Shown here piece after piece: positions 1 through 64,000 of a stretch of DNA of 64,000 nt. The notes beneath the pieces are model-generated. The model saw nothing but the letters and a program-made list of their open reading frames with translations, ran no database searches and was not told the DNA's origin. This stretch comes from Thermomicrobiales bacterium (GTDB lineage: Bacteria > Chloroflexota > Chloroflexia > Thermomicrobiales > UBA6265), in the NCBI GenBank assembly GCA_023957115.1, contig JAMLHN010000005.1, positions 62,001-126,000 of the forward strand, written 5' to 3'. The first letter of the stretch is position 1; every line of letters begins with the position of its first letter. A program made the position numbers and the translations under genes.

Positions 1-1
1 T

Positions 2-376
2 GACAACCAAGTCACGGTCGAGCCTGCGGCGATTGAGGCCGGCGCCGCCGATACGCTGACGATAACGGTCGAAGAACGGGCAACGCCCGCAAGAGTCTGC
101 GCTACCTTGCGCCGTGGGACCGACGTGCTTGCGGGGCCGCTCGACCTGAACGACGAAGGAAGAAACGGGGACGAAGTTGCCGGGGATGGCGTCTACACCC
201 GTGATGAAGTCGTGCTCCCTGCGTCGATCGATCCTGGGGATTTGACCGTCCGGGTAGCGATCGAGGTCGACGATCCGGATGGCTATCGAACGACGACCAT
301 GTTCGATCTGACCGAGCGTCTGACCGTCACCGAGCGGAGGGCGCTGGCGAATCCTGGCATAGCTGGCATGGCCTGA
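2..376 (+). CDS. C-terminal end of a probable secreted Ig-like/beta-sandwich protein (partial)
   Basis: The reading frame is open from base 2 of the window, so the start lies upstream and only about 124 C-terminal residues are visible. The segment around residues 49-66 reads NDEGRNGDEVAGDGVYT, an Asp/Gly-rich stretch like the calcium-binding-type loops in extracellular 'choice-of-anchor' or Ig-like domains. It is followed by alternating hydrophobic beta-strand-like segments (LTVRVAIEVDD). No transmembrane segment or sorting signal is seen before the stop. The function is unknown; a cell-surface or secreted role is inferred only from this loop and the beta-rich composition. Confidence 0.55.
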   Translation, partial: DNQVTVEPAAIEAGAADTLTITVEERATPARVCATLRRGTDVLAGPLDLNDEGRNGDEVAGDGVYTRDEVVLPASIDPGDLTVRVAIEVDDPDGYRTTTMFDLTERLTVTERRALANPGIAGMA

Positions 377-967
377 GCCGCTGCGAGCACGATCTCGACA
401 GGCCGGAGCTCACCGATTTGACCACTGCATGTATTCGGCGTCTGAGAGATCAGGCGGGACCGGCGGCGCGGACGTCGCGGTACGCGCGTTCACCAATACG
501 GGACCTTCGACTGGCTTGGATATGGCGTTCCCGGGGGGATGCCAGGCGGGAGCGGGATGAGTCATGCCGCGGCCAGTCTTGCCCTGCCGGGCAAACTTGC
601 GCTCAACCCCCCGTGCGCCGGCCCCATCCGAAACGGTTGCCCATTGAGTTTTGGGAAACCTCGTCGCGTCGCCATTACAGCGGATTGCAGAATGGTTGGC
701 ACGTCGTTGGAGGCGTGCGGCGTCGGAATGCCCACTGCGGCGGGGAGATTCTTCCTTCGTCAGAATGACAACCGGGGTTTCGGAGCGTCAACTATTCTGA
801 AATCGGCTGTAATGGCGACGCGACGGACCAATCGGCAATGGCTACGGTTTCGGTCTGTGCTGTAGAGGCGTCGGTGCAGTCCTGGAGAACCAGGTCGATG
901 TCCGAACACGCCTCGCCTCGTGGTAGGTTCCATATCAGGAACTCCCGCGAACGTGTCCCGATCTCGC
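377..967. other. 590-bp intergenic region without a convincing gene
   Basis: Short open frames exist on both strands here, but none has a ribosome binding site with sensible composition or any recognisable motif. The region separates the 3' end of the upstream plus-strand gene from the 3' end of the minus-strand surface-protein gene. Its only clear structure is a long imperfect inverted repeat (662-702 with 785-825), listed separately. The rest may be decayed sequence. Confidence 0.6.
662..825. repeat. MITE-like inverted repeat, ~40-bp arms
   Basis: The outer 20 bases of the two arms (662-681 and 806-825) are perfect inverse complements (CGTCGCGTCGCCATTACAGC). Complementarity continues imperfectly inward to about 702 and 785, leaving a loop of roughly 80 bases. 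There is no open reading frame inside. The size (~164 bp) and terminal inverted repeats suit a miniature inverted-repeat element or a large transcript hairpin. I see no second copy in the window, so mobility is inference. Confidence 0.55.
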
Positions 968-2368
968 CTACCCGGCCCGGCGACCTGCACCGCGTGTCAC
1001 GAACGCCAGGCCGCCCAGAAGCGCGCCGGCGATCAGGGCAAGGAACCAGTAGCGAGGCACTTGAGCCAAGGGAGAAACGCCCACACCCGGAAGACTGGTC
1101 GCATCTTTGACGCTGGCGATTGCCTCCGCATCGACATCTTCGGCCACCAGCGAGGTGAATGAAACGCCCGAGAACGAGCCGCTGGAGGTGTAGAGCGCGC
1201 CGGCATCGCCGACCAGCTCATCGGTTACCAGACCGCCGGTGGCCGATCCGCCAGGTCCGCCCGCTCCGTCGGTCGAACCTCCGCTGCTCGACGTGACGCC
1301 TTCAGAAACCATCGCGGTGCCGGCGCCGTATCTGATGATCACGCGTGTCACGGTTCCCGGTGCGATCTGGAATGTTGTATTCGCCCCGGTGAGCCCCTCG
1401 GTCAGGGTGTGTGCGCCCGCCGTGCCCGTGGCGGGAACTCCCTGGATCGATTCGACCCCGTCGCGGCCAAGTTTCAATGAAGGGATAGAATCGCCGGTTG
1501 CCAGACCGATCTGAATCGTGGCATCGCCCGCGAAACAGCTCGATCCACCCAGATCCGAGGCCGATGCGCTGGCGCCAGGGGCGAGCGCGACGACGCTCGT
1601 GCCGCTGCCAGTCAGACAGTAGAGGGCCGCCACCGTCAGCGTGCCGTTTCCTTCGGTCGATTCGACCGTTGCCGTCACCGTTGGAGGCGCGCTCGTCGCG
1701 GTCTGCGTTGGAGCAGGCGGCGTTGCCGTCGAGGTCGCCGTGGTGGCCGGTGATGTTGCGGTGCGGGTTGGACTGGCCGATGCAGTGTGCGTTGGAGCAG
1801 CCGTTGCCGTGCGTGTCGGACTCGCGGTTGGGGACGGTGGCACCGGGGTATTCGTCCTGGTTGGCGTCATCGTCGCCGTTGCGGTTGCCGACGGCTCCGG
1901 GGCAGCAACGATATTGAAGAGATGAATGGTGACGTCACCGTCGTACGTCGTATCGAGCGAGACCGTAGCCGAAGTGAGATCGACCGAGACAATCGTGCCG
2001 ACATCCTGCGCCGTGGCGCCGCCAAAGGTGGAGCCGTCCGGCGCGTAGTCTTCCGTGATCGAAACCGAACCCTGCGCTGCCTGCCCGAAGCGGTAGGTCG
2101 GGGCATCGACGCAGGCGTTATCGCCGCCGTTGCCGTTCCAGTCGCCGATATCCGATTCGCACGTCGTCGTCCAATCGAACAGCGCCGCATCGAGCGACCG
2201 GTATCCCCAATTGCCATCGTAGACGGACACGCCAAAATCGGCGCTTCCGCCTTCTGCGTACCGCGCGACCGCGGGGCAGGCGAGCAGCTGGGCTGCCAGA
2301 CTACCCAGCGCCTCGAGATCGGAGGACGATCCGATCTCAGTCCCGCAGAGATGAACGACCACGTTCAC
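968..2368 (-). CDS. C-terminal part of a frameshifted surface protein with Thr/Pro-rich stalk and membrane anchor
   Basis: This frame (466 residues) continues the protein begun at 3392; the two are separated by a one-base shift at a run of six C (coding strand, near 2371-2376). Residues 1-160 repeat the domain that ends the upstream half: NVVVHLCGTEI here matches LRIVAHACKPDI there, and both have a later LxxCPA motif. Next comes a stalk of TPTRT/SPTRTAT repeats (about 165-240), a Cys-containing beta-type domain (about 242-330), a Gly/Ser linker, and a C-terminal hydrophobic helix followed by basic residues (RGAGRRAG). LPGVG sits about 20 residues before the helix, weakly like a sortase signal. 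It is probably an extracellular anchored protein; its ligand is unknown. Confidence 0.6.
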   Translation of the reverse strand: MNVVVHLCGTEIGSSSDLEALGSLAAQLLACPAVARYAEGGSADFGVSVYDGNWGYRSLDAALFDWTTTCESDIGDWNGNGGDNACVDAPTYRFGQAAQGSVSITEDYAPDGSTFGGATAQDVGTIVSVDLTSATVSLDTTYDGDVTIHLFNIVAAPEPSATATATMTPTRTNTPVPPSPTASPTRTATAAPTHTASASPTRTATSPATTATSTATPPAPTQTATSAPPTVTATVESTEGNGTLTVAALYCLTGSGTSVVALAPGASASASDLGGSSCFAGDATIQIGLATGDSIPSLKLGRDGVESIQGVPATGTAGAHTLTEGLTGANTTFQIAPGTVTRVIIRYGAGTAMVSEGVTSSSGGSTDGAGGPGGSATGGLVTDELVGDAGALYTSSGSFSGVSFTSLVAEDVDAEAIASVKDATSLPGVGVSPLAQVPRYWFLALIAGALLGGLAFVTRGAGRRAG

Positions 2369-3392
2369 GCGGGGGGATCAGATAGTAGAGATGGACGATC
2401 GGGTGTTCGGTGCCACGCAGACTCGTGTCCAGTCCCAGATATCCCGACCATGGATCGGATGCCGCAATCACGCCCGCATCGGCGCCGCTGCCGGTTTCGG
2501 CCGCCACATACCGCATGGTGTCGGGGATTGCCGTTTGCGTCAACGTGATCGGCCCTTCAGCGATCTGGAAATCGAATCCTGCGGTGCTGACGCAGCGGTC
2601 ATTGGTCGGATCGTTGTCGAGCGGTCCGACCGAGCTCTCGCAGAAGTAATCTGCGGCCAGACTCCCACTACCGGTCGGCGATTGCGGATCGCCGGTGGCT
2701 GGAGCGAGCGTAAAATCGAAGTAGAGCTCCCCACCGTTCACCGTGCCGCCGGGCGATGGATAGCCAGGTAGCGTAAACGCCGGACAGGCATTCAGGCGGT
2801 CGGTCACGCCCCCAAGCGCATAGAGTTGATCGACGGTCTGGATATCGGGTTTGCAGGCGTGTGCGACGATGCGCAGCCCGGTGATCGTGGGCTCCGCGGC
2901 GATGTCGACCGGTTCATCGGTCGGAACGACCTCAGGAGGCGTTGTTGGCTCCGGAGCCGCAAACGTGACGATGACGACGGACGTCACCGCATCGGCGTAG
3001 ATCTCGACATCCCGGGATGCGCCCGAGCTCGGATCGTAGAGGTTGTGATACCCCGCTTCGATCTGAAGCTCCAGATAGGGGGCGACGGGTCCGTAGTCGA
3101 TCCCGTCGATCAACAGCGCCTGATAGCCATCGACGCAATCGCCGGGTGGAGCATATTCGGATGCGAGCAGAATCGTAACGACGCCAGGATCGCCACCGCC
3201 GGTACAGGTGATCGCCGAAACTTGAAGCCAGCCGAAGGGCGGCTCGCTTCCTTCCTCGGGTGGGGGAGGGTCCTCCTGAGCTGTCGGGGCTTCACCGCCA
3301 TCTTGCGCGGCAGCCGGCACGAGTCCGCCTCCGAACAGGGAGAGGATGAGCGCGAGCGCGAAAACGGCTGGCGAAAGGAAGCGACGAGGCAT
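2337..3392 (-). CDS. N-terminal part of a frameshifted secreted/surface repeat protein
   Basis: The frame encodes 351 residues starting with a typical signal peptide (MPRRFLSPAVFALALILSLF, cleavage likely after PAAAQ). A Pro/Glu-rich linker follows, then one beta-type domain (about 54-150) and a second domain (about 170-340) containing four Cys. The last 15 residues (after HLYYLIPP) look out of frame: they are Arg/Ser-rich and then stop. Removing one C from the CCCCCC run just before would read LIPRVNVVVHLCGTEI and fuse this to the downstream 466-residue frame, giving a protein of about 810 residues. It may be a true phase-variable tract, a mutation or a sequencing indel. Confidence 0.6.
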   Translation of the reverse strand: MPRRFLSPAVFALALILSLFGGGLVPAAAQDGGEAPTAQEDPPPPEEGSEPPFGWLQVSAITCTGGGDPGVVTILLASEYAPPGDCVDGYQALLIDGIDYGPVAPYLELQIEAGYHNLYDPSSGASRDVEIYADAVTSVVIVTFAAPEPTTPPEVVPTDEPVDIAAEPTITGLRIVAHACKPDIQTVDQLYALGGVTDRLNACPAFTLPGYPSPGGTVNGGELYFDFTLAPATGDPQSPTGSGSLAADYFCESSVGPLDNDPTNDRCVSTAGFDFQIAEGPITLTQTAIPDTMRYVAAETGSGADAGVIAASDPWSGYLGLDTSLRGTEHPIVHLYYLIPPRERGRSSLRD

Positions 3393-3511
3393 GAATCAGA
3401 CAATGCTCCAGATAACGGGCGAGTAGCGCGCTATCTGGGCAATTGTAGCGTTCGCCGAAGAATCGATGGCGAGAAAACGAGGCGGAGATACTCGAAAATG
3501 CTCCCGGGAAA

Positions 3512-3610
3512 GTCCAGTGTCCAGAGTCCGATGTCCAGAGCGGTTGTTTCGACCTCTTTCCTGGATCCTGCTCGCGGTTTCTAACTCCTCAATCCCAGCT
3601 CCTAGCTCCC
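3512..3610. repeat. Quasi-periodic gene-end repeat
   Basis: Two blocks of degenerate short words are present: GTCCAGTGTCCAGAGTCC-type at 3512-3540, and CTAACTCCTCAATCCCAGCT followed by CCTAGCTCCC at 3581-3610. The second block contains the stop codon of the adjacent minus-strand gene (3602-3604). Similar blocks lie at other gene 3' ends in this window. Confidence 0.5.
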
Positions 3611-4030
3611 GGTCGTGACGGCGTCGTCGCGGGGTTCCTCGTCGAGAATCTCGATCCCGATCGATGCGACGGCCTCCCGCAGCGCGCCGACATACCGCCA
3701 CGGGAGCTCCCAATAGCGGGCGGCCATCACCACACGTTCCGGATCGCCGGCCAGGAGCTCATCTGGGTCGAACAGGACCTGCAGGGATTCGCCCCGATCG
3801 GTCGTTGCCGAGACCGGGACTCCAATCCCACCGCCATTTGGCAGTTCGACGGCGACGCCCCAGATGGCCGCAGGAGGTACCGAACCAAACGCTGCCGGCA
3901 GCGAGGCCGCTCCCGCATCGATTCGTACGCGGGCGACGAACTGCGCGCCCGGCCACCGGCTATTGATCCGATCGGGCCAAATAGCCTCTCCGGTGAGTAG
4001 CTGGATCGTGACTCCGTCCTGTTCGCCCAT
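3602..4030 (-). CDS. Hypothetical protein (142 aa)
   Basis: I do not recognise this protein. The start chosen is the ATG at 4030, with GGAG five bases upstream; an in-frame ATG lies 18 bases further up. It looks soluble, has no signal peptide or membrane segment, and mixes beta-like N-terminal sequence with an acidic C-terminus (ILDEEPRDD). It begins about 36 bp after the MidA-type methyltransferase gene on the same strand, so the two are probably co-transcribed. Its last codons (TGS-stop) are formed by a dispersed repeat, so the C-terminus may have been altered by that insertion. Confidence 0.5.
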   Translation of the reverse strand: MGEQDGVTIQLLTGEAIWPDRINSRWPGAQFVARVRIDAGAASLPAAFGSVPPAAIWGVAVELPNGGGIGVPVSATTDRGESLQVLFDPDELLAGDPERVVMAARYWELPWRYVGALREAVASIGIEILDEEPRDDAVTTGS

Positions 4031-4066
4031 GATTGCTCCGCTCGTCAAGCTGTCCAGATCGGGAGT

Positions 4067-5218
4067 TTACCGCCGGAAGCCGGTCAACGGCTGGCCGAGA
4101 TCGACCCTGCGGGTCATACCGAGCACGCCAAACCGCCCCAAACCGCCTGGGTCGATGAGCCGGAAGATGGCGGCTTTGGCCGCCAGATAGTCCTCGGCCG
4201 TCATATCCGGTTCATTTTGGAGATCGAGCAGAAACTGCCCCATCCCCAGCTGCGCCAGGAAGTCACCCTGATTGGCGAATCCCGCTGGTTCCATCCCTGC
4301 CTCGATTCCGGCCCGTTCGAGCGCCGAAAAGTCGACATGAATGGTCAGATCGACCCGTCCCGGATCGCTGAAGGGATGGTCCGAAACGCGCTGCGACCGA
4401 TATGACCGGAGCGTTCCTTCGAGCCGGTGTCTGGAATAGAGCTCGTTGGCCCGGTAGCCATAGTCGATCAGCAGCGCAATCCCCCGATCGAGCTGCTGAG
4501 CCGCGTCACGGAACCAAGCCGATGCGGCTGGACTCACATCGAGTATCGAGCCATCCGGCAACGTCAGGGCGAGCTGCTCGATCTCCGGGAGCGAGCTGAC
4601 GTCGTTCGAGCGGTCGTGCTCGACCCAGGTGAATCCATCGTTGTCGATGGTCACCAGGCATTCGCGCAAGGCGCCGGCGCGAACCACCAGCCGGTGTGCT
4701 GGAAAGGCATCGGCGACTTCGTTCCCCAGCAGGACACCGGTGAACCCCGGCATCGAATCGGTCGGGTCGGAGATCAGGACCCGTTCGCCAAGACCGGCTG
4801 CGGTCATCGATGCAAGGGCTTCCGCTCGCCGGTGGGGATTCGATTCGACCAGCCGGTATTGGAGTCCGTCGATCGCCTCGGGCGCATCATGCGCAACGCC
4901 GGCCAGGATGTCGTACGCCAGAACACCGCTTCCGGCGCCGAATTCGCGGATTTCCCATGCATCCGGTTGCCCGAGCCGGTCCCAGATCTCGATGAGTTGC
5001 CGGGCAACCGTCAGCCCAAAGTAGGGTGAGGCTTCCGGGGCGGTCAGAAAGTCACCCGTCCGGCCCGGGCCAACTTCGGCGCGTCGATAGTAGCCATGCT
5101 CAGGGTGATAGAGCGCCAGTGCCATGTACCGGGACAGCGGAATCGCGCCCAGTGGAGACTCGGTAATGGCGGCGCGAATGATCTCGACCAGAGGGGATGG
5201 TGTGGACTCGTCGCTCAT
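4067..5218 (-). CDS. SAM-dependent methyltransferase, MidA/NDUFAF7 family
   Basis: The product has 383 residues from the ATG at 5218. The family fingerprint is present: an N-terminal HPEHGYYRR, then GDFLTAPEASPYFG, then the SAM-binding glycine motif REFGAGSGVLAYDIL near residues 90-105, and LLIDYGYRANELY later. The family is homologous to mitochondrial NDUFAF7, which methylates an arginine of complex I subunit NDUFS2; the bacterial substrate is not established. An open frame extends upstream of 5218, but that part is antisense to the divergent gene and has no family similarity. The gene is divergent from the 5384 gene, leaving about 165 bp for two promoters, and is followed closely by a hypothetical gene. 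Confidence 0.85.
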   Translation of the reverse strand: MSDESTPSPLVEIIRAAITESPLGAIPLSRYMALALYHPEHGYYRRAEVGPGRTGDFLTAPEASPYFGLTVARQLIEIWDRLGQPDAWEIREFGAGSGVLAYDILAGVAHDAPEAIDGLQYRLVESNPHRRAEALASMTAAGLGERVLISDPTDSMPGFTGVLLGNEVADAFPAHRLVVRAGALRECLVTIDNDGFTWVEHDRSNDVSSLPEIEQLALTLPDGSILDVSPAASAWFRDAAQQLDRGIALLIDYGYRANELYSRHRLEGTLRSYRSQRVSDHPFSDPGRVDLTIHVDFSALERAGIEAGMEPAGFANQGDFLAQLGMGQFLLDLQNEPDMTAEDYLAAKAAIFRLIDPGGLGRFGVLGMTRRVDLGQPLTGFRR

Positions 5219-5383
5219 GCCGGCAAGTGTACGAGGAGCTCTTGATCGGCGCGCCGCGATGGTGTTGGAGAACCCTCGTTCATCTCTCAGCTCTTGCTCA
5301 GGAACGCCCGGCACGCTAAGGTCAGCTGTGACCGAGAGTCCCATGGACGCTCGTTTCGACTTTGCCATCAAGGAGCGATTGCG

Positions 5384-7522
5384 ATGCCCGCTTCTCCAAG
5401 CGTCTTGATTCGCCTGCTGGTAGCCGTTGTGCTGCTGGCGCCCGCCATTTTGACCGTGACCTTGGTCGCCGTTGCCCAGGACGAAGCGTTGGTCGTGGTG
5501 ATCGACGACAACTTCGACGATCCTGCGGCCGGCGTTCTGCCGGAAGGATCGGACGACCCCGACCTTCGTTACGACTACGACGACGAGGGCTACGAGATCG
5601 ATGCCTTCGCAGACGATTTCTCTGGCGATCTGACCGTACCAGTCCCGGGTGAGTTCCCGGACGGCACGATCACGATCGATGCCGCCCTGACCGGTCGAGA
5701 CGACACGAACGGTCACTATCTCTTTCTCTCCTGCCGGGTCGGAGAGCAGACCGGCTACAAGCTCGAAATTCGCCCCCTGGCGCAGGTCGCCGCCATTTGG
5801 CTGTTGAGCCCTGATGGGAATGAGCGTATCGCCAGCGTCGGTCTCGAAGGCGACGCCGGTCCCGGTCCCTTCACACTTGCGTTCAGCTGCATGGGCGATC
5901 AACTGGCGGGCTCCATCGACGGAAGCGAGATCGTGACGGTGACCGATTCCACCTACGATGCCGGCAGCTTCGCGTTCGGCGCTGGCGTCTATAAGCTCAG
6001 TGCCGGCCCAGTTTCAGCAGATTTCGAGAATCTCACTGTTGCGGTTCCGGCCAGCCAGGCCGAAGCAACCGAGCAACCGCCCGCGGCCACTCCGGATGTC
6101 CTCCAGGAGCAGGGCGAAGAGTTGGAGGCGACGCCGGTTCCCACCGAGGAAGCGGCCGGCGCGCTCTCCGAGGGCGCCACACCCGAAGCGGCCGAAGAGC
6201 CAGTGGAAGAACCAACCGAAGAACCGACTGAGGAGCCGACGTCCGCGCCGACGGAAGTGCCCACCGAAGACCCAACCCAGGAACCGACCCAGGAACCAAC
6301 CGAGGAGGTCGGCTCTCAGGCCGCGCTCTTCGACCGCACTGGACTGGCCGCCGCGGCCGACCAGCTCCGCGGTCAGGTGGAATCGCAGGCACCGGTCTTC
6401 GGGCCCGAGCGTGGGCAAACCGACCTCGATACCGGACAAGACCTCTTCGACTTTGTCGCCACTGCCACATTCACCGTTCCGGATGCCGATTGGTCTGCCG
6501 GATATGCCTTCCGGCAGGTCGATGGACTGGGCGGAATCTTGCTCATCTCGTCCAACGGGGCCTGGTTGTTGACCAATGGCACCGAGCAGGTTCGCGCCGC
6601 GGGTATCGTCGAGTCACTGAACACCGAGCCCGGCGAGACCAACACTATCGAGCTCATCGCCCTGGCGGACACGGGGTATCTGACGGTCAATGACGAGTTC
6701 GTTGCCCAGCTCGACCTCTCACTCTGGACCGATGCCGGTACGCTCGCGTTCGTTGGCGCTTCGGCTGCCGGGAGCGCGCCCTTGGACGTCGCCGATGCGA
6801 CGGTCTGGAACACCGGCGAGGGCGCCGAGAGCCAACCCGAAATAGAGCCGACCCCGACCGCTTCGCCGGTCCCCGAGGAGACCGAAGAATCCGTCGAGGC
6901 CGAACCCGTGGAGCCTGTCGAATCGTCAGAAGCCGGTGAGGAGACGGCATCGCCGGAGGCGTCTCCGGTTTCGGAGGAAGATGCCATTGCGGCGTTCGAT
7001 GAGATCGTTGCCGCGATCGAGGGCGCCGATCCATTGGCCGGCCCGGATTCCGGTACGCTGACCCAGGCGATCGGCTCGCTCGATATTGCCAGTGCCGGTG
7101 TGATTACCGAGAATTTCTACACCACCGTCCGTTTTGCGAATCCGGCCAGTGCCGATGCTCCCGATCATCCGTGGGATATCGTGCTCGGGTTCTGGCATAC
7201 CGGTGGGGACAATCAGATGCGGCTTGTGATCTCGTCGGACGGAACCTGGTCGCTCGCGTCCGGTACCGCGCGACCGATGCTCTCGGGAACGGTCGAGAAT
7301 CTCAATCTCGGCCAGGCGCGTGGCAACGACATTGGCCTCGCAATCCTCGATGGGACCGGCTATCTCTCGATCAACGGCGAGTTCGTGGCGTCCTTCGATA
7401 TTCCCGCCCCATCGAATGCGGGTGACCTCTGGCTTGCAAGTGGTACGTTCCCTGAAAATGCGCAGGAAGGCGTGCAAACGCAATTCAGCGATTGGACGAT
7501 TTGGTCGTTGGAACGAGGATAG
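5384..7522 (+). CDS. Secreted acidic three-domain protein with Pro/Glu/Thr-rich linkers
   Basis: The start is the ATG at 5384, preceded by AAGGAG at a spacing of about eight. The 712-residue product has a signal peptide (LLVAVVLLAPAILTVTLVAVAQ). Three similar beta-sandwich-like domains follow, each ending in a DFENLTV or DATVW-like strand (roughly residues 35-215, 320-480 and 540-712). They are joined by acidic PTEEPTEEPT-type linkers. Phrases such as GYLTVNDEFVAQLDL and GYLSINGEFVASFDI show that domains 2 and 3 are duplicates. The fold resembles LamG/concanavalin-type (3-keto-disaccharide hydrolase-like) domains, which often bind carbohydrate. No catalytic residues are evident, so the role is unknown. 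Confidence 0.7.
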   Translation: MPASPSVLIRLLVAVVLLAPAILTVTLVAVAQDEALVVVIDDNFDDPAAGVLPEGSDDPDLRYDYDDEGYEIDAFADDFSGDLTVPVPGEFPDGTITIDAALTGRDDTNGHYLFLSCRVGEQTGYKLEIRPLAQVAAIWLLSPDGNERIASVGLEGDAGPGPFTLAFSCMGDQLAGSIDGSEIVTVTDSTYDAGSFAFGAGVYKLSAGPVSADFENLTVAVPASQAEATEQPPAATPDVLQEQGEELEATPVPTEEAAGALSEGATPEAAEEPVEEPTEEPTEEPTSAPTEVPTEDPTQEPTQEPTEEVGSQAALFDRTGLAAAADQLRGQVESQAPVFGPERGQTDLDTGQDLFDFVATATFTVPDADWSAGYAFRQVDGLGGILLISSNGAWLLTNGTEQVRAAGIVESLNTEPGETNTIELIALADTGYLTVNDEFVAQLDLSLWTDAGTLAFVGASAAGSAPLDVADATVWNTGEGAESQPEIEPTPTASPVPEETEESVEAEPVEPVESSEAGEETASPEASPVSEEDAIAAFDEIVAAIEGADPLAGPDSGTLTQAIGSLDIASAGVITENFYTTVRFANPASADAPDHPWDIVLGFWHTGGDNQMRLVISSDGTWSLASGTARPMLSGTVENLNLGQARGNDIGLAILDGTGYLSINGEFVASFDIPAPSNAGDLWLASGTFPENAQEGVQTQFSDWTIWSLERG

Positions 7523-7540
7523 GAAGCGCAGGGGGGACGC

Positions 7541-8699
7541 ATGAAGATCACGGCCGTCACGTCGTATCCGGTCAAGGTTGGGTTCCGTAACCAGTTCATC
7601 GTCAAGATCGACACGGATGAAGGCATCTCCGGCGTCGGCGAGGGCGGCATGTCGGGTCGCGAACTCGGCATGGCCGGTATGGTCGATCATCTCTCCCGTT
7701 GGTTGATCGGTGAGGATCCGGGCCAGATCGAGCATCTCTGGCAGACCTGTTATCGCACCTCCTACTTCGAAGGCGGCAATATCCTGACTGCCGCGCTTTC
7801 CGCGATCGACATAGCGCTCTGGGATATCCAGGGCAAGCGGTTGGGCGTTCCGGTCTACGAGCTGCTCGGCGGCGCGTGCCGGGATGTCCTGCCGTGTTTC
7901 GCCACGCCGGGCGCGTTGGAGGAGGGGATCGTCGCGCAGGCGCAGTCGATGTACGACGACGGTTGGAAGGTCCAACGCTTTCTCCCGGTCATGCCCGCCG
8001 ATCCGAATGAGCCGGACCGACCGGAAGAGGTCTACGAACCGCTCGAAGCAATCGACAACGCGATCCATTGGCTGGGCGAGATTCGGTCAGCGCTCGGTGA
8101 CGGCGTCAAGCTCGCGGTCGATTTCCATCACCGGCTTTCCACCGTTGAAACCGCACACTTCTGCCAGCGAGCGGCGGACTTGCACCTCTATTTTCTGGAA
8201 GAACCGATGCGGTCCGAGAACCCTCGGGCCTACCAGCAGCTCCGCGAGATGACCGGCGTGCCGCTCGCAATTGGCGAGGAGTTTGCCAGCCCGTTTGCCT
8301 TCGTCCCGTGGATCGAAGACGGTATCACCAACTTTGCCCGGGTCGACGTCTCGAACGTTGGCGGTATCTCGGCCGCCCGCAAGGTCGCGGCCATGGCAGA
8401 GATGCACTATATCGACATGATGCCCCATAATCCGCTTGGCCCCATCACCACGGCCGCATCGATTCACTATGGGCTTGCGACTTCGAATTTCGCCTACCTC
8501 GAATATCAGCACCTCATTGCCCGGCACAACGACGATGCGCTCTTCCCGAATCGCTCCAGATCGAAGGAGCCGCCTTCCCGAAACCGACTGCACCCGGTTT
8601 GGGCGTCACCTTCGATCACGAGCTCGCCGCCGAGCGCGCCTTCGAGTTCTGGGACGCTCGCGCTGGCGCCGCCGCGACGGCTCCTATCAGAACTGGTAA
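7541..8699 (+). pseudogene. Mandelate racemase/muconate lactonizing-family dehydratase (galactonate dehydratase-like), two frameshifts
   Basis: The first ~335 residues are a good enolase-superfamily protein. They include the ALSAIDIALWDIQGK motif, metal-ligand region VDFHHRLS, LEEPM, GEEFAS and the PHNPLGPI histidine, as in sugar-acid dehydratases of the DgoD/ManD type. Near 8543-8557 the frame breaks: the expected LQIEGAAFPKPTAPGLGV continues in another frame. Near 8650-8665 a second break moves to a third frame that ends RRRDGSYQNW at a stop at 8697-8699, the family's normal C-terminus. Read straight through, the frame instead runs to 8806 with nonsense sequence. The gene is either inactivated or carries two sequencing indels. 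It starts 18 bp after the preceding gene and has AGCGCAGGGGGG upstream. Confidence 0.75.
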
Positions 8700-8710
8700 C
8701 GGATGGAGCA

Positions 8711-8800
8711 GGGATCTGGGAGTTGGGCGGTCGGATCTGGGAGTTGGAGAGATCGCGTTCGCTGGCGTTCCAAATTCCTAAATCCCAACTCCTAACTCCC
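8711..8800. repeat. Inverted quasi-repeat at converging gene ends
   Basis: GGGATCTGGGAGTTGGG (8711-8727) and CGGATCTGGGAGTTGG (8732-8747) face CCTAAATCCCAACTCCTAAC (from 8777) in inverse orientation. The right block supplies the last codons and stop of the minus-strand flavoprotein gene. The left block follows the plus-strand dehydratase stop. Confidence 0.55.
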
Positions 8801-9935
8801 CCGTAAATCGATCCACCAGAAATGGTTCGATGTCGATCGCCGGCGTCTCCCCGAGAATCAGACCGGCCACCAGCCGGCCTGAGAATGGACCGAGCTGCAG
8901 CCCCGATGGACCGTGCCCGGTGCAGAGGAAGACATTGTCGTAGCCAGGAACGGACCCCAGGACCGGCAGGCGGTCGGGGCTATAGGGCCGGAGACCGATG
9001 CGGATCTCCGCGATCGTCGCATCGGCCAGCCCTGGTGCCACCGCCAGTGCCTCGTCCAGCACCGATTTCACCCCGGCAGCCGTCAGGCGGACCTCATATC
9101 CAGATTCGCTCTCGCGCGTCGCACCGGCCACCACGCGATTGGGACGGAACGTCAGCAGGTACTGGGTCCAATATCCGAGCACGATTGGCCAGTCGCCGGT
9201 ATAGGCATCCGGCATGTCCAGGTGAACGATCTGACCGCGTTGTGGAAAGATTGGGAGTGTGATGCCGAGCCGCTTGACGAGCTCCGCCGACCACGCCCCC
9301 GCCGCGATGACGAGCGAGTCCGCGTAGACCTGCGTGCTTCCCACCCGTACCTCGACGGTCGATTCGCCAACCGAACGCAGCTCTGCTTCACCGATGATCA
9401 ACTGGGCGCCCTGACGTTGCGAAGCGGATCGAATCGATTCGCGCAGCACTCGTCCATTGACCCGGGATGCCCCGGACGCATGGATCGCCCCAAAGGTGGC
9501 GCCCAGCGGCGGGAAGAGTTCTTGAGCTCCCTCGGAATCGAGCAACGTGACTTCGCCGACATTCCCGAGCCCGCTATCGCGACGCGCAATCATTTGCTCC
9601 GCCAGACGGGGAAGCGTTGCGGCTTCGTCATCCGAGCGCGCGATGAAGAGCGCTCCAACCGATTCGTAACTTGTGTTAGATTCGCCGTCTTCGGTCAGGA
9701 GCTCGACGATGGTCGGGTAATAGTCGATCGCTGCTTCGAGGAGCGGATAGATGGCGTCCGGGTCGTGAATATTCATCCCCGGGGCTATGATGCCGGCCCC
9801 TGCCTGTGTAGCATGGCCCTCATCGGCCCGGTCGATGACCGCCACGTGCTGTCCCGCTCTGACCAGCGGATATGCGGCGCTCCAGCCGAGCAAGCCCCCG
9901 CCAATGACAATCGTATCGACCTGCAGCGACGGCAT
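8778..9935 (-). CDS. FAD-dependent oxidoreductase, D-amino-acid oxidase (DAO/GlyOx) family
   Basis: The 385-residue protein has the N-terminal dinucleotide-binding motif VIGGGLLGWSAAYPLVRAG followed by an acidic end of strand two (VIDRAD). The C-terminal DAO signature is LRPYSPDRLPVLGSV...TGHGPSGLQLGP. Such enzymes oxidise amines or D-amino acids (glycine, sarcosine, cis-4-hydroxy-D-proline and others) with FAD; the substrate cannot be told from sequence. The last codons (GELGVGI-stop) are formed by the dispersed repeat at 8777-8800, so the extreme C-terminus is probably not ancestral. A methyltransferase gene on the same strand ends just upstream (stop codon at 9955-9957, about 20 bp before this gene's start). 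Confidence 0.85.
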   Translation of the reverse strand: MPSLQVDTIVIGGGLLGWSAAYPLVRAGQHVAVIDRADEGHATQAGAGIIAPGMNIHDPDAIYPLLEAAIDYYPTIVELLTEDGESNTSYESVGALFIARSDDEAATLPRLAEQMIARRDSGLGNVGEVTLLDSEGAQELFPPLGATFGAIHASGASRVNGRVLRESIRSASQRQGAQLIIGEAELRSVGESTVEVRVGSTQVYADSLVIAAGAWSAELVKRLGITLPIFPQRGQIVHLDMPDAYTGDWPIVLGYWTQYLLTFRPNRVVAGATRESESGYEVRLTAAGVKSVLDEALAVAPGLADATIAEIRIGLRPYSPDRLPVLGSVPGYDNVFLCTGHGPSGLQLGPFSGRLVAGLILGETPAIDIEPFLVDRFTGELGVGI

Positions 9936-9954
9936 TGGCAGACCCCTCCGCGAC

Positions 9955-10761
9955 TCAGGAATCGATTGGGCGATTGGCGCGCATATTCAACCGCCAGTAG
10001 TCGAAAACAAAGGGAGGATCCTCGGAGGCAGCGCCTTCGACCAATCGTTCGATAAACGGCACGCGCAGCTCTTCGGGCAATCGCGCCAGATGCTCGCCGA
10101 AAATGACATTGGTTGCGAAGGTCCGGTACCCATCCGCATCCTCGAACGGCGTGGGCGCCTCGTAGACCCAGGTCGAGATGTTGGTGAATCCGGCGTCCTG
10201 CAACCGATTGGCCGTGGTGACGTCGTCCGCGAACTCCCAGGGACCGGTCCAGTCGGCAAAATACTGCTGCAGCTCCGGCGATGACATCTGCGCGGCAACG
10301 CGCTGCAACAACGATTTGAGGTTTGGCCCGCCGCCACACTGCGCCGACAGCAGCCCTCCCGGTTTCAGCACGCTGAAGATGCCGCGGAAGAGTGCGGGAT
10401 GATTCTTGACCCAATGGAACGTCGCGGTCGAAAAGACGAGATCGACCGGCTGCCCAACCAGATCCAGGGTGAGATTTCCAACATCGCCTTGCACGAACGT
10501 GACACGGTCGCCGAACTCGGCAAGATTCGCGCGCGCTTCGGCCAGCATGTTGGCCGACCGATCGATCGCGATGACGTGACCGTTGGGGAGCCGGTCGAGC
10601 AGCTCTGTCGTCAGCCGTCCAGAGCCGCACCCGGCGTCGATCACCGTCTCATCGCCGCGGAGTGTCAGATCGCCAAGAACCGTCCGGCCCCATATGACAT
10701 GCGGATTCGAAACCTGATGGTAGATCGATGCATTCCATTCAGCAGGTTGCTGGGTTGTCAA
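9955..10761 (-). CDS. Class I SAM-dependent methyltransferase (trans-aconitate methyltransferase-like)
   Basis: The product has 268 residues from the TTG at 10761, chosen because AAGGAG lies about ten bases upstream; a further upstream TTG would overlap that site. Visible family features are an N-terminal EWNASIYHQVSNPHVIWG, the SAM motif VIDAGCGSGRLTTELL, the acidic IAIDRSANM, and DLVFSTATFHWVKNHPALF. This order matches the Tam-like group, which methylates trans-aconitate or related small acids. Its neighbour is the flavoprotein on the same strand, about 20 bp away. The exact substrate is unknown. Confidence 0.8.
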   Translation of the reverse strand: MTTQQPAEWNASIYHQVSNPHVIWGRTVLGDLTLRGDETVIDAGCGSGRLTTELLDRLPNGHVIAIDRSANMLAEARANLAEFGDRVTFVQGDVGNLTLDLVGQPVDLVFSTATFHWVKNHPALFRGIFSVLKPGGLLSAQCGGGPNLKSLLQRVAAQMSSPELQQYFADWTGPWEFADDVTTANRLQDAGFTNISTWVYEAPTPFEDADGYRTFATNVIFGEHLARLPEELRVPFIERLVEGAASEDPPFVFDYWRLNMRANRPIDS

Positions 10762-10871
10762 TCGCGTAATTCTCCTTCCCAACTCGAATCTAGCACGACC
10801 GCATCGATCTGGAATCCCCCTTTCGTTCTCCTGGCATTGGACGAAGGGCGAGTCTGGATAAGCGCACCTGC

Positions 10872-12518
10872 TCAGTCTGTCGGAGATTCCTCGGCAAACG
10901 GATCGTAGAGCGAGGGATCCGGAGCCGTCATGGGACCCCAGATGAGTCCAGAAACCCCCGTGGCCTCTCCAAATGGCAAGGAGAGCAACTGCACCGGACC
11001 GAGCCGGTCGCCCACGGGCACGATCATGGCGGGGGCGGTTGGATCGAATGGAGGAACCAGAATCCCGACTCCGCCCGGTCCCCAGCTGATCGCGCCATCT
11101 CCTGGCGCCGGGAGCGCCAATGTCCGCTCACCGATTCCGGTTCGGATCCGGATGTGCAGCGTCTCGCCTCGGTCCAGATAGGCGAACTGGATGCCATCGG
11201 GCGCCCAGGCTGGACGCGATGGCGCTTGATTCAGGCTCGTAACCGGGAGAACTGACCGGTCGTCCAAGGCGACGAGATAGATGGCGCTGCCGTGTTCGGC
11301 CGTCCAATCGGACTCCTCGGTCGATGTCCAGACGAGCAGCACCGGCGCGCTCGACGACCAGCTCACCGCACGAATGCCCACCGGCAGATCGATCGGCGGT
11401 TGGGACACCTCGAGGGATGATGTATCGACGAGTGCGATCGACCCGCCGGTCGGCTTGTGGGCGACTGCCGCGAGTTGCCCTCCATCGCCCGACCAGCTCG
11501 GTGAGGTAAGCGAACGCACGTCCTCCGGGAGCGGGACGTGCTGTTTTCCGCCGGAGCCCACGTCGGCGACAGCGAGGGTCGTTCGACTCCCCGTATCGTC
11601 CGGGTCGACCAGTCCGGTGTAGGCAATCGAAGCGCTGTCCGGGCTCCATGCGGGGAGCGAGAGCATGGCGCGATCGTCGATCAGGACGAGATCGGAGCCA
11701 TCCGCGTCAACGACAAACAACGCACCGGCGTATTTTGCGCCGGTAACCACCGAGAAGAATGCGAGTTTGCTTCGGTCGGGACTCCACAGCGGCATCGCGA
11801 CCGGCACGTCGTCCATGACCACCGATTCGTCCGCCCGGTCGGGCCCGATTCGAGAGAGGATGCCGTCTCGGGTAAAGAGCAGGGGAGCATGGGCGAGCCG
11901 CAATGCCGCCAGGGCATCCGCATCAGGCGGCTCTCCGGTGAAGGCGGCAAGCTCCAGCATCGCACGCTCGGCCGCCAGCCATGCTCGTTGGGTTATCGCC
12001 AGGGTGATCGATTGCTCGAGCTCGGTGCGGTACCGGTCTTCCGCGATGCCCAACAGTGTTGCGGCATCGGCGTTGTCGGGAAGCGCGTTGACCACCGACC
12101 GAAGTAATGCGACCGCGTGCTTCGTCTCTTCCCGATCGAGGGCAATCTGCGCGTCGAGCATTGCCGCCTGGTAGGCGGCTCGCTGCTGCTGGGTGACGAG
12201 CCGTTGCTCCGCCGCGTCGCGATAGTCCCCGGCTCGCCCAAACTGCGCGATTGCTTCTGTGAGATCCCCGGTTACCAACGCCTCCATCGCGCGGTCGTAG
12301 GCCGCCGACTGCTGTCGCTGCGCATCCCATGTTCGCCAGCCGACGAAGAGGAGCGCGATCAGGGCCAGCCCGAGTGGAATTACCAGGAACCAGTGTTCCC
12401 GGCCGGCCGATTGTTGACGGCTCCGCCGCGTGCGCTCACGGGGATCGAGTCGTGCGCCGCAGCCGATGCAACGAAACGCGTCATCCGGATTGAAGGTGGC
12501 GCATCGCGTACAGAACAC
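10872..12518 (-). CDS. Zinc-ribbon, membrane-anchored TolB/WD40-like beta-propeller protein
   Basis: The start is the GTG at 12518, with GGAG seven bases upstream. The 548-residue product opens with a double CxxC zinc ribbon (CTRCATFNPDDAFRCIGC, about residues 3-20). One transmembrane helix follows (WFLVIPLGLALIALLFVGW, about 43-61), then a helical TPR-like segment with repeated acidic/Ala-rich helices (about 70-215). The rest is a beta-propeller with repeats such as PLWSPDRSKLAFFS, PAWSPDSASIAYTG and PSWSGDGGQLAAV, like TolB/WD40-type PD40 repeats. The zinc ribbon is predicted to face the cytoplasm and the propeller outside. The role is unknown; it may sense or scaffold at the envelope. It is divergent from the 12575 gene with no room for a long promoter. 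Confidence 0.65.
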   Translation of the reverse strand: MFCTRCATFNPDDAFRCIGCGARLDPRERTRRSRQQSAGREHWFLVIPLGLALIALLFVGWRTWDAQRQQSAAYDRAMEALVTGDLTEAIAQFGRAGDYRDAAEQRLVTQQQRAAYQAAMLDAQIALDREETKHAVALLRSVVNALPDNADAATLLGIAEDRYRTELEQSITLAITQRAWLAAERAMLELAAFTGEPPDADALAALRLAHAPLLFTRDGILSRIGPDRADESVVMDDVPVAMPLWSPDRSKLAFFSVVTGAKYAGALFVVDADGSDLVLIDDRAMLSLPAWSPDSASIAYTGLVDPDDTGSRTTLAVADVGSGGKQHVPLPEDVRSLTSPSWSGDGGQLAAVAHKPTGGSIALVDTSSLEVSQPPIDLPVGIRAVSWSSSAPVLLVWTSTEESDWTAEHGSAIYLVALDDRSVLPVTSLNQAPSRPAWAPDGIQFAYLDRGETLHIRIRTGIGERTLALPAPGDGAISWGPGGVGILVPPFDPTAPAMIVPVGDRLGPVQLLSLPFGEATGVSGLIWGPMTAPDPSLYDPFAEESPTD

Positions 12519-12574
12519 TTGCGCTCTCCAGAGATGGAGTCGATCTTCGTATCCTACCCGCTGGAGGCGACGCG

Positions 12575-12874
12575 ATGTGCGTCCGACCATTCGGGAAAAC
12601 AGGAATGGACCGTTTCAAACAAGCAGACGCGCGCAATCTGGTCGGCTGTCTCTTCATCCTCGCGATGGTCGCCGCGCCCTTCATCGCCTTGATCTACGGA
12701 TTTGGGTTTGCGCTGGCCGTCCTCACGGTGGGACTCGTGCTCACGGCATTCCTCGCCTACGACGCCCGCGATCAGGTCGAACCCAACCGCCGGACCATCG
12801 TATGGGCCATGGTTGGCATCGCCCTCGTGCTTGCCGTGCTGACTGGATTCGCCGCATTTACCCAGGTTCGATGA
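12575..12874 (+). CDS. Small two-helix membrane protein (99 aa)
   Basis: The ATG at 12575 has GGAGG seven bases upstream. An internal ATG at 12605 also begins a sensible protein, but its ribosome binding site is poor. Two long hydrophobic helices are visible, FILAMVAAPFIALIYGFGFA and IVWAMVGIALVLAVLTGFAA, with a short charged loop (DARDQVEPNRR). I do not recognise a family. A strong hairpin at 13042-13085 probably ends its transcript. Confidence 0.5.
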   Translation: MCVRPFGKTGMDRFKQADARNLVGCLFILAMVAAPFIALIYGFGFALAVLTVGLVLTAFLAYDARDQVEPNRRTIVWAMVGIALVLAVLTGFAAFTQVR

Positions 12875-13041
12875 GCGTTTCCGGGACGTGCGCCATGCTC
12901 ATTGCGCACGACCGAGTTGACAGACCGCAAGATAGAGGAGAAAATGATAAAGAACTCAGATATAGCCTTCCGGGCAATGCGCTGAGTCCTCGATACGCAC
13001 ACAGCTACCCGGCCGGGCAGCGCCCTCTCCCCGGTCCATTC

Positions 13042-13085
13042 AAACAGCGGAGCCAGGACGAGTTCTCGTCCTGGCTCCGCTGTTT
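13042..13085. terminator. Perfect 21-bp stem hairpin, probable terminator
   Basis: Bases 13042-13062 and 13065-13085 are exact inverse complements, with a two-base centre and an A-run on one side and a T-run on the other (AAACAGC...GCTGTTT). This could end transcription of the 12575 gene and, in principle, work in both directions. Confidence 0.8.
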
Positions 13086-13135
13086 GTCGCTGCAACAGTC
13101 TCCAGGTGCAGGCACGCATCGTGGGTCGTCCTCCC

Positions 13136-13213
13136 ACGGAATCCGGGCAAATACACAAGGATGTCATCCCCGTGCCTCGTAGCCGCAAGCAGTCGCGCGG
13201 ATGCCGTATAACT
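13136..13213. repeat. MITE-like repeat, short copy
   Basis: It contains CAAGGATGTCATCCCCGTGC followed by CTCGTAGCCGC, identical to a stretch in the longer copy at 40484-40618. The ends are inverse-related (ACGGAATCCGGG left; CGCGGATGCCGTATAACT right). At about 78 bp it looks like an internally deleted copy. Confidence 0.6.
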
Positions 13214-13259
13214 CCCGACGCTATCGATGGACTCACAATCCACGCTCCGCTGCAGTAGC

Positions 13260-14009
13260 ATGCCCTCCATGAACGACAACACCCCACTCCCGACCATCAC
13301 CGGAACGCAAATGGCCGCGGTCGATCGCGCGATGGTCGAAGTCTGCGGGCTGGAGCTCCTCCAGGTGATGGAAGTCGCCGGGCGGGCAGTCGCAATCGTC
13401 GCCCGTTCCCTGATGCGGAAGCGAGCATCCCGCGGACCGGTGGTCATTCTCTGCGGGAGTGGGGGGAACGGCGGCGACGGACTCGTCTGCGCGCGTTACC
13501 TGACCGGATGGGGATGCGCGGTCGAATGCTGGCTCGTCCGTCCTGCCTCCGAATATCGTGGTCTCGCGGGACATCAGCTCCAGATTGCGCGGCGAATCGA
13601 CGTTCCCCTGCGCGAACCTGGCAGCGCCATCGCGTTCGACGACGCGGCCCTGATCGTCGACGGGCTCTTTGGATTCGGCCTATCGGCTGCGCCCATGGGG
13701 TATGCGGCGGAGCTTATCCAGGCGGCGAATGCGGCTCCGACGCCGGTGCTGGCAATCGATATCCCGTCCGGGGTCGATGCAACTTCTGGGGTAGCGCTCG
13801 AACCAGCGATCGATGCCGTGACAACGCTCACGCTTGGGCTGCCAAAAGCCGGGCTGGTGGCCGGCGACGGCGCGTCGTATGCCGGCGAGGTGGTGGTGGC
13901 GGATATCGGAATCCCGGCCGCGGCGTACACCTCGGTCGGGATTCCTCTTTCATCTCAGTTCGACACCGCCGAGTTTGTCGCGCTTGACGGAACACCCAGG
14001 CGATTCTGA
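13260..14009 (+). CDS. nnrE: NAD(P)H-hydrate epimerase (YjeF N-terminal domain only)
   Basis: The 249-residue protein repairs damaged NAD(P)H by interconverting the R and S forms of NAD(P)HX. The family order is clear: ITGTQMAAVDRAM near the start, the glycine-rich CGSGGNGGDGLVCARYL (about 60-77), IVDGLFGFGLS, VLAIDIPSGVDATSG with the catalytic-region Asp, and TLTLGLPKAGL. The C-terminal ADP-dependent dehydratase domain found in many bacterial fusions is absent, and no separate NnrD gene is seen here. ATGs at 13260 and 13269 are both possible; neither has a strong ribosome binding site. The gene converges on the minus-strand gene ending at 14019. Confidence 0.85.
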   Translation: MPSMNDNTPLPTITGTQMAAVDRAMVEVCGLELLQVMEVAGRAVAIVARSLMRKRASRGPVVILCGSGGNGGDGLVCARYLTGWGCAVECWLVRPASEYRGLAGHQLQIARRIDVPLREPGSAIAFDDAALIVDGLFGFGLSAAPMGYAAELIQAANAAPTPVLAIDIPSGVDATSGVALEPAIDAVTTLTLGLPKAGLVAGDGASYAGEVVVADIGIPAAAYTSVGIPLSSQFDTAEFVALDGTPRRF

Positions 14010-14018
14010 CCGGCCCCG

Positions 14019-14921
14019 CTACCGTCGTGGCGCGCGATATCCGGCCGCCGCGGCGTCTTCGGCGCTGGCGAAACAGACGTCGGGAATCGTTCGATCGTAA
14101 TGCCCACTCTCGGGCTCGTAGTAGATCATCGAGTTGGCCTTTGCCTTCACCGGATGCGTCTCGGGGCAGTCATGCGAACCATCGCCCCGCACCCAGTCGG
14201 GCTCGATCTCGATGACCGGTTCTTCCTCCTCGTCCGTCACGACCAATGGCTCCGGGAAATCCTGAGCCATGGGCGTGCGCTCGACCGCCGGCTGTTCCGG
14301 ATCGAGCTCACCCGGGACCCCGGCGCGCTCGGCTGCCTTGAGCTCCGGATCTGGAGCCGGAACCGGTTCGGCGGCCTCGAGCGTGTCGAGAATATCCGCA
14401 ATCTCGGTGTCTTCCTCGATCTGTTCCTCGACCAGCTCTTCGATCCTGGCGGTTGCCTCGTCTTCCGGCTCGGATCCGAGGTTCGCAAGATCGATATCCT
14501 CGACCGAACTGCCGGTGACGATCGTTTCGACCGTGCCGGCATCGTCGGCGATGCGCGCCACCGTCTCGGTCTCCCCGTCGACGCTGACTTCGTGGAGCGT
14601 GATGGTTTCTTCCGTTCCATCGGCAGCGATGCCTGTGACTTCTGAGCGTGTTTCCGAAACGGATACGGATTCGGTCTCCTGGCGAGTTTCGGAAGCGGCG
14701 CCCCCTGCGGGAGAAGGCGTGTACCGCATTGCTTCGGCCCAGGCGGAATCCACCTCTTCGGAGGGCTTCCTCTCCAGGCCGACCAGTGCGCGCAGCTTCG
14801 CTGCCACCCAGCTGGAAATGCCCAAGAGCACGATGAGACGCCAAAGCCAGTTCAACCGCATCAACCATTTGATACGGCCAAGGGTCAGCGTGATGATCAG
14901 GAACCGGACCAGTCGAAACAT
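14019..14921 (-). CDS. Acidic membrane protein with C-terminal sunset-like domain
   Basis: The start is the ATG at 14921, giving 300 residues. One or two hydrophobic helices lie near the N-terminus (FRLVRFLIITLTLG; WRLIVLLGISSWVAA). A long acidic, Ser/Thr/Glu-rich middle follows (about 60-235). The last ~50 residues contain CPETHPVKAKANSMIYYEPE, then HYDRTIPDVCFASAEDAAAAGYR. This matches the short domain named 'sunset' in protein databases, found at the C-termini of actinobacterial and Chloroflexota surface or nuclease-like proteins; its function is not established. The paired Cys may matter. An upstream open extension exists but lacks a ribosome binding site. Confidence 0.6.
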   Translation of the reverse strand: MFRLVRFLIITLTLGRIKWLMRLNWLWRLIVLLGISSWVAAKLRALVGLERKPSEEVDSAWAEAMRYTPSPAGGAASETRQETESVSVSETRSEVTGIAADGTEETITLHEVSVDGETETVARIADDAGTVETIVTGSSVEDIDLANLGSEPEDEATARIEELVEEQIEEDTEIADILDTLEAAEPVPAPDPELKAAERAGVPGELDPEQPAVERTPMAQDFPEPLVVTDEEEEPVIEIEPDWVRGDGSHDCPETHPVKAKANSMIYYEPESGHYDRTIPDVCFASAEDAAAAGYRAPRR

Positions 14922-15050
14922 GACGGAGCGCCTCGCTTTCCGGGCGAAATTCAGTGCGATCGAATGTCCGACGATGCTAGCACAGCGCCGACGGAGCAGG
15001 CAGTACACGGCAGGCAGCACGCAGATTTGAGCGGGTCAGCAAGCGCATGC

Positions 15051-15107
15051 ACTGGACCCGGGACTCCGGACACTGAGCAACTCTCAGGACTCAAAACTCA
15101 GAACCCC
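15051..15107. repeat. Quasi-periodic gene-end repeat
   Basis: Words such as ACTGGACCCGGGACTCCGGA and CTCAGGACTCAAAACTCAGA abut the stop codon of argS (15110-15112). They are related to the TCCGGAGTCCTGAG words at 39810 and 55751. Confidence 0.5.
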
Positions 15108-15109
15108 GG

Positions 15110-17326
15110 TTACATCTCGTTCGGAGCTTCGATCCCGAGCAACCACAACCCGTTGGCCAGCGCTTGCCGTGTTGCGTCCACCAGCGTCAGCCGGGCGCTG
15201 CGAACGGGCTCCTCCGAATGGATCACCGGGCAGGCGTGGTAGAAATCGTTGAACGTCTTTGCCAGCTCATAGACATAATTGGCGATCAGCAGCGGGCGAT
15301 ACTGGTCGGCCGACCGCTGGATCTCTTCGGGCAACGCCGAGATCTGCTGCAGCAGGGCAAGCTCTTCCGGCTGGATCTCGCCGAAATCGAGCGTGAGGTT
15401 GCCCAGATTGGCCGCATCGACCGCGCCGGCATGGTCCCATTCGGCGTTTTCCAGGATGCGACACGCGCGAGCGTGGGCGTACTGGATGTACGGAGCGGCA
15501 TGCCCGTCGAATGAAAGCGCCTCGTCCAGATCGAAAACGACGATCTTGCTGTTGTCGCGCGCCAGCATCGTGTACTTGATCGAGCCGATTCCGACCTGCC
15601 AGGCGACGTCGTCTTTCTTGTCGCTGGCAAGCTCGGGGTTCTTTTCATCGATGATCTCGCGTGCGCGCTGCAGCACCGCTTCCTTGACGTCGTCGTAAAG
15701 GGGGGCCCGTCCCTTGCGCGACGAGATGATCCCCTCTGGCAACGTCACGATCTCATAGGGAAGGTGATATGCCTGTTTGGCTTGCTCGAACCCCCAGAGC
15801 TCGAGGATCTTGAAGATCTGCTTGAAGTAGAGCGATTGGCGGACATCGACCACCCAGACGGCGCGGTCGATACCGAATTCCTCGAATTTTCGTTTGGTGA
15901 GCGCGAGGTCCTTGGTCGAGTAGAGCGAGGTGCCATCGGATCGCAGAATCGGCAACGTGCGGTAAACCGGTTCGGTCAGACCCAGCTTTTCGTCGATCTT
16001 GACGACGGTCAGGCCGTCGCTGATTTCGGCCAATCCAGAGGCGACCAGTTCTTTGACGATCTCTTTCCCCGGCTCTTCCACCTCGCTCTCGAAGAACCAG
16101 ACATCGAAATGCGCGTCGAGCTCATCGAAGATGCGCCGGAAATCGTTCAGGCTCCATTCGCGGGTCTCCTGCCAGCGTGCGACCAGGGCAGGCTCTTGGG
16201 CTTCCCAGCGCGCGAAGGTCTGCTTGATCTCTTCACGCCATCCGGGAACCAGCGGCCACCAGTCGATATGCTGGTTGAGCTCTTCCCAGCGATCGAGCCG
16301 TTCGCCGGGGGTCATCTCCGGTGGATCGACGCCTTCGACCTCGACATAGGGTTTTTCGTTCTCCAGCTCGAGTCGGAGCTGCTGACCGACGATGGGCCAG
16401 AACTTGCGAATGGTCGCGTCGTCCCGAAACTCCGTGTCCTTCAGCTCCTGACCGAAGGAAACCCGGCCGAGCAGGTAGGCGATATCCTCGGTATCGGCGT
16501 CTTCTCGCCAGAGGAGCTTGAGCAACCGGTCGATCGACTCGACGAAAATCGGATCGTCCTTGATGAGCGTTTGCAGGAATCCGATCAAATCCTTGCGATA
16601 TTCGAGCCGCGCATCCGATTCGGTGTAGACCTGACCGAGCCAGCGGCCGCGTTCCTGCTCGTCGGCCGGTTCCTGCCCGAGGTGGAAGCGCTCGTAGCAC
16701 CAGAGGCACTTGATGACGTGCATCCCAATATCGCCGGGGTAGGTTGCCTCCATGACCGGGTATCCCGCAGCCGTCAGAATGCGGCTGACCGACACCCCCA
16801 GCACGGAATTGCGGAGGTGGCCGACGTGGAACACCTTGTGCGTATTCGGTTGGGAATGCTCGACCATCACCCGTTCGGTGCGTGGCGCCCCGGCGCCATA
16901 CTCCTGCGCCCGGGTCAGTACCTCGCCGACCAATCCCGACGCGACAAGATTGGCATCGAACGAGATATTGACGTACCCGTTGGCGGCGTCCACCGAGGCA
17001 AAGGCTCCGGACGCGCTCAGCGATGCGGCGATCTTTTCCGCAAGCTCGACCGAGAGCATGCGCGCCCGTTCGCTCGTCAGCTTTTTCGCCTCTTTTTTGG
17101 AAAGTCCTTCCAGCGCGCCAGACGCTGCCAGCTCGGCAGACGCCGCCTCTCCGGCAAGCGCGTGACTAATGGACGAGGCAACCCCCCAGGTTCCGGCAAA
17201 GGGAACGGGACGCAGATCGATGGGGCCGCGCGGGGTCAGGCCGAGGTCAGCGACTGCCTTGGCGATCGCGGTTCGAGCATGTTCCTCGTAGCCCGCAATG
17301 ACGCCATTCGTTGCTACCTGACTCAT
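15110..17326 (-). CDS. argS: Arginyl-tRNA synthetase
   Basis: The 738-residue class I synthetase charges tRNA-Arg. The signature HVGHLRNSVLG (the HIGH motif) is near residue 168, preceded by VEHSQPNTHKVFH. A KMSKS-equivalent ISSRKGR is near residue 533, and the C-terminal DALR-type anticodon-binding region is helical (ADQYRPLLIANYVYELAKTF). The N-terminal additional domain (about 1-140) has ANGYVNISFD, as in bacterial ArgRS. The protein is longer than the usual 550-650 residues, with the extra length in the middle. It is an essential cytoplasmic enzyme and the safest anchor gene in this part of the window. Its stop codon abuts a dispersed repeat. Confidence 0.95.
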   Translation of the reverse strand: MSQVATNGVIAGYEEHARTAIAKAVADLGLTPRGPIDLRPVPFAGTWGVASSISHALAGEAASAELAASGALEGLSKKEAKKLTSERARMLSVELAEKIAASLSASGAFASVDAANGYVNISFDANLVASGLVGEVLTRAQEYGAGAPRTERVMVEHSQPNTHKVFHVGHLRNSVLGVSVSRILTAAGYPVMEATYPGDIGMHVIKCLWCYERFHLGQEPADEQERGRWLGQVYTESDARLEYRKDLIGFLQTLIKDDPIFVESIDRLLKLLWREDADTEDIAYLLGRVSFGQELKDTEFRDDATIRKFWPIVGQQLRLELENEKPYVEVEGVDPPEMTPGERLDRWEELNQHIDWWPLVPGWREEIKQTFARWEAQEPALVARWQETREWSLNDFRRIFDELDAHFDVWFFESEVEEPGKEIVKELVASGLAEISDGLTVVKIDEKLGLTEPVYRTLPILRSDGTSLYSTKDLALTKRKFEEFGIDRAVWVVDVRQSLYFKQIFKILELWGFEQAKQAYHLPYEIVTLPEGIISSRKGRAPLYDDVKEAVLQRAREIIDEKNPELASDKKDDVAWQVGIGSIKYTMLARDNSKIVVFDLDEALSFDGHAAPYIQYAHARACRILENAEWDHAGAVDAANLGNLTLDFGEIQPEELALLQQISALPEEIQRSADQYRPLLIANYVYELAKTFNDFYHACPVIHSEEPVRSARLTLVDATRQALANGLWLLGIEAPNEM

Positions 17327-17436
17327 CCTGATTTGGCTCCTGGTTGGCTGGGCGGCTGGTTTGGGCGCACATCACGCCGCCGGAAAATCCAGCGGCGCGG
17401 CCCACAACGAGTACGAAGGGACATTGCGTCCCTGGA

Positions 17437-17667
17437 TCAGGCGTCCCCGGTCGATCGATCGCTTCGGAAGAGCGAGCTGAGTCCCAACAGGGCGATGGCG
17501 CCACCAAAGATCGCGCCGATCAGCTGTTTCCAGCCGAGCCCCTCGCCACCGCCACTGACCCCGATGGTATCGGCCAGTAATGAAATGACGGCAATTGCAC
17601 CGCCGCCGACAAAGGCGGCCAATCCGAGAATTCTTGTCGTGAGCTGCGAGCGGGCGTTCTTCACCAC
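17437..17667 (-). CDS. Small two-helix membrane protein (76 aa)
   Basis: Two hydrophobic segments are visible: ILGLAAFVGGGAIAVISLLA and LIGAIFGGAIALLGLSSLF, separated by a Gly-rich loop (GVSGGGEGLG). The N-terminus is basic and AGGAGGG lies just upstream of the ATG. No family is recognised. It ends about 110 bp before argS starts on the same strand and is divergent from the oxidase operon. Confidence 0.5.
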   Translation of the reverse strand: MVKNARSQLTTRILGLAAFVGGGAIAVISLLADTIGVSGGGEGLGWKQLIGAIFGGAIALLGLSSLFRSDRSTGDA

Positions 17668-18068
17668 GACCGTCCCTCCTGGTGTAGAGCGGAGGCCGCC
17701 GGAAATTTGGTTACGATCCTGTAAAATATACGGCGAGGCACTGGCGGCGGGACCTCGACCTCACCGGCGGATTGTAGCATTTTATGTTGCACGTCACCGC
17801 TCGGGACCCCTGGGTCCAAAAGTGCTATTCTCCGCGTTGTCGAACATGCGCATACGTGCAATTGATGAAACACCGCAGGCCGATACGTTGTAGGATGCGG
17901 ATACGAGAAAGCCGGAGGCAAAGCTCGATTGGGGCGAGCGTTTTCGGTACGACTTTTGCTGAAGAGTGTTTTTTGTGACGGCTCATTGCCAACTGCGATG
18001 GGACGGCACTCCGGATAACGAAAAATCCGCAGGCTGACGGGTCGATGCGGGAAGGCACGGGAGGAGCA
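17668..18068. other. Regulatory gap upstream of the oxidase operon
   Basis: This 400-bp stretch holds no convincing gene. It contains AT-richer segments (for example TGTAAAATATAC near 17720-17731 and GAGTGTTTTTTGTGACGG near 17970) and a half-palindromic motif at 17710-17725. It should hold the promoters for the divergent small membrane gene and for ctaC, but I cannot place -35/-10 boxes with confidence. Confidence 0.45.
17710..17725. promoter_or_regulatory. Candidate operator GTTAC-N6-GTAAA
   Basis: GTTACGATCCTGTAAA matches 13 of 16 bases of the perfect palindrome GTTACGATTTTGTAAC at 44850-44865 upstream of the DUF542 cluster. Both sites precede respiratory or heme-protein genes. A shared regulator is inference. 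Confidence 0.35.
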
Positions 18069-19274
18069 ATGCACCGGGGATCAACAGGCGGCCGCCGACG
18101 GACGTTGACGCGCTTGGTGACACTGCTCGCATTGATCGTATTGGCGGGAGGTTTCCTTCTGCCAGTCGTCGGTGCGCAAAGTCCCTACTCCACCATTTCA
18201 CCGCAATCGCCGCAGGCGGAAGATATCCAGTGGCTCTATCGCCTTGTCTTCTGGCTGGCGCTCGCGGTCTTCGTTGGCGTTCAGATTGCCATCGTCTATG
18301 CGGTGCTTCGCTATCGGCGTCGTTCGAACGACGAGCGTCCCGAGCCGATTCACGGCAACAAGAATCTCGAAATCATCTGGACCGTCATTCCAGCCATCAT
18401 TCTGCTGATCATCTTCATTCCCACTGTTCGCACGATTTACGCGCATGCGGATCAGGTCGAAAACGGGAACTTCACGGTTGAGGTCTACGCCAAGCAGTGG
18501 TGGTGGGAAATCCACTACGCCGATGACACTGGTGAAGCCGCCGGGGTGGTGACCGCCAACGACATTGTGGTGCCACAGGGCAAAGATGTCGTTTTCAAGC
18601 TCTATTCCAACAATGTCATCCACTCGTTCTGGGTTCCGCAGCTGTCGGGCAAGCTCGACGTGATGCCGGGACACGAGAACAAGCTGCCGATTACGACTGA
18701 AAACGTCGGTATGTACTTCGGGCAATGCGCCGAGTATTGCGGCGATTCCCACGCGCTCATGCGCTTCAAGGTGATCGTCCAGCCGCAGGAAGAGTTCGAT
18801 GCCTGGGCAACCGCGTGGAAGGCTGGCCCGAGTGAGGCATCGGCCGAGTTCGTTGCGGATGGTGATATTGCCAAGGTGCCGGAGGCATTTGGGCTCTGCC
18901 TGGCATGCCACCAGGTCGAGGGAACCAATGCGGCATTCGCGCCCGAAGGGCTCGACGAAGAGGCCGTGACCGATACGGGTGACATGGGACCGGCCAAGTT
19001 TGCTGGACCGAACCTTTCCCTGATGGGGTGCCGGACGACGATTGGTGCTGGAATCCTGCCAAACACGCCGGAAAACATGGCGAAATGGCTGGAGGATCCA
19101 GGTGCGATCAAGCCCGGTGTCTATATGGGCGAGGTCATCGAAAAGGGGACGCTCAATGATGAGCAGATCCAGCAGCTGGTGAACTACTTGGAAAGTCTGA
19201 AGCCAGCGGAGGGGTGTTCTGAGATTCCGGTTCAGCCGGGAGTCGAAGAGCAGGTTATGCCTTCGAATCCCTAG
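18069..19274 (+). CDS. ctaC: Cytochrome c oxidase subunit II with fused cytochrome c (caa3 type)
   Basis: The product has 401 residues from the ATG at 18069, just after GGAGGAG. After a signal/anchor helix come two membrane helices (LVFWLALAVFVGVQIAIVYA; WTVIPAIILLIIFIPTV). The cupredoxin domain carries the CuA site QCAEYCGDSHALM near residues 219-231, together with the upstream His in VIHSFWVPQ. The C-terminal third is a c-type cytochrome with CLACH near residue 277 and a later Met-containing loop. It accepts electrons from cytochrome c-type donors and passes them to subunit I, with CuA and heme c on the outer face of the membrane. It is the first gene of the cta operon. Confidence 0.95.
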   Translation: MHRGSTGGRRRTLTRLVTLLALIVLAGGFLLPVVGAQSPYSTISPQSPQAEDIQWLYRLVFWLALAVFVGVQIAIVYAVLRYRRRSNDERPEPIHGNKNLEIIWTVIPAIILLIIFIPTVRTIYAHADQVENGNFTVEVYAKQWWWEIHYADDTGEAAGVVTANDIVVPQGKDVVFKLYSNNVIHSFWVPQLSGKLDVMPGHENKLPITTENVGMYFGQCAEYCGDSHALMRFKVIVQPQEEFDAWATAWKAGPSEASAEFVADGDIAKVPEAFGLCLACHQVEGTNAAFAPEGLDEEAVTDTGDMGPAKFAGPNLSLMGCRTTIGAGILPNTPENMAKWLEDPGAIKPGVYMGEVIEKGTLNDEQIQQLVNYLESLKPAEGCSEIPVQPGVEEQVMPSNP

Positions 19275-19348
19275 GTGATCCTGTTAGAACCACAACGCCC
19301 AGCGGCGCGTCAATCGCGCGAGTAGATCCAGGAGTCAGGAGCGGAATC

Positions 19349-21256
19349 ATGGCGTCGATCGCTCATCAGCCACAAATTGTTCCACAACCGGTCACCACGA
19401 CAAAGCCGGCGACCGGTATTTGGAGCTGGTTGACCACAATCGATCACAAGCGCATCGGCTTGATGTACGGCATTTCGGCCTTCTTCTTCCTATTGCTGGG
19501 AGGATTCGAGGCGTTGCTGATTCGTGCCCAGCTTGCTCAGCCGGAGAACGATCTCATTAGTGCCCAGCGGTACAATGAGCTCTTCACCATGCACGGCACG
19601 ACGATGATCTTCCTCGCGCTGATGCCGTTGACCTCCGGGTTCTTCAACTACGTCATGCCGCTCCAGATCGGTGCGCGTGACGTGGCATTCCCGAGGCTGA
19701 ACGCATTCAGTCTCTGGGTGTTCATCTTCGGCGCCATCATCATCAACATCTCGTGGTTCTTCAATGAAGCGCCGAACCAGGGCTGGTATGGATATGCTCC
19801 GCTGACGGGCACCGCATGGAGCCCGGGCCGCAATGTCGACTTCTGGATGATCGGCATTCAAGTCCTCGGTGTGGCGTCGATGGCCGCATCCTTCAACTTC
19901 GTCGTCACGATTTTCAACCTGCGGGCTCCGGGCATGAAGATGATGCGGCTGCCGATCTTCACATGGTCGACGCTCATCGTCTCCATCATGATCATCTTCG
20001 CGTTCCCGGCCATCACGGTTGCCCTCTTGCTGCTCAGCTTCGACCGCTATGCCGGCACCGGTTTCTACGAAGTCGCCGCTGGTGGAGACCCGCTGCTGTG
20101 GCAGCATCTGTTCTGGGTCTTTGGTCACCCTGAGGTCTACATCCTCATCTTGCCAGCCTTCGGCATCATTTCCGAGATCATTCCGGTGTTCTCGCGCAAG
20201 CCGCTCTTCGGCTATTCGGTCATGGTGTATGCAACCATCGCCATCGCCTTCCTCGGCTTTGGCGTGTGGGCGCATCATATGTTCACGGTTGGCCTGGGCC
20301 CCACGGCCAACGCAGTCTTCGCCGGCGCCACGATGTTGATCGGCATTCCCACCGGTGTGAAGATCTTCAATTGGGTCGGCACGATGTTCAGAGGGTCCTT
20401 ACGATTCACAACGGCGATGTTATTCGCTGTCGGTCTCGTTTCCCAATTCGTGATCGGCGGGCTCTCCGGCGTGATGCATGCCGTGGTGCCGGTCGATGCA
20501 CAGCAGAACGACACCTATTTCATCATTGCCCACTTCCACTACGTGCTCTTCGGCGGCACGGTCTTTGGACTGCTGGCCGGCATCTACTTCTGGGGTCCCA
20601 AGGCCTTCGGCAAGATGTTCGACGAGCGGATCGGAAAGTGGCATTTCTGGCTGACGTTCGTCGGATTCAATCTCACCTTCTTCCCCATGCATTTCCTCGG
20701 TCTGGCGGGTATGCCGCGACGCTACTTCACCTACGCGGAAGACAGCGGCTGGGGACCGTGGAACGCGGTTGTCTCGTTCGGGGCGCTGGTGCTCGGCTTC
20801 TCGTTCCTGGTCTTCCTGTACAACATCTACAAGATGGTTCGCCACGGCGAGCCCGCTGGCGATGATCCCTGGGATGCCGCTACGCTGGAATGGGCGATTT
20901 CGTCTCCGCCTCCGGCCTATAACTTCGCGGTGATTCCGACCGTGACCCATCGCGATCAGCTTTGGTGGGACAAATACGGCGATGAGCACGGCCACGCGCA
21001 TGTGCAAAACGACGATGTGCCGAAAACCGCTGAGATTCAGCGAGAGGCCAACGCGGCTCACCCGCACGTTCACCTGCCGAACCCAAGCTACTTCCCGTTG
21101 CTGGCGGCGGCTGGACTGGGAACCTTCGCGCTGGGTATGTTGTTCATGAATCCAGCCATCACCATAGGGTTGCTTCACCTGCCGGTGCTCGTCATCGTGG
21201 GGGTCGCGCTCCTGATCTTTTCAGTCTACGCGTGGGCGTTCGAGCCGGCGGGCTAA
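19349..21256 (+). CDS. ctaD: Cytochrome c oxidase subunit I
   Basis: The product has 635 residues, with GGAG seven bases upstream of the ATG at 19349. Heme a/CuB ligands are all visible: MHGT (His near 81), GHPEVYILILPAFG (His near 260 and the cross-linkable Tyr), AHHMF (near 308) and HFHYVLFGG (near 395). The HPEVY form is that of A1-type heme-copper oxidases. Twelve or more membrane helices are expected, with a longer His-rich C-terminal tail before two extra helices (PALLAAAGLG-type and LHLPVLVIVGVALLIF). It reduces oxygen to water while pumping protons. It lies 74 bp after ctaC and 69 bp before ctaE. Confidence 0.96.
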   Translation: MASIAHQPQIVPQPVTTTKPATGIWSWLTTIDHKRIGLMYGISAFFFLLLGGFEALLIRAQLAQPENDLISAQRYNELFTMHGTTMIFLALMPLTSGFFNYVMPLQIGARDVAFPRLNAFSLWVFIFGAIIINISWFFNEAPNQGWYGYAPLTGTAWSPGRNVDFWMIGIQVLGVASMAASFNFVVTIFNLRAPGMKMMRLPIFTWSTLIVSIMIIFAFPAITVALLLLSFDRYAGTGFYEVAAGGDPLLWQHLFWVFGHPEVYILILPAFGIISEIIPVFSRKPLFGYSVMVYATIAIAFLGFGVWAHHMFTVGLGPTANAVFAGATMLIGIPTGVKIFNWVGTMFRGSLRFTTAMLFAVGLVSQFVIGGLSGVMHAVVPVDAQQNDTYFIIAHFHYVLFGGTVFGLLAGIYFWGPKAFGKMFDERIGKWHFWLTFVGFNLTFFPMHFLGLAGMPRRYFTYAEDSGWGPWNAVVSFGALVLGFSFLVFLYNIYKMVRHGEPAGDDPWDAATLEWAISSPPPAYNFAVIPTVTHRDQLWWDKYGDEHGHAHVQNDDVPKTAEIQREANAAHPHVHLPNPSYFPLLAAAGLGTFALGMLFMNPAITIGLLHLPVLVIVGVALLIFSVYAWAFEPAG

Positions 21257-21325
21257 GTTCGATGAGGTCGGCTGGGCTGGCGGTCGTCTGATCGCAGCCC
21301 GGCAGAGCACCTGGAGGAAATCAAG

Positions 21326-22054
21326 TTGGCGCAAGCAGTTGCCACCCTCGAGCATGCACACGGAGCCGGTGACATTCCGCATGCCGCCGATCATGCCGAT
21401 CATCCGCCATCTTCGACCGGTCTCGATAGCCGAAAGCTGCTGATGTGGCTCTTCCTGGCTTCGGACTGCATGTTCTTCGGCTCGTTGATCGCGATGTACA
21501 TGATCTATCGCGGAGACGCCGAACGCATGTTTCTGGCGGGTCAGGGGGCCGGCCCGGTTCCGCATGAGATCCTGGATATCCCATACACGTCGATCAGCGC
21601 CTTCGTGCTGCTGATGAGCTCGCTCACGATGGTGCTGGCGCTCGCCTCGATTCAGCGCGGCAATCATCGGGGGCTCCGAATCTGGCTCGGTGCGACCGCC
21701 GCGCTCGGACTGGTGTTCATGGGCGGCCAGTTCTACGAGTTCACGGCCTTCTATCATGAAGGACTCGGACTGACCACCAATATCTTCTCGAACTCGTTCT
21801 TCGTCCTGACGGGGTTCCATGGCGCGCACGTAACCATCGGCATCATCTGGCTGATCTCACTGGTCATCGTCTCGTTACGGGGCGGACTGCGGCAGGATCA
21901 AGCGATGAACGTCGAGATTGCCGGCCTGTACTGGCACTTTGTCGACATCGTCTGGATCGTCATCTTTACGCTTGTTTACCTGATCCCGTACGATGATGTC
22001 ACGACCATTACGGAAGGGGCGGAACATGCGCTCCGTTTCATTGGATTGGGGTAG
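21326..22054 (+). CDS. ctaE: Cytochrome c oxidase subunit III
   Basis: It starts at the TTG at 21326 with GGAGG eight bases upstream; the product has 242 residues. A His/Ala-rich N-terminus precedes about five membrane helices. Family phrases include WLFLASDCMFFGSLIAMYMI, GQFYEFTAFYHEG, SFFVLTGFHGAHVTIG and GLYWHFVDIVWIVIFTLVYL. Subunit III stabilises subunit I and its proton uptake. The two-helix N-terminal extension of some subunit III proteins is absent. The next gene follows after nine bases. Confidence 0.93.
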   Translation: MAQAVATLEHAHGAGDIPHAADHADHPPSSTGLDSRKLLMWLFLASDCMFFGSLIAMYMIYRGDAERMFLAGQGAGPVPHEILDIPYTSISAFVLLMSSLTMVLALASIQRGNHRGLRIWLGATAALGLVFMGGQFYEFTAFYHEGLGLTTNIFSNSFFVLTGFHGAHVTIGIIWLISLVIVSLRGGLRQDQAMNVEIAGLYWHFVDIVWIVIFTLVYLIPYDDVTTITEGAEHALRFIGLG

Positions 22055-22063
22055 GGTGCGTCT

Positions 22064-22420
22064 ATGACTGATCATGCGATGCATGCACCGGCTGAAGATC
22101 ACGGCCAGGAACATCTGTCCGATGCGACGTATATCAAGATCGCGTTGCTCCTGGTCGTCATTACGGCGGTCGAGGTTGCGATCTACTATGTCGATTGGTT
22201 CCACACCAGTGGGACATTGGTTCCGGCCCTGGCGGTCCTGTCTCTTGTCAAATTCATCACCGTCATCTCGTACTACATGCACCTGAAGGTCGATGATCCC
22301 CGCTACCGCTACATCTTTGTGTGCGGTCTCATCCTTGCTGGTCTCATCGTCGCGGCCCTTGCCGCGCTGATGCGCACGCACAAGATCGACTACGCGCTCC
22401 GCTTCATCACGGGCGCATAG
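22064..22420 (+). CDS. ctaF: Cytochrome c oxidase subunit IV (small, caa3 type)
   Basis: The product has 118 residues. A His-rich N-terminus precedes three membrane helices (IALLLVVITAVEVAIYYV; LVPALAVLSLVKFITVISYY; FVCGLILAGLIVAALAALM). The YMHLKVDDPRY segment between helices two and three is typical of the COX4_pro/CtaF family. It starts nine bases after ctaE, is translated in the same operon, and is followed by a hairpin at 22439-22470. Confidence 0.88.
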   Translation: MTDHAMHAPAEDHGQEHLSDATYIKIALLLVVITAVEVAIYYVDWFHTSGTLVPALAVLSLVKFITVISYYMHLKVDDPRYRYIFVCGLILAGLIVAALAALMRTHKIDYALRFITGA

Positions 22421-22438
22421 TTCGACGAGATTCTCATC

Positions 22439-22470
22439 GAGCCGCGTTCCGATCGCACAGAACGCGGCTC
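22439..22470. terminator. 11-bp stem hairpin after ctaF
   Basis: GAGCCGCGTTC (22439-22449) pairs exactly with GAACGCGGCTC (22460-22470) across a ten-base loop. There is no U-run, and ctaG starts 14 bases later, so it may attenuate transcription or stabilise the upstream mRNA rather than fully terminate. Confidence 0.6.
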
Positions 22471-22483
22471 ACCGGTACTCCCC

Positions 22484-23350
22484 ATGATCGACATCACGAT
22501 TTCGCTTCTGCACACGGGGCCCCCGCCGACCGGCTGGTTGCACTCCGACTGGCGATTCCAACCCGCGGTCCTCCTCAGCACCTTCCTGGCCGCCGCCGCC
22601 TACATCCTGGTGACGGGTCCGATCAACCGCCGTTTTCCAGGAAGCGAGCATCGTCCGGTCACCAGCCGGCAACGGGTCTACTTCCTCCTCGCCTGTCTGG
22701 TCTATCTCATTGCGCTGGGACCGCCGATCGACGATTGGTCGGGGTTCTATCTCATGTCGGCGCATATGCTTCAGCATCTGTTGATCATGATGGTCGTCGC
22801 CCCGTTGCTGATTCTGGGCATTCCCGCCTGGATGCTGGCACCGCTGGCCAGGAATCGCTACACCAATACGGTCATCTCCATCCTGACTCGGCCGCTCATC
22901 GCGGGGGCGGTATCGTTATTTATCGTCATTCTCTGGCACCTGCCCGGCGCCTACGATCGGTCGCTCACCAGCGACCCGGTCCATATCGCGCAACATGCCT
23001 CGCTGCTCGCCGCGGGAGTACTGATGCTCTGGCCGGTGCTGAGCCCTTTCCCCTGGTGGCCAAAGATCCAGTATCCGCCGCTACAGTGCCTCTATTTGTT
23101 TCTCTACATGTTGCCGTCGGGCATCGTGGGCGCGTTCATCACCCTTGCGGCTCCCGGGGTCTACCCCTTCTACAAGACCGTGCCCCGCATTTTCGGTATC
23201 TCGCTCGAAGTCGATCAGCAGGTGGCGGGATTGATGATGTGGGTCGGCCAATCGACCATCCTCTTGCTCTGGATTACCTATATCTTCCTCTCCTGGGCGG
23301 GTCGGGAGGAGGCCGCGGACCGCGAGGCGCGTCCGGCGGAGAGTACGTGA
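22484..23350 (+). CDS. ctaG: Cytochrome c oxidase assembly factor, CtaG (caa3_CtaG) family
   Basis: The product has 288 residues with about seven membrane helices. The family hallmarks are HMLQHLLIMMVVAPLLILGIP, FIVILWHLPGAYD and HIAQHASLLAAGVLMLWPVL. Their conserved histidines are thought to help deliver copper to the oxidase. The position directly downstream of ctaF supports that role. It is a membrane protein unrelated to the single-helix Cox11-type CtaG. Confidence 0.88.
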   Translation: MIDITISLLHTGPPPTGWLHSDWRFQPAVLLSTFLAAAAYILVTGPINRRFPGSEHRPVTSRQRVYFLLACLVYLIALGPPIDDWSGFYLMSAHMLQHLLIMMVVAPLLILGIPAWMLAPLARNRYTNTVISILTRPLIAGAVSLFIVILWHLPGAYDRSLTSDPVHIAQHASLLAAGVLMLWPVLSPFPWWPKIQYPPLQCLYLFLYMLPSGIVGAFITLAAPGVYPFYKTVPRIFGISLEVDQQVAGLMMWVGQSTILLLWITYIFLSWAGREEAADREARPAEST

Positions 23351-23351
23351 G

Positions 23352-23735
23352 ATGGCCCGCCGTTCGAGCTGGCGGGAGACCATCGCCAAGCACACCCGGT
23401 CGGATGTCAAGACTCCGGAACAGCAAGCAGGCGATGAGCGGCTCGACGGCGGATCGTTCCGCGCATTCATCTGGATTCTCTTCGCGTTCAAAATGGCGAC
23501 GGTCGCCGCGGTTGTCTGGGCGGCGGGCGACTCGTCCGAAGCGTGGATTCTTCTCTCCGCGACAACGTGGCCGTGGCTTATCATTCCTGGAATCGTTATC
23601 TTCGGATGGCTGACCTTCCGGCTGCGTCTCCGGCGTGCGCGCGCCCGGCGGATCGAGCTTCAGCGCTCGGAATGGATGGTCGATGAACAGACGGTGTTGG
23701 ACCCGGCTCGACAGGCGAGCGATACGAACGGGTGA
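23352..23735 (+). CDS. Hypothetical membrane protein in the oxidase operon (127 aa)
   Basis: The ATG lies two bases after the ctaG stop, so translation is likely coupled. The N-terminal ~35 residues are polar. Two hydrophobic helices follow (FRAFIWILFAFKMATVAAVV; WPWLIIPGIVIFGWLTFRL), and the tail is rich in Arg. I do not recognise a family. Its tight linkage to cta genes suggests a part in oxidase assembly or stability, which is inference. Confidence 0.6.
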   Translation: MARRSSWRETIAKHTRSDVKTPEQQAGDERLDGGSFRAFIWILFAFKMATVAAVVWAAGDSSEAWILLSATTWPWLIIPGIVIFGWLTFRLRLRRARARRIELQRSEWMVDEQTVLDPARQASDTNG

Positions 23736-23751
23736 CGAGGGGAGTTGACGG

Positions 23752-24378
23752 TTGGGACGCTATGTAGCAGTTCGATGGATTCGTCCAGTGCTTGTGGCGG
23801 TCATTGCGGCCGCGTTCACGGGAGTGTTCATCTATAGCATCGGGCATCTGCTTCTCCATTTTGCCGATCATTCGGTGACCCAGGAACTCCGGCGCCAGGA
23901 GCTCTGGATCGGTCTGGTGCTAACCTTCGGGATCCTTGCCGTGGCTTCGTTCCTGGCAAGGCGGTCGGCGCATGGACGGCTCGACAAGCAGGTCGCGATC
24001 GGCAAATCGCCGATGTCTGGCGAGCTGAACCTGGATCCGATCCCCTTGAGCGCCAAGTACGGCCCAGAAGGCACCGTGGCCGATCTCAGCGCGGGATACA
24101 CCCTCTATGCGCGCAACGGCGCATTCGGTGAGACGATCGATGTGCTCAAGAGCGTCGAGGACATCGGCGGTATCCAGCGTACGCTCATCTACGCCAAGGG
24201 TCTGTACGGCGGTCAAAACGAGCTCTGGATCCCGATCGAAGCCGTGTCCGGCGTGTATCCCGAATCGAAATCGGCCTTCCTGGCAATCGGCGGTGACGAA
24301 GCCGAGACCTTCGGCTGGAACCGTCCGCCGGCTGCCTTCTCCCGGGTCGAGCGGCCGAAAGAAACGCCGCTCTACTAG
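23752..24378 (+). CDS. Hypothetical membrane protein in the oxidase operon (208 aa)
   Basis: The TTG start at 23752 is preceded by GGGGAG at a spacing of about seven. Two membrane helices (VLVAVIAAAFTGVFIYSIGH; LWIGLVLTFGILAVASFLA) are followed by a soluble C-terminal region of about 120 residues with beta-type character (AGYTLYARNGAFGETIDVLK; LWIPIEAVSGVYPESKSAF). No known family is recognised. The stop codon overlaps the GTG start of the next gene (TAGTG), showing the operon continues. Confidence 0.6.
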   Translation: MGRYVAVRWIRPVLVAVIAAAFTGVFIYSIGHLLLHFADHSVTQELRRQELWIGLVLTFGILAVASFLARRSAHGRLDKQVAIGKSPMSGELNLDPIPLSAKYGPEGTVADLSAGYTLYARNGAFGETIDVLKSVEDIGGIQRTLIYAKGLYGGQNELWIPIEAVSGVYPESKSAFLAIGGDEAETFGWNRPPAAFSRVERPKETPLY

Positions 24379-26100
24379 TGGCTGATTCCGAACGACAACA
24401 ATTCGACGTCATCGTCGTAGGTGGGGGGACGGCTGGCTGCATTATTGCCAGCCGTCTTTCGTCCAATCCAGACCTACAGGTTGCCCTGATCGAGGCAGGG
24501 GAGGACACGCTGCCCGGCCACCAGGATGACGTCATCTGGGACAGCTATCCGATCGTCGCCTACTTCGATCCTCGGCACCACTGGCGTAGGTTGCGTGTCT
24601 TTTATGGTGAGGCTCCCACGGGAGACAACTCCGCCGGTGGGATCTACCGGTACGAGCAAGCGCGCGTCATGGGTGGGGGATCGTCCATCAATGGGATGAT
24701 GGCCAACCAGGGCGCTCCCGGTGACTATGACGAGTGGGCTGCTCTGGGGGCAGCTGGCTGGGAGTGGGACCAGGTCCTGCCGTACTTTTGCCGCCTGGAG
24801 CGTGATCTCGATATTCGGACCGAGCGACATGGCGCCGAAGGCCCGATTCCGATCAGGCGTGTACCGGAGTCGGAATGGCCAGAGTTCAGCCGGGTTGCCG
24901 GCCGGGCCCTCGGCCGCGCTGGCCTTTCTCGCATCGACGATCAGAACGATGGGTTCGAGCAAGCCTGGTTTCCGATCACCATCAATAACGAACATGACCG
25001 GCGTGTTTCGACCGCGGCCGGCTATCTCACCGTCGAGGTTCGCCAGCGTCCGAATTTGACCATCCTGTCCGATGCGACGGTCACGCGCATCGCGTTCGAC
25101 GGCAGCCACGTCTCCGGCGTAGACGTCCGCGACAGGGGTGGTTTCCGGTCACGCGTCCTGGCGGCTCGCGAAGTGGTGGTTGCCGCCGGGGCGATTCATA
25201 CCCCGGCTCTCCTGATGAGATCCGGAGTGGGACCGGCTGCCGAGCTGTCCGAGCTTGGCATCGGGATCGTTGCTGACCGGCAGGGAGTCGGCCAGAACCT
25301 GCAAGAGCACCCGCAGATCGCGGTCACCTCGTTGCTGAAACCAGAGGCGCGGCAGCCCTGGTCGCAGCGGCGGCACATTTTTGCCGGATTTCGCTATTCC
25401 TCCGGAATCGAAAACTGCGCCGACGTCGATATGTACGGCGTCGTGGTCAACCGAGGCGGCTGGCATTCGCTCGGACAAAAGCTCGGCGGATTCCTGATTT
25501 GGGTCAACAAAGCCTATTCCCAGGGACGAGTCTCGCTGGTGACCCCTGCGGTGCTGGCCGAGCCGCGGGTCGAGTTTCGCTTCCTGAGCGATGAGCGCGA
25601 CTTGCTCCGATTGACCGATGGGCTCCTACGACTTGCCCGTCTCTATCAGGATCCGGAGATGCGCCGGGTGACCTATTACCCGTTTGCCACAGCCTATTCA
25701 GAAAAATCGCGGGATCTGGCAATCGTTCGCCGTTCGACCGAATGGAAACTCGGTCCGGTTGCGAAGGGGATCGATGGACCCGCATCCGTACGCCGGCGGT
25801 TGATGCGCCGGCGGGTCGCGTCTGGGCCGAATCTTTTCGAGATCGTACGGGATCAGGCGGAGCTGGAAGCGTTCGTCCAGCGCGGACTCACGGTACGTGG
25901 CATTGTTGCGGAACCGCCCGCATGGGACAGGAATCGGATCCTATGGCCGTCACCGATCCATCCGGGCGCGTGTACGGCGTCAGGGACTGCGGGTTGGCGA
26001 TGCTTCCCTTATGCCGACCGTGCCCCGTGCGAACACCAACCTGCCGGTCATGATGATCGGTGAGAAGATTGCCGCCGCCATCCTCGCGGAGCGTGCGTGA
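24378..26100 (+). pseudogene. GMC-family FAD oxidoreductase, two frameshifts near the 3' end
   Basis: From the GTG at 24378 the protein has the FAD motif VIVVGGGTAGCIIASRLSS with VALIEAGED, the GMC signature ARVMGGGSSINGMMANQGAP, and VVVAAGAIHTPALLMRSGVG. Around 25890-25905 the frame breaks; the expected CCGTARMGQESDPMAVTDPS continues in a second frame. Near 25980-25985 it shifts again to QGLRVGDASLMPTVPRANTN, which ends LAERA at a stop at 26098-26100. Read straight, the frame instead stops at 26063 with nonsense residues. The family oxidises alcohols such as choline, sugars or polyethylene glycols; the substrate is unknown. These are either inactivating mutations or sequencing indels. Confidence 0.75.
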
Positions 26101-27164
26101 TGCGGTTCGATCGCATGATCACCGCGGTCGAAGCGCATGCCGGTGGCGAGCCGGGCCGTGTGATCACCGGCGGAATCGTCGATGTTCCCGGCGACACCAT
26201 GTTCGCCAAGATGCAGCATCTGCAGCGGCATCGTGACGAGATCCGCAGACTGATGCTGCGCGAGCCGCGCGGCTATCCGGGGCTCTGCTGCAATATTCTC
26301 CTGCCACCGACCGATCCCGCGGCCGATGCCGGATTCGTCATCATGGAACAGGTCGAATACCCGCCCATGTCGGGTTCGAACACCATCTGCGTGACGACTG
26401 TGCTCCTCGAAACCGGCATCTTGCCAATGCAGGAACCGGTGACGACCTTGACCCTGGAGGCTCCCGCCGGACTCATCGAGGTCACCGTGACGTGCCAGAA
26501 CGGCAAAGTCACCGGAGTCACCTTTCGGAACCGGCCCGCGTTTGCGGCATACCTCGACCAAACCATCGACGTGCCCCAAATCGGACCGGTCACACTCGAT
26601 GTCGCCTACGGTGGCATGTGGTATGCCATCGTCGATGCCGCCCAGATCGGCCTGGAGATCGACCCATCGCAGGGAGCGGCCATCGTTCGTATGGGAGAGA
26701 TGATCAAGGCGGCTGCCCGAGAACAGCTTCCGGTCGTTCATCCGGACAACCCCGATATTGCCGGGATCAGCATTCTGGAGTTCACTGCGCCACCGGCTCT
26801 GCCCGGCGCGGATGGGAAGAACACGGTCGTCATCTCGACCGGGACCTTCGACTGGAACGATCCATCGACCTGGACTGGCGTGCTCGACCGGTCGGCCTGC
26901 GGAACCGGTACCTGCGCTCGTATGGCCGTGATGCACGCCAGGGGGCAGCTTCCACTCCAGCAGGACTTCGTCCATGAAAGCATCCTGGGCACGACCTTTA
27001 CTGGCCGCCTGATCGAAGAAACGACCGTTGGTCCATATCCCGCGGTCGTTCCCGCCATCACCGGCCAAGCCTGGATCTACGGTCTCTCCAACTACCTCGT
27101 AGACCCCTCCGACCCATTCCAGGACGGCTTTGTCGTTGGAGACATCTGGGGTGGCGTCTCCTGA
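26097..27164 (+). CDS. Proline racemase-family protein, likely hydroxyproline epimerase type
   Basis: The product has 354-355 residues; GTG at 26097 and ATG at 26100 are both possible and overlap the preceding stop. The family cores are MSGSNTICVTTVLLETG near residues 84-100, holding Ser where proline racemase has its first catalytic Cys, and DRSACGTGTCARMAVMHARG near residue 265, holding the second Cys. A Ser/Cys pair is known in epimerases of 4- or 3-hydroxyproline within this family, while Cys/Thr marks trans-3-hydroxyproline dehydratase. Overlap with the GMC gene suggests joint use in amino- or imino-acid breakdown. The exact substrate is unproven. Confidence 0.82.
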   Translation: MMRFDRMITAVEAHAGGEPGRVITGGIVDVPGDTMFAKMQHLQRHRDEIRRLMLREPRGYPGLCCNILLPPTDPAADAGFVIMEQVEYPPMSGSNTICVTTVLLETGILPMQEPVTTLTLEAPAGLIEVTVTCQNGKVTGVTFRNRPAFAAYLDQTIDVPQIGPVTLDVAYGGMWYAIVDAAQIGLEIDPSQGAAIVRMGEMIKAAAREQLPVVHPDNPDIAGISILEFTAPPALPGADGKNTVVISTGTFDWNDPSTWTGVLDRSACGTGTCARMAVMHARGQLPLQQDFVHESILGTTFTGRLIEETTVGPYPAVVPAITGQAWIYGLSNYLVDPSDPFQDGFVVGDIWGGVS

Positions 27165-27368
27165 CTTCCTGGGGATCTGGGAGTCTGGGGCGTGCTTGAA
27201 AAGCGATCGTAGCTCAATGTCTCGTGTCCAGTGGAGCGATTCTCGGTGACTTCTTTGGGCACCGGACATCAGATACTGGACTCCAGATTGGGGGCTCGCC
27301 GGCAAACGACGTCCATCATGCGTGCTACGCTTTCAATGCGTCCAAAGCACTCGGTCAGGCAATGCATC
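27165..27368. repeat. Short intergenic stretch with gene-end quasi-repeat
   Basis: GGGGATCTGGGAGTCTGGGG (27176-27195) follows the racemase stop within about ten bases. ACTGGACTCCAGATTGGGGG near 27275-27294 is roughly inverse to it. These resemble the GATCTGGGAGTTGG words at 8711-8747. I see no gene in this stretch. Confidence 0.4.
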
Positions 27369-27920
27369 ATGGTCACAACCCGAACGATAACCGCAGCCGA
27401 ATTGCTCGTGATGGGCAGCGACGTGCCGTATGAGCTGATCCAGGGAGAACTCGTCAGCGTGTCGCCATCGTCCATCAAGTCGAACATGATCCTGAGCAAC
27501 ATCCATGGGGCAATCTTCGCCTTCGTTCGGTCCAGGAAGCTGGGTTTGCTCAGCGTCGGCGAAGGTGGGTATCTCCTGGAGTCGAATCCGGACACCGTAG
27601 TTGCACCCGATATCGGGTTTGTTGTCCGCGACCGGCTGCCCGATCCCATTCCGGCGCGGGGCTATCTGCCGGTGCGTCCCGACCTCATTGTCGAAGTCAT
27701 CTCGCCAACGGACGAACGGAGCGAGATCGAGCGCAAGCAAGCGCTTTACGATCGCATCGAGGTTCCAGTGGTCTGGTGGATCGATCCACGGCGTGAAACG
27801 GCATCCGTGCATGTTCCCGGCCAGCCGGTTCAGGTGATCGACCGAACGGGGCAGCTCGACGGGGGCGATCTGCTGCCCGGATTTACGCTGAAACTCGCGG
27901 AGATCTTCGACGAGCTCTGA
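27369..27920 (+). CDS. Uma2 family endonuclease-like protein
   Basis: The product has 183 residues from the ATG at 27369. Family features are an N-terminal TAAELLVMGSDVPYELIQGE, then VVAPDIGFVVRDR, and DLIVEVISPTDERSEIERKQ with the PD-(D/E)xK-type Asp...EVxS core, and VPVVWWIDPRRETASV. Uma2 (DUF820) proteins are abundant in cyanobacteria and Chloroflexota. They have a restriction-endonuclease-like fold but no firmly established role. An in-frame extension to 27231 runs through repeat sequence and lacks a ribosome binding site. The gene ends one base before the convergent MFS gene. Confidence 0.85.
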   Translation: MVTTRTITAAELLVMGSDVPYELIQGELVSVSPSSIKSNMILSNIHGAIFAFVRSRKLGLLSVGEGGYLLESNPDTVVAPDIGFVVRDRLPDPIPARGYLPVRPDLIVEVISPTDERSEIERKQALYDRIEVPVVWWIDPRRETASVHVPGQPVQVIDRTGQLDGGDLLPGFTLKLAEIFDEL

Positions 27921-29135
27921 TCAGCCGCCGCGCGATCCGAACGGCCGGGGCGTCGCCAGCGCAAACCCGATCATGATCACCGCCAGTATGGGGAGCATCA
28001 GCAGTGCCCGCTCGAACGAGCCGGTGGCGTCTTTGACCGCGCCGCCCAGAATTGGACCGGCTGCCGATGCCAGATACCCGATGCAGAGCACCATCCCGGC
28101 CGCCTGACCCGTCCGGCCCGGCGGCGCGACATCGACCGGCATCAGCAACCCCATGCTGAAGAGTCCGGCGACCCCGAACCCGCAGAGTGCCGGCCAGACC
28201 CAGAGCACGACCGGCGTCGTCGCGGATGTCGCCAGCCCGATCGACCCGATCAGCAGGGAGCTCCCTGCGATCAGCGTCGGAATCTTGCGCGATCCCAGGC
28301 GGTCCGACAGCATCGGCATCCCAACCATCGCGGGAAAGGTCGCGATGTTGTAGACGGCGAAAAGCAGACCAGAGGTGTGGCCGCTCAGCCCGTCATCCTC
28401 GTAGATGGATGGCAGCCACGCCAGCAACAGGTAATAGGCTAGGCCCTGTCCGGAAAAGATCAACGTGACGACCCATGCGCGTCGATCGCGCCAGGGACTC
28501 CACGATCGCGCTGCGGCGGTCTGCTGCGGCGTGTCAACCGTGCTCGACGCTTCCGCGACCGACCAGTACCGCAGCCCCGCGATCCAAACGACGGCTCCGA
28601 CCGCCGCGAGACCGCCCCAGCCCGCGAACGGAAGCCGCCAGCGCGAGGCGGCATCCGAGGTCGAAAGCATGATTGGCGTCAGGAGTGACGCTGCCACCGA
28701 ACCAAGGAAGAATCCCCCGGCGTACACTCCAGTAGCGCGGCCCGCATTTCTCGGATAGAGGGCGAGTCCCAGCCGGGGAAGGCCCGGCTGTGCTATACCG
28801 ATGCCGGCACCGAAGATTGCGGTCATCAGCACGAGCACCGGGAAGATGCTCGATGCGGCACGCAACCCGCCGGCAAGCGCCACGAGCGTAAGACCGGCGG
28901 TCAGAATGGAGCGGGCGCCAAAACGATCGACAAGCCGGCCTCCTGGCAACGCGGCGAGGCCCATCATCGCGGGCGGCAACGCAACTAGCAAGCTTCCCTG
29001 GGTGTGAGAGAGATGCAGATCCCTGGTGACATCGGGAATAAGCGGGCCGGCGGCAATCATGCCGGTGCGCAGGTTGAATGCGGCAAGCGCCAGCAATGCC
29101 AATGCAAGCGACGCGCCGCGTACGCCCGTGGCCAC
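27921..29135 (-). CDS. MFS transporter, CynX/NimT-like
   Basis: The product has 404 residues from a GTG at 29135, with about twelve membrane helices. The N-terminal FNLRTGMIAAGPLIPDVTRD and HTQGSLLVALPPAMMGLAAL followed by GRLVDRFGARSIL (the MFS loop 2-3 motif) match the cyanate/2-nitroimidazole transporter-like group. Substrates in this group range from cyanate to amino acid analogues; none can be assigned here. It converges with the Uma2 gene, the two stop codons being adjacent. It is divergent from the M28 peptidase gene. Confidence 0.85.
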   Translation of the reverse strand: MATGVRGASLALALLALAAFNLRTGMIAAGPLIPDVTRDLHLSHTQGSLLVALPPAMMGLAALPGGRLVDRFGARSILTAGLTLVALAGGLRAASSIFPVLVLMTAIFGAGIGIAQPGLPRLGLALYPRNAGRATGVYAGGFFLGSVAASLLTPIMLSTSDAASRWRLPFAGWGGLAAVGAVVWIAGLRYWSVAEASSTVDTPQQTAAARSWSPWRDRRAWVVTLIFSGQGLAYYLLLAWLPSIYEDDGLSGHTSGLLFAVYNIATFPAMVGMPMLSDRLGSRKIPTLIAGSSLLIGSIGLATSATTPVVLWVWPALCGFGVAGLFSMGLLMPVDVAPPGRTGQAAGMVLCIGYLASAAGPILGGAVKDATGSFERALLMLPILAVIMIGFALATPRPFGSRGG

Positions 29136-29228
29136 CTCGAACGTTCGATTGTGACGTGAACCTAGTGCTACGGTCAGCTCCTGCCATATGGATGTTCGTA
29201 CCGCATTCTAGGCTCGGCGGGGATTGCC

Positions 29229-30881
29229 GTGTCTGATCGAATGCCACCACCCGGGAAAGTGCCTCCTCCTGGGCGGGTGCCTCCACGAAAAGCGCCGCCC
29301 AGTGGCGCGTCCCGAAATCGAGCCGTATCGAAAGCGCCACCACCCGGAAAAGTTCCACCTTCGGTCCTCAGACGGGATCAGAAGCCTCGGATTTCTGGTT
29401 GGAATCTGGCCGTCGTCGTGGGGATCTTTGCGATCCTTATCGTTGCGTCCGCGGTCTGGATCGTGCAAGGCGATCCCGAAGCGCCAACTGAAATCGCCCA
29501 GAACCTGACCGGCACCCCGGCGGAAATATTCGATTTCGATGCGACCCCGCCCCCGCCGACCCAGGCGCCCTCTCCCACCTTTCCGCCGGAGGACACGCCG
29601 ACCACCGGACCCACGCAGCCGCAAGGCATCTGCAACCCGCTCTGTCTGGCACGCATGCCGTCCGATGAGCGTACCGGCGCCTTCCTGATGGAGTTCGGGG
29701 CCAAGGTCACGTACGAGCATGACGGCCAGGCCTGGGTGAGTGTCGATAATCGAATGCTGGCGCAGTTCGAAAGCGACGAGTTCGACTTCGCATTGGTCGA
29801 AAACGTGGCCGATACCTCCCAACTCTATGTTCTGCGCCTGCCCGAGGGTGTCGATCGATCGGCGATCGAGAGCATGGGAACGATTGTCGATGGCGTCTCA
29901 AATCAATTCCTGGTCGATATTCCCGGACCGCCCCCGTATGTGCGCGATATCGTGAACATGGGTATCTCGATCGAGAAGCTTCCGCCGTTACTCCCCGTGA
30001 TTGGCCAGAAGTCCGACCTGCCCGCAATCTCCGATCCGGGAGTCGTGGCGGAGAGCATCAGTGTCGGCCAGCTCAAGCAGCGCATCCTCGATCTGGAGGC
30101 AATGGGCGGAGTCGACGGCGCCCTGGGAAGCCGGGAGTACGCACAGGTTGGCAATGTCAAAGCGGCGGAGTATCTCTACCGCCGGCTCGCCAGCTACGGA
30201 CTCGATGTCTGGTATGAAGACTTCATTGGCGACAACGGCCGATTGCTGCTCAATGTGGTGGGGGAAATTCCGGGCAACGACCCGAGCAAGATTTATCTCA
30301 TGACCGCCCATTTCGACTCGATCGCGACTGATACCAACGATCCTGTGCTGGCGCCCGGCGCGCTCGACAATGGGTCCGGGATTGCAGTGCTCCTGGAAAC
30401 AGCCCGCGCGCTCTCCGGCTATCAACTGGAGCATCCGGTCCATATCGCGTTCTTCAACGCCGAGGAGTACGCGATGCAGGGTGCCCACGAATTCGCGCGC
30501 CATGCCACTACGGTCGAATCACGTCCCTATGCCGGAGCCTTCAATGTCGACTCGGTGGGCGCGTCCGTTGGGCAGAACCAACTCTACGTCAATGCCAACC
30601 AGTCGAGTCTCTTCCTTTCGAACCTGCTGGTCGATGTCAACGACCGCTGGGGCCTGGGAATTGCGGTCTGGCCATCGATGAGCGACAAGATCACGGCCGA
30701 TGACACCGAGCTGAACAACTTCGGCATACCGGCAATCATGGTTGCCTCGGTCCTTTACGGGGATCCATTGATCAATCAATCCAAGGACACCGTTGACGCT
30801 ATCGATATGTGGTACCTGCAGGCGGTCGGGCAGTTGGTCACGATCGCAATGGCAAATCTCGTGATGCCGGGAGGCACGTGA
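29229..30881 (+). CDS. Membrane-anchored M28-family metallopeptidase-like protein
   Basis: The 550-residue product starts with a Pro-rich cytoplasmic tail containing repeated PPPGKVPP words, then one membrane helix (LAVVVGIFAILIVASAVWIV, about 58-77), a Pro/Thr linker, and an extracellular region. The M28 zinc site is partly clear: TAHFDSIA (about 358-365), APGALDNGSGIAVL, FFNAEEYAMQG and NVDSVGA. The last ligand, normally the His of a YHT..DT motif, is replaced: the sequence reads INQSKDTVDAIDMW (about 514-527). The enzyme may be an altered aminopeptidase or inactive. The next gene overlaps or follows by two bases. Confidence 0.8.
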   Translation: MSDRMPPPGKVPPPGRVPPRKAPPSGASRNRAVSKAPPPGKVPPSVLRRDQKPRISGWNLAVVVGIFAILIVASAVWIVQGDPEAPTEIAQNLTGTPAEIFDFDATPPPPTQAPSPTFPPEDTPTTGPTQPQGICNPLCLARMPSDERTGAFLMEFGAKVTYEHDGQAWVSVDNRMLAQFESDEFDFALVENVADTSQLYVLRLPEGVDRSAIESMGTIVDGVSNQFLVDIPGPPPYVRDIVNMGISIEKLPPLLPVIGQKSDLPAISDPGVVAESISVGQLKQRILDLEAMGGVDGALGSREYAQVGNVKAAEYLYRRLASYGLDVWYEDFIGDNGRLLLNVVGEIPGNDPSKIYLMTAHFDSIATDTNDPVLAPGALDNGSGIAVLLETARALSGYQLEHPVHIAFFNAEEYAMQGAHEFARHATTVESRPYAGAFNVDSVGASVGQNQLYVNANQSSLFLSNLLVDVNDRWGLGIAVWPSMSDKITADDTELNNFGIPAIMVASVLYGDPLINQSKDTVDAIDMWYLQAVGQLVTIAMANLVMPGGT

Positions 30882-30883
30882 TC

Positions 30884-31471
30884 GTGACCTCGAGCCGGCA
30901 CAAGGCACGGGCGCACGTGATCGCCTGGGCGCGTCAACGAACGGGAAATAGCAAGACTCTCTTTCTCGACACCGAGACGACCGGACTGGGTCCGCACGCC
31001 GAGATCATCGATTTGGCGGTGCTCGATCTCGATGGAAACGCGCTGATCGACACCTTGATCGCACCGTCCATTTGCATCCCGGCCGAGTCCTCACGTATTC
31101 ATGGCATTGTCGATGCCGACGTGCAAAATGCTCCCGCCTGGAGCGACATCTATCCAGAGCTGGCCGGCCTGATTCGCGAGCGGCCGGTGGTTGTCTACAA
31201 CGCGTCGTTCGATCAGCGCATGATCGCCGCTTGTTGTCGCGTGTACGCCTGCGAACCGGTGTCCGTCGAGTGGCACTGCGCCATGCAGCAGTACGCCCGC
31301 TATGCGGGCGAGCGGTCGTCACACAAGCGCAACCGCTTCCGGCTCCACAAGCTGGGGGATGCCGTCTCTGCCTTCGGACTGCCCGCCGGTACCCACCGGG
31401 CGCATTCGGACGCGATGGCCTGCCGCAACCTCGTCCTCGCGCTCGCCGATCTCGACCCCGAATCGGCGTAA
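30884..31471 (+). CDS. 3'-5' exonuclease, DnaQ/DEDD family
   Basis: The GTG at 30884 is chosen because GGGAGG lies nine bases upstream; a GTG at 30878 overlapping the previous stop is also possible. The 195-residue protein has the ExoI motif FLDTETTGLG, an ExoII-type VVYNASFDQRMIAACC, and an ExoIII-like HRAHSDAMACRNLVLAL, placing it in the DEDDh group. It should remove nucleotides from 3' ends using two metal ions. No polymerase or UvrC-like domain is attached, so it is a stand-alone proofreading or repair-type exonuclease. It is co-transcribed with the M28 gene. Confidence 0.85.
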   Translation: MTSSRHKARAHVIAWARQRTGNSKTLFLDTETTGLGPHAEIIDLAVLDLDGNALIDTLIAPSICIPAESSRIHGIVDADVQNAPAWSDIYPELAGLIRERPVVVYNASFDQRMIAACCRVYACEPVSVEWHCAMQQYARYAGERSSHKRNRFRLHKLGDAVSAFGLPAGTHRAHSDAMACRNLVLALADLDPESA

Positions 31472-31568
31472 TCGAGGCGTCCAGCAGGGTATTCGCGGTC
31501 TCGATCCCAATATCCCAGCATTGCGATATCCCCTTGACGGAGCTCATGCACTGATACAAACTGCGCAT

Positions 31569-31591
31569 ATTCCGAGTATTTCAGTCGGAAT
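31569..31591. promoter_or_regulatory. Inverted repeat upstream of iron-uptake genes, candidate operator
   Basis: ATTCCGA and TCGGAAT are exact inverse arms separated by nine bases, about 60 bp before the EfeO-like start. It is a plausible site for a Fur/DtxR-type iron regulator by position only; it does not match the classical Fur box. Confidence 0.3.
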
Positions 31592-31650
31592 TGAACGTCG
31601 ATTGTGCCGCCTGCTGGTTGCGCGGCACCGAATCCAAACAGGAGCACATC

Positions 31651-32757
31651 ATGTCGAGATTCCGCCGGCTCGGGGCCGGAGTCGCGCTGACCCTTGTAAT
31701 GTCGTTTTCGTTCGTGCCCTTGGTCGCGGCGCAGGAGGCCACTCCGGTCGTCTCGGCGTCACCGGTTGCGGTCGAGGATCTGGAACTCTCCGGTATCAAG
31801 ACCTATCTCGTCGAGCGGGTCGACGCGGTGGTGGCGGGCAATGCGACATTGCTGGCCGCTGCCCAGCAGTACTACGATCTGGTCTCGGCCAATGACTTCG
31901 ACTATCAGGCGGTTTGGGACCAGTTTGGGCCCGTGCTCGTTCCCGAGATCGAGAAGGCGCGCGATGTCTGGATCAACCAGTCGAGCGGCAACTACGAACT
32001 CTCCGAAGGCATCGTCGCCGGTGTGCCGGCGCTCTCCTACTACGATCTCCTGCTCGATGCTGGAGCAAGTGGTGAAGAAGATCCCGCCAATGCCCTCGAC
32101 AATGAGGTGACCCTGCCGGATGGCACCGTACTGCAGAGCCCTGGCAGCTTCTACCATCACCTGACCGAGCCTGCCTTGTGGGGAACGCACCCGGACTATG
32201 TTGGCCTGAAGGTCGATTTCGATGGCGATGGCACGATCGAGATCGGCGAAGCGCTTCCCGATGCGAACTTCCTGCTCGGTACCATGCAGGGGCTAAACCA
32301 GGCATCGCTCGATCTGCAGGCCGCAGTTGCGGCATGGGAGCCGACCCCGGAGGACGCGTTCACGGCCCTTCTCACCATGGTTCCCACTATGAACGAGTAT
32401 TTCGACGACTGGAAGAACTCGCCCTTCGTGCTCGGTCAGGACTCGACCGCTGAATCGTTCGTTGCGGTGAGCCGGTTGGTCGATGTCGCTGGTATTCTCA
32501 ACGGCCTGCTCGTGACGTACGACCATGTCCAGGGCGTCGTTCTCTCAGTCAATCCCGAACTGGCTGCACAGATCGATGCCGGGCTCGATGAGATGATGGC
32601 GTTCGTTACCGATATTCACGCCCAGGAAGATGGAGGTACGCGGTTTACTCCGGAGCAGGCCGATATCTTCGCGGCGCAAATGGAAGAGATGTCATCCGCG
32701 TCCGCAGGGCAGATTACCCAGGCGATGGCGCTGCTCGGTATCGAACCCGCGAGCTAG
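31651..32757 (+). CDS. Secreted EfeO/imelysin-like iron-uptake protein
   Basis: The product has 368 residues from the ATG at 31651, with AGGAG seven bases upstream. A signal peptide (VALTLVMSFSFVPLVAAQ) is followed by an all-helical domain. Segments such as FYHHLTEPALWGTHPDYVGL and an Asp-rich DFDGDGTIEIGEALPDA loop resemble the imelysin/EfeO group and may bind metal. It lies 48 bp upstream of the FTR1 iron permease, which is the usual context for EfeO-type periplasmic partners. There is no lipobox Cys after the signal. Assignment to iron rests on helical character and neighbourhood. Confidence 0.6.
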   Translation: MSRFRRLGAGVALTLVMSFSFVPLVAAQEATPVVSASPVAVEDLELSGIKTYLVERVDAVVAGNATLLAAAQQYYDLVSANDFDYQAVWDQFGPVLVPEIEKARDVWINQSSGNYELSEGIVAGVPALSYYDLLLDAGASGEEDPANALDNEVTLPDGTVLQSPGSFYHHLTEPALWGTHPDYVGLKVDFDGDGTIEIGEALPDANFLLGTMQGLNQASLDLQAAVAAWEPTPEDAFTALLTMVPTMNEYFDDWKNSPFVLGQDSTAESFVAVSRLVDVAGILNGLLVTYDHVQGVVLSVNPELAAQIDAGLDEMMAFVTDIHAQEDGGTRFTPEQADIFAAQMEEMSSASAGQITQAMALLGIEPAS

Positions 32758-32805
32758 CTCACCACTGGCTCGACCGGGAGCACTGAATCGAACGAGGGCG
32801 GTACG

Positions 32806-35193
32806 GTGAACAGATTCGCGCGTGTTCTCTGCGCAGGTGTCCTGCTCGGTCTCACCTTTGTGACCACCTACTCGTCCCATACCCAGATCCATGCGCAGGA
32901 GTCGGCATCGACGCCGGCTCTTGCCGCGCATGACCTCAATGCCGGCGTCTTCGCCGCTCAGTCCCAGTTGATCCTGAGTAATCAGGATGCGGCTCAGGCA
33001 GGAATCGACCGAGCTGATGTGGCGTTGGAGATCATCGCTCCCATGTTTGCATCGGATCCCGATGCCGTCGCCGAGTTCCAGACGTATCTGGACGAGGCAC
33101 GTGTCGCCGTCGAAACCGGCGACAATATCGCGCTCGCCATCACCAAGGCGAGCATTTCGACCACGATCCTGGGCGCCGCCTATCGACAAACGATCGCAGC
33201 CGTCCAGAGCGGCGATCTCGACACCGCCGCGGCATGGTTGCTCGTCCGTGAATACCGGCCCACCACCAGGTTCTCGGGCCCCAATGCGAAGGCGACCACC
33301 GCGCTTTCCGCGCTTTCCACTGGTGAGATGACGCTTGACGATGCATTGCTGGCCATCTCGGCCGATTTGCTCGACGCGTATCAGGGGCAGCTCGACGCTG
33401 CCGTTGTGGATGCCGTCCAGGCGGAGAAGAGCGGATATCCGATAAGTCAGGCGGAAGCGACCAGTCGCGCGAAGGGCTACTGGCAGATCGTGGCGCCCGC
33501 ATTCGAAACACAACATGGCGCCGACGCCCGCCTGGCGGTCGATCAGACCTTCGCCAGCCTCGTCGCCGCCGCGGTGGCGGGGGACACGGCCACCTTCGAT
33601 GCGTCGATCGCCGAGGCGCAGGAGATTCTCGGTCAGTTTCGGGCTGCGCCGATGACCGATGAAGAGCGATCGGAGCGCGCTCATCAACTGATCCAGTTCC
33701 TGGGATTGATTCCGGTCGAATACAAGCGTGGGGTCAATGGAACGACCGTCACGATTCCGCTCGAGATCGAAGAGGCCAAGGCCTTCTCCGAAGCTGCCGG
33801 CGCGGCGTTTGCCGATATTCGTCCCGCGCTCAACCAGATCGATCCCGATGCGACCAAAACCATCGCGCTGGGGTTGCAATCGCTCGATCAGCAGCTGGCT
33901 GACGCCCGGGCCAGGACGACGGTCGTCGAGTCGAGCGTCATTGCGGACGCGGTGAACGCGCTCGAGGATCAGCTGCGGACGGTGTATCCAACGGAATGGA
34001 ATCAATCGAGTAGCACCGCCGACTTCGATGTCGTCGCGACCTTGCTCGATCAGGTCCTCGCGGCCACGGCCGCCGGTCAATATCAACAGGCCGAATCAGC
34101 CAGGCTGCAGGCGTACGCCGTCTTCGAAACCGGTCCGGAAAAGCACTTGCTCGGGTTCGCTCCCCGTCTCGCCCAGGAGACCGAAGCGCTCTTCTGGGCA
34201 GGGAATGGCAGCACGCGTGGTTTGCAGGTGGCGATCGCCGATCACGCTCCGGTTGCGGAGATGCAGGCAATTCTCGCCGAGCTCGACAAGGTGCTGGCCG
34301 AAGGAAAGCAGCGCCTCGGCGCCGATCGGCCGGGAAATGCGTCGATCATCTTCAATTCCGCCACCATCGTCTTCCGTGAAGGACTCGAAGGGATCCTGAT
34401 TCTGGCGTCGTTGCTGGCGAGCATGGTGGGCGCCAATCGAATCTATAAGAAACCGCTCGTTGTCGGCGCCATCGGTGCATTCGTGGCGACGGTCATCCTG
34501 TTTGTCCTCGCGCGCACCGTTCTCCTTTCGCTCGGCCAGTACGGCGAGAAGCTGGAGGCCGTCGTTTCATTGATCGCCATCGGCGTGCTGCTGATCGTGA
34601 TGAACTGGTTTTTCCATAAGGTCTATTGGACCAAATGGATCGCCCACCATCACCAGCGACGCCGCATGCTCATCAGGGGTGCCGCGGGGCAGTTTCTCGG
34701 GCTGGCCATCCTGGGATTTACCAGCGTCTTCCGGGAAGGCGCCGAAACCGTTCTCTTCCTGCAGGCGATGGTGCTCGATGCCGGCACCTGGACCGTGGTG
34801 CAGGGTGTTCTGCTCGGTCTTGCCGGGGTGGCGGTCGTTGGCGCGCTGGTCTTCTTCATGCAAGCCAAGTTGCCGCACAAGAAGATGCTCATCATTACCG
34901 GATTCATGATCGCCTTCGTGCTGGTCACCATGGTTGGGACGACCGTGCATGTCCTGCAAGTCGTCGGCTGGATGCGGATAACCCCTATCGAGCATGTCAT
35001 CCTGCCCTATTGGTCCGGCGTCTGGCTGGGACTCTATGCCACTTGGGAAGGCGTCATCGCCCAGGTCCTTGCAGTCGTTTTCGTCATCGGGAGCTACTTT
35101 GCCGCCGAGTGGTCCCACGAACGGTCCCAACGCGCCAAGATCGAAGCGTCCATGGCTACCCACTCGTCCGGAGCGCTCAGCCCTGACTCGTGA
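32806..35193 (+). CDS. FTR1-family iron permease with large extracytoplasmic helical domain
   Basis: The 795-residue product from the GTG at 32806 has a signal peptide and about 470 residues of helical repeats (similar words such as FASLVAAAVAGDTATFDASI). The C-terminal seven-helix FTR1 domain follows. The two REXXE iron-binding motifs are present: FREGLEGILILASLL near residue 523 and VFREGAETVLFLQAM near residue 643. FTR1/EfeU permeases import iron, often after ferroxidase action. The N-terminal domain may replace or supplement EfeO; this fused form is common in bacteria with long FTR1 proteins. Three basic membrane-proximal segments follow the positive-inside rule. Confidence 0.85.
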   Translation: MNRFARVLCAGVLLGLTFVTTYSSHTQIHAQESASTPALAAHDLNAGVFAAQSQLILSNQDAAQAGIDRADVALEIIAPMFASDPDAVAEFQTYLDEARVAVETGDNIALAITKASISTTILGAAYRQTIAAVQSGDLDTAAAWLLVREYRPTTRFSGPNAKATTALSALSTGEMTLDDALLAISADLLDAYQGQLDAAVVDAVQAEKSGYPISQAEATSRAKGYWQIVAPAFETQHGADARLAVDQTFASLVAAAVAGDTATFDASIAEAQEILGQFRAAPMTDEERSERAHQLIQFLGLIPVEYKRGVNGTTVTIPLEIEEAKAFSEAAGAAFADIRPALNQIDPDATKTIALGLQSLDQQLADARARTTVVESSVIADAVNALEDQLRTVYPTEWNQSSSTADFDVVATLLDQVLAATAAGQYQQAESARLQAYAVFETGPEKHLLGFAPRLAQETEALFWAGNGSTRGLQVAIADHAPVAEMQAILAELDKVLAEGKQRLGADRPGNASIIFNSATIVFREGLEGILILASLLASMVGANRIYKKPLVVGAIGAFVATVILFVLARTVLLSLGQYGEKLEAVVSLIAIGVLLIVMNWFFHKVYWTKWIAHHHQRRRMLIRGAAGQFLGLAILGFTSVFREGAETVLFLQAMVLDAGTWTVVQGVLLGLAGVAVVGALVFFMQAKLPHKKMLIITGFMIAFVLVTMVGTTVHVLQVVGWMRITPIEHVILPYWSGVWLGLYATWEGVIAQVLAVVFVIGSYFAAEWSHERSQRAKIEASMATHSSGALSPDS

Positions 35194-35610
35194 AGCACGG
35201 CCGTGGGACAACAGGCGGCTCGCGGCATGCGGCAGGCTGAAGCAAATCTGGCGCGCACGGCTCCTCGCTTCGTCACAGAAGAGTCCTCGTCCCTCATAGG
35301 TCTTATCCCCAGGCAATCACGCGGATTCCGTATCACTCATTCTCCGGAGAAATACTTCGGAGTCCGTTGTATGTTGCGACCACGCAACAGCGCGAACGCG
35401 AAGCTCGCGCCAAATTCGTATGTAATCGGTTTGTTTTCGATCCCGGAGAGTGGCGCAACAAGTGTAGAATTCATAACGTGCACGCAACAGCGGCGTTCTG
35501 TGCCATGCACCTTGTGTTCTGGATCGCGTGTGCCGAAGTGAGCAGTCCCTTAGCGGCGTGCTGATCAGGAACAAGTATCTTTGCGCGCCAAACACTCAGG
35601 TGGAACGAGC
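35194..35610. other. Intergenic region upstream of sucA
   Basis: This 417-bp stretch has no convincing gene. It holds a fragment of the MITE-like family (35303-35341), a ten-base palindrome TCTCCGGAGA (35341-35350), and the small inverted pair GTTGCG/CGCAAC near 35373-35388. A TAGAAT sequence near 35463 could be a -10 box for sucA, but no good -35 box is visible. Confidence 0.45.
35303..35341. repeat. MITE-like repeat, right-end fragment
   Basis: ATCACGCGGATTCCGTATCA is identical to the right end of the 40484-40618 element, and the flanking TTATCCCC and TCAT also match closely. No left end is visible upstream, so this is a solo end or truncated copy. Confidence 0.55.
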
Positions 35611-38502
35611 ATGTCCGATCTCGGAGCTTTTTACGGGCCAAATGCCGGCTATGTGCTCGAGCTCTATGAGCAGTATCAACAGGACCCGACCTCGGTCGGG
35701 CCGCGCTGGCAGACCTATTTCGAAGAATTCACTCCAGAGCTTCCGCGTGTCACGAACGGGCACGTTGGCACACCGGCGACGGCGACCCCCGCGGTCGATT
35801 TGGAGAAGGTCGTTGGAGCGGCTGCACTCGCGCAGGCCATTCGCGAATACGGTCATCTCGATGCCTCGATCGACCCACTCGGCCGGCCGGTTGCCGATAA
35901 TCCCGATCTCGATCTCGACACCTATCGGCTGACGGATGCCGATTTGCGGGCATTGCCGGCCATGGTCGTTGGGGGGGAAGTGGCGGCTTCCTCCGCCAAT
36001 GCGTATGAGGCAATTCAGAAGCTTCGTGCGATCTATACCGGTTCGACCGGATACGACTTCGATCACGTTCATCTGCCGGCGGAGCGCGCCTGGCTGACCG
36101 AGGCTGCGGAATCCCAACGCTTTGCTCAGCCCATGGAGCGTTCGGCACGCCGGGCGCTCCTGCGCCGGCTCACCGATGTCGAAGCCTTCGAACGCTTCCT
36201 GCACCAGACCTACCTGGGGCAGAAGCGTTTTTCTATCGAAGGGACCGACATGCTGGTTCCGATGCTCGACGAGATCGTGCTGGCTGCCGCGAGTGACGGG
36301 GTGCGCGAGGTCATCTTTGGAATGGCCCACCGTGGACGCCTCAATGTCATGACCCATGTGCTCGGCAAACCATATCAGGCCATCATCGCCGCGTTCGAAG
36401 GAGCCAAATGGCATCCGAAACAGGATGAGAACGATCCAGCCCAGCAGTTCTCCGGGGACGTGAAATACCACCTTGGCGCCCGGCTGCTGCGCGGCGAGCA
36501 GGGCCACATGGTCGAAGTCCCGCTGGCGCTTGCGCCAAACCCAAGTCATCTCGAAGCGGTCAATCCGGTCGTCGAAGGGATGGTGCGCGCGCTTCAGGAT
36601 GTCACCGATAAACCGGGCAAACCGGTGCGGGACAACAAGGCCGGAATGGCCATCCTGATCCATGGCGATGCCGCCTTCCCCGGTCAGGGCGTCGTCGCAG
36701 AGACGTTGAACCTCTCCGCGCTGCCCGGCTATACGACCGGGGGCACTATTCACATCATCGCCAACAACCAGGTTGGATTCACAACCTCTCCCAGCGATTC
36801 ACGCTCGACCCGATATGCAGGCGACCTTGCCAAGGGCTTCGAGATTCCGGTTGTGCATGTCAATGCCGACGATCCCGAAAGCTGTCTAGCGGCGGTTCGT
36901 ATGGCGATCGAATACCGCGACACATTCGGGAAGGACTTCCTGGTCGACCTTGTCGGATATCGCAAGTGGGGGCATAACGAGGGCGACGAGCCATCGTTTA
37001 CCCAGCCAGAGATGTACCGGCTCATCGATAAGCACCCAACCGTACGCGACCTCTTCGCCCAACAACTGCTGAGCGCGGGTGATATCCAGACGGGCGAAGC
37101 CGAGACGATGCTTCAGGGCGCGCTCGACAACCTGGCGGGCATCCGGCGGTCGGTGACCGATGGAACCGCCAATCTGAGCGAGGACGTTCCGCCACCGCCC
37201 CCACGCCGCGGGGTCGATACCGGTGTGCCAGAAGAAACGCTGCGCGAATATCATCGAGACATCCATGCGGTTCCGGAGGGCTTCACCATCACGTCCAAGC
37301 TTGCCCGGCAATGGGACCGCCGCGCGAAGGTGCTCGACTCGTCCGATGCGCGGATCGATTGGGCACATGCGGAAACGCTGGCCTTTGCCGCCATTTTGGC
37401 CGAAGGAACGCCGATTCGCCTCACCGGACAGGACTCGGAGCGCGGCACCTTCAGCCAGCGGCATCTGGTGCTGCACAGTCTCGATGGATCGACCTATACG
37501 CCGCTGACCGCGCTTCCGGCCGCGACGGCATCGTTTGCCGTGTATAACAGCGCTTTGTCGGAAGAAGCGACCGTTGGGTTCGAATACGGTTACAGTGTCC
37601 AGGCTCCTGGCCGGCTGGTGATCTGGGAGGGCCAGTTTGGCGACTTCGCCAATGGCGCCCAGGTGATGATCGATCAGTTCATTTCAGCCGCTCGCACCAA
37701 GTGGCGGGTCGAGCCATCGCTGGTTCTTCTCCTGCCGCATGGGTATGAAGGGCAGGGGCCGGAACATTCCAGCGCTCGTCTGGAACGATTTCTTCAGCTT
37801 TACGCACAGGACAACATCCGCGTCGTGAACGCGACGACGTCGGCGCAGTATTTCCATTTGCTGCGACGTCAGGCGGCGCTCCTCCTTTCCGATCCGCGGC
37901 CGCTGGTCGTCATGACGCCAAAGAGCTTGCTGCGTAACCCGGCGGCTGCGTCCGAGCTGAAGGATCTGGTGCAGGGCACCTTCCAGATGGTGATGGACGA
38001 TGCAATCAATACCGAGACCAAATCCGTGACCCGGCTGGTGCTCTGCTCGGGCAAGGTGGCCGTCGATCTCGATGCGAGCCCCTTGCGCGCGGAGACCCAG
38101 AATGTTGCGATTGCGCGTGTCGAGCAGTTGGCGCCGTTCCCGAAACGAGCGCTTGGGAAGACGCTCGCGCTCTACCCCAATCTGAAGGAAGTCGTCTGGC
38201 TCCAGGAAGAGCCGCAGAATATGGGGGCGTGGACCTACATTCACGCCAAGCTGCGTGAGATCGCCAGCGGACTGCCGGTGAGCTATATCGGGCGGCCGGA
38301 GCGCGCCAGCCCGGCCGAGGGCGCCGCGGACCTTCACGCGGTCGAGCAGAAACGGATCGTCGCTGCCGCGTTCGAAGGCGCGCCGTCACCGCGTGCGTCC
38401 CGGTCGAATGGAAATGGACGCAAGAACACAGCCAACGGGCACGCCGAATCGGGTGAATCCGTCGAGATTGTCGAAAAGAAGACAGCCAAGAGCAGGAGTT
38501 GA
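35611..38502 (+). CDS. sucA: 2-oxoglutarate dehydrogenase E1 component
   Basis: The product has 963 residues. The start is the ATG at 35611 (SDLGAFYGPNAGYVLELYEQ). Hallmarks include the thiamin-diphosphate region with VIFGMAHRGRLNVMTHVLGK, ILIHGDAAFPGQGVVAETLN, GDP-type metal binding in NNQVGFTT, and DLVGYRKWGHNEGDEPSFTQ. The C-terminal half has LFLPHGYEGQGPEHSS-type sequence (here LLLPHGYEGQGPEHSSARLE) and QEEPQNMGAW. It decarboxylates 2-oxoglutarate and passes the succinyl group to E2 lipoyl arms in the TCA cycle. It is followed after three bases by the E2 gene. No E3 gene is present in the window. Confidence 0.95.
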   Translation: MSDLGAFYGPNAGYVLELYEQYQQDPTSVGPRWQTYFEEFTPELPRVTNGHVGTPATATPAVDLEKVVGAAALAQAIREYGHLDASIDPLGRPVADNPDLDLDTYRLTDADLRALPAMVVGGEVAASSANAYEAIQKLRAIYTGSTGYDFDHVHLPAERAWLTEAAESQRFAQPMERSARRALLRRLTDVEAFERFLHQTYLGQKRFSIEGTDMLVPMLDEIVLAAASDGVREVIFGMAHRGRLNVMTHVLGKPYQAIIAAFEGAKWHPKQDENDPAQQFSGDVKYHLGARLLRGEQGHMVEVPLALAPNPSHLEAVNPVVEGMVRALQDVTDKPGKPVRDNKAGMAILIHGDAAFPGQGVVAETLNLSALPGYTTGGTIHIIANNQVGFTTSPSDSRSTRYAGDLAKGFEIPVVHVNADDPESCLAAVRMAIEYRDTFGKDFLVDLVGYRKWGHNEGDEPSFTQPEMYRLIDKHPTVRDLFAQQLLSAGDIQTGEAETMLQGALDNLAGIRRSVTDGTANLSEDVPPPPPRRGVDTGVPEETLREYHRDIHAVPEGFTITSKLARQWDRRAKVLDSSDARIDWAHAETLAFAAILAEGTPIRLTGQDSERGTFSQRHLVLHSLDGSTYTPLTALPAATASFAVYNSALSEEATVGFEYGYSVQAPGRLVIWEGQFGDFANGAQVMIDQFISAARTKWRVEPSLVLLLPHGYEGQGPEHSSARLERFLQLYAQDNIRVVNATTSAQYFHLLRRQAALLLSDPRPLVVMTPKSLLRNPAAASELKDLVQGTFQMVMDDAINTETKSVTRLVLCSGKVAVDLDASPLRAETQNVAIARVEQLAPFPKRALGKTLALYPNLKEVVWLQEEPQNMGAWTYIHAKLREIASGLPVSYIGRPERASPAEGAADLHAVEQKRIVAAAFEGAPSPRASRSNGNGRKNTANGHAESGESVEIVEKKTAKSRS

Positions 38503-38505
38503 TGA

Positions 38506-39801
38506 ATGCCGGTTGAGATCCGGGTGCCACCGCTGGGAGAGTCGCTCGTCGACGCAGTGGTCGGTCAATGGTTGAAGTCCGAGGGTGATGCTGTCACACG
38601 GGGAGAGACGATCCTCGAGCTCGAGACCGACAAAGTCAATCTCGATGTCACCGCCGACGAGGACGGGGTCCTGGCTTCGATCGCGCATGCCGAAGGTGAC
38701 GTAGTCACGGTCGGCGAGGTGCTGGGAACGATCTCCGCGGGCGCTGCCGCGACCAATGGTACGGCTTCCGAAGCCGCTGCTCCGGCGGAAACGGCTCCCG
38801 CTCCGGTGGCCGAGCCTGTTGCCGCTACGACTGCTCCTGCCGAGACCTCGGCTGTGTCAGACGGTGCCGGGCGTGCTGCCCCGGCGGTGCGCCGTCTTGC
38901 CGAAGAGCACAATATCGACCTGAATGCGGTTCCGGGAACGGGGCCGGGCGGACGCGTGACGCGCGAGGACATTCTTTCGATTGCGACTGCGCGGCAGCAG
39001 ACCGCGGCGCCGGTTGCTCCGTCGGCTCCCGCCCCGGCGCCGGCGCCATCTGTTCCCGCCCCGCAGCCGCCTGCTCCGGCCGCTCCACGGGTCGAAGACG
39101 CACGTGGCGAAGAGCGTATTCGCATGAACCGGCGACGCCAGACCATCGCCAACCGGCTGGTCGAAGCGCAGCATACGGCCGCCATGCTGACAACGTTCAA
39201 CGAGATCGATATGTCGGCCGTCATGGATCTGCGCGCCCAGCGCAAGGACGCCTTCAAGGAGAAGTTCGGGGTCAATCTCGGCTTCATGTCGTTCTTCACC
39301 AAGGCGACGGTTGGGGCGCTCAAGGCGTATCCCTATGTGAACGCCGAGATCCAGGGCGACGAGATCGTTCTGAAGAAGTACTACGACATCGGTATTGCGG
39401 TCGGCATCGATGAAGGACTGGTCGTTCCCGTCGTGCGTGACGCGGATCGCAAGTCGTTCGCTGATATCGAGAAGACCATCGTCGACCTGGCGACGCGCGC
39501 GCGTTCGGGCGACCTGGAGCTATCCGAGCTCATGGGTGGCACCTTTACGATCACCAACGGTGGAATCTATGGGTCGCTCATGTCGACCCCGATTCTCAAC
39601 GCGCCACAGGTTGGCATTCTCGGGATGCACGCCATCCAGAAGCGAGCAGTCGTCGTCGATGACGAGATCGTGATCCGCCCGATGATGTACGTCGCGCTTT
39701 CTTACGATCACCGAATCGTCGACGGCAGCACGGCCGTACGTTTCCTGGTCAAGATCAAAGAGCTCATCGAGGATCCCACGACGCTCCTGCTGGAAGGATA
39801 A
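38506..39801 (+). CDS. sucB: Dihydrolipoyl succinyltransferase, E2 of 2-oxoglutarate dehydrogenase
   Basis: The product has 431 residues. The lipoyl domain has the modified lysine in ELETDKVNLDVTADEDGVL (about residue 43). An Ala/Pro-rich linker follows, then the peripheral-subunit-binding domain (AAPAVRRLAEEHNIDLNAVP ending GGRVTREDI), a second Ala/Pro linker, and the catalytic acyltransferase domain with RRRQTIANRLVEAQHTAA, GTFTITNGGIYGSL and the active-site SYDHRIVDGS (His near 402). SucB-type rather than pyruvate-type E2 is supported by the single lipoyl domain and linkage to sucA. A strong terminator follows at 39852-39886. Confidence 0.94.
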   Translation: MPVEIRVPPLGESLVDAVVGQWLKSEGDAVTRGETILELETDKVNLDVTADEDGVLASIAHAEGDVVTVGEVLGTISAGAAATNGTASEAAAPAETAPAPVAEPVAATTAPAETSAVSDGAGRAAPAVRRLAEEHNIDLNAVPGTGPGGRVTREDILSIATARQQTAAPVAPSAPAPAPAPSVPAPQPPAPAAPRVEDARGEERIRMNRRRQTIANRLVEAQHTAAMLTTFNEIDMSAVMDLRAQRKDAFKEKFGVNLGFMSFFTKATVGALKAYPYVNAEIQGDEIVLKKYYDIGIAVGIDEGLVVPVVRDADRKSFADIEKTIVDLATRARSGDLELSELMGGTFTITNGGIYGSLMSTPILNAPQVGILGMHAIQKRAVVVDDEIVIRPMMYVALSYDHRIVDGSTAVRFLVKIKELIEDPTTLLLEG

Positions 39802-39809
39802 TCGTGATG

Positions 39810-39840
39810 GTCCGGGGGCCGGAGTCCTGAGTCCGGAGAA
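39810..39840. repeat. Quasi-periodic gene-end repeat
   Basis: Overlapping words GGTCCGGGGGCCGGAGTCCT and GAGTCCGGAGAA lie eight bases after the sucB stop. The 11-mer CCTGAGTCCGG is shared with the inverted-repeat arm at 55751. Confidence 0.5.
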
Positions 39841-39851
39841 AAGGGCAAACT

Positions 39852-39886
39852 AACACGTGGAACGGAAAAGCCGTTCCACGTGTTTT
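39852..39886 (+). terminator. Intrinsic terminator after sucAB
   Basis: AACACGTGGAACGG (39852-39865) pairs exactly with CCGTTCCACGTGTT (39871-39884) around a five-base AAAAG loop and is followed by TTCTTC. It fits a rho-independent terminator for the sucAB transcript and may also serve the converging gene ending at 39919. Confidence 0.85.
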
Positions 39887-39918
39887 CTTCGCGTTCGATT
39901 GTTGTGCGGGGCCTCGGC

Positions 39919-40398
39919 TCAGCGTTTCGGTTCGGTTTCTTTGCGGCTTCTGGGATCCGCGACCACGCCCAGCGCGGCCGCCAGCTCGATCTGGTGATCC
40001 TGCTCCTGCTTGGTGATCTCCTGCAGGACTTCGGCCAGCGCGAACTCGCCGATCTCTTGCGCCTGCAAGATCCGTTTCCGATACTCGGCCACCGTCTCGT
40101 CCTCAGCTCGGAGGTCGGCCCAGAGCATTCCCTCGGCATCCTCCGGTATTTCGACCGGCTTTGGCTTCTCGGTCGGATAGACGCCGAAATAGTCGAGCTG
40201 CTTGGCAACCGCAATAGCATGATCGAGCTCTTCATGCGCATGCACTTCCAGCTCGCTGGCAATGTCCATGTATTGCGGGCCATCCAGCACCTGGCTGTAG
40301 ATCACATACTGGATGATTGCCTTGTATTCACGCGCCAGATCTTCCTGAAGTCCCTGAACCAAAGCGTCACGTTTCGTGGCCAGTTCTTGATCGTTCAC
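39919..40398 (-). CDS. Ferritin-like (bacterioferritin-type) four-helix protein
   Basis: The GTG at 40398 is chosen because GGAGGT lies seven bases upstream; longer open starts lack such a site. The 159-residue product has LAREYKAIIQYVIYSQVLDG and ELEVHAHEELDHAIAVAKQL, the ExxH-type di-iron ligands of ferritin-like proteins, with further ligands in LQEITKQEQDHQIELAAALG. It resembles bacterioferritin or Dps-like proteins that store or oxidise iron. No heme-binding Met is obvious. It converges with sucAB. It lies about 5 kb from the FTR1 gene, so iron handling is a theme here. Confidence 0.8.
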   Translation of the reverse strand: MNDQELATKRDALVQGLQEDLAREYKAIIQYVIYSQVLDGPQYMDIASELEVHAHEELDHAIAVAKQLDYFGVYPTEKPKPVEIPEDAEGMLWADLRAEDETVAEYRKRILQAQEIGEFALAEVLQEITKQEQDHQIELAAALGVVADPRSRKETEPKR

Positions 40399-40483
40399 GT
40401 CTGTTACCTCCATCGGCTCCAACGATGAATTCACTCGTCCCCTCTGCCTCAATTGAAGCTCAGTTGCCATGAGCGTGCTGGAT

Positions 40484-40618
40484 TACTCATACGGATTCCG
40501 GGTACAACAAGGATGTCATCCCCGTGCCTCGTAGCCGCCGGCGAAGCACCGCCTGCACAGGGCCGGCGGCTACCGTTGGTGGTATCCCCACCTCATCACG
40601 CGGATTCCGTATCAGTCA
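40484..40618. mobile_element. MITE-like element, longest copy (~135 bp)
   Basis: The left end TACTCATACGGATTCCGGG and right end CGCGGATTCCGTATCAGTCA are imperfect terminal inverted repeats. Inside are CAAGGATGTCATCCCCGTGC with CTCGTAGCCGC (also in the 13136 copy) and a perfect 12-bp inverted pair GTAGCCGCCGGC/GCCGGCGGCTAC (40531-40542, 40562-40573). No coding sequence is present, so it would depend on a transposase elsewhere. Confidence 0.6.
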
Positions 40619-40701
40619 TCTCTGCCTGGAGACGGGCAGGCGCGTTTCCGATCCAGTACGGGGCTGGGCCGGTCGATTCGACCGTGCGTGAGGTCGCGTG
40701 C

Positions 40702-42138
40702 TCAGATTGCGGTTTCGGGTGTGGGCTCGGTGGATTGATCGAGCCGGAACTCGCGAGTCAGATCTGCAGCCCGGGACTTGAAGGCGCGCCAATTGCCGAT
40801 CGCGGGAATCAATCCGGTCACGATAAAGCTGCCCCAGATCCAGGCAATGCTTTGATCCAGAAACTGCACGCCAATCCAGGCAATGAGCACCGCCAACCAG
40901 ACGGCTACCACCCCTCGAATCATCGGCGAGCGGGTGTCGCCCGCCCCGCGGACAGCGCCCGCGGATGACATCCAGAGCCCCCAGATCGGCAGGCTAATCC
41001 CGATGGCGCGCATGGCCACCGTTCCGAGCTCGATCACATTTGCATCGTCGGAGAATGCCCGCACGATGTACTCGGCAAAAACCACCATCAACACCAGGCC
41101 AGCGACTGTCACGATCACGGCCCACTTGCGGGAGATGTTCGCCGCGGCGATCCCTTCATCCATACGCTTGGCGCCGACGCTCTGCCCGACGAACGCGGTT
41201 GCGGTGGTGGCGAATGCGATCGTCGGCAGGAACGCGATGGACATTGCGGTAAAGGAGATCTGCTGGGCTGCCAGCGCATCGGTTCCAATCGTTGCCGCGA
41301 TTGCCACGAGGAAAATGAATCCGAACTGCATGACCACCTGTTCGAACGCGGCCGGCAGGCCGAGTTTGAAGAGTCCGCGGCCAATGGTCAGGCTGGGGAA
41401 CCAACCCCTGCGGCTGCGAATCGACAGGCTCACCTTCCCGGACCAGAGCATGACCAGCATGAACGCCGCTCCCGTTGCGCGGCCCAGAGCGGCGCCCCAG
41501 GCCGAACCGCCGACCCCCAGCTCCGGAAATCCGAAATGGCCAAAGATGAGCACGTACGCAACGACGACGTTGACCGCATTGGCGAGCACCGCTGCTTTGA
41601 GGGGCGTCCGACTATCGCCCGCCCCGCGAAGTACCGCCCCGCAAAGATAGGAAAGCAGGATTGCGACGCTGCAGGCCGAAGTGATCTGGAGATACTCGAC
41701 GGCATTCGCTGCCACATCATCCTCGACATGGAAGAGGCTGATCGCCTGCGGCGCCAACACATAACCGAGAATCGAGAGCGGAATCGCCAGCACGACACCC
41801 CACGAGATGGCCTGCCGCGCCAGCTCGTTTGCGCGCTCACTCGCTCCCGCGCCGATTGCCTGTGAGACCAGAACCGTCGCACCGATCGTGACGGCGCTCA
41901 GGATGGCAATGATGAGGAAAACGGTCTCGAACGCGATACCGACTCCGGCAATTGCATCCGCGCCCAGCCGTCCGACCAGCAGCGTGTCGACCGCTCCCAC
42001 GGCAACCTGCAGCATGTTCTCACCGATGATGGGAAGCGCCAGCAGAAGCACGCGACGCTGCGTCATCGGTTCCCATGCGGACCCTGGAAGGGGTTGCTGC
42101 GTTGCTTCGGCGGCGAGCTCGAGTGCTGGTTCGGTCAC
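40702..42138 (-). CDS. MATE-family efflux transporter
   Basis: The product has 478 residues from the GTG at 42138, which overlaps the stop of the DUF3037 gene by four bases (GTGA). Twelve membrane helices are expected. Family features are LLLALPIIGENMLQVAVGAV with DTLLVGRLGADAIAGVGIAF, VSQAIGAGASERANELARQA, and the pseudo-repeat AVLRGAGDSRTPLKAAV with AVRGAGDTRSPMIRGVVAV. MATE proteins export drugs and other cations using sodium or proton gradients. Co-transcription after a HipA-like kinase and DUF3037 is unusual. The upstream extension of the frame overlaps the DUF3037 gene and is not used. Confidence 0.88.
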   Translation of the reverse strand: MTEPALELAAEATQQPLPGSAWEPMTQRRVLLLALPIIGENMLQVAVGAVDTLLVGRLGADAIAGVGIAFETVFLIIAILSAVTIGATVLVSQAIGAGASERANELARQAISWGVVLAIPLSILGYVLAPQAISLFHVEDDVAANAVEYLQITSACSVAILLSYLCGAVLRGAGDSRTPLKAAVLANAVNVVVAYVLIFGHFGFPELGVGGSAWGAALGRATGAAFMLVMLWSGKVSLSIRSRRGWFPSLTIGRGLFKLGLPAAFEQVVMQFGFIFLVAIAATIGTDALAAQQISFTAMSIAFLPTIAFATTATAFVGQSVGAKRMDEGIAAANISRKWAVIVTVAGLVLMVVFAEYIVRAFSDDANVIELGTVAMRAIGISLPIWGLWMSSAGAVRGAGDTRSPMIRGVVAVWLAVLIAWIGVQFLDQSIAWIWGSFIVTGLIPAIGNWRAFKSRAADLTREFRLDQSTEPTPETAI

Positions 42139-42533
42139 GGCAGGCGCACCAAATTGGCAAAGAGCGCATCCAGCTGCTGCGCCGGATCGATACAGAGCCC
42201 GGTATGCGCCGGCGATGATTGCACGATCGTGCTGGATGGCGCGGCAAGCCAGTGCCATCGTTCACGGAAGTCGAGTCTGGCGATGGGGCCGGCTTCGGGA
42301 TCGCCCGCGGCGATACGTGGAATCAGCCTGAGCTGTTCCTCGATTGCATCGATCTGATGTTCGGAGCAGAACGGAGCGAGACAGACCAGACGACCACGAT
42401 CGAGCTCGACCCGGGCTGCAAGATACCGCCGCGAGCGGCAGATGAGAACCACCCCCGCGTTGATGAACTCAGCCCGTTCGACCCGGGGAACGATGCGAAT
42501 TACGGCGTATTCAAATGCCAGCCGTGCGGGCAC
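42135..42533 (-). CDS. DUF3037 domain protein
   Basis: The GTG at 42533 is chosen for the GGAGG located six bases upstream, giving 132 residues. The DUF3037 opening FEYAVIRIVPRVERAEFINA followed by GVVLICRSRRYLAARVELD is clear. The family has no firm function but is often encoded next to HipA-like kinases, as here: it overlaps the 3' end of the HipA-like gene by about 23 bases. An earlier ATG at 42563 would lengthen the overlap. It may be a partner or substrate of the kinase-like protein, which is inference. Confidence 0.75.
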   Translation of the reverse strand: MPARLAFEYAVIRIVPRVERAEFINAGVVLICRSRRYLAARVELDRGRLVCLAPFCSEHQIDAIEEQLRLIPRIAAGDPEAGPIARLDFRERWHWLAAPSSTIVQSSPAHTGLCIDPAQQLDALFANLVRLP

Positions 42534-43296
42534 GTTCCGCCTCCTCCTCGAAAACCGAGGCATGACCGAGCCGGAGCAGCAGGAGATCCCGATATGCTGC
42601 GCGGACCTGATCCGGCGTACGGTCGAGCGGATCCTCGGTCAACCATTCGTCGGGGATATCGGCAACGATTTCGTCCAACATGGCCGGCGTGACCTTGCCT
42701 CGCAGGCGGTCACCCGCCGCGAGAATCGAACCAGCGGCAGGAAGCAGGATATGTTCCCGGCTCAACTGGAAAGGTGATCGCGCCACACGTTCCGCATCGG
42801 GCCAGTTGTGATGAAAATAGAGCGATGCTCCATGGTCGATCAGCCAGAGCTTGCGGTGCCAGGCAAGCAGGTTGGGGTTGCGCGGCGTCCGGTCGACATT
42901 GAGCACGAACGCATCGAACCACACGACATCCGCGGCCAGCTCCGGGGTGAGATCGGGCGGGGCGGCCGGCGCGAAGGCAAGCGAACCGGGGAGAAAATCG
43001 AGACCGAGATTGAGACCGCCGCTCTTGGCAATCAGCTCCTGAATCTCCGGATCGGGTTCGGCGTTGGCGAGCACCGGATCGAGCTCGATCAGGACGATAT
43101 CAGGTACGGGGAGTGCCAGCCGCCGACCGATTTCCCCAGCGATGAGCTCGGCAATGAGTGATTTCGGTCCCTGCGCCGCTCCATGGAACTTGAGTACGTA
43201 GAGCCCGTCATCGTCGGCTTCGACGATGGCAGGTACGGAACCGCCTTCTCGGAGCGGGGTGACATACCGCGCGGCCTGAACAGTTCGGACTGGCAT
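42511..43296 (-). CDS. HipA-like kinase family protein
   Basis: The product has 261 residues from the ATG at 43296 (CGAGGA six bases upstream). It has a kinase-like core: YVLKFHGAAQGPKSLIAELI with the candidate ATP-binding Lys, EIGRRLALPVPDIVLIELD, and DAFVLNVDRTPRNPNLLAWH with LWLIDHGASLYFHH, matching the catalytic N.DR..NPN and metal-binding D.G of HipA-type kinases. HipA itself phosphorylates glutamyl-tRNA synthetase. This short version lacks the HipB antitoxin next door and is paired with DUF3037 instead, so a toxin role is not shown. It is the first gene of a three-gene unit. Confidence 0.78.
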   Translation of the reverse strand: MPVRTVQAARYVTPLREGGSVPAIVEADDDGLYVLKFHGAAQGPKSLIAELIAGEIGRRLALPVPDIVLIELDPVLANAEPDPEIQELIAKSGGLNLGLDFLPGSLAFAPAAPPDLTPELAADVVWFDAFVLNVDRTPRNPNLLAWHRKLWLIDHGASLYFHHNWPDAERVARSPFQLSREHILLPAAGSILAAGDRLRGKVTPAMLDEIVADIPDEWLTEDPLDRTPDQVRAAYRDLLLLRLGHASVFEEEAERARTAGI

Positions 43297-43465
43297 GGAT
43301 TTCCTCGAGCATCGACCCATGTTCGGGCCAGCAGCACAGTATAGGTGGCGGTCGTCTGCCGAGGAGGTCGAGATGCTGGGGCGTATTGGCGATGGTGCAC
43401 CTCGGAGAGCGGACGGAGCGCACGATCGCCACGAGGGGCGGGCGTTGGACATCGTGCGTCCGGCG

Positions 43466-43510
43466 CAGAATGAGACACCCGAGCGCGAATGGCTCGGGTG
43501 TCTCATTCTG
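43466..43510. terminator. 18-bp perfect stem hairpin
   Basis: Bases 43466-43483 and 43493-43510 are exact inverse complements (CAGAATGAGACACCCGAG) around a nine-base loop. It lies between the 3' end of the cupredoxin gene (43604) and the divergent 5' end of the HipA-like gene. It probably stops the cupredoxin transcript, although there is no U-run. Confidence 0.65.
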
Positions 43511-43560
43511 TCTTTCGAGCCGGGCGGATCGTCGAACGCTGGCCCAGCTCGCCGTTTGGA

Positions 43561-43594
43561 ACTCAGTCCAGACTCCGGGTTCCGGGAATCCGGG
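43561..43594. repeat. Quasi-periodic gene-end repeat
   Basis: ACTCAGTCCAGACTCCGGGT followed by TCCGGGAATCCGGG sits ten bases beyond the stop of the cupredoxin gene. It is of the same TCCGG/CTCAG word type as 15051-15107. Confidence 0.45.
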
Positions 43595-43603
43595 CGACGC
43601 GAG

Positions 43604-44584
43604 CTAGCTCACGATCACCTGCCCGGTCATCCCGGAATGGAACTCGCAGAAATAGTCGAACGTGCCGGCGGATTCGAAGGTGTAGCTGAAGCTCTCTCCC
43701 GTTTGCAGCGTGCCGGATTGGAACCCGCTGCCGGACGGATTCTGGGTGACTGTGTGGGGTGCCGAGTCGTTGTTCGTCCAGGTCACGGTGTCGCCGACCT
43801 TTACTTCGAGGGTGACCGGATCGAAGGCGAACCCCGAAATCGACACTGCCACGGCGTTCACCGTTGAAGCAGAACTGTCATCCGATTCCGCGGTTCCCAT
43901 CATCGCGGAATCGCCGTCCCGATGGTCGTCATCATCGTTGTGCTTAGTGAGGTAGACCGAGACGGTCGTCGTCCCGTCGCCATTGTCGTGCAGGGTGGCG
44001 ATGCCTGAAGCGCCAGAGTCGTTCCGTTCCCCCAGCGCGATGGCAAGATCAGATGGTCCCATCATCGTTCCGCCAATAACGCCGCAGGCAATGTATGTTC
44101 CGATCTCGTCCGCGGATTTGTGGACATTGATGGCATACGGGCTGCTTAGCAGATCGGAGAGGGGCGACGACACGGTCGTCACGCTGACCTCGACCTTATC
44201 GTCATCGTCAGACATGCTCATGTCGTCTTCGCCGGCCATGCTCATATCGTCTGAGTCGTCCATCGACATATCGTCGTCGTCATCGCTGGCCATGCTCATG
44301 TCATCGGAATCGTCCATGGACATGTCGTCATCGTCGCCAGACATGCTCATGTCGTCCGAGTCGTCCATGGACATGTCATCGGCCGGCATCGCTGCACCGA
44401 CATTGCTCAAGGGGAAGACGACATCACCCAGCTCGTCACATGTTCCGGAATGAATATGAGCCGGGTGATCGCTGTCGTGTTCGCCGTCGTGAGCGACGGT
44501 CGCGCCGGGCGTGGCAATTGCGAACGATACGGCGAGAACGAGGGCGAACGGTGCAAGAATCGAGAATGCATTCCTGATGTGCAT
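43604..44584 (-). CDS. Secreted cupredoxin with Met/Asp-rich repeat region
   Basis: The 326-residue product has a signal peptide (AFSILAPFALVLAVSFAIAT). A His-containing segment (HPAHIHSGTCDELGDVVFPL) follows, then a region about residues 69-130 made of repeated DDMSMDDSDDMSM words, then a domain with YAINVHKSADEIGTYIACG. The C-terminal plastocyanin-type domain has the blue-copper ligands His in SAPHTVTQNP, then Cys and His in FDYFCEFHSGMTG and its Met. It is likely an electron carrier or copper-binding protein outside the cell. The Met-rich repeats could bind copper, which is inference. It is divergent from the DUF542 cluster. Confidence 0.8.
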   Translation of the reverse strand: MHIRNAFSILAPFALVLAVSFAIATPGATVAHDGEHDSDHPAHIHSGTCDELGDVVFPLSNVGAAMPADDMSMDDSDDMSMSGDDDDMSMDDSDDMSMASDDDDDMSMDDSDDMSMAGEDDMSMSDDDDKVEVSVTTVSSPLSDLLSSPYAINVHKSADEIGTYIACGVIGGTMMGPSDLAIALGERNDSGASGIATLHDNGDGTTTVSVYLTKHNDDDDHRDGDSAMMGTAESDDSSASTVNAVAVSISGFAFDPVTLEVKVGDTVTWTNNDSAPHTVTQNPSGSGFQSGTLQTGESFSYTFESAGTFDYFCEFHSGMTGQVIVS

Positions 44585-44968
44585 AGTGCTCCCTTGCTAT
44601 GAGTAACGACGTCGGCCGGCTGCATCGAAGCGAAGGCTGACCTGTTGCTGGTACGGATGAGCTCTTCGCTCGGATCATTCGAGGTGCCGAAGGAGATCGG
44701 ATGTTGGGTACACTGTGATGGACATATCGGGGTGAGAGCCAATGTCAGATCGAAACTCTTCCGAGTAGTGAAGATTGCGGTTCTTCCCGGAAGCTGACCG
44801 TATTCCTGTCCAGCCAGCGTCGAGGGTGGAAACCGGCGTCCGGCGAATTGTTACGATTTTGTAACGTCGCATCGCGCGTTGAGGCGCGTCTGCGACCGTC
44901 CACAGCGGACAATCGGACCAGAGCCGTCGAACGACGGAAACTCGGACCGAAACGCTGGGGAACGCGAG
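44585..44968. other. Divergent promoter region, cupredoxin and DUF542 genes
   Basis: This 384-bp stretch has no convincing gene. Its clearest element is the palindrome at 44850-44865. The promoters of both divergent transcripts must lie here, but I could not identify matched -35/-10 boxes with confidence. Confidence 0.45.
44850..44865. promoter_or_regulatory. Palindromic candidate operator GTTAC-N6-GTAAC
   Basis: GTTACGATTTTGTAAC is a palindrome with five-base arms, about 105 bp before the DUF542 start. A close relative is at 17710-17725 before the oxidase operon. The regulator is unknown. Confidence 0.45.
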
Positions 44969-45214
44969 ATGACCACGTCCACGAACTACACGCTGCCGAT
45001 TACCGACGAACTGCTTGGGCAGATTGCCAACCGCACGATTTCCGATCTGGTCGAGCACGCCCCGGGTACCATGACGGTCTTTTCCATGTATGGGCTGGAC
45101 ATGTGTTGCGGTGGTGGCCTCCCATTGGGTGAGGCTTTGACGAAGCACGGTATCGAGCCGGAGCCTGTCGTGCGTCAGGTGGCGACCATCGTGTCTGAAT
45201 CGCAAGGCTGGTAG
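44969..45214 (+). CDS. DUF542/ScdA N-terminal-type iron-sulfur repair protein (81 aa)
   Basis: The ATG at 44969 has GGGG about eight bases upstream. The protein contains the short conserved region of RIC (ScdA/YtfE) proteins: FSMYGLDMCCGGGLPLGEAL, with the paired Cys, after RTISDLVEHAPGTMTVF. Full RIC proteins add a hemerythrin domain holding a di-iron site and repair iron-sulfur clusters damaged by nitric oxide. Here only the DUF542 part is present. Two heme-copper-like membrane genes follow within a few bases, so a nitric oxide or redox-stress role is plausible. Confidence 0.78.
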   Translation: MTTSTNYTLPITDELLGQIANRTISDLVEHAPGTMTVFSMYGLDMCCGGGLPLGEALTKHGIEPEPVVRQVATIVSESQGW

Positions 45215-45220
45215 GAGCAA

Positions 45221-45682
45221 TTGGATCCACTCAGCTCCATCATGGTGAGATGTTCGCTTCTCTGGATGCTGAGTGGGTTCTTGTTCGGCGGGGCAATGCT
45301 CGTCGATCAGGATATTCCGGGTAACTGGCGACTGTGGATGCAGCCGACCCATGGGCATATGCTCTTCGTCGGCTGGTTTCTGCAGTTTGCGCTTGGCATT
45401 GCGTACTGGTTGCTTCCCCGAAAAAGATCCCCGCAACGCCCACTTGGGTACGATCTCAAGACCGCGCAAATTGCCGTGCTGGCCCTGAATCTCGGATTGC
45501 TTTGCCGGGTTGCCGGCGAACCCTGGCAACGAACTGGGCATAACGATGCATTCGCATCGCTCATTCTCTGGACTTCGGCCATCCTGCAGATTGCTGCGGC
45601 GTTCATCTTTGCCGTTCAGCTTTGGCCACGGGTGGCCGCGCGTGCACCGCGCGCGCAAACCGTCGAAAGGACGAGATCATGA
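45221..45682 (+). CDS. Membrane protein, cbb3-oxidase subunit I/NnrS-like (153 aa)
   Basis: It starts at the TTG at 45221 six bases after the DUF542 stop, with AGGAG just upstream. About four hydrophobic helices are seen, and QPTHGHMLFVGWFLQFALGI followed by AYWLLPR resembles a heme-ligating helix of heme-copper oxidase subunit I and NnrS-type proteins. At 153 residues it is much shorter than a full subunit I (12 helices). It overlaps the following gene by four bases (ATGA). It may pair with that gene's product to form a heme protein; this is inference. Confidence 0.6.
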   Translation: MDPLSSIMVRCSLLWMLSGFLFGGAMLVDQDIPGNWRLWMQPTHGHMLFVGWFLQFALGIAYWLLPRKRSPQRPLGYDLKTAQIAVLALNLGLLCRVAGEPWQRTGHNDAFASLILWTSAILQIAAAFIFAVQLWPRVAARAPRAQTVERTRS

Positions 45683-46917
45683 GTCACCGGCGACTGGGCG
45701 CGGCGATGTCGCTTGCACTGCTGGCCCTGGCAGTGGCGGTTGGCGTTGCAGGGTTTACTCGCACGCATCCGACCTGGTGGCAAGCCGCCGTCTGGCTCGC
45801 TGTTCTGGGTGGCGCGTTTCCAATGATCCTGGCCGTCAATTCTCGCATCGTACCGGTTTTTTCCCGCAGGGACTGGGTGTCGCAGTCGCTGGTAGACGCA
45901 ATGATTGCCCTCGCAATTGTGGGTGGATGGACCGTCTTTTTCGGCCGCGTTCGTGACCGGGACCTGCTGGTGACCGCGGGGAGCGCGGTGTCGCTGCTGG
46001 CGGGGCTGCTGTTCATGTACAACATCAGTCAGCTTTTCCGGCACAGTCAGCCGAAACGACCGGCACCGCCATTGCCCTACCCCGAGCAGGTGGTCGCGGA
46101 TCGTATTGCCACCAAGTTCACCCGGTTGTCATCGATCTGGCTGCTGGTTGGATTGACCGTTGGTTTCATCACATCGTTCTATGAACCCGATCGGGGACGG
46201 TGGGAGCTTGTCTGGGCCCATGCCATGCTGGTCGGATTCGTGCTTTCGATGGCAAGCGGCGTGACCTATCACGTTTTGCCGCGCTGGACGACGCGGCGCT
46301 GGCGATCGTTGACCGGATTGCGAATCCACTGGTGGGTGACGGTGATCGCGCTTCCGCTGATGGTGATCGCGCTGGCAATCGACTCGCAGCTCCTGTTCCA
46401 CATGGCCGGACCGTTCGAGGCAATGGTGATCGTCCTCTGGATCGCCAACTGCCTGCCGTTCGTTCACGCGTTGCCACGTCTCACCGGGGTCGGATTTGGA
46501 GCTGCCCTGGTCGCGTTGACCTGCGGAGTGGGACTGGGGATGAGCTTTGCCGTTACGCCTGCCCAGGGGGCATTGTTGCGGCCGGTGCATGCAGAGCTCA
46601 ATCTCTTCGGCTGGGTCGCGCTGATGATCTGTGGGGTGACCTACTACCTTGCCCCGAGATTTGCCGGAACTCCGATCCGCTGGCCGCGCCTGGTACCTAT
46701 CCAGCTTGCCGTAACGTTGCTGAGCCTAGCGGCTGGAATCGTGCTCATCTGGCTCCGAATTGAAGGGCACGACACTGGTTCCGCGGTCCAGCTGGCCCAT
46801 GTCGGAAGTGCGGCGGGGCTTGCGCTTCTCGCCGCCATTGTCGCGGCCACGTTCGCAACACCGGTGCGGCAGCCGACTGGCATGATTCAGATCACGCCAA
46901 AGACGCAGCTTCACTGA
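45679..46917 (+). CDS. Multi-helix membrane protein, heme-copper oxidase/NnrS-like (412 aa)
   Basis: The start is the ATG at 45679, overlapping the previous stop. About twelve membrane helices are predicted. Two His-containing segments are WAHAMLVGFVLSMASGVTYH (then VLPRW) and RPVHAELNLFGWVALMICGV (then TYYLAPR). Together with the 45221 gene's similar THGHMLF...LPR segment they look like repeated heme-binding helices of the NnrS or heme-copper type. NnrS proteins protect against nitric oxide stress. The exact family is uncertain. It ends about 55 bp before the M24 gene. Confidence 0.65.
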   Translation: MSHRRLGAAMSLALLALAVAVGVAGFTRTHPTWWQAAVWLAVLGGAFPMILAVNSRIVPVFSRRDWVSQSLVDAMIALAIVGGWTVFFGRVRDRDLLVTAGSAVSLLAGLLFMYNISQLFRHSQPKRPAPPLPYPEQVVADRIATKFTRLSSIWLLVGLTVGFITSFYEPDRGRWELVWAHAMLVGFVLSMASGVTYHVLPRWTTRRWRSLTGLRIHWWVTVIALPLMVIALAIDSQLLFHMAGPFEAMVIVLWIANCLPFVHALPRLTGVGFGAALVALTCGVGLGMSFAVTPAQGALLRPVHAELNLFGWVALMICGVTYYLAPRFAGTPIRWPRLVPIQLAVTLLSLAAGIVLIWLRIEGHDTGSAVQLAHVGSAAGLALLAAIVAATFATPVRQPTGMIQITPKTQLH

Positions 46918-46972
46918 GGCTCAGCTATGCTGGATCAAACGACCGTGTTCGGACGATGCGCATAGGGAGCCA

Positions 46973-48241
46973 ATGATGGCGAAAGGGAAGAAGACCGCCA
47001 CCGCTAAGGTAGCGGCGGCACGGGCAACGCCGGTACTGCAGTGGAAGATTGGCGCGGCAGAGTATGCCGCCCGGGGCACGCGGGTCCGGGAGGTCATGGC
47101 CGAGCGTAAGCTCGATGGGCTGGTCGTGTTCCATCCCATCCGTATCGCCTATCTCTCTGGCTTTTTCCATGTCACGACCGAGCGCCCGATGGCGATCGTG
47201 GTGGCGGCTGACGGCAGTTTGGGCGCGCTGGTGCCACTGCTCGAACGGGAGAATATCCAGCAATACCCGGTCACCAATGTCGCGGTCTATCCCGAGTACC
47301 CGACCGGCGGGGTCAAGGCGCCCATGGAGTTCCTGGGCGATCTCCTGACCGAGATGAAGCTGAACCGGAAGGGTGTCCGCATCGGCTATGACAATAACGG
47401 CTACCTCGATGTCAATGGCTATGAGGGGGCCGGTCTGTCTGAGATCGTACGGAAGGGTGTCGAGACGGTTCGCGCCCGTGACATCGTGGACCGGCTCCGG
47501 GCGATCAAGAGCCCTACCGAGCTGCAGTTCACGGTCGAAAGCTGCGTGTGGGGCAACTATGCGCACCAGGTCATGCACGATCTGATCGAAGTCGGCAAAG
47601 CCCCCCTCGATATCTCATATGAAGCGTCCGGAATTGCGTCGCGCGTCATGCTCAAGGCGTTGGGACCGGGCTACCAACCGTTGACGGCAGTCTGGGGATA
47701 CCCGGCGGGCGCCGGATTCTCGGCGGGGCGAAGCACATCGATGCCGCATGGCCTCTACAACGCGGTTGGGTTGCGTCCCGGCGATGTGCTCGTGACTGGT
47801 GCGGGATCCGATATTGGCGGGTACAACTCCGAGCTCGAACGGACGATGATCATCGGGGAGCCAGACGCCGAATTCATCAAATACTTCGACATCATGCTGG
47901 AGCTCCAGCAAGCTGGATTCGATGCACTGCGGCCCGGGCGATCCTTTGCGGATGCCGAACGAGATGTCAGCCAGCGTTTTGTCGATCTCGGCATCGAAGA
48001 CCTGCAGCGGCATCACACCGGTCATGGATTGGGCCTCGAAGGACACGAATGGCCGTTTATCGATAAGGGGAGCGACGAGGTTGTGATCGAGGAGAATATG
48101 GTCCTTTCGGTCGAGCCGGGAATCTACGTTCCGGGATTGGCTGGCTTTCGACACTCTGATACGGTTGTCATTCGATCGCATGGGGCTGAGCGACTGACCT
48201 TTTATCCGCGAGAGCTGGAAGCGTTGATCGTTCCTGTATAG
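46973..48241 (+). CDS. M24 family (creatinase/Xaa-Pro peptidase-like) protein with altered metal site
   Basis: The product has 421-422 residues; ATGs at 46973 and 46976 both follow AGGGAG, the second at better spacing. The two-domain pita-bread fold is indicated by LDGLVVFHPIRIAYLSGFFH, HHTGHGLGLEGHEWPFI and VLSVEPGIYVPGLAGFRHSD. Metal ligands of true aminopeptidases are partly replaced: the usual first Asp region reads LVTGAGSDIGGYNSELERTM (Thr, then Glu), and the last Glu position reads FRHSDTVVI. Creatinase and DMSP lyase are M24 members with changed sites. The enzyme may cleave a small C-N compound rather than peptides. An HPF-like gene follows after 16 bases. Confidence 0.78.
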   Translation: MMAKGKKTATAKVAAARATPVLQWKIGAAEYAARGTRVREVMAERKLDGLVVFHPIRIAYLSGFFHVTTERPMAIVVAADGSLGALVPLLERENIQQYPVTNVAVYPEYPTGGVKAPMEFLGDLLTEMKLNRKGVRIGYDNNGYLDVNGYEGAGLSEIVRKGVETVRARDIVDRLRAIKSPTELQFTVESCVWGNYAHQVMHDLIEVGKAPLDISYEASGIASRVMLKALGPGYQPLTAVWGYPAGAGFSAGRSTSMPHGLYNAVGLRPGDVLVTGAGSDIGGYNSELERTMIIGEPDAEFIKYFDIMLELQQAGFDALRPGRSFADAERDVSQRFVDLGIEDLQRHHTGHGLGLEGHEWPFIDKGSDEVVIEENMVLSVEPGIYVPGLAGFRHSDTVVIRSHGAERLTFYPRELEALIVPV

Positions 48242-48257
48242 CAGTGGAGAACGGACT

Positions 48258-48728
48258 ATGGCAGTCACGCCAACCATCGTCAACCGGGCAGATGAGCTGA
48301 CCGAGATCGAGCAAAAGCGAATCGATCGTACGCTCGAATCACTCGCGAAACGATTGACGAATTTCAGCAATCCAGCGGTGGAATTGACCCTTTCCAACGC
48401 CAAGCTGGCCGGTTCGGTCGATGCAAGCTTGCGTGTGATTCTGGGGGTGCGAGACATTACGCTACGATCGACCGAGACGGCGCGTTCCGCCGATCATGCG
48501 ACCAAACTTGCGTGTGACGATGTGAAAAAGCAGCTCGAACGAACGATTGCCGACCTGCGGGGTGAGGAGAGTTTTGGGACCCCGAGCCGGCGAAACCCCG
48601 AGCACCTGCGCCCGTCCAAACAGACCGATGACTCCGGCGAGGACGCCGAGCAGTACGAGGATGAAACGTTCGATGAGGGAGACGAGCGCAATACTGAGGC
48701 CTGGGCGATGACCCCTCCGCGGTCGTAA
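48258..48728 (+). CDS. Possible HPF/RaiA-like ribosome-associated protein (156 aa)
   Basis: Residues 15-105 resemble the S30EA/sigma-54 modulation fold: an N-terminal helix (TEIEQKRIDRTLESLAKRLT), strands (PAVELTLSNAKL; ASLRVILGVRDITLRS), and a helix with SADHATKLACDDVKKQLERT. The last ~50 residues are acidic and disordered. HPF proteins dimerise ribosomes in stationary phase. The match is by pattern, not a clear motif, so the assignment is tentative. It lies 16 bp after the M24 gene. Confidence 0.45.
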   Translation: MAVTPTIVNRADELTEIEQKRIDRTLESLAKRLTNFSNPAVELTLSNAKLAGSVDASLRVILGVRDITLRSTETARSADHATKLACDDVKKQLERTIADLRGEESFGTPSRRNPEHLRPSKQTDDSGEDAEQYEDETFDEGDERNTEAWAMTPPRS

Positions 48729-48737
48729 TCGCCCGCG

Positions 48738-48992
48738 TTACCTGGGACCGACCCGCGGTCCCAGAAGCGGGTCGATACCCCCGCCCAACACTCCGGTCAT
48801 TTGCGGAGCCAGCTCGATGATCTCAGTGGTCGGCTTGCCGAGCGCCTTCGAGAGCTTCAGGCCAACCACCATCGAGGCGCGTGCGGTTCCATCCTCGATG
48901 GCGGCGATGGATTCCGGCGTCACGTTGGAGGCAGTCGCAAGCTCTTCGATGGTAAGCGACTTTTGCTCGCGCGCTTCCTTGAGGCTGATCAT
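48738..48992 (-). CDS. XRE-type helix-turn-helix regulator (84 aa)
   Basis: The ATG at 48992 has GGGAG four bases upstream. The HTH is seen in SLKEAREQKSLTIEELATAS with NVTPESIAAIEDGTARASMV and the following helix GLKLSKALGKPTTEIIELAP. The tail is Gly/Pro-rich. It probably binds DNA as a dimer; its target is unknown. It converges with the HPF-like gene (ten bases apart). Confidence 0.8.
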   Translation of the reverse strand: MISLKEAREQKSLTIEELATASNVTPESIAAIEDGTARASMVVGLKLSKALGKPTTEIIELAPQMTGVLGGGIDPLLGPRVGPR

Positions 48993-49169
48993 ATTGCTCC
49001 CTTTCGGACGAAGCATTCTTCCCGCAGACCACTCTACACCGTGCCCGTACCGGCCGTATACAAGGTGATCCGGTTCGTGAGATGATCGTACGCGGAGATG
49101 TTCAATTGGTCAGCGGATGATTTCGGGGAGCTGGTTTCGGCCGGGTTGCCACCGGCGCGGACTTGGACG

Positions 49170-49203
49170 GAACACGCTCCTTGTCTAGACAAGGAGCGTG
49201 TTC
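49170..49203. terminator. Perfect 34-bp palindrome (17-bp arms)
   Basis: The arms GAACACGCTCCTTGTCT and AGACAAGGAGCGTGTTC are exact inverse complements with no spacer. It lies about 25 bp downstream of the universal stress protein gene (minus strand). It would form a long RNA hairpin, probably a terminator, or a cruciform. Confidence 0.7.
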
Positions 49204-49228
49204 GAGCGATTCGACGAATCGGGCGGAA

Positions 49229-50176
49229 TCAACGCGTGGAATTGGCGCGTTCGATCGACTCCCGGGTGACCACCACCACCGGGGCCCGTCCGTTCCGGAT
49301 GAGCTTCATGGACGTGCTGCCGATGACCCAGCGAGCCATCCCCTGCCGCGCGTGACTGGAAAGCACCACGATATCCCCGTCCTGGAGCTCGGCCATGATC
49401 GATGTTGCCGGCTGGCCGGAGTAGACCTGTCCCTGCGCTTCGACCCCGGCGTCCTGCAGGATGCCGACCGCCCGGTCGATCAGCTCCCGCGCTTCTACGC
49501 TCAGCCGTTCGAATTCCGCCTCATACGCGGAAGGGGGAATGGTGCCAGCCATCGTTGGATAGATCATCGCCATATCCGTTTCCGGGACGATGACATGCAA
49601 CAACGTTACCGGGGCGCCGGTCGTGCGCGCCAGTCTGGAGACGATCGGTAGCGCGGCCAGCGAAAGCTCCGAGTCTTCGACCGGCGCAATGATGCGCTTG
49701 ACCTCGGCATCCGCGGGAATATCGCCTTCCGGTCCGACGATCATGACCGGTACCGGTGCGTGGCGCACGACCCGGTCGGCCACCGAGCCACTCACGAAGC
49801 GTCCAATGGCGCCGCGCCCGTGGCTCGACATCACGACGAGGCCGGCGTTCTGCGCCAACGCGGCGTCGATGATCTGCTCGGCAGGATCCCCAACCGCGAT
49901 CTCAGTCGAGACGTTCTGTTGTTCGGGGAGCCACTTAGCAACCGCGTCGTTCAACTGATCCTCGGCAATCTGCCGGTATCCTGCCTGGATCGTTTCGGCA
50001 TCGCCGATGATCTGGCCACCGATCGAGCGGACCGCCATGGCGACCGGCATGACCTCCAGAAGAACGATGCTGGCATGGTCTCCAGCTACCGCCCTCGCCC
50101 ACGGGAGCGCCCGCTCACCGGTCTCGGATCCATCGAGCGGAACCAGCAGTTTCTGGATCGATTGTGCATCGCTCAT
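49229..50176 (-). CDS. Universal stress protein, two tandem UspA domains
   Basis: The product has 315 residues. Domain one (about 8-148) begins KLLVPLDGSETGERALPWAR and has the ATP-binding SSHGRGAIGRFVSGSVADRV with VPVMIV. Domain two (about 158-305) begins RIIAPVEDSELSLAALPIVS and ends SSHARQGMARWVIGSTSMKL with APVVVV. The second domain's glycine motif is slightly altered. Such proteins act in stress survival, binding ATP or AMP. It is transcribed away from the sugar ABC operon; about 300 bp separate them. Confidence 0.9.
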   Translation of the reverse strand: MSDAQSIQKLLVPLDGSETGERALPWARAVAGDHASIVLLEVMPVAMAVRSIGGQIIGDAETIQAGYRQIAEDQLNDAVAKWLPEQQNVSTEIAVGDPAEQIIDAALAQNAGLVVMSSHGRGAIGRFVSGSVADRVVRHAPVPVMIVGPEGDIPADAEVKRIIAPVEDSELSLAALPIVSRLARTTGAPVTLLHVIVPETDMAMIYPTMAGTIPPSAYEAEFERLSVEARELIDRAVGILQDAGVEAQGQVYSGQPATSIMAELQDGDIVVLSSHARQGMARWVIGSTSMKLIRNGRAPVVVVTRESIERANSTR

Positions 50177-50297
50177 CGTGTTCGTCTCCCTTACGAGCTG
50201 TGGTGGATCGGCGCCGCGTTGCGCGGTCGCGCGCCACCTTCGTACCTCATGTTCGAATGCTACCTAAAACCGCCGGGAAAAGGTTGGGATCGCCGTG

Positions 50298-50323
50298 CGG
50301 GACGCGCGATTCTGCGCGTCCCG
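50298..50323. terminator. 10-bp stem hairpin upstream of the ABC operon
   Basis: CGGGACGCGC (50298-50307) pairs with GCGCGTCCCG (50314-50323) across the loop GATTCT. It lies just before a good promoter, so it may insulate the operon from upstream transcription. Confidence 0.5.
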
Positions 50324-50357
50324 GCGGTTTCCGGGACGTTCTGTAGAAGATTCCTTC

Positions 50358-50387
50358 TTGACATCGACTTTCATACATTCCTACAAT
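50358..50387 (+). promoter_or_regulatory. Sigma-70-type promoter for the sugar ABC operon
   Basis: TTGACA (50358-50363) and TACAAT (50382-50387) are separated by 18 bases. Transcription would start near 50394, leaving about 80 bases of leader before the binding-protein gene, which has GGAGG seven bases before its ATG. Confidence 0.7.
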
Positions 50388-50475
50388 CGCAGCGCCCAAA
50401 CAGCTGAGTTGCGCAATTGGTGCGCGACCCACAAACTGGACCGTTTACCATAACGGCACAGGAGGAATGTGAAGC

Positions 50476-51870
50476 ATGGCGGAAATGACTGCAACGCAGC
50501 GGCTCTGGCGTGAGGCGCTAACCGGCAAAATCAGCCGGCGCGACGTTCTCGTCCGGGGTGCGGCGCTCGGTCTCAGCGCTCCGGTCATTGCGGCCTTGGC
50601 GCAGGAGACGATTCGAGGCACGCTCGCCGCGGAGGAAGGCAGCCCGGTCGCGACATTCTACGACTGGCAGCTGAATCTGCATCCGGCGATCTACGACGTC
50701 GGCGACGAGCAAGGGGTGGAGATCGAGATCGCCCCGACCGAGAACTTCGGCAACGATCGCTTCATCGCCGAAGCCCAGGACGAGACCAGCACGTGGGACA
50801 TGTATGCGGGCGTCACCCCGTTCCTCGAGATGCTGCAGCTGGTTGCGACCGGTACGATCGAGCCGTGGGACCCGCATGTGACCGATGAGATCAAGAACGA
50901 TCTCTTCCCGGCCACTCTCGAAGAGGGCACGGTGGATGGCAGCTGGTACGTCTGGCCGCTTCTGCTCGATATTACCGTGCAGGCATCGCACGCCGGTATT
51001 CTCGAGCAGGCCGGGATCGATCCCGAAGTTGCTCCGGCAACCTGGGACGAGTTCATTGCCAATGCCCAGAAGGTGCAGGAGAGCGGCGCGGCGCCGTACG
51101 GCCTCACCTTCGACAATCGTGACTGGCGGTCGCTAATTCCGCTCACCCACTCGATCGACACCGACGTCTACACGCCGGACGGTCTCTTCCGATACAACAG
51201 CGATGCCGCGGTGCAGGCGCTGGAGATCATGAAGAGCATGATGCAGTGGACCAGCGCCGACATTCTCGCCAGCGCCGGTGTGGACAACACGGTGCTGGTC
51301 GACCAGGCGACCTGGGCCGCCGAGCAGGCCGGGTACTACTTCAAGTATCAGAATGCTCCGCTGACCTATTCCTTCACCTGGCCCGATCCGAGCCAGCTTC
51401 GCCTCGCCCGTCTGCCGAAGACGGCCGATGGCGTGGGCGGCACGGTCTTCTGGGACACGGGCGCCGTGCTCTTCAAGTACGGCGCCAACAAGGCGAAGAT
51501 GGTCGAGTTCATCCAGGCCATGCAGCAGTACGAGCCCATCTGGGCGAACTCGGTCCAGGGCAACCCGGACGAGGGCACCTCGGCCGTCGGTCAGATGCCC
51601 GTGACCCAGTCGACTTGGGCGAGCTGGGACGCTGAGCCGCCGGAATTCATCAGCGGGAACCCGTGGGTCTACCAGATCCGCGACGCGCTCGCCGATGCGC
51701 GCGCCATTGCGCCGTCCCTGCTGGCGATTTCGCAGTTCGACGTGGCCCGCCCGCTTTGGCACAAATACCTCTCGGGCGAGACGGCCGACGCCCGGACCGC
51801 CGGCCAGGAAGCGATGGACGCGGTGATCGCCGAGTACCAGAAGCAGACGGGGAACGACCCGCAGGTCTAG
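50476..51870 (+). CDS. Sugar-type ABC transporter substrate-binding protein (Tat-exported)
   Basis: The product has 464 residues. A twin-arginine signal is visible: KISRRDVLVRGAALGLSAPV (about 18-37). The mature protein has the family-1 solute-binding layout (TWDMYAGVTPFLEMLQLVAT; WYVWPLLLDITVQASHAGIL and later TWDEFIANAQKVQESG; AAEQAGYYFKY). It binds a solute outside the cell and delivers it to the MalF/MalG-type permeases encoded next. The ligand is unknown; sugars or glycerol-type compounds are typical. A 28-base perfect palindrome follows the stop, as often found after binding-protein genes, and probably raises its mRNA relative to the permeases. Confidence 0.85.
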   Translation: MAEMTATQRLWREALTGKISRRDVLVRGAALGLSAPVIAALAQETIRGTLAAEEGSPVATFYDWQLNLHPAIYDVGDEQGVEIEIAPTENFGNDRFIAEAQDETSTWDMYAGVTPFLEMLQLVATGTIEPWDPHVTDEIKNDLFPATLEEGTVDGSWYVWPLLLDITVQASHAGILEQAGIDPEVAPATWDEFIANAQKVQESGAAPYGLTFDNRDWRSLIPLTHSIDTDVYTPDGLFRYNSDAAVQALEIMKSMMQWTSADILASAGVDNTVLVDQATWAAEQAGYYFKYQNAPLTYSFTWPDPSQLRLARLPKTADGVGGTVFWDTGAVLFKYGANKAKMVEFIQAMQQYEPIWANSVQGNPDEGTSAVGQMPVTQSTWASWDAEPPEFISGNPWVYQIRDALADARAIAPSLLAISQFDVARPLWHKYLSGETADARTAGQEAMDAVIAEYQKQTGNDPQV

Positions 51871-51885
51871 TCCCTCGAACGTGCG

Positions 51886-51913
51886 CCCGGTGGAACGACG
51901 TCGTTCCACCGGG
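51886..51913 (+). terminator. 28-base perfect palindrome between binding-protein and permease genes
   Basis: CCCGGTGGAACGA and TCGTTCCACCGGG pair around CG. In ABC operons such a stem after the binding-protein gene often protects its mRNA or partly terminates. There is no U-run. Confidence 0.65.
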
Positions 51914-52027
51914 TGTGCGTCGCTCGGGACCGAACCGGTTCACGTGTTCGCTCGATACCGTGTCGAGGGGCGCGCCGGCCGACTGAACACGCTATTCCGG
52001 TAACCGACGATCCAGGAGTACTTCGGT

Positions 52028-52999
52028 ATGGGCGATACCAGTGTCGCGGAGGCGACTGCAACCGTGGCAACGACACCGGCGGCCACAACACGCTCCGGCT
52101 GGTGGCGGACGGCCAAGGATATGCTCTCCAGCTATCCCTACCTGCTGATTGCCATCTTCTTCTTCGTCGGTTGGCAGATTCTGCCGATCTACAGCTCGTT
52201 CCGACTGAGCTTTACCGACGATAATTTTCTCGACCAGAATCCACCGAATTTCATTGGGCTGCAGAACTATCGTGAGGTGCTGGGTGACCAGCTCTTCTGG
52301 CAGGGGATTCAGCGCGCGCTGATCTTTACCCTGGTTTTTCTCCCGGGAATGATCTTCATTCCGATGATCACCGCCATCTTCATCGACCGGGTGAAGAACG
52401 AGCGGGTGGCGACGCTGTATCGAATCATTCTGCTCATCCCGGCCATGATTCCGTCACCGCTGATCTTCGTCCTCTGGCTCTGGATGTACAACAACTACAT
52501 CGGTCCGATCAATTACATCCTTGTCGATAAGCTGAATCTCTTTACGTTGGCCACGCAGCCACAGTGGCTGCAGGATCCCAAGTTGATCTTCCTATCGATC
52601 GCGGCTATGGAATGGTGGTGGGGTCTTGGCTATCACACCATGTTCTTCCTGGCCGGTCTTGCGACGATACCCAAGGATCTGCCCGACGCCGCTCGGGTGG
52701 ACGGCGCCGGCGAATGGCGCATGTTCTGGGGCGTCACGGTGTGGCGGTTGCTCCCGATCCTGCTGGTGCTCATGGTTGTCCGTTTTGGTAGCGCCATGGC
52801 GGTTATTACGGAGTACCTGATCATGGGCGGGTACGACCGAACCAAGAACACCTATACCTGGACGGTCTATATGTACGACACGGCCTTCAATGGCGGTGTG
52901 CAGTTTCGTGGGTACGCCGCGGCGATCGGCTGGGTGGGCGCCATCATCATGCTCGCAGTCGTTGCGGTGATGTTCTACATCTTCCGGCCACGGGACTAG
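52028..52999 (+). CDS. Sugar ABC transporter permease, MalF-type
   Basis: The product has 323 residues and six or so membrane helices after a polar Ala/Thr-rich N-terminus. Visible features are SYPYLLIAIFFFVGWQILPI, the NFIGLQNYREVLGD opening typical of MalF/UgpA proteins, and the EAA loop near LATIPKDLPDAARVDGAGEW with RMFWGVTVWRLLP. It forms half of the membrane channel. The ATPase gene is not nearby, so an MsmK/MalK-type ATPase elsewhere is expected. The next gene begins ten bases later. Confidence 0.88.
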   Translation: MGDTSVAEATATVATTPAATTRSGWWRTAKDMLSSYPYLLIAIFFFVGWQILPIYSSFRLSFTDDNFLDQNPPNFIGLQNYREVLGDQLFWQGIQRALIFTLVFLPGMIFIPMITAIFIDRVKNERVATLYRIILLIPAMIPSPLIFVLWLWMYNNYIGPINYILVDKLNLFTLATQPQWLQDPKLIFLSIAAMEWWWGLGYHTMFFLAGLATIPKDLPDAARVDGAGEWRMFWGVTVWRLLPILLVLMVVRFGSAMAVITEYLIMGGYDRTKNTYTWTVYMYDTAFNGGVQFRGYAAAIGWVGAIIMLAVVAVMFYIFRPRD

Positions 53000-53009
53000 G
53001 GGGAGCAAC

Positions 53010-53942
53010 ATGAGTACGATGCAACCGGCAGTCCCCGCGACCTCCGCACCTGCGGCCTATTCGTCGGTTTCTGCTTTGGATGAACCGAGACGGGGCTTCA
53101 ACTGGAAAGCGGCGGGACGGCATCTCTTCCTGGTCATCATGTGTCTCTGGGTGATCCTTCCCCTGCTGTGGGTCGTGCTGCTTTCGTTCAAGACGCTGCA
53201 GGACGGCGCACACAACTGGATTTGGCCCAGAAATGGGTTCATCCATCCATTTCTTACCCACTATGACTATGTCCTGAACAACCCCAGAAAAGTGGGACCC
53301 ATCTGGACACTTTTCAAGAACAGTGTCCTGGTCACCATGTTGACGGTGGTTGCGGCCACGGTCATGTCGGTGCTGGCCGGCTACGCATTGGTTCATCTGC
53401 GCACGCCCGGTTCCCGTATCCTGACCGCGTTGCTGGTCGCGTCGATGTTCTTCCCAACGCAGGTTACGGCCATCGTTGGTATCTTCAGCATTCAGCGGCG
53501 GCTCGGGCTGATCAATCAGACCTGGAGCCTGATGCTGCCGTACACCGCGCTCAGCGTGGCCATCTCGATCTTCATCATGCGGGGGGTGTTTCAGACGGTC
53601 CCGAAGGACCTGATCGATTCCGCCAAGATCGACGGCGCCAACTCGCTTCGGACGCTGGGGGGTATCGTGCTCCCCCTGGTCCGCAACGGGATCGTGGTGG
53701 TGATCATCGTCAACTTTGTGGCGGCCTGGGGCGAATATCTGCTGGCCCTCACGCTCATGAATGACCTCGACAAACGGACCTTGCCGGTCTTCCTCGGCTC
53801 CGCCAGTGGCGGCGTGGGCGGACTTCTGTGGCCGCGGATGGCTGCGCTCTACATCATTGCCATCATTCCGGCGCTCATCACCTTTGCGGTTGCGCAACGC
53901 TGGTATATGAAGGGTCTTCAGGAAGGCGCGCTCAAGACCTGA
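53010..53942 (+). CDS. Sugar ABC transporter permease, MalG-type (first)
   Basis: The product has 310 residues with six membrane helices. The EAA loop is FQTVPKDLIDSAKIDGANSL with RTLGGIVLPLVRNG, and the C-terminus LQEGALKT is typical of MalG/UgpE proteins. Helix one reads HLFLVIMCLWVILPLLWVVL. It pairs with the MalF-type permease. A closely similar second MalG-type gene follows 90 bp downstream, so this one may be a duplicate or partner in an alternative complex. Confidence 0.88.
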   Translation: MSTMQPAVPATSAPAAYSSVSALDEPRRGFNWKAAGRHLFLVIMCLWVILPLLWVVLLSFKTLQDGAHNWIWPRNGFIHPFLTHYDYVLNNPRKVGPIWTLFKNSVLVTMLTVVAATVMSVLAGYALVHLRTPGSRILTALLVASMFFPTQVTAIVGIFSIQRRLGLINQTWSLMLPYTALSVAISIFIMRGVFQTVPKDLIDSAKIDGANSLRTLGGIVLPLVRNGIVVVIIVNFVAAWGEYLLALTLMNDLDKRTLPVFLGSASGGVGGLLWPRMAALYIIAIIPALITFAVAQRWYMKGLQEGALKT

Positions 53943-54028
53943 TCGGGCGCGAGCTGCCGGGGCGGTCCATGACCGCCCCGGCGTTCTGTTGCGCTTGCGG
54001 ATCGAGTGCTGCGTGCAACAATGTCAGG

Positions 54029-54937
54029 GTGAGCTTGAGTTCGGCCGAAATCACCGCACCGCGTTCCCGAGAGCTGGGGCACGAGCAATCCACCACTCGG
54101 CCCGCACGTCGCATCCCCTGGCGGGCCGCCGGGCGCCATGCGGTGTTGATTCTGCTCTGTTGCTGGATTCTCTTTCCGCTCGTCATCGTGGTCATCAATT
54201 CGACGAAGTCACGGGTCGATAGCATTCACCGGACGATCCTTCCCAACGAGTTCGTATCTCCGATCTGGGCCAGCTATGAATGGGTCTGGACGAGCTTCAC
54301 GCTCGATAACATCTTCTTTCGCACGTACTGGAACAGCATCTTCGTCACAACCCTGACCATCGTCGCCGGGACGATCTCGGCGGTGCTGGCCGGATACGCC
54401 CTCTCCCATCTTTCGACTCCGGGCAAGACGATCTTCCTGCTGATTCTGGTGTCGTCGCTCTTCCTTCCGATCCAGATCACATCGATGATCGGTATCTTCC
54501 GGCTTCATCGGGATCTTGGCTTGATCGACGAGACCTGGGCGCTCATGCTGCCGTATGTCGCGGCCAGCACCGCGGTCTCCATTCTGGTCATGCGTGCGGT
54601 GTTCCAGATGATTTCGAAGGAGATTCCCGACTCCGCGCGCATCGACGGCGGTTCATCGCTGCGTATTCTGGCCGGGATCATGTTGCCAATGGGGCGAAAT
54701 GGCGTCATTCTCGTCGTCATCATCAATTTCATGTACGCCTGGAGTGAGTTCGTCCTGGCCAGTGTGCTCATGAATGACCAGGAGTCCCGTACCCTTGCCG
54801 TCTTGATGGGGGGTGGAGGATACGGGGCGGGCGTCTCCGCCCGATTCATCGTTGCAATCGTTCCCGGGGTCGTCGTGCTCATTTTTGCTCAGCGATGGTT
54901 TGCGAAGGCGTTGCAGGACGGCGCATTCAAGGGATAG
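54029..54937 (+). CDS. Sugar ABC transporter permease, MalG-type (second, paralogous)
   Basis: The product has about 302 residues. The start is uncertain: a GTG at 54029 or a TTG at 54035 is chosen because the similarity to its upstream paralogue begins soon after (IPWRAAGRHAVLILLCCWIL). The EAA loop is FQMISKEIPDSARIDGGSSL with RILAGIMLPMGRNG, and it ends LQDGAFKG, closely matching the previous gene. Two MalG-type genes after one MalF-type gene are unusual. They could give interchangeable channel halves for different solutes. The SDR gene follows after ten bases. Confidence 0.82.
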   Translation: MSLSSAEITAPRSRELGHEQSTTRPARRIPWRAAGRHAVLILLCCWILFPLVIVVINSTKSRVDSIHRTILPNEFVSPIWASYEWVWTSFTLDNIFFRTYWNSIFVTTLTIVAGTISAVLAGYALSHLSTPGKTIFLLILVSSLFLPIQITSMIGIFRLHRDLGLIDETWALMLPYVAASTAVSILVMRAVFQMISKEIPDSARIDGGSSLRILAGIMLPMGRNGVILVVIINFMYAWSEFVLASVLMNDQESRTLAVLMGGGGYGAGVSARFIVAIVPGVVVLIFAQRWFAKALQDGAFKG

Positions 54938-54947
54938 GGGAGGAACT

Positions 54948-55748
54948 GTGAAACTCGAGGATCGTGTTGCGTTCGTAACCGGTGGCGGCTCAGGTATCGG
55001 CCGGGCAATCTGTGAGCTCTTTGCGAGCGAGGGCGCTCTGGTGGTGGCCGCCGATCTGATACCCGAGCGTGCGGTCGAAACCGCCGAGCGGATCGTCTCC
55101 GCCGGCGGGACGGCGCTTGGCCTGGAGATCGATGTTGCCGATGCCGGCAAGGTCGAGCGTGCCATCGATGCCGCCATCGCGGAATACGGCCGCATCGACA
55201 TACTCGTCAACAACGCCGGGCTTTCGGTCGGCGACCGGATCACCGATTTAGATGAGGCGAGGTGGGATCTCAATATCGACGTGGTCTTGAATGGCGTCTA
55301 CATCTGCTCGCGACTCGTGATTCCGGGGATGGCGGAGCGCCAGTCCGGTGTCATTCTCAATATCGGTTCGGTCAATGGGTTGCTGGCGATTGGAGAATCG
55401 GCCTATTCGGCAGCCAAGGCCGGGATGGTCAATCTGACCCAGAATATGGCCATTCACTACGGCGACGACGGTATCCGGGTCAACCTGATCGCTCCTGGCA
55501 CGATCCGCACGCCCATCTGGGACGAGCGCCTGAAAGCCGAGCCTGGCGCATTCGAGCAGCTCGCTCCCTGGTATCCCCTTGGCCGCATCGGCACCCCGGA
55601 CGACATTGCCAAAGCCGCCCTCTTCCTCTGTTCCGACGACGCCTCCTGGATCACCGGCGTCGCCCTTCCGGTCGACGGCGGCCTCACCGCCGGAAACTAC
55701 CGCTTCAACAAAGATCTCCAGGGCGTGCGGGAGAAGCCCGCGACGTGA
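54948..55748 (+). CDS. SDR-family NAD(P)-dependent oxidoreductase
   Basis: The product has 266 residues from the GTG at 54948 (GGGGAGG just upstream). It has the Rossmann motif AFVTGGGSGIGRAICELFAS, the acidic DL after strand two (favouring NAD), LVNNAGLS, the catalytic Ser in ILNIGSVNGLLAI, and Tyr/Lys in SAYSAAKAGMVNLTQNM. It ends ASWITGVALPVDGGLTAGNY. The enzyme oxidises or reduces an alcohol/ketone pair, probably a sugar or polyol taken up by the upstream transporter (inference). A four-helix-bundle cassette with an inverted-repeat arm begins three bases after its stop. Confidence 0.92.
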   Translation: MKLEDRVAFVTGGGSGIGRAICELFASEGALVVAADLIPERAVETAERIVSAGGTALGLEIDVADAGKVERAIDAAIAEYGRIDILVNNAGLSVGDRITDLDEARWDLNIDVVLNGVYICSRLVIPGMAERQSGVILNIGSVNGLLAIGESAYSAAKAGMVNLTQNMAIHYGDDGIRVNLIAPGTIRTPIWDERLKAEPGAFEQLAPWYPLGRIGTPDDIAKAALFLCSDDASWITGVALPVDGGLTAGNYRFNKDLQGVREKPAT

Positions 55749-55750
55749 GC

Positions 55751-56296
55751 CCTGAGTCCGGGGTCCGGAGGCCGGAGATAGAAATGCGAGAAGAAGCGGT
55801 GAGCTGGGCAGAAGAGTTTCTCGGAGACGTCGACGATATTCCCCGGCAGTTTCGAGTCGAGGAACCCCGCCAAGGCTATGTACCCGGTGGCCCCAGAGAC
55901 TTGATCGTGTGGAGAATGGCGATGGAGCTAACCAAGGCTGTGTATAGCAGTACCAAGTCTTGGCCGGCGGATGAACGGTACAGTCTGACGAGCCAAGTTC
56001 GTCGATCGGTCGTGTCGGTCCCCGCAAATATTGCGGAGGGCCATGGTCGAAGTGGAGACCGAGAGTTCTTGCATCATCTTTCGATTGCGAGTGGGTCGCT
56101 CAGAGAAGTCGAGACACTCCTCGAAGTTGCGCGTGATGCCGAGTATCTTCAAGATGTTCAATTCGGCGAGCTGATGGTGATGTGCGAACAGACCAGACGG
56201 CCATTGCGTGGGCTGATTGCGTATCTGAGGGGGAAGCAGTGAACGACCTCGGAAGCAACCCAACCTCTTCTCCGGCCTCCGGACCCAGGGCTCAGG
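55751..56296 (+). mobile_element. Putative cassette: four-helix-bundle gene flanked by 28-bp inverted repeats
   Basis: The left arm 55751-55778 and right arm 56269-56296 are inverse copies matching at 26 of 28 positions (left begins CCTGAGTCCGGGGTCCGGAG). Between them lies only the four-helix-bundle gene (55784-56242). The left arm starts right after the SDR stop, and the right arm lies inside the next gene. A transcript would fold the whole gene into a long stem. This matches how intervening sequences in 23S rRNA are organised (a four-helix-bundle gene within complementary ends), but no rRNA is here. Mobility is inference. Confidence 0.55.
55784..56242 (+). CDS. Four-helix-bundle protein (23S rRNA intervening-sequence/S23 family)
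   Basis: The ATG at 55784 has GGAG six bases upstream; the product has 152 residues. After a polar N-terminus of about 38 residues comes the family core: DLIVWRMAMELTKAVYSSTK, SLTSQVRRSVVSVPANIAEG, the GDREFLHHLSIASGSLREVE helix and a final helix. The family was first found in intervening sequences within 23S rRNA genes and is related to the Avd accessory protein of diversity-generating retroelements. Its biochemical role is not established; it forms pentamers and can bind nucleic acid in Avd. It is flanked by inverted repeats and overlaps the next gene's start. Confidence 0.85.
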   Translation: MREEAVSWAEEFLGDVDDIPRQFRVEEPRQGYVPGGPRDLIVWRMAMELTKAVYSSTKSWPADERYSLTSQVRRSVVSVPANIAEGHGRSGDREFLHHLSIASGSLREVETLLEVARDAEYLQDVQFGELMVMCEQTRRPLRGLIAYLRGKQ

Positions 56297-57522
56297 ACCC
56301 GCTTCCGGCGTACGCCGGCGCGGTCGTCATCGGCGCGGGGGCGTTTGGGCTCGGAACCGGATTTGCACTGGCGAAGAACGGGCTGAATGGAGTGCTGGTG
56401 CTCGATCAGTTCGAGCCGGGGACGCAGACGTCGGCGCGGGCGGCGGGGCTGTTCAAGAACATTCAGGCGAGTGCGACCAAGACCGAGCTGACCCGGCGTT
56501 CGATCGAGATCGTCACGCGGTTCGAGCAGGAGACCGGGGTTGCCGTGCCCTACGTGCAGCCGGGGAGTCTCTTCGTTGCCCGGACGCCCGGTCATGCCGC
56601 CATGATCGAGGCGGAGATCGAGGACTCAGTGGGATGGGGTGTGGCGGTCGAACGGCTCGATCGACAGGAGGCGCAACGACGCTGCCCCTACATCGACAGC
56701 CGCGATTTCGTCAGCGCCTATTTCATTCGCGACGATCTCTATATCGACGAACCCAAAGCGCTCCTGGTTGCTCTGATACAGGCGGGACTTCGGGTCGGAA
56801 TGCAAACCGTCGGACAGACAACCGTCACCGGGATCGACGTTCGCAACGGTGAGATACGTGGTGTCCAGACCAACCGGGGGTATATCGGCACCCCGGTGGT
56901 GGTCGATGCCGCCGGCGCGTGGTCCCGGATCGCTGGCGCCATGGCCGGTGTCGATGTCAAGATCGTGCCGATGCGACATCAGCTTGGCATCACCGCTTTG
57001 GTCGAAGGCATTCCGCCCGATTTGCCGATCGTGCGGATGACCGATGGCGCGGCCTATGTCCGCCCGGCCCGGGGTGGACTCATGTACGGCATCTTCGAAC
57101 CCAACCCGCTGCCGTTTGGACCCGTTCCGGGTGAAACGATGAGTCTCGATATGGTCCCAGTCGATCACAGTGTGCTGCGCGAGGCTCGTGACCGAATCGT
57201 TCCCTCGGTGCCCGAGCTTGCGCATGTGACCGATCAGGAGCAGCGCGCCGGATTGTTCACCATGACGGCGGACGGCAAGTTCATCGCCGGGCCAGTTCCC
57301 GGTGTTCACGGTTTCTGGGTCATCAGCGGGTGCAACGGCAGTGGATTCTCGATGTCCACCGGGCTGGGCGCCGCGATTGCCGAATGGATCGTGGGCGGCG
57401 CTCCGGAAATCGACCTTTCCCTGCTCGATCCGGCTCGTTTCCTCGACCTGGAGATTAGTGAGTCCGATCTGCTGGCCCAGTCGATCTGGCAATACGCCAA
57501 CTACTACACGCCACTCAGCTGA
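56239..57522 (+). CDS. FAD-dependent oxidoreductase, DAO family (second)
   Basis: The GTG at 56239 overlaps the four-helix-bundle stop (GTGA); no later start keeps the FAD motif intact. Residues 2-18 are encoded in part by the right inverted-repeat arm (TSSPASGPRAQDPLP). Then comes AVVIGAGAFGLGTGFALAKN with VLVLDQFEPG and the C-terminal SGCNGSGFSMSTGLGAAIAE typical of DAO/sarcosine-oxidase-like enzymes. It oxidises a C-N bond in amines or amino acids; the substrate is unknown. The original N-terminus seems to have been replaced by sequence from the inserted cassette. A short hairpin follows its stop. Confidence 0.85.
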   Translation: MNDLGSNPTSSPASGPRAQDPLPAYAGAVVIGAGAFGLGTGFALAKNGLNGVLVLDQFEPGTQTSARAAGLFKNIQASATKTELTRRSIEIVTRFEQETGVAVPYVQPGSLFVARTPGHAAMIEAEIEDSVGWGVAVERLDRQEAQRRCPYIDSRDFVSAYFIRDDLYIDEPKALLVALIQAGLRVGMQTVGQTTVTGIDVRNGEIRGVQTNRGYIGTPVVVDAAGAWSRIAGAMAGVDVKIVPMRHQLGITALVEGIPPDLPIVRMTDGAAYVRPARGGLMYGIFEPNPLPFGPVPGETMSLDMVPVDHSVLREARDRIVPSVPELAHVTDQEQRAGLFTMTADGKFIAGPVPGVHGFWVISGCNGSGFSMSTGLGAAIAEWIVGGAPEIDLSLLDPARFLDLEISESDLLAQSIWQYANYYTPLS

Positions 57523-57544
57523 GCGGCGTCGTGGGCGACGCCGC
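57523..57544. terminator. 9-bp stem hairpin after the flavoprotein gene
   Basis: GCGGCGTCG pairs with CGACGCCGC across TGGG immediately after the stop codon at 57520-57522. It likely ends the sugar-ABC operon transcript; no U-run is seen. Confidence 0.55.
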
Positions 57545-57565
57545 GGAACTCGGTCGCGCTCCACG

Positions 57566-57886
57566 CTACTGATTGCTGGGAGGACGTTTGCCGCGACGAA
57601 AGACCGAGATCACCCAGGCGAGCCCCAGCGTCGCGCCGACCCAACTGGTCGACCAGGTGCGGATCGACCAAGCGGTGAACCGGACGCCCATCGCCGTCGA
57701 TCCGCGCACGATGGACTGCCGACCGGCAGCGGCGCCCAGGTCGAGCTGCAATGCAAGGGCATCCAGGAGATTGCAGAAGAGTGCCGTGCCCCTGCTCAGT
57801 GATCGACGATGTGCGGTGGGCGTGCGCACGATGGCTGCTTCCTTCACTCGACGCATTGGCTGCGCGGCATTACTGATTGGGAACAA
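57566..57886 (-). CDS. Possible small membrane protein (uncertain)
   Basis: A minus-strand frame of up to 106 residues ends in one hydrophobic helix with a basic tail (STSWVGATLGLAWVISVFRR then GKRPPSNQ). The true start may be much shorter, for example the internal ATG giving MGVRFTAWSIRTWS. No ribosome binding site stands out, and the opposite strand also has an open frame. I include it only because the helix-plus-basic-tail composition is protein-like; it may not be a gene. Confidence 0.25.
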   Translation of the reverse strand: MFPISNAAQPMRRVKEAAIVRTPTAHRRSLSRGTALFCNLLDALALQLDLGAAAGRQSIVRGSTAMGVRFTAWSIRTWSTSWVGATLGLAWVISVFRRGKRPPSNQ

Positions 57887-57902
57887 ATGAGATGATCGAA
57901 CG

Positions 57903-57932
57903 TTGACAATGTATCGCGGCCGCTAATAGAAT
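57903..57932 (+). promoter_or_regulatory. Sigma-70-type promoter for the NitT/TauT ABC operon
   Basis: TTGACA (57903-57908) and TAGAAT (57927-57932) are separated by 18 bases. The predicted start near 57939 lies about 115 bases before the ATPase gene. Confidence 0.6.
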
Positions 57933-57946
57933 CCGCAACGACCGGA

Positions 57947-57956
57947 TTGTATACAT
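57947..57956. promoter_or_regulatory. Candidate operator TTGTATACAT
   Basis: The core TGTATACA is a perfect palindrome, placed just after the predicted transcription start. TNGTATACNA-like sites are typical of GntR-family repressors. No GntR gene is in the window, so this is inference from sequence shape and position. Confidence 0.4.
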
Positions 57957-58055
57957 ACTGGCGCGATTTTGCGCATGAACCTCGTCCATCAGCGAACGCG
58001 TCATTCGCATGGCGTGGCACATCGTAGGACAGAACCAGCGAATCGGGGAGTGCAC

Positions 58056-58943
58056 GTGGTCCAAGCGGTATCGAGAAGTGAATCGCCCGCGTCATCGCAG
58101 ACTTCGGGCACCGTGCTCGTCGAGCATGCGACCAAATACTACAAGACCAATACCGGGAGCGTTCACGCGCTCGAAGACATCAATCTCGACATCAAAAAAG
58201 GTGAGTTCATTGCCATTGTCGGGCCGTCCGGTTGTGGTAAGAGCACGTTGCTCTGGGCAATCTCGGGCCTGCACGATCTTACCTCTGGTCGCGTCGTGCT
58301 CGACGGTCAAACAGTCGATGGACCTCGCCCGGAGATCGGCATGATCTTCCAGGAGGCAAATCTGCTTCCCTGGCGCAATCTCCAGCAGAACATCGAGTTC
58401 CCGTTCGAAATCAAGAAAGTCGATTCCAAACCGTTTCAGCCCCGAATTCAGGAGCTGCTGGCGGAAGTCGGGCTCTCCGGTTTCGAAACCAAGTTCCCAC
58501 GTGAGCTTTCCGGCGGTATGCAGCAACGGGCCAGTATTGTGCGCTGCCTTTCGTTCGATCCCGAGATCATCCTGATGGACGAGCCGTTCGGCGCGCTCGA
58601 TGCCTTCACCCGTGACGAGATGAACCTGCTGATCCAGAAGCTCTGGATGGAAACGGGCAAGACCATCATTTTCGTGACCCACAATGTGGCCGAGGCGATT
58701 CTGCTGGCCGATCGGGTCGTCGTCCTCTCTCCACGACCGGGCCGGATTGCCCATATCTTCGACATCGATCTCCCACGACCGCGCACCATCGAAGAAACCT
58801 ACTCGCCGCCGTTCATCGAAAAGATCTTCGAGATCAAGGACACCATCATTCAGGGCGAGTATCGACCAGATCACGTAGCGGAGCTCACGCGGCAGGTTGC
58901 TGGTGTGGCCCGCGGGATAGAGGACCAATTCGATGGCAAGTGA
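58056..58943 (+). CDS. NitT/TauT-type ABC transporter ATP-binding protein
   Basis: The GTG at 58056 is chosen because GGGGAG lies five bases upstream; the product has 295 residues. Walker A is GPSGCGKSTLLWAISGL, the Q-loop region is IGMIFQEANLLPWRNL, the ABC signature is LSGGMQQRASIVRCL, and Walker B is IILMDEPFGALDAFT followed by the His of TIIFVTHNVAEA. The PWRNL phrase is typical of the SsuB/TauB/ThiZ group importing sulfonates, nitrate, or pyrimidine precursors. It overlaps the permease gene by 11 bases. Confidence 0.93.
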   Translation: MVQAVSRSESPASSQTSGTVLVEHATKYYKTNTGSVHALEDINLDIKKGEFIAIVGPSGCGKSTLLWAISGLHDLTSGRVVLDGQTVDGPRPEIGMIFQEANLLPWRNLQQNIEFPFEIKKVDSKPFQPRIQELLAEVGLSGFETKFPRELSGGMQQRASIVRCLSFDPEIILMDEPFGALDAFTRDEMNLLIQKLWMETGKTIIFVTHNVAEAILLADRVVVLSPRPGRIAHIFDIDLPRPRTIEETYSPPFIEKIFEIKDTIIQGEYRPDHVAELTRQVAGVARGIEDQFDGK

Positions 58944-59787
58944 GCTGCGTGACAACATTCCAGCATTTGGAGAGGGTGGCGACGAAACCCAGGAAGTCGG
59001 CCTCTCCAACATGTCGGCTCTTGCCGATACCGGATTTGCCAACAACTGGAAGGAAGCGCTTATCCTCCTGCTGGTTGCCTGCGGGGTCATCGGCGGTCTG
59101 GAACTGATCGTTCGTGGTTTCGACGTCCCAGCCTATACCTTCCCCGCGCCGAGCGAGATCGGAGAGTCGCTCTGGCACAATTTCCGGCCGCTCTATTGGC
59201 CGCATCTCCTGGTAACCCTGAAAGTGCTCCTGCTCGGCTACCTCATCGGCGCGTCCATCGGCATCCTGTTGGCCGCCATCATCACGCAATTCCCGTTCGC
59301 GGAGAAGATCGTGACCCCGTATATCTTGCTGCTGGTTACGACGCCCATGATTGCGCTGGTTCCGCTGCTCGTGCAGAAGCTTGGCTTCGGCATTCAGCCG
59401 CGCGTCATCGCGGTTGCATTGGCCAGTGGTCCGATGGTGATGATCAATTCCGCGACGGGGTTCCGGAGAACAGACCTGGCGAAACTGGCGTTAGCGAGGT
59501 CCTACGGGGCCACCACATTCCAGATCTTTACCAAGGTTCGGTTCCCGCTGGCGCTGCCGATGATCATTGTCGGACTCATGGTTGGTGCGATCTTCGGGTT
59601 GCTGACCGCGGTTGGCGCCGAGATCGTCGGTTCGGGCGAGGGGCTGGGCAACCGGCTGATGTACTACTCGTCGCGCATCCAGATGGCCAACTTCTGGTCC
59701 ATCATCATCATTCTGGCCACCCTTGGTATTCTGATCTACGTCATCTTCTACTGGATTGGAAAACGCTGGGCCAGTTGGCAGGCCTGA
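58933..59787 (+). CDS. NitT/TauT-type ABC transporter permease
   Basis: The product has 284 residues with about six helices. Features are the N-terminal FPAPSEIGESLWHNFRPLYW with PHLLVTLKVLLLGYLIGA, and the EAA loop GFRRTDLAKLALARSYGATT with FQIFTKVRFPLALP, typical of SsuC/TauC/ThiX permeases. Its start overlaps the ATPase gene, so translation is coupled. The binding protein follows about 125 bp later. Confidence 0.92.
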   Translation: MASELRDNIPAFGEGGDETQEVGLSNMSALADTGFANNWKEALILLLVACGVIGGLELIVRGFDVPAYTFPAPSEIGESLWHNFRPLYWPHLLVTLKVLLLGYLIGASIGILLAAIITQFPFAEKIVTPYILLLVTTPMIALVPLLVQKLGFGIQPRVIAVALASGPMVMINSATGFRRTDLAKLALARSYGATTFQIFTKVRFPLALPMIIVGLMVGAIFGLLTAVGAEIVGSGEGLGNRLMYYSSRIQMANFWSIIIILATLGILIYVIFYWIGKRWASWQA

Positions 59788-59913
59788 TCACCGCAGAATT
59801 GACTCGGCGCCCGGCACACTGTTCAGCGCCGTTCAAGATACGGTTCGACGACGAGCCGGAGATCAATCGGATATCGGCTGGCCGATTGGCCAGCTGGGTA
59901 AACAGGAGGACAC

Positions 59914-61098
59914 ATGAGCAGTCTCGATAAACTCGCAGTCGATTTGTCGAAGAGTCGTGCTTCTCGTCGCCGGTTCCTTGGCACTGCCGCCGCCGCTGGA
60001 TTGGCCGTTCCCATGATGGGCGGTCTCGGTCGCCTCAGCGCCGTAGCGCAGGACGAAGCCCGAAATTCAGTCGTCTGGGTGTCGCCGCGGGGAACCCTGG
60101 AAGTGCTGGACGACTATCCGTACTGGGTTGCCAAGCAATTCGGCTATTTCGGTGATATCGAAACCGAGATTCTGCCGGCCATTCTCGAGTCGACCTCGTC
60201 TGCCAAGAACGTCGTCGACGGCGATGCCGATATGTCCTATGTCTCGCCGGGCGTCTTCGCTGACGCGGTGAGCCAGGGGCTCGATCTCGTCTCGGTCTTC
60301 CAGATGGGCGCCTATGACGTCTTCGATATTGCGCTGCCGAAGGGGAACCCGGATGGGATCACTACCCCCGCGGATCTCGAAGGCAAGACCGTTGTCCTTG
60401 GTGATATCGGTTGGGCCGCCATCGTCGACCCCATGATCGTGCAGGCGGGTGGCGATCCGTCCCAGGTCAACTATGTGGCCGCGGGTTCCGGATGGGCGCA
60501 GACGCTCGAAGCCGGCCAGGCCGATGCCGCCCTCTCCTGGGAGGGTCTTCGCGCGCAGTGGCTTGCGACCGGTCTCGATTTCGACTACATCCTCGGGTAT
60601 GAGTGGTCGGTCTTCCCGGCGAACTCATTCCAAATCCGTCGCGGTGACTTCGAGGATGCCAGTCTCACCGAGCTCTACACCAACTACCTCAAGGGGTGGG
60701 CAATGGGGCTCGAGTTCGGCTATCAGAATCCGGTAGCCGCAACCCAGATCACCATGGAAGAGCCGTCGATCTCGGCTGCGTTGACCGATACCTTCCAGGA
60801 CCTCAATGTTGCGGTCGAGTCACTCTGGCAGCTCGCCAATGTCTATCGTGGCGACTGGGACTCGCGTGAAGGTTGGGGCTGGGCAAGCATCGAGGGTTGG
60901 CAGTCGTTCTTCGACGCCAGCGCGCAGGCGATGGGCGCCGACCCGATCGATGCGTCCACCGTGGTCTTCAACGACTATGTCGCTGGGGCAAACGAGTTCG
61001 ACCAGGAGCAAGTCATTGCTGACGCCTCCGGGTTCGAGCTCAGCGAGGCATTCGCGGCTGTCGCGGCGCCGGAAGGCGCCGGTCTCGCCGCAAGCTAG
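59914..61098 (+). CDS. NitT/TauT-type ABC substrate-binding protein (Tat-exported, NMT1/RibY-like)
   Basis: The product has 394 residues. The Tat signal is ASRRRFLGTAAAAGLAVPMM (about 17-36). Mature features match NMT1/SsuA-like proteins: a strand then PYWVAKQFGYFGDIETEIL, GDADMSYVSPGVFADAVSQG and LEGKTVVLGDIGWAAIVDPM. The group binds thiamine or riboflavin precursors, aliphatic sulfonates or similar small molecules; the ligand here is unknown. It is third in the operon, with AGGAGG eight to nine bases before the ATG. Confidence 0.88.
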   Translation: MSSLDKLAVDLSKSRASRRRFLGTAAAAGLAVPMMGGLGRLSAVAQDEARNSVVWVSPRGTLEVLDDYPYWVAKQFGYFGDIETEILPAILESTSSAKNVVDGDADMSYVSPGVFADAVSQGLDLVSVFQMGAYDVFDIALPKGNPDGITTPADLEGKTVVLGDIGWAAIVDPMIVQAGGDPSQVNYVAAGSGWAQTLEAGQADAALSWEGLRAQWLATGLDFDYILGYEWSVFPANSFQIRRGDFEDASLTELYTNYLKGWAMGLEFGYQNPVAATQITMEEPSISAALTDTFQDLNVAVESLWQLANVYRGDWDSREGWGWASIEGWQSFFDASAQAMGADPIDASTVVFNDYVAGANEFDQEQVIADASGFELSEAFAAVAAPEGAGLAAS

Positions 61099-61163
61099 GC
61101 GCAGTACGTCTACACGTGAGATGATCCAGCGCTCACGAATGGCGATGGTTGTCCACGGCAAGG

Positions 61164-61206
61164 AAGAGCCGGGTGGTATGGCTCGATGCCGCACCGCCCG
61201 GCTCTT
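61164..61206. terminator. Imperfect hairpin after the binding-protein gene
   Basis: AAGAGCCGGGTGGT (61164-61177) pairs with ACCGCCCGGCTCTT (61193-61206) with one G-T type mismatch. The stem sits between the binding-protein gene and the VOC-like gene and ends in TT before GTATG. Confidence 0.6.
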
Positions 61207-61247
61207 GTATGACTGACATGCGGACACGCGTCCCAACGAGGAGCAAC

Positions 61248-61634
61248 ATGGGAACACGCACCTTTCATCATGTCGGATTGCGGGCGTTCGACCCGCAACC
61301 GAAAGAGAACTTTGTCGAGGCGACGCGTGTTTGGGTGACCAACCCGGACGACGATCCTCGCAAGATCGAATGGCTCCGATACGAACCGGATAGCTGGCTC
61401 AGCGAAGAGTTCAAGAACTCGCCGCATGTGGCCTATGTAGTGGACGACATCGACCCCTGGATCGCCGGCAAGAAAATGGCCATCGAACCGTTCGAGGTCG
61501 GCGATCCGGCCTTCGTCCGGGTCGCATTCGTCTGGGAAGATGGCTGGGTGGCCGAGTATATGGCGTTCAAGCCGGGTGTCGCCTGGTTCGATCCGGACGA
61601 CCAGGGCACGGCGCGTGCCGCTGGCCAGGACTAG
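61248..61634 (+). CDS. VOC-superfamily (glyoxalase-like) protein (128 aa)
   Basis: The ATG at 61248 has GAGGAG just upstream. The start RTFHHVGLRAFDPQPKENF holds the His typical of VOC proteins, and the later HVAYVVDDIDPWIAGKKMAI and VRVAFVWEDGWVAEYMAFKP fit the babbab repeats with a C-terminal Glu ligand. VOC enzymes include isomerases, dioxygenases and lyases. The partner sugar-type genes downstream suggest epimerase or isomerase work, which is inference. The next gene begins about 50 bp later. Confidence 0.7.
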   Translation: MGTRTFHHVGLRAFDPQPKENFVEATRVWVTNPDDDPRKIEWLRYEPDSWLSEEFKNSPHVAYVVDDIDPWIAGKKMAIEPFEVGDPAFVRVAFVWEDGWVAEYMAFKPGVAWFDPDDQGTARAAGQD

Positions 61635-61684
61635 CGAGTAAGCGTAGATCCGCAGAGATCGAGGAACGGAGGAAGGAATTCACC

Positions 61685-62503
61685 ATGGCCGACCGGCTTA
61701 CGTTTTGCACGAATAGTCATCACACCTACACGCTGGAGGAGTCGCTCGCTGCCGCGGCTGCTGCTGGGTACAAGAACATCGAGCTGACCTCGGTGCCGGG
61801 TTGGACCGAGCATGTCCGCCGCGATGCCACCGACGAAGAGCTCGCGCATGTGAAGGATCTGCTGAAGAAGTACGGGTTGACTGCGGTCAGCTTTGCCGGT
61901 CATTCGGATATGGCATCCGATACCGGGGTCGCCGAGTTTCGCAAGGCGCTCGATGTCGCGCACAAGCTCGGAATTGGCTACGTCACCACCAGTACTGGTG
62001 GTCATGACGCCTCATCGTCCGGCTCGCTCGACGAGCAACGAGAGGCCTTCCTGGCACGCATTCGCCCGCTCTGCGACGAAGCGGCTGAGAAGGGCATCAC
62101 CATTTGCCTGGAGACCCACGGCGGCCTGGTGGCCAATGGCGCCATCTCGGCCGAGCTTGTCAAGCTGATCGATAAGCCCAACATCGGCGTCAACTACGAT
62201 CCGGGAACGTGATCCACTACGGCGCGACCGATCCGGCAACGGATATCGAGGCCGCCGCGCCCTATCGTGAAGCACATGCATGCCAAAGACCAGATCGGTG
62301 GACCGGGTGTCTGGAACTTCCCGGCGGCTGGTACCGGAGAAGTCAACTTCGATGCCATCTTCGCCGCGCTGGACGAAGTCGGATTCGACGGCCCGGTCTC
62401 GGTCGAGATCGAGTTCACCGGCGAACCGTGGCCCCCGCTCGCCGAGGTCGAAGCCGCCGCAAAATCCGCCCACGACTTCCTGCGGAAGTTTGTGCCAGCG
62501 TAG
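61685..62503 (+). pseudogene. TIM-barrel sugar isomerase/epimerase (AP-endonuclease 2-like), two compensating frameshifts
   Basis: The first 175 residues are a xylose-isomerase-like barrel: DRLTFCTNSHHTYTLEESLA, then GYKNIELTSVPGW, VSFAGHSDMASDTGVAEFRK, VTTSTGGHDASS and ICLETHGGLVANG. At about 62207 the frame breaks: VNYDPGT-stop should read VNYDPGNVIHYGATDPATDI, found one frame over. Near 62267 it shifts back to give KHMHAKDQIGGPGVWNFPAA with GEVNFDAIFAAL, ending FLRKFVPA. Two opposite single-base changes 60 bp apart inside an otherwise well-kept gene look like sequencing indels or a damaged gene. The product would interconvert a keto sugar or sugar acid. Confidence 0.75.
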
Positions 62504-62515
62504 GCGACAATCGCG

Positions 62516-62596
62516 AGCAGTCAGCAGTCAGCAGTCAGCAGTCAGCAGTCAGCAGTCAGCAGTCAGCAGTCAGCAGTCAGCAGTCAGCAGTCAGCA
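62516..62596. repeat. Heptamer tandem repeat AGCAGTC, about 11.5 copies
   Basis: An unbroken run of the seven-base unit starts 12 bases after the upstream stop. The same words in inverse orientation lie at 63006-63028, beyond the next gene. There are no spacers, so it is not CRISPR. Confidence 0.9.
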
Positions 62597-62629
62597 AGGG
62601 CGTGCATGACCGGGAATTCACGACATGCA

Positions 62630-63010
62630 ATGACTCAAGTCAAGAGCTATAGAGACTTGCGAGCCTGGCAAAGTGCCATGGACTTTGTGGTGCTCGTTTA
62701 CCGGGAATCGGATCGCTGGCCAGCCACAGAACAGTACGGGCTGACTCAACAGGTGAGGCGATGCAGTGTTTCGGTCCCATCGAACATTGCCGAAGGGCAG
62801 GGGCGTCGAAACGATCGTGAATTCGCCCGTTTTCTGCGAATCGCCCACGGATCCTTGCAGGAAGCGGAAACTCAAATCATGCTGGCCCGGCGGTTGGGAT
62901 ATTGCGAACCAGAGACAGAGGATGTGTTGCTGGCCGCTGCCGGTGACCTTGGTCGAATGATCCAAGGTTTGGTTCGCATCGTTGCCCGGTCTTCGGCAGA
63001 CGATCGCTGA
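62630..63010 (+). CDS. Four-helix-bundle protein (23S rRNA intervening-sequence/S23 family), second
   Basis: The product has 126 residues from the ATG at 62630; another ATG is at 62606, and neither has a clear ribosome binding site. The family core is complete: YRDLRAWQSAMDFVVLVYRE, GLTQQVRRCSVSVPSNIAEG, NDREFARFLRIAHGSLQEAE and ILARR-type final helices. It is clearly homologous to the 55784 gene. It is bracketed by the AGCAGTC array (62516-62596) and an inverse GCTGACTGC block (63006-63028), which also contains its stop codon. It is a small nucleic-acid-linked protein of unknown function. Confidence 0.85.
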   Translation: MTQVKSYRDLRAWQSAMDFVVLVYRESDRWPATEQYGLTQQVRRCSVSVPSNIAEGQGRRNDREFARFLRIAHGSLQEAETQIMLARRLGYCEPETEDVLLAAAGDLGRMIQGLVRIVARSSADDR

Positions 63011-63028
63011 CTGCTGGCGGCTGACTGC
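63006..63028. repeat. Inverse partner of the AGCAGTC array
   Basis: GCTGACTGCT followed by GGCGGCTGACTGC is the reverse complement of two array units (GCAGTCAGC...AGCAGTCAGC) with three changed bases between. It overlaps the stop codon of the second four-helix-bundle gene. Confidence 0.65.
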
Positions 63029-63044
63029 AAAAATGGGGGAAACC

Positions 63045-64000
63045 ATGAAAGTAGCAATTCTTGGTGCGGGATTTATGGGAGGCACGCATGCGCGGGCATT
63101 CCAGCAGGTTCCCGGGGTGGAGATTGCGGCGATCTATGCGCATTCCGATCGTCGCGCGGCGCCGCTGGCGCAGGAGCTGGGTACGACCTACACGGACCGT
63201 ATCGACAGGATCCTGAACGACGATTCGATCGATGCCATCGACAACTGTTTGCCGACCCCGGAGCACCGTCCGCTCACCGAGGCGGCTCTGGCGGCCGGCA
63301 AGCATGTCCTGTTGGAAAAACCGATTGCATTGACCGATGCCGATGCCGCCGCCCTCGTGGCAGCGTCGGACGCCTCGGATAAGGTGTTCATGCTGGCCCA
63401 TGTACTGCGCTTCTGGCCCGAGTACATCGAGCTGCAAAAGATTGCGACGGACGGCACGATCGGCGAACTGCGGAGTGGCGTTGCCTACCGGCGGCAACCG
63501 TTCCCGGCCTGGTCGGAGCTGTTCGCTCGCTCGGATCTTACCGGCGGCGCGGTCATCGACATGATGATCCATGATATCGACGCGGCTAATTGGGTCTTCG
63601 GTACCCCGGTCTCCGTCACGGCAAACGGAATCCGCAATCCTCGCTCCAACGGATGGGATCAGGTCCAGGTGCTGATCGACTACGGCACGGCGTCGGCGCT
63701 GATCGATGGTGGCATGATGATGCCAGATTCATACCCCTTCTCGTCGACTTTGCAGGTGCTCGGATCTGACGGATTCGTGCAATACGATTTCCGCGCCGGT
63801 GGACGAAGTGTGGAAGAAGCCGGGGGCACCAACGAGCTTGCACTCTATCCGGCAGAAGGGGATCCCAAGACCCTGGAGGTTGCCCAGAAGGACCCCTATC
63901 TGGCCGAGATCGAATATTTCGTCGAATGCGTACGGAGTGGAAAACCGGCCACGCGCGCCACACCGGCCGCGGCCCGGCTCGCCCTCGCGACCGCCCTCGC
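63045..64000 (+). CDS. Gfo/Idh/MocA-family NAD(P)-dependent sugar oxidoreductase (partial, runs off the window)
   Basis: The ATG at 63045 follows GGGGGA. The frame is open to the window end (318 codons), so the C-terminus is missing. It has the N-terminal MKVAILGAGFMGGTHARAFQ, then IDNCLPTPEHRPLTEAALAA, the signature GKHVLLEKPIALTDADAAAL with the catalytic-type EKP Lys, and GGAVIDMMIHDIDAANWVFG with the HD..D substrate-region. Such enzymes oxidise sugars, inositols or sugar acids. Grouping with the TIM-barrel isomerase and VOC-like gene suggests an inositol- or keto-sugar-type pathway, with identity unproven. Confidence 0.92.
   Translation, partial: MKVAILGAGFMGGTHARAFQQVPGVEIAAIYAHSDRRAAPLAQELGTTYTDRIDRILNDDSIDAIDNCLPTPEHRPLTEAALAAGKHVLLEKPIALTDADAAALVAASDASDKVFMLAHVLRFWPEYIELQKIATDGTIGELRSGVAYRRQPFPAWSELFARSDLTGGAVIDMMIHDIDAANWVFGTPVSVTANGIRNPRSNGWDQVQVLIDYGTASALIDGGMMMPDSYPFSSTLQVLGSDGFVQYDFRAGGRSVEEAGGTNELALYPAEGDPKTLEVAQKDPYLAEIEYFVECVRSGKPATRATPAAARLALATAL

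Follow-up and report, generated by a model that had tools for sequence, protein, structure and literature searches.

Why should a gene of the family known from 23S rRNA intervening sequences (IVS) sit between inverted repeats among protein genes, and what kind of element do the gene and its repeats make up? In the window, by which we mean the whole 64-kb stretch of DNA that was analysed, positions 55751-55778 and 56269-56296 are identical at 26/28 positions in inverse orientation. A preliminary description of this locus had noticed these arms and the single gene that they enclose, and both are borne out by our alignment and by the match of that gene to PF05635. The repeat finder extends each arm to 37 nt (31/37 = 84% identity, loop 490), and the start of the left arm overlaps the stop codon of the SDR gene at 55746-55748. 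What had been taken for a plain inverted repeat is indeed an inverse match, but it is not a unique stem, as the arms are tandem arrays of a degenerate heptamer (Table 1). The cassette does lie outside rRNA, as had been stated: no Rfam family is matched within the window, hence there is no rRNA there. The sugar-uptake operon in which it had been placed, on the other hand, is not established by the list of products, which comprises ABC permeases, SDR, the DAO oxidoreductase, an ABC ATPase, and an NMT1-like protein.

A profile search assigns the enclosed ORF to PF05635 (E=1.1e-35) and TIGR02436 (117.7 bits), and we refer to it as the four-helix-bundle (4HB) gene. Among its solved homologues are 2gsc (XCC0516, E 1.2e-38) and also 2rld, and XCC0516 is a homopentamer according to the Coxiella paper (PMC4990558). 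The predicted start of the DAO gene overlaps the 4HB stop both in the genome of the window (G000) and in a relative (G004), so that the arm would be translated in frame, as a new DAO N-terminus.

Table 1. Coordinates in the window of the two elements, the neighbours of the focal one, and two solo arrays.
Feature	Position	Strand	Source
Gene-less solo array, GGAGTTG/GGATTTA word (the word of element L002 of the same genome)	8768..8799	-	
Gene-less solo array, GGAGTCC/GAGTCCG word (the word of the focal element)	39809..39838	+	
SDR dehydrogenase gene, bounding the insertion site on the left	54948..55748	+	
Left arm, degenerate heptamer array GAGCCCT GAGTCCG GGGTCCG GAGGCCG GAGA	55742..55778	+	repeat finder
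Focal 4HB gene (23S_rRNA_IVP / TIGR02436), 152 aa, N-terminal extension of ~38 aa	55784..56242	+	
FAD-dependent oxidoreductase (DAO) gene, predicted start GTGA overlapping the 4HB stop	56239..57522	+	
Right arm, heptamer word of the left arm inverted	56269..56305	-	repeat finder
Second element, left array (AGCAGTC)n	62516..62596	+	
Second 4HB gene, 125 aa	62633..63010	+	profile search
Second element, right inverse array, overlapping the 4HB stop codon	63006..63028	-	

Is the repeat real, and is it a property of the family? For each locus, we aligned the 300 bp upstream of the gene to the reverse complement of the 300 bp downstream, and set the threshold at a score of at least 15. A total of 198 4HB loci were tested for arms, with 375 other genes of the genome of the window as controls. 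Matching inverse arms are present in 91% of the loci of Chloroflexota relatives (n=56), in 83% of those of other phyla (n=86), and in 82% of a third set, taken from Flavobacteriaceae and others (n=56), vs. 1.9% of the control genes; the focal locus has a score of about 24. An enrichment of inverse arms around this family is what the preliminary description had proposed to look for, and it is found. Arms also tend to match the arms of their own locus. The own downstream flank ranks first of 56 for 38/56 loci in the relatives, and first of 86 for 60/86 loci in the other phyla. The control genes and the cross-locus comparison together rule out a chance inverted repeat. Arms in direct orientation were also considered and rejected, their self scores in the relatives being those of the background (median 11.0). 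At two loci (L014 and L021), the 4HB element stands between convergent genes with homologous ends (ABC permease-like termini), and because of that homology the inverse similarity reaches far past the arrays.

The architecture is seen in Chloroflexota and in more than a dozen other phyla. In the relatives, the 4HB family is patchy (27/61 genomes, with 1-7 copies each); in Flavobacterium, it is present in 60/61 genomes with up to 16 copies each; and a profile scan of genome contigs gave 80 loci in many phyla, one archaeon among them. The genome of the window (a 4.26-Mb assembly, 91% complete) has four PF05635 genes, and 4/4 have inverted heptamer arms, with the words GAGTCCG, AGCAGTC, GGAGTTG, and AGGCAAT, one each. 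A second homologue in the window had been reported to have a like layout with another repeat word, and we confirm it, with (AGCAGTC)n on one side and its inverse on the other. The xylose-isomerase-like gene upstream of this second element (61685-62505) is broken into three frames (61685, 62209, 62210), that is, two frameshifts or assembly errors; in most relatives, the homologue has a single frame there. Copies on cyanobacterial plasmids, at nrdB-nrdA or cas6-cas4 junctions, likewise consist of a 4HB gene with inverted arrays. For the plasmids of Pseudanabaena (L169) and Nostoc (L166), the sites of the 4HB elements are in a type I-D CRISPR operon, with cas6 and cas4 on either side, and at nrdB-nrdA, where the orientation is antisense.

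The arms have a regular unit. Of 119 arm-bearing elements, 89 are best described by a unit of 7 bp, 17 by one of 8 bp, and 2 by one of 9 bp, and 11 have none; after shuffling, 116/119 have no unit. When the 7-bp words are aligned by rotation, they take the form A/G-G-N5 (R-G-N5), with G at 92%, and on the upstream sense strand G is found far above C. The arms have a median length of 4.4 units (10th-90th percentile 3.5-6.3), and given such a variable number of units we do not claim a pentamer-times-7 arrangement. A few arrays are long and near-perfect or perfect (11-16 units), namely L147 13447-13533, L153 18632-18746, L159 19867-19979, and the left array of the second element in the window. 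Unlike the degenerate arms, these may be recent expansions, and they are candidates for length variation.

It had also been suggested to compare orthologous operons with and without the cassette, and both filled and empty sites exist for the two elements of the window. The focal site is empty in G019, where the stop of SDR directly overlaps the start of DAO (GCATGATGATC), and in G004 the same junction is filled by a 45%-identical 4HB element with the word AGTCCGA. The site of the second element, between the isomerase and a Gfo/Idh gene, is filled in G000 and G004, and has no 4HB element in eight relatives (G009, G010, G012, G017, G022, G024, G028, and G060). Three of the eight (G012, G022, and G024) have gene-less inverted arrays there, with other words. 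The junction in G017 (L344) has yet another palindromic repeat, GTAGGGGCGCATGGCATG ... CATGCCATGCGCCCCTAC, as if this junction received many kinds of small repeats. Where the gene upstream points the same way, left arms begin at its stop codon (median +2 nt). When an element has two close neighbours, it lies in sense within a co-directional pair in 68 cases, and antisense to both in 17. No clear target-site duplication emerged, with shared outer 5-mers in 13%, slightly over the 8% of the null, among relatives that are too diverged.

What changed the interpretation of this locus the most, with respect to the preliminary description, are the 7-bp periodicity and the dispersed gene-less copies, both of them absent from it. 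In 464 kb of the genome of the window there are 41 arrays of period 7, including those of the two elements, and at most 11 of any other period. Period 7 dominates outside the elements too; periods 6, 9, and 12 are the usual multiples of three. Several gene-less arrays are inverted pairs of 61-285 bp with no gene inside. The arms of gene-less pairs at unrelated sites share the irregular unit order GGAGTTG-GGATTTA-GGAGTTA, and this common order points to arms that were copied whole instead of arising by slippage in place. Four pairs in this genome (L152 3067-3292, L164 6358-6582, L164 17643-17927, and L165 3895-4085) also have inner motifs in common, GTGTTTGAA near the left arm and in some of them TTCGAACACG near the right arm; with a second heptamer word, GTCCTGAG / CAGGACC, they make up a composite miniature element family.

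Gene-less arrays go together with the 4HB gene. In draft genomes of Chloroflexota, we find 63 gene-less arrays in 932 kb of 4HB-bearing genomes vs. 1 in 490 kb of 4HB-free genomes. Phylogeny confounds this contrast in part, as every sampled genome of family f3 is without gene and arrays. The sole array in the 4HB-free genomes is a degenerate purine run. For family f1 alone, with the genome of the window left out, the counts are 14 in 302 kb with the gene vs. 1 in 124 kb without it, and within family f2 they are 6 in 122 kb vs. 0 in 134 kb. The words agree as well: for gene-less arrays, the best match among 94 genomes is to the 4HB arms of their own genome in 38/66 cases, and across phyla the arm of their own locus is the best of 67 in 40/86 cases, where not all arrays are independent, since several are pairs or share one locus.

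How do protein and word relate to each other? For elements at unrelated sites, protein identity correlates with word similarity (rho 0.258, permuted maximum 0.060), and the GC-matched correlation is 0.129 (permuted maximum 0.121 of 500). Joint vertical inheritance can explain this correlation, and binding is not needed for it. One particular site in 15 Flavobacterium species has an 8-bp unit that is CTRAG-N3 in some species and CARAG-N3 in others. The predominant type is the same in both arms for 14/15, and the 4HB proteins are 80% identical when they share a unit type and 65% identical when they do not (permutation p < 1/5000). The N3 positions vary freely and differ between the arms, and the fixed positions are kept. 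One element at this site (L285) is mixed, in that CTRAG units prevail in its left flank and CARAG units occupy the right, and it may be an intermediate in the change from one word to the other. The 4HB gene has a dN/dS of 0.04-0.08 in close pairs; such strong purifying selection indicates that the protein is in use, and it is in no family with known catalytic activity. A strong positive charge was considered as an Avd-like hint and rejected, the domain being near neutral (median +1, and -4 for the focal protein).

All this suggests a widespread and apparently undescribed mobile repeat system. We propose, with a probability of roughly two in three, that the locus belongs to a widespread class of small elements in which a 4HB gene is bounded by inverted RG-N5 arrays, similar to REPIN/RAYT with an unrelated protein, and in which we infer both binding and movement. 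What the data show is the architecture and its statistical reality, the locus-specific matched words, a word similarity that follows that of the proteins, the filled and empty sites, the dispersed gene-less copies, and the purifying selection. As for the mechanism, the 4HB protein probably forms a ring of several subunits, as its solved homologue does. The oligomer would recognise the RG units repeated at either end of the element, and the bound protein would bring the two ends together. The segment, as well as gene-less copies, could then be copied into new intergenic junctions by host enzymes, by analogy with RAYT and REP/REPIN. Old insertions would persist under selection, with the word drifting jointly in both arms. 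Against this reading, the strength of the purifying selection and the orthologous sites that are conserved (G000/G004, and Flavobacterium) also fit a domesticated, immobile module, and no movement was seen within a species.

Could the module be one that does not move? An immobile regulatory module, in which a TRAP-like 4HB ring would bind the array lying in the 5′ leader of its gene and arrays would originate by local slippage, accounts for an RG fixed at 7-nt intervals between free spacers, for the array being directly upstream of the start codon, and for the strong purifying selection. Yet a regulatory module of this kind does not predict a matching inverse array past the stop codon, nor empty sites, nor dispersed gene-less pairs, and the irregular unit order shared by unrelated sites is hard to get by slippage. 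We regard this explanation as unlikely.

Another possibility, which we consider very unlikely, is an RNA-processing unit as in the 23S rRNA IVS, where the arms would pair in the transcript and RNase III would excise the stem. The likeness to the 23S IVS is in the protein family (a PF05635/TIGR02436 ORF) and in the complementary ends that enclose a single small ORF. For Coxiella, the IVS is reported to have three GACAGAT heptamers before the S23 ORF and a 28-bp terminal stem, with excision by RNase III (PMC4990558), and it fits the plan of the elements seen here. The 68:17 sense bias also counts in favor of RNA processing. However, amongst the arm mismatches there is no excess of those tolerated by G-U pairing (182 vs. 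225 non-tolerated), and in Flavobacterium the variable positions of the units are unlike between the arms. The 17 elements antisense to both neighbours speak against it too, and the genome-wide gene-less copies are left unexplained. At the focal locus, the right arm lies within the predicted DAO frame, and cleavage would sever the DAO mRNA. Unlike the 23S IVS, the present elements are outside rRNA and in protein operons, they have word arrays at both ends and dispersed gene-less copies, and they bear no sign of selection for RNA pairing; simple 23S motif searches placed no 4HB locus inside rRNA. Of the undescribed protein-plus-stem mobile or RNA-processing unit that had been put forward, the gene with its inverted repeats is supported, and the stem and the RNA processing are not. 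Finally, the 4HB gene as a passenger on repeats mobilised by another enzyme, such as a RAYT/Y1 transposase, would agree with the three Y1_Tnp genes in G000 and with the REPIN-like look of the dispersal, but it is just as improbable, given that Y1_Tnp and 4HB presence are not associated (14/27 vs. 14/34 genomes, p=0.45), that Y1_Tnp is undetected in the 4HB-bearing and highly complete G005 (98%) and G041 (94%), that the Y1_Tnp locus checked has no arrays, and that the presence of arrays tracks the 4HB gene.

With respect to known systems, REPIN/RAYT also combine a few selected protein genes having inverse repeats with many intergenic gene-less inverted pairs (PMC3116915, PMC2817692), and dispersed gene-less inverted copies that match the gene-flanking repeats are found here. 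In contrast to RAYT, the protein of the present elements is a four-helix bundle with PF05635 only and no Y1/HUH domain, and the repeats are tandem arrays of 7/8-bp RG-N5 units, as opposed to single palindromes of 20-40 bp such as the REP with its GTAG-type tag. The preliminary description had related the family to the Avd protein of diversity-generating retroelements (DGR). A distant, marginal similarity does exist (NF033474, 18 bits), but it is far under the family cut-off of 80. With 0 matches to the reverse transcriptase PF00078 in G000 (91% complete), a reverse-transcriptase partner is rejected, and on both counts the element is not a DGR. Because each known kind that we considered differs from these elements in at least one tested defining feature, we set the element apart as a new kind. 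If a kind is defined by a protein gene with dispersed repeats, it could equally count as a variety of REPIN/RAYT.

Degenerate intergenic 7-bp arrays have been described in Xanthomonas (GGGAATC), Nostoc (GGGGAYT), and Beggiatoaceae (TAACTGA) (PMC4692102, PMC4679880), with some 70 convergent heptamer pairs per genome reported for Xanthomonas (PMC4692102). The searched passages describe these heptamers with no link to a 4HB gene (PMC4692102, PMC4679880), and the link is our proposal here. In the open-access literature searched, we found no paper linking 4HB/S23 genes to heptamer arrays. We give slightly better than even odds to a joint reading, namely, that this is a new cross-phylum class in which a protein with no known catalytic domain reads a short, evolvable DNA word and spreads gene-less copies, that the 23S IVS are a minority of its members, inserted in rRNA, and that the heptamers of Nostoc, Xanthomonas, and Beggiatoaceae are gene-less offspring.

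PF05635/TIGR02436 is a widespread family, and "rRNA intervening sequence protein" is all the function that it has been assigned. In several bacterial groups, heptamer arrays were so far reported as curiosities, with no source given. The link between the two provides the protein with a testable function, and a class of bacterial repeats with an origin. It also offers a model for how the recognition of a short repeat changes its word while both ends stay matched. If true, the link would recast the 23S rRNA IVS as just one insertion site within a larger family.
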